A stretch of DNA of 33,822 nt from Rhodobiaceae bacterium (GTDB taxonomy: Bacteria > Pseudomonadota > Alphaproteobacteria > Rhizobiales > Tepidamorphaceae): contig SKQW01000204.1 in assembly GCA_007118805.1 (NCBI GenBank), positions 1-33,822 of the forward strand, in the 5' to 3' direction. Shown piece after piece: positions 1 to 33,822 of the stretch. Within the stretch, counting starts at the first letter, position 1; every line of letters begins with the position of its first letter. The position numbers and the translations under genes are program-made. Below the pieces are notes generated by a model. That model did no database searches and was not told the origin of the DNA. It saw only the letters and a program-made list of their open reading frames with translations.

Positions 1-747
1 GACGGGCCGGGCGGATACCTGCTCACCGCGCGCGCCGAGGAGATGCGCCCGTTACTGCGGAACACGCTGGCAGGGGTCGGCGAACTGCTCGACGGCAGGG
101 CCTTCGATCCGATGCAGGCGGCCGGGACCGTGCGCCTCTTGATGGTGGATCTTGAGGCAGCAACTCTCGCCCCGCGCTTGATCGCCAGCCTCGCGGAACA
201 GGCGCCGGCGGTCGATCTTGAGGTCGTGCCCCCTGGGCCGCGGCCCGTGGCGGCCCTCGAAGCCGACGCCGTGGATGCCCTCGTCGGCGTTGTCGAGGAC
301 GCCCCTGCCGGAATCCGCAAACGCAGGCTCTACGAGGATGACTTCGTAACCCTGATGCGTGCCGAGCATCCCGCCGCGGGCCGGACGCTTTGTTTGGAAC
401 GTTACCTCGAACTGGATCATCTCGTGGTCAGCATAACCGGCGCCGGGCTGGCATGGGTTGATGCGGCCCTCGCCCGCTTGGGGAGGCAACGCCGGGTGAA
501 GGTGCGGGTCCCCAGCTTCTTCGCGGCCGTCGAAATCGCCGCGCGGTCCGATCTCGTCATGACGCTGCCGTCCAGCCTTGCTCGAACCGCCGCCAACATG
601 CGGCGCTTCGTGATGGCGCCGCCGCCGCTCGACCTCGGCAACGTGGCCATGAGCCTAGCCTGGCATGCGCGCCATCAGGACGCCCCACGGCATGTCTGGC
701 TGCGCAGGACCATCGTCGCGGCGATTGCCGATCTCGGGCTGTCGTGA
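1..747 (+). CDS. LysR-family transcriptional regulator, C-terminal part (5' truncated by window edge)
   Basis: Frame is open from base 1 (DGPGGYLLTARAEEMRPLLRNTL...), typical of the LysR linker followed by a substrate-binding domain; stop at 745-747. Confidence 0.75.
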   Translation, partial: DGPGGYLLTARAEEMRPLLRNTLAGVGELLDGRAFDPMQAAGTVRLLMVDLEAATLAPRLIASLAEQAPAVDLEVVPPGPRPVAALEADAVDALVGVVEDAPAGIRKRRLYEDDFVTLMRAEHPAAGRTLCLERYLELDHLVVSITGAGLAWVDAALARLGRQRRVKVRVPSFFAAVEIAARSDLVMTLPSSLARTAANMRRFVMAPPPLDLGNVAMSLAWHARHQDAPRHVWLRRTIVAAIADLGLS

Positions 748-774
748 TCGCGAATGACGCAGCCATAACGAAGC

Positions 775-809
775 AGGCCCGGAGCACGTCACCGTGCCTC
801 CGGGCCTTT
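775..809 (+). terminator. Rho-independent terminator after the LysR gene
   Basis: AGGCCCGGAGCACG-tcac-CGTGCCTCCGGGCCT then TTT; near-perfect 14-15 bp stem with one bulge. Confidence 0.8.
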
Positions 810-1016
810 CTCGCGAGCCCCCGAGCAGCGTGCCCCCCGCGAGCTTTCCAGTTTAAACATTAGCAGCTTGCCGGCCGCCGGGCTGTGACAGGAGCGCAAC
901 AGATCCGGCGAAACACGACGCGGGGGGCGGGCTTGCCCGAAAGGCCGGCGGCGTTCCCTTGAAAGCCCGTGCAGCCGCTGGCCGCAGAGCGCTGCGAACA
1001 GCACCCCGCTGGCGTC

Positions 1017-1910
1017 TCAATTGCGCATGACCATGCAGGCGCCGCCGGCGGCGCGCAGGTCGGCACAAACCGACTCCGCCTCCTGCCTCGTCTGCGTGCC
1101 GATGCGCACGGCAAAGAGCGGCCGATTGCCGCGCGCCGGCGCCCGGTGGCGCACCATGCTCGGCTCGCGGTCGCCAAGGACAGAAGGATACTCGCGTTGC
1201 AAGCGCCGATAGGTTGCTTGCGCCACGTCGCGCGAGAAATGCGCCGCAACCTGCACTCCCCACGGCAACACCGGTGCCGTCTCGAAGGGTGGCACCGCTG
1301 GGCTGGCCAGCAGGCCGGCCTGCACCAAACCGATACATGCCTCGGAAAAGGGCTTGTCGTCGTCGAGCGCCAGATCCGGCGGCTCGATTTCATTATCTCG
1401 CCAATCCTCCGCGCTCAGCCCGGTTATCACCCGCACGAAGTGCCGCGTCTCAAGCGGCAGCCCGGACTGTTGGGCAAGCCAGCGCCGCACACGGGCGGGG
1501 CCGGCATTGTAGCCGGCTGCGGCCAGCCCGATATTGCCGAAGGTCGCCGCCAGCTCCTCCAGATAGGCGGCGGATTCGGCAAGGGCGGTGGGGATGTCGA
1601 AAGGATCCTCCAGGGCACGTTCGCGCGCCGTGGCGGGCATGAACTGGGCGATACCCTGGGCTCCCTTCGGGCTGACGGCGTATTGGTTGAACCGGCTTTC
1701 CTGCCAGATCAGGCGCGCCAGAAACGCCGGCGGCAGGCCGCGGTCCTCGGCATTCGTTTCGATGAGGTCGCAGACGTCCGAAGCACCAAATTCATCCGCC
1801 TCCTCCGACTCCGCCGCGATCGTCTCCGGCCCCGAGATCGCCACGAACAGGCCAAGGGCCAAGACCAATAACGTCCAACGTACCTCCCACCGCGTCGGTC
1901 GTCGGGCCAT
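1017..1910 (-). CDS. Lytic murein transglycosylase (SLT domain) with C-terminal SPOR-like segment
   Basis: IWQESRFNQYAVSPKGAQGIAQFMPATA and AAGYNAGPARVRRWL are SLT goose-type lysozyme motifs; N-terminal signal/TM; C-terminus FAVRIGTQTRQEAESVCADLRAAGGACMVMRN resembles SPOR. Confidence 0.88.
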   Translation of the reverse strand: MARRPTRWEVRWTLLVLALGLFVAISGPETIAAESEEADEFGASDVCDLIETNAEDRGLPPAFLARLIWQESRFNQYAVSPKGAQGIAQFMPATARERALEDPFDIPTALAESAAYLEELAATFGNIGLAAAGYNAGPARVRRWLAQQSGLPLETRHFVRVITGLSAEDWRDNEIEPPDLALDDDKPFSEACIGLVQAGLLASPAVPPFETAPVLPWGVQVAAHFSRDVAQATYRRLQREYPSVLGDREPSMVRHRAPARGNRPLFAVRIGTQTRQEAESVCADLRAAGGACMVMRN

Positions 1911-2123
1911 GGCGACACCCCTATCACGCGAGTTCGACTGAACCCCAGCCTGCCCTGCACGGTTCCACTAGTCGGCCCGTCAAGCGCTAAGCTTCATCAT
2001 TCTATCATGCTCATCGGTACGCAACTGAGTCGCTTGACGCCGACGCTTCCGCCATTGACGCTGCAAGCACGGTTTGGCGGGAATGCGACTCGGCGCGTCC
2101 CGGCAGCTATGTCAGGAGTCGAG

Positions 2124-3224
2124 ATGGCAAGTTGGGGCCGGCCGCCGGCAAGTGTCGTCCTGTTCATCGCTATCGTGGCCGGGGTTGCTGCATGGATCGG
2201 CAGCGGCATGCTGCAGCGCGATCCGCCGACTGCCCCTACAGCCGAAGAACGGCCGCCCGTCACGGTTGCGGCGCGATGGAGCGAGGCTGAACCGATCGAG
2301 CGACGCCTGACGCTCTATGGAGATATCGTCCCGAACCAGATCGTCCTGGTGCGCGCCGAGGTCGCAGGCAGAGTGGCGGAGATGGCCACCGCAAGAGGTG
2401 AGTTAGTCGAACCGAACGAGGCGTTGGCCAGGCTGGCCCCAGGCGACCGCCCGGCGCGCCTGCGTCGCGCCCAGGCTCAGCTCTCCCAGGCCAGGCGCGA
2501 GTACCAGACGGCAACGCAGCTTGTCGAACGCGACGCGGCCCCGGCGATTCGGCTGGATACTGCGGAGGCCGAACTGGAGGCAGCCGAGGCCGAGGTTGAG
2601 GCAATCGAGGTCGAGGTCGAGAACCTCACCTTACGCGCCCCGATCGCGGGCGTGGTCAACCGGCTCATTGCCGAAGTGGGAGATTTCGTGCCGGTGGGCG
2701 GCGAAGCTGTAGAGATCGTCGACAATGATCCGCTCATCGCCGTCGTCCAGGTCCCGCAGCATTCGGTGGCCCGGGTGCGCGCGGGCGGGGAGGCGAACAT
2801 TACTATTACCGGTCGGGGCACAGTCGCGGGAGATGTGCGGTCCGTGGCGCCGCTTGCCGATGCCGAAACCCGCACCTTCCGCGTCGAGATCGAGATCCCC
2901 AATGCCGACCGACAACTACCCTCAGGCGTCAGCGCAGAGGTCATCATCCCGACGGAGACGGTGCTCGCCCATAGCATTTCCCCGGCTATCGTCTCCTTGA
3001 ATGATCGGGGCGAGACCGGTGTCTTTGCGGTCGACGACGCCAATACCGTGGTCTTCCACCCAATCCAACTGGTGCGGGCCGAGGAAAACGGCATCTGGAT
3101 TACCGGCCCGCCGGATCGCGCCCGACTGATCACTGCCCGCCCCGGCTTCGTCACCGAGGGACAGCAGGTGAACGCGCGCGACCCCGATGAGGTCGCCGAC
3201 GGGTTGACCGCTCCAGGCAGCTGA
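2124..3224 (+). CDS. RND efflux transporter periplasmic adaptor (MFP/HlyD-like)
   Basis: N-terminal TM, biotinyl-lipoyl halves (LTLYGDIVPNQIVLVRAEVAGRVAEM; LRAPIAGVVNRLIAEVGDFVPVGG), coiled-coil hairpin between them. AGGAG upstream of the ATG at 2124; the ORF track opens at 2007. Confidence 0.88.
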   Translation: MASWGRPPASVVLFIAIVAGVAAWIGSGMLQRDPPTAPTAEERPPVTVAARWSEAEPIERRLTLYGDIVPNQIVLVRAEVAGRVAEMATARGELVEPNEALARLAPGDRPARLRRAQAQLSQARREYQTATQLVERDAAPAIRLDTAEAELEAAEAEVEAIEVEVENLTLRAPIAGVVNRLIAEVGDFVPVGGEAVEIVDNDPLIAVVQVPQHSVARVRAGGEANITITGRGTVAGDVRSVAPLADAETRTFRVEIEIPNADRQLPSGVSAEVIIPTETVLAHSISPAIVSLNDRGETGVFAVDDANTVVFHPIQLVRAEENGIWITGPPDRARLITARPGFVTEGQQVNARDPDEVADGLTAPGS

Positions 3225-3226
3225 AG

Positions 3227-6200
3227 ATGCACACGCTCATCGCCGGCGCGTTCTCTCGCCCAACCGCCACAGTCATGGTGCTGCTCCTGCTCCTGCTCGG
3301 CGGCGCCTACTCCTATGTCACGATACCGAAGGAAGCGGCCCCGGACATCGAGATCCCGATGTTCACGGTAAACGTCACCTATTCGGGCATTTCGGCCGAA
3401 GACAGCGCCCGGCTCCTCGTCCGGCCGATCGAGCGTCAGCTGCAGGGACTGCAAGGTCTGCGGCGCATAACCGCGCGTGCCGGCGAGGGCTTTGCCGATA
3501 TTCGGGTGGAATTCGACCCGGGAGGCAACCAGCAGCAGGCCCTTATGGACGTCCGCGACGCCGTCGAGATCGCGGAAGCCGACCTTCCCCCAGGCGCCGA
3601 CGAGCCGCGCGTTGCCGAGATCGACCTGTCGCTCTTTCCGGTGATTACCGCCACGCTGTCCGGCGCGGTCTCCGAACGCGCGCTGCTGACGATCGCGCGC
3701 AATCTCCGCGACCGCATTGAATCCCTACCCGGCGTTCTGGAGGTCGCGATCGCCGGCGATCGCGACGATCTGATGGAAATCCTGGTTGATCCGCTCGCCG
3801 TGGAATCCTATCGGATCTCCTATGGCGACGTCGTCCAGGCGGTTGAGCGCAACAACCAGCTCATCGCCGCGGGCGCGCTGGCCACCGGCGCGGGCCGCAT
3901 TCCTATCACCGTGCCGGGCGTAATCGAGGACATGGGCGATGTCCTCAACACCGCAGTTCTGGTGCGAAACGGAACCGTCGTGCGACTGAGCGACGTCGCG
4001 ACGGTTCGGCAGACCTACCGGGATCCGACGAGTTTTGCCAGGCTCAACGGCGAACCGACCATCGCACTGGAGATCCGCAAGTCTGCCGGGGCCAATATCA
4101 TCGAGACGGTCAACGCAGCCCGACGCGTCATCGCCGAGGATCAGCAAGACTGGCCCGAGTCGATCCAGGTCAATTATTTGCAGGACCTGTCGGCCGACAT
4201 CTCGGACCTGTTGGGCGACCTTCAAAACAATGTCATTGCGGCAATTCTGTTCGTGATGCTGACAGTCGTGCTGGCGCTGGGCGTCAGAGCCTCGATTCTG
4301 GTTGCGGTCGCCATTCCCGGTGCTTTCCTATCGGGAATCCTTGCTGTCCATGCCCTCGGCTTCACCCTCAACATTGTCGTCTTGTTTGCGCTGATCCTCG
4401 TCATCGGCATGCTGGTCGACGGGGCCATCGTCGTCGTCGAACTCGCCGAACGCCATCTGGCGAACGGAGCGACACGCGTCGAGGCGTTCCGGCGCGCGGC
4501 AACACGCATGGCGTGGCCGATTACCGCCGCCATCGCCACCACGCTCGCGGTATTCGTGTCGCTGCTGTTCTGGCCTGGCGTGGCCGGACAGTTCATGCGC
4601 TTTCTGCCGGCCACGGTGATCGTCACGCTCATTGCCTCACTACTGATGGCCCTTGTCTTCGTGCCTGTCGCGGGCAGCCTGATGCGGGCCCAGCGGGACG
4701 CGGAGCGCACACCTGAGCATCAGGCGCCGGGCTTTGCACCCGAAGTAGAACGTCCAACGAACTGGGTTTACGAACGAAGCCTCCGGTTTCTCGTCCGGCG
4801 GCCGGGCTTAGCGTTCGTCGGAACACTGGGGGCGCTGGTCGTGATGTATCTCGCCTATGCCACCTATGGTCGGGGCGTCGACTTCTTCCCTCAGGTCGAA
4901 CCGCAATTCGCCCAGGTCCAGATTCAAAGCCAGGGCAATTTGTCGATCTGGGAGGCCGATGCGCTGGTGCGCCGCGTTGAGCGCGAACTGGTTGACCTGC
5001 CTGAAGTGAATGTCCTCTATACGCGCACGATTGGCACAGTCCAGGCGCGCCTGGGCGCGAATGTCTCCGAGGATGTCATCGGGATAATCCAGCTCGATCT
5101 GATCGACTGGCGATTGCGGCGGCCGGCCACAGCATTGACCGAGGAACTCAGGGAGCTCCTGGGCAACGTGCCGGGGCTGGCAGTGTCGATCCGAGAGCAG
5201 GAGCGTGGGCCAGGTTCCGGCCTGCCCGTGGAGATACAGGTTGGCTCAAGGCAGGCGGATCTCATCCTTCCGGCCCTAGATCAGCTTCGCAACCTGATGA
5301 CCGAGATCGGGGGATTCGTCGACGTATCCGACGATCGGCCGCTTGCCGGCGTCCAGATCGATGTCAGCGTCAACCGCGAGGAAGCCGCCCGTTACGGCGC
5401 CGACGTTGCGACGCTCGGCGGAGCAATTCAACTCCTCACGCAGGGCGTTCTGCTTGGGACATATCTGCCCGAGTTCGCCGACGAAGAGGTCGAGATCCGC
5501 CTCCGTTTTCCGCCGGGTGAGCGCAATGTGGGCCAGCTTGCCAATCTGCGGGTCCTGACCGAGCGGGGCCTCGTTCCCGTCGTCAACTTCGTCACGATGG
5601 AGCCGGCGCCGCTCACCGGCCTTGTCACCCGCGTCGACGGCCAGCGCGTACACACCATCGAGGCCGACGTCGCACCGGGGCATCTGGTCACCGAACGTGT
5701 CGAGGCGCTGCAGGCAGCGATCGCGGAAGCAGACATCGATCCGCGCGTTTCGATTGCATTCCGGGGTCAGGTCGAGGATCAGGCCGAAGCCGGCAACTTC
5801 CTCGTAATCGCCTTTTTCGTCGCGCTGTCCCTGATGCTGCTCATACTCGTCGTGCAATTCAACAGCCTGTTCCAGGCATTCCTGGTTCTCAGCGCCATCA
5901 TTTTCTCCACGGCCGGCGTACTGCTTGGCCTCCTGGTGCGTCAGGAGCCCTTCAGCATCGTCATGAGCGGAATGGGCGTGATCGCGCTGGCCGGGATCGT
6001 GGTGAACAACAACATCGTGCTTATCGACGCCTATAACGAGCACAGGGAGAAGGGACTGGCCTCGGTTGACGCGGCAATGCGCGCCGGTGCTGAACGTTTT
6101 CGCCCGGTTGTTCTCACGGCGATCACCACGATCGTCGGACTGATGCCGATGGCGCTGGCCCTGACTATCGACTTTGCTGGGCGAGACGCCTATTTCGGGG

Positions 6201-6352
6201 CGCCGTCGACTCAATACTGGGTCCAGCTTGCGACCGCCATCATCGGCGGACTGTCCGTTGCCACGCTGGTTACTGTCTTCTTGACGCCGAGCATGCTGGC
6301 CTGGTGGGACCGCGAGCACGAGCCGGCCGTCGGCGCAAAAGGCCTCCATTGA
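3227..6352 (+). CDS. RND efflux transporter permease (AcrB/HAE1-like)
   Basis: 1041 aa; RND duplicated architecture, TM4 GMLVDGAIVVVE, TM10 GIVVNNNIVLIDAYNEH; starts 2 nt after the adaptor stop. Confidence 0.93.
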   Translation: MHTLIAGAFSRPTATVMVLLLLLLGGAYSYVTIPKEAAPDIEIPMFTVNVTYSGISAEDSARLLVRPIERQLQGLQGLRRITARAGEGFADIRVEFDPGGNQQQALMDVRDAVEIAEADLPPGADEPRVAEIDLSLFPVITATLSGAVSERALLTIARNLRDRIESLPGVLEVAIAGDRDDLMEILVDPLAVESYRISYGDVVQAVERNNQLIAAGALATGAGRIPITVPGVIEDMGDVLNTAVLVRNGTVVRLSDVATVRQTYRDPTSFARLNGEPTIALEIRKSAGANIIETVNAARRVIAEDQQDWPESIQVNYLQDLSADISDLLGDLQNNVIAAILFVMLTVVLALGVRASILVAVAIPGAFLSGILAVHALGFTLNIVVLFALILVIGMLVDGAIVVVELAERHLANGATRVEAFRRAATRMAWPITAAIATTLAVFVSLLFWPGVAGQFMRFLPATVIVTLIASLLMALVFVPVAGSLMRAQRDAERTPEHQAPGFAPEVERPTNWVYERSLRFLVRRPGLAFVGTLGALVVMYLAYATYGRGVDFFPQVEPQFAQVQIQSQGNLSIWEADALVRRVERELVDLPEVNVLYTRTIGTVQARLGANVSEDVIGIIQLDLIDWRLRRPATALTEELRELLGNVPGLAVSIREQERGPGSGLPVEIQVGSRQADLILPALDQLRNLMTEIGGFVDVSDDRPLAGVQIDVSVNREEAARYGADVATLGGAIQLLTQGVLLGTYLPEFADEEVEIRLRFPPGERNVGQLANLRVLTERGLVPVVNFVTMEPAPLTGLVTRVDGQRVHTIEADVAPGHLVTERVEALQAAIAEADIDPRVSIAFRGQVEDQAEAGNFLVIAFFVALSLMLLILVVQFNSLFQAFLVLSAIIFSTAGVLLGLLVRQEPFSIVMSGMGVIALAGIVVNNNIVLIDAYNEHREKGLASVDAAMRAGAERFRPVVLTAITTIVGLMPMALALTIDFAGRDAYFGAPSTQYWVQLATAIIGGLSVATLVTVFLTPSMLAWWDREHEPAVGAKGLH

Positions 6353-6422
6353 GCGGTCGCACGAAACAATTCCACCTTTCGCGAATTGTTGTGACAAGCA
6401 TCAATCCGCAGAGGCCCCACTC

Positions 6423-6497
6423 ATGCACAATATTTTCTACATCATCGGTGTGATCGTTGTGATCCTCTTGATTCTGTCCTTTCTGGGTTTGCGCTAG
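6423..6497 (+). CDS. 24-aa single-TM small membrane protein (not in the ORF track)
   Basis: ATG...TAG encodes MHNIFYIIGVIVVILLILSFLGLR; GAGG (6411-6414) 8 nt upstream; strongly hydrophobic with a terminal Arg. Confidence 0.6.
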   Translation: MHNIFYIIGVIVVILLILSFLGLR

Positions 6498-6661
6498 GAG
6501 CCGGTTTGACGATCGGGTGGGCTGCATCGCCACCCCTAGTGACACGCAGAATGGTCATTTCCGTTATCGCCGTGGAGGTCGCCAGCGGCATCGCCGATTG
6601 ACGCGTCCTTCCCGGTGCCTATGCTTTCCGGCGCCGCGCCCACTGGGAGGATCACTGAGCC

Positions 6662-7258
6662 ATGCGTCTGCGCCACAACACCACCTCGCCCTTCGTCCGC
6701 AAGGTCATGGTCGTCGCCAAGGAACTCGGGGCCGATGGCGAGATGGACCTCGTGCCGACCGATGTCTGGGCGCCTGATAGCGACATTTCGAACGACAATC
6801 CGCTCAAGAAGGTTCCCGCATTGATGACCGACGAAGGCACCTTCGTCGACTCCTCGCTCATCTGCCGCTATTTGAACGCGCGGGCGGGCGGCGCCCTGGT
6901 GCCCCATGACGGCCAGGGCTGGCGCACGCTTCAGCTCTATGAACTCGCCGACGGCATCATGGAGGCAACCGTCGCCTGCGTCGTCGAGACGCTCCGGCGC
7001 GAGAAGGAGCAGATCTCCGCCCCGCTCCTCAAGCGGCACAAGGCGCGCATTCGCGACACCCTCGAGGCGATCGAAAGCGATTACGCCTTGGACCCCGAAA
7101 CGGTCGACATCGCCACGATTACCCTGGGGGTCGCCCTCGGCTATCTCGACTTCCGCCTGCCCGATTTCGACTGGCGCACCGGCCATCCTCGGCTGACCGC
7201 CTTCTATGAGGGCTTTTCGGCCCGGCCCTCCATGCAGGCCACGATTCCCCACGGCTGA
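6662..7258 (+). CDS. Glutathione S-transferase family protein
   Basis: N-terminal thioredoxin-like fold MRLRHNTTSPFVRKVMVVAKELG...NPLKKVPALMTDEGTFVDSSLICRYL; GST C-terminal helical region. Confidence 0.88.
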   Translation: MRLRHNTTSPFVRKVMVVAKELGADGEMDLVPTDVWAPDSDISNDNPLKKVPALMTDEGTFVDSSLICRYLNARAGGALVPHDGQGWRTLQLYELADGIMEATVACVVETLRREKEQISAPLLKRHKARIRDTLEAIESDYALDPETVDIATITLGVALGYLDFRLPDFDWRTGHPRLTAFYEGFSARPSMQATIPHG

Positions 7259-7265
7259 CGGCCGA

Positions 7266-8090
7266 TCACGGCAGGTCTGACCTGGCGCGCTGCTGCCAGA
7301 CCTCGACGAGCCGTGACAGGATGCCCGCGGCAAGGAACAGGACGAACGCCACCACGACGATCGACGGGCCGGCCGGCGTATCCCAGGTCAGGGAGGCGTT
7401 CAGTCCGCCGATAACGGCAAGCGCCCCGAATGCCGCCGCCCAGGCGGCCATGCCCTCCGGCGTCACGGCAAAGCTGCGCGCCGCTGCGGCGGGAATGATG
7501 AGAAGGGCGGTGACCAGGAGCACCCCGACGATCTTCATGGCGATCGCCACGACGAGCGCAATCAGCAGCATGTAGACGAGTTCGACGAGTCCTGCCCTGA
7601 CGCCCTCGGCGCGGGCCAGGTCCCGGTCGACCGTCAGCGCCACCAGCGGCCGCCAGATGGCGGCGAGCAGCCCCAGCGCGACCACGCCGCCGCCCCAGAT
7701 GAAGTAGAGGTCCACGCGGCCCACCGCCAGCACGTCGCCGAACAGATATCCGATCAGGTCGATCCGCACCCATGCCATGAAGGCCAGCACGACAAGGCCG
7801 ATCGCCAAGGCGGAATGCGACAGGATCCCCAAAACGGTGTCACCGCCGATGCGGGCAAGCCGAAGCAAGCCGATGAGCAGCAGCGCAACCAAGAGCGTTA
7901 CGACGAAGACGCCCACAGTGGGGCCAATGCCGGCGAGAAAGCCGAATGCGACGCCAAGCAGGGCGGCATGCGCGGTGGTGTCGCCGAAATAGGCCATGCG
8001 GCGCCAGACGATGAAGCAGCCAAGCGGGCCGGCAACGAGGGCCACGCCAATCCCGGCGATGATCGCCCGATAGAAGAAGTCGTCAAGCAT
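7266..8090 (-). CDS. znuB: Zinc ABC transporter permease
   Basis: ABC-3 type polytopic permease (MLDDFFYRAIIAGIGVALVAGPLGCFIVWRRMAYFGDTTAHAALLGVA); next to ABC ATPase and His-rich SBP. Confidence 0.92.
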   Translation of the reverse strand: MLDDFFYRAIIAGIGVALVAGPLGCFIVWRRMAYFGDTTAHAALLGVAFGFLAGIGPTVGVFVVTLLVALLLIGLLRLARIGGDTVLGILSHSALAIGLVVLAFMAWVRIDLIGYLFGDVLAVGRVDLYFIWGGGVVALGLLAAIWRPLVALTVDRDLARAEGVRAGLVELVYMLLIALVVAIAMKIVGVLLVTALLIIPAAAARSFAVTPEGMAAWAAAFGALAVIGGLNASLTWDTPAGPSIVVVAFVLFLAAGILSRLVEVWQQRARSDLP

Positions 8091-8114
8091 GATGCCCGCC
8101 GTCGCCGAGGACCG

Positions 8115-8927
8115 TCATCGCGCGGTTTCGGCCTTCGTCCGATTGCGCGGATGATGATGTATCACCTCGCCGGCCGGATCATGGCTGTGATCGTGCTCAT
8201 GGGTATAAAGCGCCAGCGCCTCCGAAGCGCGAGGGCCGAACAGGCGCAGATACTCGGGGTGATGCTGCACGTCGTGGGGGACACCGGTGCAGCAGACATG
8301 TCCGCTCAAGCAGACGACGCGGTCGGTCTCGCGCATCACCACATGCAGATCGTGGCTCACCAGCACGATCCCGCAACCAAGGCGTTCGCGCAGCCCGGCG
8401 ATCAGCCGATACAGCTCGACCTGCCCGCCGAAGTCGACGCTCTGGACCGGTTCGTCGAGCATCAGCAGATCCGGGCGGCCCAGGAGGGCCCGGGCAATCA
8501 GGACGCGCTGGAACTCTCCGCCCGACAGCTGCTGCACGCCGGCATCGATGAGATGGGCAACGCCGGTCTCACCCAGCGCCGCCAAGAGATCGGCCCTGCG
8601 CACGCGCCGCGTAAGGGTCATCAGCCGGGCCACGGTCAAGGGCAGCGTGCGATCGATGGTCAGGCGCTGGGGGACGTATCCCAGCTTGAGACCGGCCCGA
8701 CGCACCACCTGGCCGGCGCTCGCGGCCTCGATCCCGAGCAGCGTGCGGATCAGCGTCGTCTTGCCCCCGCCATTCGGCCCCACGATTGACAGGATCTCGC
8801 GCGGCCGGACTTTCAGGTTCACGTCATGGATCAGCCAGCGGCCATCCCGGCGCACGCCCAAACCGTTCGCGGCCAATAAAGGCTCGGCGCGCCCGGCTTC
8901 GGACGCGCGCCCTGCATGTTCGTTCAT
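8115..8927 (-). CDS. znuC: Zinc ABC transporter ATP-binding protein
   Basis: Walker A GPNGGGKTT, signature LSGGEFQRVLIARAL, Walker B LLMLDEPVQSVD; located with znuA/znuB. Confidence 0.92.
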   Translation of the reverse strand: MNEHAGRASEAGRAEPLLAANGLGVRRDGRWLIHDVNLKVRPREILSIVGPNGGGKTTLIRTLLGIEAASAGQVVRRAGLKLGYVPQRLTIDRTLPLTVARLMTLTRRVRRADLLAALGETGVAHLIDAGVQQLSGGEFQRVLIARALLGRPDLLMLDEPVQSVDFGGQVELYRLIAGLRERLGCGIVLVSHDLHVVMRETDRVVCLSGHVCCTGVPHDVQHHPEYLRLFGPRASEALALYTHEHDHSHDPAGEVIHHHPRNRTKAETAR

Positions 8928-8951
8928 CGCAACTTACCGGCACACTATCGC

Positions 8952-8980
8952 TTGAGAGGCGGCAATTGTTATACTATAAC
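8952..8980 (+). promoter_or_regulatory. Candidate sigma70-like promoter for znuA (TTGAGA-N17-TATAAC)
   Basis: -35 TTGAGA 8952-8957, 17-nt spacer, -10 TATAAC 8975-8980, about 50 nt upstream of the znuA ATG. Confidence 0.55.
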
Positions 8981-8981
8981 A
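8967..8981. promoter_or_regulatory. Candidate Zur operator
   Basis: TGTTATA-C-TATAACA is a perfect 7-1-7 palindrome in the znuC/znuA divergent region, resembling the TGTTATAnTATAACA type of Zur box; a further half-site GTATAACA lies at 8991-8998. Confidence 0.75.
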
Positions 8982-9029
8982 TTTGCATCAGTATAACAAA
9001 CCGACGGCACACTGTAGAGAGGGATATCC

Positions 9030-10136
9030 ATGCACAAGCTTTTCAGGCATTGCCTGACGGCCGGCGCCACTGTGGCCTTGCTCGCCCTACCCGCCCATGC
9101 CGAGGACGGCCCGAGGGTCGCCGCATCGATCCAGCCGGTTCACGCGCTGGTCGCCGGTGTGATGGACGGCGTGGACACGCCGCACCTCTTCGTCGGTGGC
9201 GGCGACTCGCCACACACCTATGCCATGCGGCCATCCGATGCCGAGGCCCTGGCGGGCGCCGATGCGGTGTTCTGGATCGGGCGGGAATTCGAAGGCTTTC
9301 TAGTCCGGCCGATCGAGAACCTGGCCGGTGAGGTCGCGTCGGTGCCGTTGATCGATGCGCCGGGCCTGGTCCTTTACGAATACGAAGAGCCGCACGATCA
9401 TGACCACGGCCATGCGCATGGCGAAGCTCACGGCCATGAGCACCATGACGAAGACCGGCATGCCCAGGCCGAGGGAGACCACGCCCATGATGATGGCCAC
9501 TCACACGACGATGGCCATTCGCATGGCGATGGCCACGCACACGATGACGGCCATTCCCATAAAGACGGCCACGGACACCACGATGAGGCCGATCACGGCC
9601 ATGACCACGTGCATGAAGGCACGGACGGGCACATCTGGCTCGACCCGGCCAACGCCCGCGCCATGGTTGCCCACATCGCGGATGTGCTTGCCGAGATCGA
9701 CCCAGCGAATGCGGAGCTCTACCAAGCCAATGCGGCCCGGCTCACGGACCGCCTGTCTCAGCTCGAAGCCGACGTCGCCGCGCGGCTTGAGCCTTACGCC
9801 GAGATTCCCTTTTTCACCTTCCATGAGGCGTTCCGCTACTTCAATGAGCGTTTCGGCCTCAACTCGCGCGGCGCCATCACCATTAGCCCGGAGCGCCAGC
9901 CGGGGGCCCAGCGCCTTGCGGAAATCCGCGACGAGATCGGCGCCTATGACAAGGTGTGCGTCTTTGCCGAACCCCAGTTTCCGCCAAGTCTCGTCGACAC
10001 CGTGACCGAAGGAACGGGCGCGGGCACCGGAATCATCGATCCGCTGGGCGCGGAACTGGCCGAAGGGCCGGAGCTCTACTTCGAGCTTATCACTTTCAAT
10101 TCGGATGCCTTCGAGGCCTGCTTCGCCGGCACTTGA
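9030..10136 (+). CDS. znuA: Zinc ABC transporter substrate-binding protein with extended His-rich loop
   Basis: Signal peptide, VAASIQPVHALVAGVMDG, His/Asp-rich loop, GHIWLDPANARAMVAHIADVL, FHEAFRYFNERFGL; cluster-9 SBP pattern. Confidence 0.95.
   Translation: MHKLFRHCLTAGATVALLALPAHAEDGPRVAASIQPVHALVAGVMDGVDTPHLFVGGGDSPHTYAMRPSDAEALAGADAVFWIGREFEGFLVRPIENLAGEVASVPLIDAPGLVLYEYEEPHDHDHGHAHGEAHGHEHHDEDRHAQAEGDHAHDDGHSHDDGHSHGDGHAHDDGHSHKDGHGHHDEADHGHDHVHEGTDGHIWLDPANARAMVAHIADVLAEIDPANAELYQANAARLTDRLSQLEADVAARLEPYAEIPFFTFHEAFRYFNERFGLNSRGAITISPERQPGAQRLAEIRDEIGAYDKVCVFAEPQFPPSLVDTVTEGTGAGTGIIDPLGAELAEGPELYFELITFNSDAFEACFAGT
9489..9578 (+). repeat. Five degenerate 18-bp tandem units encoding [D/G/K]-D-G-H-x-H inside znuA
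   Basis: DDGHSH|DDGHSH|GDGHAH|DDGHSH|KDGHGH read directly from consecutive codons. Confidence 0.9.
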
Positions 10137-10161
10137 GGCCTCGGGCCGAGAAGACGCGAAG

Positions 10162-10187
10162 GCCGGGCCCCATGGCCCGGCTGTTTG
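10162..10187 (+). terminator. Candidate terminator between convergent znuA and parC
   Basis: GCCGGGCC-ccat-GGCCCGGC hairpin followed by TGTTTG; stem is strong, T-run is short. Confidence 0.55.
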
Positions 10188-10215
10188 TTGTTGATCGCGA
10201 TCTGCCGTGCGCGAG

Positions 10216-12483
10216 CTATCCGGAGATCTCGCCGAGGCCCGCCTCGCCGAAGCGGTTCGACCGCGGAAAGCCCTTGGGCGGAAGCCGCCCGGCCTGGGCG
10301 CGATTGCCCCGCCACTCGTCGAGCTCCTTCACCGTCCATACGCGCTGCGAGGAATCGCGCCAGGTGAGCCCGTCCTCGGCCTGAAAGACCTTCGCGTCGG
10401 ACAGGCCCCCGTCGCGGTAGCGTTGCAGGCGCACCCCCTTGCCGCGGCTCATTTCGGGGATCTCCCTGGCCGGGAAGACCAACAGCTTCCTGTTCTCGCC
10501 GATGACGGCGACTGTATCGCCGGCGGCCGGCACGCACAGCCTAGCCTCGGCGGGCGTCGTCACATTCAAGACCTGCTTGCCCTTGCGGGTATTGGCGACG
10601 ACGTCGGCCTCGGCCACCAGGAAGCCGCGGCCGTCGGTGGCGGCGACAAGCAGCTTGCGGTCGGGATCGTGGACGAAGGCACTGACCACGTCATGGGTTT
10701 CCGCCAGATCGACCATCAGCCGCACCGGTTCGCCGTGGCCGCGCCCGCCCGGCAGCTTGTCGGCGCCCAGCGTGTAGAAGCGCCCATCGGTGGCAAAGAG
10801 CAGGATCTTGTCGGTGGTCTGGGCATGGAACGCGACCTTGAGCGCGTCGCCGCTCTTGAACTGCAGGCCGGACAGATCGGTGAGATGGCCCTTCATGGCG
10901 CGAATCCAGCCCTTATCGGACAGGACGACCGTCACCGGCTCCTTCTCGATTAGCGCCTCCTTCATCGCCTCGACCGCCTCACTTGACGGCAGCTCGAAAT
11001 CCTCGCGGATCTCGGTGCGGCGACGCCCGAGTTCGGTCGATTTCGAGAAGCGCTTTTTAAGCTCGCTGATCTCTTCGCCGATCCTGGCCCACTGCCGCTG
11101 CTCATCGCCCACCAGGGCCTGAAGGTCGGCCTGTTCCTCAACCAGCGCGGCGTGTTCCCGCCGGATCTCGATCTCCTCCAGCTTGCGCAACGCCCTCAGG
11201 CGCATATTGAGGATGGCCTCGGCCTGGACGTCGGAGAGATCGAACGCCGCCATCAGCTCCGGCTTGGCCTCGTCCGCCTCGCGGATGATCGAGATCACCT
11301 CGTCGAGGTTGAGATAGGCGATGAGGTAGCCGCCCAGCACCTCGAGCCGATGGGCGATCTTGGCCAGGCGGTGATCGGCACGGCGCACCAAGACGTCGCG
11401 CCGGTGGTCCAGCCATTCCCGCACGACCTCGCCAAGCCCCATCACCATGGGCACGCGCCCGCCGCTCAGCACATTCATGTTGAGCGAGAAGCGGGATTCG
11501 AGATCGGTGAGCTTGAACAGCGACTCCATGAGGAGCGCCGGATCGACATTGCGGCTCTTCGGCTCGAGAACGATGCGGATGTCTTCGGCCGACTCGTCGC
11601 GCACATCGGCCAGGAGTGGCAGCTTGCGGGCGGTCAGCAGTTCGGCGATCTTCTCGATCAGCCGACCTTTCTGTACCTGATAGGGGATCTCCGTGACCAC
11701 GGCCACCCACTGGCCGCGGCCGACCTCCTCGCTATGCCATTTCGCCCGCACCCTGAAGGCGCCTCGTCCGGTGCGGTAGGACTCGGTGATCGACTCGCGC
11801 GACTCGACCAACACGCCGCCGGTCGGAAAGTCCGGCCCCGGAATCTTGGCGACCAATGCCTCGAGGCTGGCGTTGGGATGGCGGATCAGGTGCAGCGCCG
11901 CATCGCACAGCTCCGCGGCATTGTGCGGCGGGATGGCGGTGGCCATGCCCACGGCGATGCCGGATGCCCCATTGGCAAGCAGATTTGGAAACGCGCCGGG
12001 CAGGACGATGGGCTCGCGGTCCTCGCCGTCATAGGTCTCGCGGAAGTCGACCGCATCCTCGTCGAGCCCGTCGAGCAGAAGCCGCGCCACCTCGGTGAGC
12101 CGCGCTTCGGTGTAGCGCATGGCGGCGGCATTGTCGCCATCGACATTGCCGAAATTGCCCTGCCCCTCGACCAGCGGATAGCGCACCGCGAAATCCTGGG
12201 CGAGGCGGACCAGCGCATCATAGACCGCCTGATCGCCATGCGGGTGATACTTACCGATCACATCGCCGACCACCCGGGCGCACTTCTTGAACCCCGCATC
12301 CGGATCGAGGCGCAACAGCCGCATGGCATAGAGCAGTCTTCGGTGGACCGGCTTCAGGCCGTCGCGCACATCGGGCAGCGCCCGGTGCATGATGGTAGAT
12401 AGCGCATAGGACAGATACCGCTCCTCGAGCGCCCGTCTGAGATCGATCGGCTCTACGCCGCCAGGAATCACCGTTTCACCCAT
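10216..12483 (-). CDS. parC: DNA topoisomerase IV subunit A
   Basis: [83 protein letters not shown]; likely start MGETVIPGG at 12483 rather than the track's 12570. Confidence 0.94.
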
Positions 12484-12611
12484 GCGCCCTCCATAGTCCG
12501 GAAACCTAAGGCGAACAAGTCGCGCGGCGCGCGTCAAGCCGATCAGATCGAAGCATGACCGCGCCGGCATTCTGCGCTATGTGGAGTGCACCTGCGCCAG
12601 GAGTTCCCTTG

Positions 12612-13832
12612 ATGGCCAAGCCGCAACGCACAGTGCCCAATCGCGTGATCGTTGTCGGCGGCGGTCCGGTAGGGCTGACCGCAGCTCTGGCGCTCGCCGA
12701 TGCCGGCGTCGCCGTCACCGTCATGGACCCGGACCAGGAGGCAATGACGGACAGGCGCACTGCGGCGCTGATGGCAGCTTCGGTGGTCATGCTCGAACGA
12801 CTCGGCGTGTGGCGCGCGTGCCGGGACGCGGCCGCGCCGCTTCGACGGCTGCGTCTGATCGACGATACGGGCCGGCTCATCCGTGCTCCGACGGTGGAGT
12901 TCGACGCCGCCGAGATCGGCGAAGCGGCTTTCGGCTGGAATGTACCTCACCAGGCGCTCCTGCCGGCCATGCGCGCGGCCTGTACCGCCTCGCCCCTGAT
13001 CGAGCGCCTGACCGGAACGGTGGAGCGCATCCTGACCGAAGAGGATCGCGTCACCGTGCGCCTCGACAGCGGCCGCGAGATCGCGGCGCGGCTCCTCGTC
13101 GGCGCTGACGGCCGCGCCTCGCTGGCCCGCCGGGTCGCCGGCATACGGGTCGACGAATGGCGCTATGACCAGGCAGCGCTGGTCGCCAATCTCCGTCACG
13201 GCAAGCCGCACGAGGAAACCTCGACGGAGTTCCACCGCACCGCCGGGCCATTCACGCTGGTGCCCTTGCCGGGGCAAGGATCAAGCCTCGTCTGGGTGGA
13301 GTCCCGCGCCGTCGCCGAGGCGCTTGCGAGCTTCCGGCCGGCGGACTTGGCGCGCGAGATCGAGCGCCTGTCGCGCCGGCTTCTCGGATCGGTCGAGGTC
13401 GACGGCCCCGTTGCCGTGTTTCCGCTCTCAGGCCTGACGGCGCGGCGCTTTGCGGCGCGGCGCATCGCCCTGGTGGGGGAAGCTGCCCATGTCATCCCGC
13501 CGATCGGCGCGCAGGGCCTCAATCTCGGCCTTCGCGACGCGGCAGCCCTCGCCGACATCGTCGGCGAGGCGACGCGCCTCGGGGCCGATCCCGGCGGCGC
13601 GGCGGTGACGAGCGGTTACGACCGCAGCCGCTATCCCGATGTCGCCAGCCGGACCGGCGCCGTCGACCTGCTCAACCGGTCGCTGGTGTCGAGCCTGCTA
13701 CCCATCCAATTGGCGCGGGCAACGGGGCTGGCCGCGCTGAGCGCAATCGCCCCCTTACGCCGTGCATTCATGCGCGAGGGCGTGGCGCCGCGGCTTGCCC
13801 TGCCGGGCCTGATGCGGCGCGAGGCCGGATAG
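12612..13832 (+). CDS. UbiH/UbiL-type FAD-dependent monooxygenase (ubiquinone biosynthesis hydroxylase)
   Basis: FAD motif VIVVGGGPVGLTAALALADAGVAVTVMD; LLVGADGRASLARR; ALVGEAAHVIPPIGAQGLNLGLRDAAAL is diagnostic of the UbiH/COQ6 family; AGGAG 8 nt before ATG 12612. Confidence 0.88.
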   Translation: MAKPQRTVPNRVIVVGGGPVGLTAALALADAGVAVTVMDPDQEAMTDRRTAALMAASVVMLERLGVWRACRDAAAPLRRLRLIDDTGRLIRAPTVEFDAAEIGEAAFGWNVPHQALLPAMRAACTASPLIERLTGTVERILTEEDRVTVRLDSGREIAARLLVGADGRASLARRVAGIRVDEWRYDQAALVANLRHGKPHEETSTEFHRTAGPFTLVPLPGQGSSLVWVESRAVAEALASFRPADLAREIERLSRRLLGSVEVDGPVAVFPLSGLTARRFAARRIALVGEAAHVIPPIGAQGLNLGLRDAAALADIVGEATRLGADPGGAAVTSGYDRSRYPDVASRTGAVDLLNRSLVSSLLPIQLARATGLAALSAIAPLRRAFMREGVAPRLALPGLMRREAG

Positions 13833-13842
13833 GTGGCAAGTC

Positions 13843-14982
13843 TTAGTCGGCGGCTTCCTCGCCGTTGCCAAGCAGATCGTTGTCCGCACCGAGGGCCGGC
13901 GCCCGCCGTGCCGTGCCCGGCGCGTCGCGAAACTGTCGGTCGATCGGAACCGTGGTGGCGGCAACTCGCTCGCCCGCCCCGTTCTCGATCATGAGATCGA
14001 ACAGGCCGCGCTCGGCGAAATGCGGATCGGCGGCCGCCTCGTCGAGGCTGCGCACGACATTGGCGGCGCAATCCTCACCGTGCAGCCGACTGGCCCACGC
14101 CTCGGCCGGTTTGGAGGAGAAAATCGCCTTGAGGGCCCGTGTCGTCGCTTCCGGATCGCGCGCGTCGTCCCGCAGTCGGGGCTCAAGCTCGACGAGAGCG
14201 CACAATCGCTCCCAGAACTTGTCCTCAAGCGCAGCCACGGCAACGAGGCGCCCGTCGCGGGTCGCATAGGGTCGGTAGCGCGGCGAGCCCCCGATCAGCG
14301 CCCCCTCGGCGTTTCCGGGCCATCGCCCCGTTGCCCTGCCCTCGCCCAGCGCCCACCATCCGAGGGTGAACATCGCATCGGCCATTGCGATGTCGAGATG
14401 GGCCCCCGCGCCCGTCGTGCTGCGCCGAATCAGCGCCAGCAGGATGTTCAGGACCGCCGGCATCGAGCCGCCGCCGATATCCGCCATCAGGCCCGGCGGC
14501 ACGGTCGGCACGGCCGCCGACCCGTATGACAGGCTGAGCAGGCCGGTTTCGGCAATGTAGTTGAGATCGTGCCCGGCAATCTGGGCCTTCGGGCCTGACT
14601 GCCCGTATCCCGTGATCGAGCAGTAGATGATGTCGGGCCGGATCGCCTTGACCTGCTCGTAATCCAAGCCGAGCCGGGCCATGACACCCGGCCGGAACTG
14701 CTCGATGAGGACATCGGCGTTCTGGATCAGCGGCGTGAGGCGCGCCACCGCGTCGTCCGCCTTGAGGTCGAGCGCAACGCTCTTCTTGCCGCGGTTGAGC
14801 AGCGCGAAATACAGCGAATCGTCGCCCCAGCGCGGTGCATAGCGACGCATCTCCTCGCCTTCCGGGCGCTCGATCCGGATCACCTCGGCCCCTGCCTCGG
14901 CAAGCATCAGAGCGGCAAGCGGCCCAGGAAGGAGCGTCGAGAAATCGAGCACCCGGATGCCGGAAAGCGGCTGCTGGGACAA
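13843..14982 (-). CDS. CaiB/BaiF-family (class III) CoA-transferase
   Basis: LSGIRVLDFSTLLPGPLAALMLAEAGAEVIRIERPEGEEMR, LDLKADDAVARLTPLIQNADVLIEQFRPGVMARLGL; TTG start with GGGGGAG upstream. Confidence 0.9.
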   Translation of the reverse strand: MSQQPLSGIRVLDFSTLLPGPLAALMLAEAGAEVIRIERPEGEEMRRYAPRWGDDSLYFALLNRGKKSVALDLKADDAVARLTPLIQNADVLIEQFRPGVMARLGLDYEQVKAIRPDIIYCSITGYGQSGPKAQIAGHDLNYIAETGLLSLSYGSAAVPTVPPGLMADIGGGSMPAVLNILLALIRRSTTGAGAHLDIAMADAMFTLGWWALGEGRATGRWPGNAEGALIGGSPRYRPYATRDGRLVAVAALEDKFWERLCALVELEPRLRDDARDPEATTRALKAIFSSKPAEAWASRLHGEDCAANVVRSLDEAAADPHFAERGLFDLMIENGAGERVAATTVPIDRQFRDAPGTARRAPALGADNDLLGNGEEAAD

Positions 14983-15012
14983 CGATATCTCCCCCAGTTG
15001 CGCAGGGCCGCC

Positions 15013-15975
15013 TTACGGAAACAGGTCCGTCGGCAGCAACCCGTTGGCCACAAGGTAAAGTACTGTCGTCAAGGTGGCCACCGACAGCACGGTACCCATC
15101 AAAATGCCCGTCGAGGCCCGTTCCACGTAGACTCCGTATTGCTGTGCCAGGATGAAGACATTGAGCGCCGGCGGGAGGGCGGCCATCAGCACCGCCGTAT
15201 AAACCCACACGGGCGGGAAGGTCCCCACAAGGCTCAGCAAGACCAGCACCAGCGCCGGATGGACCATCAGCTTGATCACGGCGTAGACGGGCAGCTCGGG
15301 CGCGGTCCGTTTGACGGCGCGCTGTGCCACCGTCACGCCCATGGCGAACAGAGCACACGGCGCGGCAGCATTGGCGAGGAACTCCAGCATGGTGTCGATC
15401 GCATCCGGTGGGCGAACCTCGAGCCACGCCGCGACCACCCCGGCCGCGGTCGCGATGATGAAGGGATGAAGAAGGATACGCCGCGCGATCTCGCCCGCCA
15501 TTCCGACGAGGCTGAGCTGCTCCGCGCGGCCCAACGCCATCATCAGGGGCACCAGCGTGAAGATCAGGATGCTGTCGAACGAGAAGATCAGCGCCGTGGG
15601 AACGGTCGCCGCCGGACCCAGCGCGGCGAGCGTCAGCCCCGGCCCCATATAGCCAATATTGGAATAGCTCCCCAAGGCGGCCTGGATGCTGGCGCTGCGC
15701 AGATCGCCGCGCGAGACCCAGAATCCGACAACGAGCGCCAGGGTGAAGACGCAGAAGGTGGTGAAGGTGGTGGTCAGGACGAACGACCATTGCGCCAGCT
15801 CGTGGAACGGGGCGCGCGACACCAGCCGGAAGAACAGCGCCGGAAGGGCGAAATAGAGGATGAAGGTATTGAGCCAGACAAGGCCCTCGGAGGGCGCACG
15901 AACGATCTTGCCGGCCGCGAAGCCGAGCAGGATCAGGCCGAAGAACGGCAGCGCCAGCGAAACGACCTGCTGCAA
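15013..15975 (-). CDS. AEC-family (auxin efflux carrier-like) transporter
   Basis: Polytopic protein of about 320 aa: LPFFGLILLGFAAGKI..., NIGYMGPGLTLAALGP..., VYTAVLMAALPPALNVFILAQQYGV; apparent TTG start. Confidence 0.88.
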   Translation of the reverse strand: MQQVVSLALPFFGLILLGFAAGKIVRAPSEGLVWLNTFILYFALPALFFRLVSRAPFHELAQWSFVLTTTFTTFCVFTLALVVGFWVSRGDLRSASIQAALGSYSNIGYMGPGLTLAALGPAATVPTALIFSFDSILIFTLVPLMMALGRAEQLSLVGMAGEIARRILLHPFIIATAAGVVAAWLEVRPPDAIDTMLEFLANAAAPCALFAMGVTVAQRAVKRTAPELPVYAVIKLMVHPALVLVLLSLVGTFPPVWVYTAVLMAALPPALNVFILAQQYGVYVERASTGILMGTVLSVATLTTVLYLVANGLLPTDLFP

Positions 15976-16179
15976 GTCTCAAGCTCCGTCGAGCACGCCG
16001 GTGGCGGATCACGGGGAGGCACCGCGTAGCCGCACCAGGATAGTCAGGTCAATTGGCCAGCGCCGTGCGGGCCCGGATGGGGCCTATGCAGAATGTCCTC
16101 CCCTTGTCCCGTTGAATTGGTGGTAGAGGGCTATGTGACCCCGCCCCCATATCCCCCAGGCAAGGAACCGCTTCCCTCG

Positions 16180-16209
16180 CTTGACATATCTATCGGTAGA
16201 CACAAATAT
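16180..16209 (+). promoter_or_regulatory. Candidate promoter upstream of hspQ, possibly RpoH-type
   Basis: CTTGAC (16180-16185), 17-nt spacer, CAAATAT (16203-16209); about 65 nt upstream of the ATG. Confidence 0.4.
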
Positions 16210-16275
16210 TGCGCGCCGTCCGGGGGCGGACGCGTATCCTGTTACGCGCAGACGAGAGTTTGGATCAGTACATTG

Positions 16276-16605
16276 ATGAAGGCACGGAGCGCCAAATACG
16301 CGATCGGCCAGGTAGTCCGTCATCGCTTCTACTCCTTCCGGGGAGTGGTGTTTGACGTTGACCCGACCTTCGACAACACCGACGAATGGTGGCAGTCGAT
16401 TCCGGAGGAGGTCCGCCCGCACAAGGATCAGCCCTTCTATCACCTCTTCGCGGAGAATTCCGAAACGGAGTATATCGCCTACGTTTCGGAGCAGAATCTG
16501 CTGCCAGACGATACCGGAGACCCGGTGCGCCATCCACAGGTGGCGGAGATCTTCGAGGGGGTCGAAGGGGGCATCTACCGCTCGCGGGAAAAGCGCCTCA
16601 ACTGA
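16276..16605 (+). CDS. hspQ: Heat shock protein HspQ / hemimethylated-DNA-binding YccV-like
   Basis: KYAIGQVVRHRFYSFRGVVFDVDPTFDNTDEWWQSIP...DQPFYHLFAENSETEYIAYVSEQNLLPD matches the HspQ/YccV family; ORF track extends the start upstream to 16093. Confidence 0.92.
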   Translation: MKARSAKYAIGQVVRHRFYSFRGVVFDVDPTFDNTDEWWQSIPEEVRPHKDQPFYHLFAENSETEYIAYVSEQNLLPDDTGDPVRHPQVAEIFEGVEGGIYRSREKRLN

Positions 16606-16693
16606 GGCGCGCAAGGCCCCGAACGATCTAGCCCGCAATTCTTTGACCGACGCACACTTGATCTGGGCACACTATTGACCCGGCGCGCCAGTT

Positions 16694-16721
16694 CGGCGTG
16701 GCCGGCTAACCGACCACGCCG
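16694..16721. terminator. Hairpin between convergent hspQ and ialB-like genes (possible bidirectional terminator)
   Basis: CGGCGTGG-n12-CCACGCCG; no clear T-tract. Confidence 0.35.
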
Positions 16722-16750
16722 TCCGTTCCGATCAGTCCCCGGGGAGGACC

Positions 16751-17428
16751 CTATTCGGTGGGCGCCGCTTCGCCCCCTTGGCCCCCTTGCTCCTCCAGGA
16801 GGCGCTGACGCGCATCGGCGGCCCGCCGTTGCAGCTCATCCTGCAATTGCTGGCGCTGCTGGGCAAGTTGCTCGGTGTCGATGGGCGGTCCGTCATAGGC
16901 CTTGGTAAAGCCGATCAGGGTAAAGCCCAGCCCACGCTGCTCCCCCTCATGGTCGATCCAGTAGAGGACGAGATTATTGCCGGCTTTCAGCGCATCCACA
17001 TAGTCGCTATCGATCTGCATCTCGCCGTAGCAGGCCTGTGGCAGGCACTGCGTGTAGGTGGCCTGCTCGGGCTCGGCCTCGTCGATCTGAACCGCGAAGC
17101 CGGGCGGCAGGATCGAGCCGATAGGCAGCATGGCTCGCAGGATCTTCTGATCCTCCTCGACCAGCGTCCCGACCGTCACGGCGGCGATGAACTCGCCGGT
17201 ATCGGCCCGCGCCTCCTGGGTGACGAGGCAGACTTCCTGATCCTCCAGCGTCGGCTCTTCGACGCAGACCTTGACCCAGCTACCCAGGTCATCGCCCCCC
17301 TCGGCTTGGGAGGCTTCCTGAGCCTGCGCTTGCATGCCGAATCCCGCCATCGCGAAGGCGCCGGCCGCGAGGAAGACGGAAAGGCGGCGCTTTCTCAATG
17401 CCTGCGCGGAAATCTGTCGAAATTGCAT
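16751..17428 (-). CDS. Invasion-associated locus B (IalB) family protein
   Basis: Signal peptide then SWVKVCVEEP...QEVCLVTQEARADTGEFIAAVTV...LRAMLPIGSILPPGFAVQID...YTQCLPQACYGEMQID...LGFTLIGFTKAYDG; Gln-rich coiled-coil tail. Confidence 0.85.
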   Translation of the reverse strand: MQFRQISAQALRKRRLSVFLAAGAFAMAGFGMQAQAQEASQAEGGDDLGSWVKVCVEEPTLEDQEVCLVTQEARADTGEFIAAVTVGTLVEEDQKILRAMLPIGSILPPGFAVQIDEAEPEQATYTQCLPQACYGEMQIDSDYVDALKAGNNLVLYWIDHEGEQRGLGFTLIGFTKAYDGPPIDTEQLAQQRQQLQDELQRRAADARQRLLEEQGGQGGEAAPTE

Positions 17429-17605
17429 AGGTCGTCCCCAAATCCTGTGCCAGATATAGCCTGAATTCTCGGTTGGCAGGCGTCCCCCCGAGCCGTGCCC
17501 GCGCACGCTTGGTCACCGTGAATTGCGGCAACACAATGTCGCGCTGCCACCACCTCGACGGTTGCGCCCACCCTTCGTTACCTCCAAGCCCAGCCTTAAA
17601 TACTC

Positions 17606-17709
17606 CGCGATTGGAACGCAACATTTCCGGCATTTGGCCCGTCGCGTTCGCTAGCTCCAATCGCGTGACAACATAGCGAGATTGGCCCGCAACTTTCCCA
17701 TCGCGATGG
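17606..17709. repeat. Repeat/inverted-repeat cluster in the ialB-yejA-like divergent region
   Basis: CGCGATTGGA (17606-17615) and TCCAATCGCG (17656-17665) form a 10-bp perfect inverted repeat; GCGATTGGaaCGCAACaTTTCC (17607-17628) recurs as GCGAgaTTGGccCGCAACTTTCC (17676-17698); 12-bp palindrome CCATCGCGATGG (17698-17709). Confidence 0.75.
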
Positions 17710-17781
17710 CCTGCGCGGTCGCGAATGTAAATGATGCAGGCTAGAATGGCCGGAGACGAATCGGAGAGCCGTCGGCGGCAC

Positions 17782-19638
17782 ATGACAGGTTTCAGCCTCG
17801 CAACCCGGATCCGGCGCCCGTATCGGGCGCCGTTCATTGCCGTCCTTGCGAGCTTGTTGCTGATCTCGCCACAGGCCGTGGCGGCGGATCGGGGGGGTCC
17901 GGATCACGGCATCGCGATGCACGGCGAATTGCTCTATCCGCCGGAATTCGAGCATTTCTCCTATGCTGACCCCGATGCGCCCCAGGGTGGACGGCTGACC
18001 CGCGCCGTCTTGGGCAGCTTCGACAGCCTGAACCCGCTGGTAGTGCGCGGCGTGCCGGCGCGCGGCTTGCGTGAATATGTCTTCGAATCGCTCATGGCGC
18101 GCAGCTTCGACGAACCGTTTTCCCTCTACGGGCTGCTGGCTGAATCGGTCGAGGCGGCCGAAGATCGCAGTTGGGTCGCATTTACCCTCAATCCTGACGC
18201 CCAGTTCTCGGATGGTGAGCCGGTGACCGTCGAGGACGTCGTCTTTTCCTGGGACGTCCTGAGGACAAAGGGGCGCCCCAACCACCGCAACTACTATAAT
18301 CAGGTGAGCGAGGTCGAACAGGTCGGCGAGCGGACGATGCGCTTCACCTTCTCGGGCGAGCCGGACCGCGAGATGCCCCTGATCATGGGGCTGATGCCCA
18401 TCCTGCCATCGCACTACTACGATGCCGACACCTTCGAGCGCAGCGGGCAGACAATGCCGCTGGGCAGCGGACCCTATGTCGTCGATGACGTCTCCTACGG
18501 CTCGACCATCACCTACCGGCGCGATGAGGATTATTGGGGCAACGATTTGCCTGTCACCGCAGGGCATCACAATTTCGAAGAGATCCGCTTCGAGTACTAC
18601 CGGGACGCCAACACGATGTTCGAGGCGTTCCGGACCGGGGCCATCGATGTACGCCCGGAGGACGACCCGACGCGCTGGGCCACGGGTTACGACTTTCCCG
18701 CCGTGCGCAGCGGTGAAATCGTGCTGGATACGTTCGAGACTGGTGTCCCGCGCGGCATGTCGGCGCTGGTGTTCAATACCCGCCGCGCGATCTTTGCCGA
18801 TCGCCGCGTGCGCAATGCCCTGCTCCACCTCTTCGACGCCGATTGGATCAATCGCAATCTGTACTACGAAAACTACGAGCGCACGGTGAGCTATTTCGAG
18901 GGCTCAGAACTGTCGGCGCGCGGCCGTCCGGCAAGCCCGCGTGAGCTCGAAATCCTCGAGCCATGGCGCGACCGGATCGACGATGCGTTTCTCGACGGCA
19001 CCTATGAGCCGCCCGTCTCGGATGGCTCGGGCCGCGACCGGCGCAACATGCGCGCCGCGCTGGCCCTGCTGGCGGAGGCCGGTTGGCAGCTTGACGGCGG
19101 CAAACTGCACAATGTGGACACCGGAGAGCCCTTCACCTTCGAGATCCTGGTCGCCACGCGCGATCATGAGCGCCTGGCGTTGGCCTATTCGCAAAGCCTG
19201 GAACGGGCCGGCATTCAGGTCAGCGTCCGGCAGGTCGACTCGGCGCAGTTCGAGCGCCGCCGCCAGGTCTACGATTACGACATGATCCCCAATTTCTGGT
19301 TCGCCTCGCTGTCACCGGGCAACGAGCAGCGCTTCTATTGGGGCAGCGATGCGGCGGAGACCGAGGGGACCCGAAACTACATGGGCGTGGCCGATCCCGC
19401 CGTCGATGCGGCGATTGATGCGTTGCTTGCCGCGGAGGAACGCGAAACCTTCATTGACGCCGTCCGCGCCCTCGACCGGGCGCTGATGTCAGGCCTTTAT
19501 GTCGTGCCGCTGTTCCATTTGCCGGAGCAATGGGTGGCGCGTTGGGCGCATGTGGGTCGGCCCGAAGAGGACTCGCTCTACGGCTATGTGATCGAGAGTT
19601 GGTGGCGCGTGCCCGACGGCCAGGCCGCGCAGCAATAG
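17782..19638 (+). CDS. Family 5 extracellular solute-binding protein, YejA/YepA-like
   Basis: Signal peptide; HGIAMHGELLYPPEFEHFSYADPDAPQGGRLTRAVLGSFDSLNPLVVRG...; AQFSDGEPVTVEDVVFSWDVLR is the SBP_bac_5 motif; N-terminal region resembles YejA. Confidence 0.9.
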   Translation: MTGFSLATRIRRPYRAPFIAVLASLLLISPQAVAADRGGPDHGIAMHGELLYPPEFEHFSYADPDAPQGGRLTRAVLGSFDSLNPLVVRGVPARGLREYVFESLMARSFDEPFSLYGLLAESVEAAEDRSWVAFTLNPDAQFSDGEPVTVEDVVFSWDVLRTKGRPNHRNYYNQVSEVEQVGERTMRFTFSGEPDREMPLIMGLMPILPSHYYDADTFERSGQTMPLGSGPYVVDDVSYGSTITYRRDEDYWGNDLPVTAGHHNFEEIRFEYYRDANTMFEAFRTGAIDVRPEDDPTRWATGYDFPAVRSGEIVLDTFETGVPRGMSALVFNTRRAIFADRRVRNALLHLFDADWINRNLYYENYERTVSYFEGSELSARGRPASPRELEILEPWRDRIDDAFLDGTYEPPVSDGSGRDRRNMRAALALLAEAGWQLDGGKLHNVDTGEPFTFEILVATRDHERLALAYSQSLERAGIQVSVRQVDSAQFERRRQVYDYDMIPNFWFASLSPGNEQRFYWGSDAAETEGTRNYMGVADPAVDAAIDALLAAEERETFIDAVRALDRALMSGLYVVPLFHLPEQWVARWAHVGRPEEDSLYGYVIESWWRVPDGQAAQQ

Positions 19639-19649
19639 AAAGGGGCAAC

Positions 19650-21269
19650 GTGATCCTCGCCGACCCGACGGAGATCGCACACTACGCTCGCGACGGGCTG
19701 TGGGGCCGGGTAACTCTGGACGGTCTGCTCTCGCGCAACGCGGCGTCCCGGCCATTGGACCTCGCCCTTGACGATGTCTCGGCGCGCGCCCAGGCCGATA
19801 GCGGGCAGTCCGGGTTGACCTGGGGGGAGCTTGATGCCCGGGTCTCGCGGCTTGCGGTGTTTTTCGCCGAGTTGGGTCTGCGCCCCGACGAGTCGATCGG
19901 CATCCAGCTTGCCAACACGGCAGAGGCCGTCATCGCGCACCTCGCCGCCTTGCGCGCTGGCCTCATTCCCCTCGCCCTTCCCTGCCTCTGGCAACGGGCG
20001 GCCCTCACCGAAGCCGCGCAGCGCCTTGCCCCCGTTGCCCTGATAACCAGCAGCACCATTGGCCCAGCCCGGCAGGCCGATACCATGCGCGAAGTCGCTG
20101 CGGACAGCGTGTCCGTGCGCTTCGTCCTTGGTTTCGGTGAGGCGGTCCCGGATGGGGTCCACTCGCTCGACGAGGTCATGGCCATGCCGCTAACGACCGA
20201 GGGCGCGGCTGTCGAGCGCGAAGACAATCCCGCCGATCACGTTGCCATGGTGACCTTCGATACGGCCACGCGCGCGCCGGCGCCGGTCGCCCGCAGCCAT
20301 AACCAGTGGCTGGCGGCGGCGACCGCCTGCGTCGGCGCGGCACGCCTGGGACATCACGCCGCGCTTGCGACAACGATGATGCCCACAACGCTTGCCGGCT
20401 TGGCGACCGGCTTGGCGAGTTGGCTGCTCGCCGGCTGCCGCCTCGTCCTCGTGATGCCGGACCACATCGACGCAATTGACAGCAAGGAGGTTACGCATCT
20501 CGTCCTGCCGGGCCCGGCCGCGATGCACCTCAAGTCGCAAGGCCACGCGCCGCCGGTGAAGACGCTGCGCGTGTGGCGCGGCGGCGCTGCCTTGATTGCA
20601 ACGCCGGACCCAGAGGCCATCGACATCCTGTCGCTTGGCGAACTGGCGATCTGGTCCGGCAAGCGCGGTTTGACCATCCCTCTTGCCGGCGAGGACGTGG
20701 ACGAACCCCTGGCCGAACTCCTCAAGGCACGCATGCAGGGTTTGTCCCAGAAGGCGGCGGACTGCGACCAGCCGGGCGCCATGCTGCGGGGAACGCTCTC
20801 GGTCGCCGGGCCACAGCTTCCCGGTCGGCCGTTTCCGGGGGGCGACGACCAGGCCGATGGCGAAGAGAGCGCCGATCCGGACGGCTTCCGGCCGACCGGG
20901 CTACGCTGCAGCCTGACCGGCACCAGCCCGGCGGTGGTTCGCATCATCGGCTATGCCGGCGAGGTGTTCGCCCGCGGCGGCATTGCCGTGGCCGCCGAGG
21001 CGGTCGATGCGCTGTATGCTGACTGTCCGGGGGTTGCCGATGCGGCGGTGGTGCCGGTGCCGGACCCGCTGCTGGGCACGCGCTTTCACGCCGCCGTGGT
21101 CGAGCAGAGCGAAGGCGCCTGCACGCTCGAAGCCTTCCGGGCGCATCTGGCCGAGTTGGGCGCCGCGCCATATCTGCTCCCCGACGCCGTCATCAAGGTC
21201 GACAGCATTCCGCGCGGACAGAACGGGCGCACCTTGCGCAGCGTGCTCGAAACGCAGGCGGCCGCCTGA
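19650..21269 (+). CDS. Divergent class I adenylate-forming (AMP-binding/acyl-CoA synthetase-like) protein, possibly catalytically degenerate
   Basis: Overall ANL layout (LTWGELDARVSRLAVFFAELGLRPDESIGIQLANTAEAVIAHLAALRAGLIPLALP...; C-terminal GVADAAVVPVPDPLLGTRFHAAVV...IPRGQNGRTLRSVL), but P-loop and terminal Lys motifs are not canonical. GTG start at 19650, 11 nt after the upstream stop. Confidence 0.75.
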   Translation: MILADPTEIAHYARDGLWGRVTLDGLLSRNAASRPLDLALDDVSARAQADSGQSGLTWGELDARVSRLAVFFAELGLRPDESIGIQLANTAEAVIAHLAALRAGLIPLALPCLWQRAALTEAAQRLAPVALITSSTIGPARQADTMREVAADSVSVRFVLGFGEAVPDGVHSLDEVMAMPLTTEGAAVEREDNPADHVAMVTFDTATRAPAPVARSHNQWLAAATACVGAARLGHHAALATTMMPTTLAGLATGLASWLLAGCRLVLVMPDHIDAIDSKEVTHLVLPGPAAMHLKSQGHAPPVKTLRVWRGGAALIATPDPEAIDILSLGELAIWSGKRGLTIPLAGEDVDEPLAELLKARMQGLSQKAADCDQPGAMLRGTLSVAGPQLPGRPFPGGDDQADGEESADPDGFRPTGLRCSLTGTSPAVVRIIGYAGEVFARGGIAVAAEAVDALYADCPGVADAAVVPVPDPLLGTRFHAAVVEQSEGACTLEAFRAHLAELGAAPYLLPDAVIKVDSIPRGQNGRTLRSVLETQAAA

Positions 21270-21285
21270 GGCAGGAGCGCATTGC

Positions 21286-21936
21286 ATGGACCATAAGATC
21301 ACCCTCGACATCATTTCCGACACGATCTGCCCCTGGTGCTTCATCGGCAAGCGCCGGCTGGAAGCCGCGCTGGAGATGCGGCCCGATCTCGATATCGACA
21401 TCCGGTGGCGCGCCTACCAGCTCAACCCTGACATGCCCAAGGAAGGCATGGACCGGCGCGCCTATCTGGAGCGCAAATTCGGCCCGGACGGCGCCGAGGG
21501 CGTCTATCAGCGCATCTCCGAGGCCGGCCGGCAGGCCGGGCTTGCGTTCGCGCTGGAACGCATCGAGCGGACCCCGAGCACGACCGATTCACACCGCCTG
21601 ATCCGCTGGGCGGCGACCGCCGGGGTCCAGAACGAGGTAGTGGAGGCCCTGTTCACCGCCTATTTCATGGAGGGCCGCGACATCAGCGACCCGGCGGTGC
21701 TCACCGAGATCGCCGCGGCCACCGGCATGGATCGCGCGCGCACAAGCGAGCTCCTGGACAGCGATGCCGATGTCGAATTGATCCGCGAAGAGGTTCGGCT
21801 GGCCAGCGAGATGGGCGTCACTGGCGTTCCCTGCTTCATCTTCGACAACCGCTTCGCCGTGATGGGCGCCCAGGCGCCGGAGACCCTCGTCGAGGCGTTG
21901 GACCGCGTCCGGTCCGAGGCGGCCGCCGCCGGCTAA
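21286..21936 (+). CDS. DsbA-family oxidoreductase, FrnE-like
   Basis: MDHKITLDIISDTICPWCFIGKRRLE with CPWC active site; GVTGVPCFIFDNRFAVMGAQAPETL cis-Pro loop; no signal peptide. Confidence 0.92.
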   Translation: MDHKITLDIISDTICPWCFIGKRRLEAALEMRPDLDIDIRWRAYQLNPDMPKEGMDRRAYLERKFGPDGAEGVYQRISEAGRQAGLAFALERIERTPSTTDSHRLIRWAATAGVQNEVVEALFTAYFMEGRDISDPAVLTEIAAATGMDRARTSELLDSDADVELIREEVRLASEMGVTGVPCFIFDNRFAVMGAQAPETLVEALDRVRSEAAAAG

Positions 21937-21941
21937 CCCCC

Positions 21942-25456
<3,515 letters not shown>

Positions 25457-25460
<4 letters not shown>

Positions 25461-25765
25461 GATCGGTTGTTGTCCTGAACGGTGGGATTGGTCGAATGAA
25501 ACACGCGGATCGCGTCGATGAGCCGCTGGTTGTCCTCGCTGTTGGCGCGGCCGGCGCCGGTCAGCCAAGCCAGAAGCTCCGAGTCGGGTATATCGAGCAG
25601 AGTCTCGAGGCGCGCAAGATCGCCCCGCGACATTTCCGGGACATGGGCGTCGGCGAAGCGCCCTAGCAAGAGGTCGACCTCCCGCATGCCGCGATGCCAG
25701 CAGCGGAAGACGAGGCGACGACGCCGAGTCTCGTCGGACAGCTCAATGGGATTGGCGGGCAGCAT
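25457..25765 (-). CDS. sdhE: Succinate dehydrogenase assembly factor 2 (FAD assembly factor SdhE)
   Basis: MLPANPIELSDETRRRRLVFRCWHRGMREVDLLLGRFADAHVPEMSRGDLARLETLLDIPDSELLAWLTG; RGMRE(x)D family motif. Confidence 0.93.
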
Positions 25766-25891
25766 AGGATCTCCGGACCGGGCGATCACAGCGCGCGGTA
25801 TAGCGCGGCGCCGGGCGCCAGGCCAGTGCGGACGAGATTCCCGGCCGGACAGATACCCGCCCGCTGTGCTACAGCGGCGGCGGATCGAACC

Positions 25892-28012
25892 GTGGACGAG
25901 CCCGAGATGCGGCCTGCCGAACTCAATCCCCTGTTCGCCGCCATCACCGACCTGCCCGGCGTCGGCGGCAAGCTGGGGAACCTGTTCGCCCGGCTACTGG
26001 GCAGCGAGGAGGGCGGCGGCCCGCTCGTGATCGATTTGTTGTGGCATCTGCCCACCGGCGTCATCGACCGGCGCCATCGCCCGCCCCTCGGCGAAGCCCG
26101 CGCGGGTGAGATCGCAACCCTGAGGGTGAGCGTGGCCGCCCATCATCCGCCCCCGCCGGGACGCAGCCGTACGCCCTATCGCATCTACTGTCATGACGAG
26201 ACCGGGGACCTCGCCATCGTCTTCTTCAATGCCCGGCGCGATTGGATCGAGCGCACCCTGCCGGTCGGCGCAACCCGGTGGGTCAGCGGCCGGCTGGACG
26301 ACTATGGCGGCCACCTCCAGATGGCGCATCCCGACTTCATCGTGGCCGAGGCCGACCTCGACCGCATTCCCCCGATCGAACCGGTCTACCGGCGCACCGA
26401 CGGGCTCACCGGCGGCGCGATCACGCGCGCCGTCGCGGCGGCCCTGGAGCGCCTTCCCGAGGTGCCGGAATGGCAAGAGGAGAACTGGCGCAACAGCCAT
26501 GGCTGGCCTGGTTTCGCCGACGCCCTGAGGCGGGTTCACCGACCCGCCCTCCCCGAGGACGCCACGCCCGAAAGCCTTGCCTGGTCGCGCCTTGCCTATG
26601 ATGAATTGCTGGCCGGGCAGCTTGCGCTGGCCCTGGTGCGCGGACATCTGCGGCGAGCCAGGGGCACGCCGCGTATCGGCGACGGGTCGAGGCGCTCCCG
26701 CATCATCGCGGCGTTGCCCTTCGAGCTGACCGGCGCGCAGCGCCGGGTAATCTCGGAGATCGAGCAGGACCTCGCACGCCCTGAACGCATGCTGCGGATG
26801 CTCCAGGGCGATGTCGGCAGCGGCAAGACACTGGTCGGTCTGCTTGCCATGGCGACGACATCGGAAGCCGGTGCGCAATCCGCGCTCATGGCCCCCACCG
26901 AGCTGTTGACCCGCCAACACTACCGCACCATCCAACCGCTCGCCGAGGCGGCCGGCCTGTCCGTCGCCGTGCTCTCTGGCCGCGAGAAGGGCAAGGAGCG
27001 CGAGGCGGTGCTCGCCAGCGCCGCCGCGGGCGACGTCGACATCCTTGTCGGCACCCATGCGCTGTTCCAGTCCGGCGTGGCGTTCCGCGAGCTGGGCCTC
27101 GTGGTCGTCGACGAGCAGCACCGGTTCGGCGTCCACCAGCGCCTGGCGCTCGCCTCCAAGGGGCAGGCTGTCGACATGCTGGTGATGACGGCAACGCCAA
27201 TTCCGCGCACCCTGCTGCTCACCCATTACGGTGACATGGATTCAAGCCAGCTCACCGACAAGCCGGCCGGCCGGCAGCCGGTTCAGACCCGCACGGTTTC
27301 GGCGGAGCGCCTTGAGGAGGTGGTGGGCGCTGTGCGCCGCGCGGTCGACGGCGGCGAACAGGTCTACTGGGTGTGCCCCCTGGTCGAGGAGTCAGAGGCG
27401 CTCGAGGTAACCTCCGCCGAAACCCGCTTTGCCGAGCTGAAAACTATATTCGGCGAGCGGATCGGCCTGATCCATGGCCGGATGAGCGGGCCCGACAAGG
27501 ACGCGGCCATGGCCCGCTTCCTGTCCGGGGATATCCGGGTTCTGGTGGCGACGACCGTGATCGAGGTCGGCGTCGACGTGCCCGATGCCACGATCATGGT
27601 GATCGAGAACGCGGAGCGCTTCGGCCTCGCCCAGCTCCACCAGCTACGCGGCCGGGTGGGCCGCGGGGCCCGCGCATCCCATTGCCTGCTGCTCTATCGC
27701 GGCCCGCTCGGCGAGACTGCGCGTGCCCGGTTGGCTATCCTGCGCGAGAGCGATGACGGCTTCCGCATCGCCGAGGAGGATCTGCGGCTGCGCGGGGGCG
27801 GCGAGGTGCTCGGCACGCGGCAGAGCGGGATGCCGGACTTCGCGGTTGCCCGCCCCGAGGCCCATCTCAAGCTCGTCGAGGCGGCGCGCGATGACGCCCG
27901 GCTTATCCTCGATCGCGACCCGCGTCTTGAGGGCCCGCGCGGACGCGCGCTGCGGCATCTGCTCTATCTGTTCCGGCGCGACTCGGCGATGCAGCTGGTG
28001 GCTGCGGGCTGA
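25892..28012 (+). CDS. recG: ATP-dependent DNA helicase RecG
   Basis: GVGGKLGNLFARLLG wedge-domain start, LQGDVGSGKTLVGLLAM, DEQHRFGVHQR, TATPIPRTLLLTHYGDMDSSQL, GRVGRGARASHCLLLY; start GTG 25892 or ATG 25907. Confidence 0.95.
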   Translation: MDEPEMRPAELNPLFAAITDLPGVGGKLGNLFARLLGSEEGGGPLVIDLLWHLPTGVIDRRHRPPLGEARAGEIATLRVSVAAHHPPPPGRSRTPYRIYCHDETGDLAIVFFNARRDWIERTLPVGATRWVSGRLDDYGGHLQMAHPDFIVAEADLDRIPPIEPVYRRTDGLTGGAITRAVAAALERLPEVPEWQEENWRNSHGWPGFADALRRVHRPALPEDATPESLAWSRLAYDELLAGQLALALVRGHLRRARGTPRIGDGSRRSRIIAALPFELTGAQRRVISEIEQDLARPERMLRMLQGDVGSGKTLVGLLAMATTSEAGAQSALMAPTELLTRQHYRTIQPLAEAAGLSVAVLSGREKGKEREAVLASAAAGDVDILVGTHALFQSGVAFRELGLVVVDEQHRFGVHQRLALASKGQAVDMLVMTATPIPRTLLLTHYGDMDSSQLTDKPAGRQPVQTRTVSAERLEEVVGAVRRAVDGGEQVYWVCPLVEESEALEVTSAETRFAELKTIFGERIGLIHGRMSGPDKDAAMARFLSGDIRVLVATTVIEVGVDVPDATIMVIENAERFGLAQLHQLRGRVGRGARASHCLLLYRGPLGETARARLAILRESDDGFRIAEEDLRLRGGGEVLGTRQSGMPDFAVARPEAHLKLVEAARDDARLILDRDPRLEGPRGRALRHLLYLFRRDSAMQLVAAG

Positions 28013-28018
28013 CAGCGT

Positions 28019-28042
28019 AGGCCCCGGCGCGCCGGGCCTTAC
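28019..28042. terminator. Hairpin between convergent recG and DUF502 genes
   Basis: AGGCCC(c)GGCG-CGCC-GGGCCT followed by TACTTAC. Confidence 0.5.
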
Positions 28043-28840
28043 TTACGAGTCCGCGGCCTCGGGCTTTCTTGACGACGGAACGTCGTCCAGATCGGTCAGC
28101 AGCGGAGCCGGACGCTCGGCGGTCGGCAGTTCGCCGCCGGCCAGCTCCCTGGCCCGCCATTCGGGCACCACCAGCCCGGCCGAGATGACGGCTTTCGCCG
28201 CATCCTCGACCGTCATCTCGAGGATCGTCACATCGCGTTTCGGCACGAACAGCAGATAGCCGGAAGTGGGGTTCGGCGTCGTCGGCAGGAACACGCTGTA
28301 AAGCTCGGCTTCGTCCCCGCCGGCATGGACGGCAACCTCGCCGCGGGTCTCTGTCGACACGAAGACGATCGACCACAGCCCCTTGCGGGGGTATTCGATC
28401 AGCCCGACCTGCTTGAAGGTGGGCGAGGACTGGGACAATACGGTCTCGAAGATCTGCTTGAGACCGCGATAGATCGAGCGCACCAGCGGCATGCGGTCGA
28501 GCATCAGCTCGCTGTAGCGCACGATGGTGCGACCGAACAGATTGGCCGTTGCGGCCCCCAGCAGCGTCAACGTGACGACGGCGACGATTACGCCGAAACC
28601 GGGCACGGTGAACGGCAGATAGGTGTCCGGGTTGTAGTCGGACGGGATCAGGGGCTTGACCCAGGAGTCGATCCACCCGATCAGCGACCACGTAATGTAG
28701 ATCGTGATCGACAAGGGCGCGGCGATGATCAGCCCGGTGAAGAAGTAGTTGCGCAGGCGCAGGAATACCGCCGTGCGATGTCGCTCCGGCGGTTCCGGCT
28801 GCAACAGTCCCGGGATCGGCTTCTGCTCGTTTTCGCTCAT
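28043..28840 (-). CDS. DUF502-domain membrane protein
   Basis: LRNYFFTGLIIAAPLSITIYITWSLIGWIDSWVKPLIP...; VPLVRSIYRGLKQIFETV; VEYPRKGLWSIVFVSTETRG-type motifs. Confidence 0.88.
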   Translation of the reverse strand: MSENEQKPIPGLLQPEPPERHRTAVFLRLRNYFFTGLIIAAPLSITIYITWSLIGWIDSWVKPLIPSDYNPDTYLPFTVPGFGVIVAVVTLTLLGAATANLFGRTIVRYSELMLDRMPLVRSIYRGLKQIFETVLSQSSPTFKQVGLIEYPRKGLWSIVFVSTETRGEVAVHAGGDEAELYSVFLPTTPNPTSGYLLFVPKRDVTILEMTVEDAAKAVISAGLVVPEWRARELAGGELPTAERPAPLLTDLDDVPSSRKPEAADS

Positions 28841-28888
28841 CTCACATCGCGGCCCGCCGCTCCCGTGACGGGGTCATGTCCGGGTAAA

Positions 28889-28917
28889 ATTTATTCCGCG
28901 GCGCGCAGCTTATGCAA
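28889..28917 (-). promoter_or_regulatory. Candidate sigma70-like promoter for the DUF502 gene
   Basis: Minus strand: TTGCAT (28917-28912), 17-nt spacer, ATAAAT (28894-28889), in the glmS-DUF502 gap. Confidence 0.45.
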
Positions 28918-28973
28918 CTGGCGATCCCGTGCGCCTCGGCGGCGGCGCCTGTCGGCCCCGGATACGGCCCATC

Positions 28974-30800
28974 CTATTCAACCGTCACCGACTTGGCGAG
29001 GTTCCGCGGCTGATCGACGTCGGTGCCCATGAACACGGCCGTATGGTAGGCGATGAGCTGCACCGGGATCGCATAGACGATGGGCTGCACGAAGGCCGGC
29101 GTGTCGGGGATCACCAGCTTGGCCAGCATGTGGTCGCCGGCGGCCGCCGCACCGGCGGCATCGCTCAACAGGACGATCAGGCCGCCGCGCGCGGCAACCT
29201 CCTGCATGTTCGACACTGTCTTGTCGAACAGCTCGTCCGACGGGGCCACGACGATGACCGGCACCGCCTCGTCGATCAGCGCGATGGGGCCGTGCTTGAG
29301 CTCGCCGGCGGCATAGCCCTCGGCATGGATATAGGAGATCTCCTTGAGCTTAAGCGCTCCCTCGAGGGCCACCGGAACGCTGTAGCCGCGGCCGATATAG
29401 AGCACGTCGCTGGCCCGCGCGAGCTCCTTGGCGAGATCCTCGATCTCGTCCTCCAGTCGCAGCACCTGGGAGATCAGGCGCGGCACCTCCATCAAGTCGC
29501 TGACCAAAGCGCTTTCCCCCGCGCCGTCGAGGACGCCACGGCCCCGGCCGGCGGCGATTGCGAGGCAGGCTAGCGCGGCGAGCTGGCAGGTGAAGGCCTT
29601 GGTCGAGGCCACACCGATCTCCGGCCCGGCAAGGGTCGGGAACACCAGATCGGCCTCCCTTGCCATGGTCGATTCCTGCACGTTGACGATCGCCAGCGTG
29701 GTCTGGCCGGCCTTCTTGCAGTAGCGCAGGCTGGCCAGGGTATCGGCGGTCTCGCCGGACTGGGAGACGAAGACCGCCAGGCCATTCTCCGCCATCGGCG
29801 GGTCGCGGTAGCGGAACTCCGAGGCTACATCGACCTCCACCGGCAGCCGCGCATAGCGCTCGAGCCAGTATTTCGCGACCAGGCCGGCATAGTAGGCGGT
29901 GCCGCAGGCGGAGATCGTAATGCGGTCGAGCTTGGCGAAATCGAGCTGGAAGCTCTCTGGCAACCGCACCCGCCCGTCGACCATGTCGATGTAATGGGCG
30001 AGGGTGTGCGCGACCACTTCGGGCTGCTCGTAGATCTCCTTGGCCATGAAATGGCGATAATTGCCCTTGTCGACCAGCATCGCCGTCGCCACCGATTGGC
30101 GCACCGGCCGCTCGACCGGATTGCCGTCCTGGTCGAAGACCTTGAGGTGGTGGCGCGTCACGACCGCCCAATCGCCCTCCTCGAGATAGGTGATGGCATT
30201 GGTGAAGGGGGCAAGCGCGATCGCATCGGAGCCGAGATACATCTCCCCATCGCCGTGGCCAATGGCCAGCGGGCTGCCGCGCCGAGCCGCAATCAGCAGC
30301 TCTTCCTCGCCGGCGAACAGCATCGCCAGGGCGAATGCCCCTTCCAGGCGGGCCAGCACATTGCGCACCGCTTCGACCGGCCCCTCACCGGCATCGAGTT
30401 CGCGGGTGACGAGATGCGCCACGACCTCGGTATCGGTGTCCGTCTCGAAGCGCCGCCCGGCGGCGGCAAGCTCGTTCTTGAGCTCACGGAAATTCTCGAT
30501 GATTCCATTATGCACGACCGCCACGCGGTCAGTGACATGCGGGTGGGCGTTCCGTTCGGTGGGCGCGCCGTGAGTCGCCCAGCGCGTGTGGCCGATTCCG
30601 ATGGTCCCGGACAGAGGTGCCTCGGCCAGGCGAGAGTCGAGATTGACCAGCTTGCCTTCGGCGCGCAACCGGGTGAGCTGGCCGGCCTCCAGCGTCGCAA
30701 CGCCCGCCGAATCATAGCCGCGGTACTCCAGCCGCTTGAGCGCGTCCACCAGGCGCGGCGCCACCGCTTCCTTGCCGATAATGCCCACAATCCCGCACAT
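28974..30800 (-). CDS. glmS: Glutamine--fructose-6-phosphate aminotransferase (isomerizing)
   Basis: MCGIVGIIGKEAVAPRLVDALKRLEYRGYDSAGVATL; two SIS domains (VFVSQSGETADTLASLRYCK); C-terminal DQPRNLAKSVTVE. Confidence 0.97.
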   Translation of the reverse strand: MCGIVGIIGKEAVAPRLVDALKRLEYRGYDSAGVATLEAGQLTRLRAEGKLVNLDSRLAEAPLSGTIGIGHTRWATHGAPTERNAHPHVTDRVAVVHNGIIENFRELKNELAAAGRRFETDTDTEVVAHLVTRELDAGEGPVEAVRNVLARLEGAFALAMLFAGEEELLIAARRGSPLAIGHGDGEMYLGSDAIALAPFTNAITYLEEGDWAVVTRHHLKVFDQDGNPVERPVRQSVATAMLVDKGNYRHFMAKEIYEQPEVVAHTLAHYIDMVDGRVRLPESFQLDFAKLDRITISACGTAYYAGLVAKYWLERYARLPVEVDVASEFRYRDPPMAENGLAVFVSQSGETADTLASLRYCKKAGQTTLAIVNVQESTMAREADLVFPTLAGPEIGVASTKAFTCQLAALACLAIAAGRGRGVLDGAGESALVSDLMEVPRLISQVLRLEDEIEDLAKELARASDVLYIGRGYSVPVALEGALKLKEISYIHAEGYAAGELKHGPIALIDEAVPVIVVAPSDELFDKTVSNMQEVAARGGLIVLLSDAAGAAAAGDHMLAKLVIPDTPAFVQPIVYAIPVQLIAYHTAVFMGTDVDQPRNLAKSVTVE

Positions 30801-30829
30801 GCGCGTCCCATCACCCGTTCAGCCACGAA

Positions 30830-30913
30830 GCAGCCCGCCCGATAGCGCGCGCATCGCGGGCTGGAAAGTCAATTCTTCTATCGCAACCTAACCGGGTTTG
30901 CTGCCCGCCCGAT
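30830..30913. repeat. Direct repeat plus central inverted element in the glmS leader
   Basis: GCAGCCCGCCCGAT (30830-30843) and GCTGCCCGCCCGAT (30900-30913), 13/14 identical; between them GCGGGCTG (30856-30863) complementary to CAGCCCGC (30831-30838). Confidence 0.65.
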
Positions 30914-30935
30914 GCACTCGGAGCCCGTTTGAGAG

Positions 30936-32291
30936 TTAACCCGCCTCGCCCTTCGGCTCGGCCTTGCGCTTGAGGTTGGTGACCCATCCCGGCTTCTCGA
31001 CCTGGCGCGCCCGGCCGATTGCCAGCGCGTGGGGCGCGACGTCCTTGGTGAGGACGGTCCCGGTGCCGACATAGGCGCCCTCCCCCACACGGACCGGGGC
31101 GACCAGCGCCGTGTTCGAACCGATGAAGGCGCCCGGCCCGATATCGGTGAAATGCTTGGCGACGCCGTCATAGTTGCACGTAATCGTGCCGGCCCCGACA
31201 TTGGCGCCTTCGCCCACTCTCGCATCGCCGATATAGGTGAGATGGTTGACCTTCGCCCCGGTCTCGACGCGGGCGGCCTTGACCTCGACGAAATTGCCGA
31301 TCCGCGCCGTTGCGCCGATATCGGCGCCCGGCCGCAAGCGGGCATAGGGTCCGATCGTGGCGCGTTCAGCGATCATCGCACCCTCGATATGGGAGAAGGC
31401 GCGGATCGTGGCGCCATCGGCGACGGTCACCCCCGGCCCGAAGAAAACATGCGGCTCGACAGTGACATCGCGGCCGATCTTCGTATCGTGACTGAGGAAC
31501 ACCGTGTCCGGAGCGATTAGCGTCGCGCCGCCGGCCAGCGCCGCCTGACGCAGGCGCTGCTGCGCTGCCGCCTCGGCCTCGGCCAACCCGGCACGGTCAT
31601 TGACCCCGAGCACCTCCTGTTCCGTCCCCTCGACGAGTCCCACCGTCTTGCCAAGGCCCACCGCGATCTCCACGGCATCGGTTAGATAGTATTCGCCCTT
31701 GGCATTGCTGGTGCTGATCCTGCCCAGCAGCTCGGGCAAGACACCCGAGCGGAACGCCATAACGCCGGAATTGCAGAGCCTGATGTCGCGCTCCGCTTCG
31801 CTTGCGTCGCGCTCCTCGCGGATGGCGACCAGCCGCCCGCCCTCCCGGATCAGACGTCCGTAGCCGCTCGGGTTAGCCGCCTCGAAGCCCAACACGGCGA
31901 CATCCGCGCCCTGCGCGAGGGACTCGATCATTGCCGTCAGCGTGCCGGGCCGGATCAACGGCGTATCGCCGTAAAGGACGACGATGTCGCCGTCATGGCC
32001 ATTGACGGCCTCCCCCGCGGCGCGCACCGCATCGGCCGTTCCGCGCCGCTCGCGCTGGATGAAGGTCTGCGCGCCGGGCGCGCGCGCCACCGCATAGTCG
32101 GCAACCGCCTCCATCGCCGGCCCCACCACCACGGCAAGGTCGGCCTTGCCGTTGGCGGCCTGCGCGGCGTCCAATACGCAGCCCAGCATCGGCTGTCCGG
32201 CCACCGCGTGCATGACCTTGGGGCTGTCTGACTTCATGCGCGTTCCCTCTCCCGCAGCGAGAACGACGAACAAGGTGGCGCGAGCGGGCAT
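30936..32291 (-). CDS. glmU: Bifunctional UDP-N-acetylglucosamine pyrophosphorylase / glucosamine-1-phosphate N-acetyltransferase
   Basis: VVLAAGEGTRMKSDSPKVMHAVAGQPML; left-handed beta-helix repeats and NYDGVAKHFTDIGPGAFIGSNTALVAPVRVGEGAYVGTGTVLTKDV. Confidence 0.97.
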   Translation of the reverse strand: MPARATLFVVLAAGEGTRMKSDSPKVMHAVAGQPMLGCVLDAAQAANGKADLAVVVGPAMEAVADYAVARAPGAQTFIQRERRGTADAVRAAGEAVNGHDGDIVVLYGDTPLIRPGTLTAMIESLAQGADVAVLGFEAANPSGYGRLIREGGRLVAIREERDASEAERDIRLCNSGVMAFRSGVLPELLGRISTSNAKGEYYLTDAVEIAVGLGKTVGLVEGTEQEVLGVNDRAGLAEAEAAAQQRLRQAALAGGATLIAPDTVFLSHDTKIGRDVTVEPHVFFGPGVTVADGATIRAFSHIEGAMIAERATIGPYARLRPGADIGATARIGNFVEVKAARVETGAKVNHLTYIGDARVGEGANVGAGTITCNYDGVAKHFTDIGPGAFIGSNTALVAPVRVGEGAYVGTGTVLTKDVAPHALAIGRARQVEKPGWVTNLKRKAEPKGEAG

Positions 32292-32426
32292 TCATCTGGC
32301 TCCGATGGCAGGGACCGGTCCCCTGCCCTTCAAGCGACGGCGTCGGGACCGGTTACCGAATTGTTTATTCGCGGTCGCCACTGTAGCGACAGAATCAGAT
32401 AACTGTTGGTAACGGTGCGCAACACG

Positions 32427-33176
32427 ATGAATCAAGCCAACGCTGTCAGACGGTTGAACTATGCGGCGGAGCGTAGCGCCACCCGTGCGCGCATTGCCGC
32501 GTGCATCTGGGCCGGCGTCGCGGTGATTTCCGTGGTGGCTGCCCTGTCGACCGCCCTGAGCGAGCGGGGGACGACGCGGCTTGCCGCTCTGGCGACCTCG
32601 CCGGACACCGGATTTGCGGGCCGGATCGAGCAGCGGCTCGACCAGGGCGATGTGACCCGGCTCGCCGCCGAACTCGACCAGTTGCGCTCGCAGGTGCGGC
32701 TTCTGGCCCTTGAGAATCAGGCGCTCGATACTAGGCTTTCCGCGTCGAACGCCGAGGCGAACCCGATCGCGACGGCCTCCCTGCCCGATGAGGCGCCCGC
32801 CGAAACGTCTCCGGAACGCGGCGAAGCGCACGCGGAGTCGCCCCCCGCGGACTCCGGCGGGCCGCAGGCGGCAGGGGGCGGGCGCGGCCTGGAGTCCAAC
32901 CCTGAGCGCTTCGCCCTGGAGCTTGGCAGCGGCGCCGATATCGGCGAGCTTCACGCCGCCTGGGGGACGCTCGTGGAGCGCCATCCCGACCGGCTCGGCG
33001 GGCTGGAGCCGACCGTCGGCCTCGCCGAAGGCCGCGACGATCCGGATCGCTTGCGGCTTATCGCAGGCCCTGTCGTCGACCCGGCGGAGGCGATCTCGGC
33101 CTGCATGGAGCTGCGTCAGGCGGGGACGACCTGCCATCCGGTCTCGGGACTCGGAGAACCGCTGACGGACGAATGA
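32427..33176 (+). CDS. Bitopic membrane protein with coiled coil, low-complexity linker and C-terminal SPOR-like domain
   Basis: Short N-terminus, TM IAACIWAGVAVISVVAALSTAL, coiled coil LAAELDQLRSQVRLLALENQALDTRL, Pro/Ala/Gly-rich linker, RFALELGSGADIGELHAAW...LRLIAGPVVDPAEAISACMELRQAGTTCHPV. Confidence 0.75.
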   Translation: MNQANAVRRLNYAAERSATRARIAACIWAGVAVISVVAALSTALSERGTTRLAALATSPDTGFAGRIEQRLDQGDVTRLAAELDQLRSQVRLLALENQALDTRLSASNAEANPIATASLPDEAPAETSPERGEAHAESPPADSGGPQAAGGGRGLESNPERFALELGSGADIGELHAAWGTLVERHPDRLGGLEPTVGLAEGRDDPDRLRLIAGPVVDPAEAISACMELRQAGTTCHPVSGLGEPLTDE

Positions 33177-33253
33177 CGGGACCCGGCTGCGGCGTTCCAC
33201 GACGGCGCTGCGGCGCATAGCACAGTCCCGCGCGCCCGCCTTGTCGGTGGCTC

Positions 33254-33303
33254 CGGCATCTGACACAACCTGCCGTCACGTGCCCCCGGCCAGGCAGATG
33301 CCG
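33254..33303 (+). promoter_or_regulatory. Long hairpin in the leader of the EamA transporter gene
   Basis: CGGCATCTG (33254-33262) / CAGATGCCG (33295-33303), 9-bp perfect stem, with inner CCTGCCG ... CGGcCAGG pairing. Confidence 0.5.
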
Positions 33304-33343
33304 ACCCTGAGGTGCCGGGTGTCGTCGGGAGTACTACGGCCAC

Positions 33344-33822
33344 ATGCAGCGAGATGCCGCAACGGTCCGCGCCTATGCGGTCCTCGTCGTCATGCCACTG
33401 TTCTTTTCTTCGAACATGGTCATCGGGCGGGCTGCGGTCGCCGAGGTGGAACCCTGGACCCTGGCCTTCTGGCGCTGGTTCCTGGCCGCGCTCATCCTGC
33501 TTCCGGCCGCCTGGCCGGGCCTGAAGGCCCACCGCGCGACGCTCGTCGCCGAGTGGCGGCTGCTCGCCGTTCTCGGCTTCCTGGGCATGTGGGTGTGCGG
33601 CGGGGTGGTCTACCTGTCGCTGGCCCACACCACGGCCACCAACGGCGTATTGATCTATACCTCGTCGCCGGTCTTCATCCTGCTTCTGGAGATCGCGTTT
33701 CGCGGCCAACGCACGACCCTGCGCCAAGGGCTCGGAAGCTCACTGGCCATTCTCGGCGTGGCGGCGATCCTGATGCGTGGGGATCTGGCGCGGCTCCTGG
33801 CCCTGCAACTCAATCCGGGCGA
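33344..33822 (+). CDS. DMT superfamily (EamA) transporter, 3' truncated by window edge
   Basis: MQRDAATVRAYAVLVVMPLFFSSNMVIGRAAVAEVEPWTLAFWRWFLAALILLPAAW...ATNGVLIYTSSPVFILLLE...LGVAAILMRGD; open to the window end, so absent from the ORF track. Confidence 0.85.
   Translation, partial: MQRDAATVRAYAVLVVMPLFFSSNMVIGRAAVAEVEPWTLAFWRWFLAALILLPAAWPGLKAHRATLVAEWRLLAVLGFLGMWVCGGVVYLSLAHTTATNGVLIYTSSPVFILLLEIAFRGQRTTLRQGLGSSLAILGVAAILMRGDLARLLALQLNPG

Follow-up and report, generated by a model that had tools for sequence, protein, structure and literature searches.

Within the window, the whole 33,822-nucleotide stretch of DNA that was analysed, a gene with an IalB domain and a YejA-like gene are transcribed divergently from a common 353-bp intergenic region, and the question that this locus raises is how that region serves the two genes. 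The preliminary description drew attention to three repeat arms lying between the genes and offered two readings of them, a multi-site operator shared by both genes or a leader RNA that alternates between two hairpins.

The divergent gene pair and its neighbourhood

The gene pair is probably rgsG–yepA, because the IalB domain, the YejA-like neighbour, and a DsbA-like gene match the neighbours reported for Agrobacterium. According to the accessible text of Gilmore and Cava (PMC9790009), Agrobacterium YepA is the muropeptide-binding partner of YejBEF and lies next to RgsG, which acts in polar growth, and to a protein of the DsbA type. Both of these neighbours of YepA, an RgsG-type IalB gene and a DsbA-like gene (Pfam DSBA, further to the right of the YejA-like gene), are found at the window locus. 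The window thus has the same neighbours as the rgsG–yepA–dsbA locus described in that text, but differs from it in that an AMP-binding, acyl-CoA-ligase-like ORF (19530–21269) separates yepA from the DsbA-like gene; scored with the named NCBIfam models, this ORF stays far short of every cut-off, its best score being 108 bits where 724 are required. The closest solved chain to the YejA-like protein is PDB 4ony (645 bits), with the chains named YejA at ca. 405 bits. The product of the IalB-domain gene, called ialB below, is probably RgsG, a periplasmic polar-growth protein. The RgsG of S. meliloti (SMc00950) has an IalB domain, and its gene proved refractory to knockout (PMC7327166). The window also carries hspQ, at 16093–16605, beyond ialB.

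The divergent ialB/yepA order is kept across the bacterial order. One IalB query detected it in 55 of 70 loci, and further queries located IalB in five more, giving 60 loci with ialB and 10 without. That part of the preliminary description which saw here a regulatory region common to both genes is borne out by this order-wide arrangement, and the intergenic region is best regarded as shared promoter/operator DNA of the probable rgsG and the probable yepA. Separate transcriptional control of Agrobacterium yepA is raised as a possibility in the accessible text of PMC9790009, which describes no intergenic element for rgsG–yepA–dsbA; no paper on the regulation of rgsG and yepA was found. The features of the region are collected in Table 1.

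Table 1. Genes, repeats, and regulatory candidates of the ialB–yepA region (positions in the window)
Feature	Position	Strand	Basis or remark
IalB-domain gene (PF06776), probable rgsG orthologue	16751..17428	-	Pfam 95.5 bits; divergent neighbour across the order
Order-wide conserved element AATTGCGGCAACACAATGTC	17521-17540		Consensus RAWTRMGGCRA-N5-RTGDC; outside the repeats first described
Arm 1 CGCGATTGGA	17606-17615; with flank, first direct-repeat copy, 17606..17629		Sequence; alignment with arm 3, P = 0.001
Arm 2 TCCAATCGCG	17656-17665		Perfect 10-bp reverse complement of arm 1; P = 0.026
Arm 3, second direct-repeat copy	17676-17698		Putative counterpart of the relatives' promoter-like block
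12-bp palindrome CCATCGCGATGG	17698-17709		Ordinary; one of 26 such in the window
CGCGATTGG-like half-sites	17606 (+), 17657 (-), 17677 (+, one mismatch), 17697 (-, one mismatch)
Candidate promoter towards ialB, GGGAAA (17699-17694) - N18 - TATGTT (17675-17670)	17670..17699	-	Inferred
YejA-like solute-binding protein gene, probable yepA	17782..19638	+	PF00496 232 bits

The repeats, their chance level, and two readings of them

All the strings first reported, i.e., CGCGATTGGA, TCCAATCGCG, GCGATTGGAACGCAACATTTCC against GCGAGATTGGCCCGCAACTTTCC (17676–17698), and CCATCGCGATGG, are present letter for letter at the positions given for them. They differ, however, in how far they exceed chance. When the intergenic region is shuffled with its dinucleotides preserved, 2.6% of the shuffles still contain an inverted repeat of 10 bp within 120 nt. 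As the 33.8-kb window harbours 26 inverted repeats of this kind, together with 26 twelve-base palindromes, the inverted arm 2 and the palindrome are unremarkable, at the level of chance, and constitute weak evidence. The direct repeat is above chance: the local alignment of 17591–17650 with 17651–17720 scores 16 (P = 0.001, 1000 shuffles, a statistic observed directly on the sequence), and its best ungapped 20-mer is identical in 16 of 20 positions (P = 0.006). The alignment extends beyond the arms, up to its right end, as a diverged duplication of ca. 71 bp would leave it, and the direct repeat therefore looks like a diverged tandem duplication of that period. A genome-wide family of the direct repeat was considered and rejected, with only one further site at two or fewer mismatches in the host genome. 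The genus of the window consists of this one genome; covariation among close relatives is not possible to assess, and the recent history of the arms is unreadable.

The proposal that the yejA-like gene has a leader RNA switching between an arm 1:arm 2 and an arm 2:arm 3 hairpin did not survive the folds and the comparison with relatives. Arm 2 is able to pair with either of the other arms, as had been claimed, and each pairing is seen in a predicted fold (with arm 1 in that of 17590–17790, with arm 3 in that of 17597–17720), but the ability to form both hairpins follows from the letters alone, and the RNA switch is not supported. The plus strand of 17590–17790 folds at −68.8 kcal/mol against −67.4 for its shuffles (z −0.32), and that of 17597–17720 likewise equals its shuffles (z −0.17); the minus strand of the intergenic region gives z −1.16. 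Rfam 15 yields no match at the gathering score. In a MAFFT alignment with six family relatives the arm 1:arm 2 pairing is kept in none of the six, 0–4 of its 10 pairs being retained or the position gapped, and no exact inverted repeat of at least 9 bases occurs in them at the position of the arms. The inverted arms are thus not conserved in the family, where the relatives compared all belong to other genera, an outcome that the preliminary description itself had named as speaking against them. Furthermore, a plus-strand promoter upstream of 17597 is not known, and the block conserved in the relatives resembles a promoter of the opposite direction. A switch of this kind is highly improbable.

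The same arms can be read on the DNA, as a species-specific multi-site operator of four CGCGATTGG-like half-sites whose regulator would act on both divergent genes. Four of the 16 half-site matches (at most one mismatch) in the 33.8 kb do fall within 100 bp, and between the divergent genes at that, but the half-site was picked after the repeats had been seen, and the duplication accounts for one extra copy and the palindrome for another. The exact CGCGATTGG-N25-55-CCAATCGCG arrangement occurs once in the host genome and in none of the seven other family genomes, and relatives do not retain the arms, so that an operator made of the arms is considered unlikely.

A promoter-like block directed towards ialB

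Two conserved features are discernible in the intergenic regions of the relatives, an element treated in the next section and a further block, whose plus strand reads ATAnCGCG..GATTTCCAGC / ATAnCGCG..CGATTTCCAGC, present in four of the six family relatives and in two more distant loci (family motif log-likelihood 93 versus 68–71 for shuffled sequences; pairwise P among relatives from 0 to 0.033). On the minus strand of the relatives, towards ialB, the block ends in CTGGAAA and TAT with N17 between them. As these ends keep their fixed spacing (L033, L034, L037, L038, L117, and L140) even where the middle differs, which is the case in L038, the block suggests a promoter for ialB.

The two best matches to the block in the intergenic region of the window are arms 3 and 1, both on the ialB strand. 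Their scores are not above those of shuffles (P = 0.375), and L033 is the only relative whose alignment with this part of the window attains P < 0.05, being collinear with 17673–17778, arm 3 included (best local alignment, P = 0.04); for these two reasons the equivalence of arm 3 and the relatives' block is suggestive only. For −35 and −10 hexamers, which in a sigma-70-type promoter stand 16–18 nt apart, the spacing is 18 nt at arm 3 and 21 nt at arm 1, compared with 17 in the relatives, and a scan of 17400–17900 detected no sigma-70 consensus promoter. The best available reading, in which we have moderate confidence, is that arm 3 would be the ialB promoter and arm 1 its duplicate. A RegA/PrrA/RegR-type box and the sigma-54 and EcfG promoters presumably do not fit, owing to their spacing or hexamers. 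In four other loci (L040, L041, L050, and L054) a TTCTAGCA-like block, GCTAGAA on the minus strand, lies 17–20 nt from the conserved element and is possibly the −10 region of ialB there.

The conserved element and its candidate regulator

The conserved element lies ca. 60 bases to the left of the repeats and corresponds to the dominant motif of the relatives' intergenic regions, AAaTGCGGCgA.a.cGTG.C (log-likelihood 526 against 70–76 for shuffled sequences). It scores above 14 bits in 58 of the 60 loci with ialB beside yepA (above 17 bits in 54, between 14 and 17 in four) and is absent from all 10 loci without ialB, none of which exceeds 10.2 bits (shuffled maximum 10.5). The element goes with ialB, since the loci devoid of this gene are devoid of the element as well and eight of the ten (L042, L049, L052, L062, L118, L123, L127, and L138) have hspQ (YccV-like) close to yepA instead. 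Both the conservation and the co-occurrence are direct observations. Two loci, L125 and L145, have ialB beside yepA yet no element (scores −8.3 and 10.2).

With start codons chosen by a simple rule, the median distance of the element is 103 nt to the start of ialB and 154 nt to that of yepA. Its core is a direct repeat of the half-site GNC with a period of 11 bp (motif positions 6–8 and 17–19), and no common RNA structure was predicted for 44–49 sequences on either strand. At two or fewer mismatches it is essentially locus-specific, with 1–7 matches per family genome; a regulon was considered and rejected, nearly all the other matches inspected at this threshold overlapping ORFs, while a looser pattern gives many GC-rich matches that allow no interpretation. 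A coding origin of the element and the block was likewise dismissed, the frames meeting early stops in several relatives (in L041 right after ATGTCC). No description of the element was found in searchable papers.

The 11-bp period of the GNC direct repeat, together with the lack of an RNA-structure signal, indicates that the element is probably an operator for a response regulator of the OmpR type. A candidate is ChvI (of the ExoS/ChvI system; BvrR in Brucella), for which the accessible text of PMC9731502 quotes a 15-bp S. meliloti consensus, N-GCC-N8-GCC. With GHC-N8-GCC on its minus strand, the element comes close to this consensus; its first half varies among GTC, GCC, and GAC across the relatives, and in the window it is GAC (GAC-N8-GCC) where the S. 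meliloti consensus has GCC. The Caulobacter consensus TTGC-N3-GCAA is unmatched by the element. The information in six specified bases is small, and ChvI is consequently a lead rather than an identification; searchable papers do not name the ialB/yepA pair as its target. In Agrobacterium, the ExoS/ChvI system is activated by cell-wall stress, as stated in the accessible text of PMC9731437. The sites of CenR (TGA-N8-TGA in Rhodobacter, AgTCAC--C--cGTgAct in S. meliloti) resemble the element as OmpR-family repeat sites whose half-sites are separated by roughly one helical turn. The core of the element differs from them, consisting of GCGGC and RTGDC, and a conserved match to either CenR form is lacking.

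The element, as part of the 5′ leader of ialB, could also work at the level of RNA and not of DNA, for instance as the target of a small RNA. If ialB starts at the promoter-like block, which in several relatives is ca. 20 nt away, the element falls in this leader. Against this stand the lack of a consensus structure on either strand and the pattern of two GNC half-sites with an 11-bp period, which is what the DNA site of a regulator binding in tandem would show, and a function as RNA appears still less likely than an operator composed of the arms.

The explanation that we prefer, with a probability of about 0.58 for the whole of it, combines a duplicated promoter-like block with control exerted mainly through the separate DNA element. 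A lineage-specific tandem duplication (period ca. 71 bp) would have affected a promoter-like block that is single-copy in relatives, with arm 3 as the older copy and arm 1 as the one added. Control would operate on DNA, chiefly via the 20-bp element, to which a dimer of an OmpR-family response regulator would most likely bind near the transcription start of ialB; both the regulator and the direction of its effect are putative.

It follows that the repeats first noticed are of little importance, representing a duplication of local extent in a divergent promoter region of the ordinary kind, and that the element, which offers binding and mutation tests a well-defined target of 20 bp, is a better lead than they are. 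In Rhizobiales, both the recycling of the wall through YepA and the polar growth that depends on RgsG are important. Tentatively, and with less than even confidence, the element may be an undescribed order-wide operator tying the output of RgsG, possibly also that of YepA, to an envelope-stress response regulator, and would thereby couple growth of the pole to recycling of the wall.
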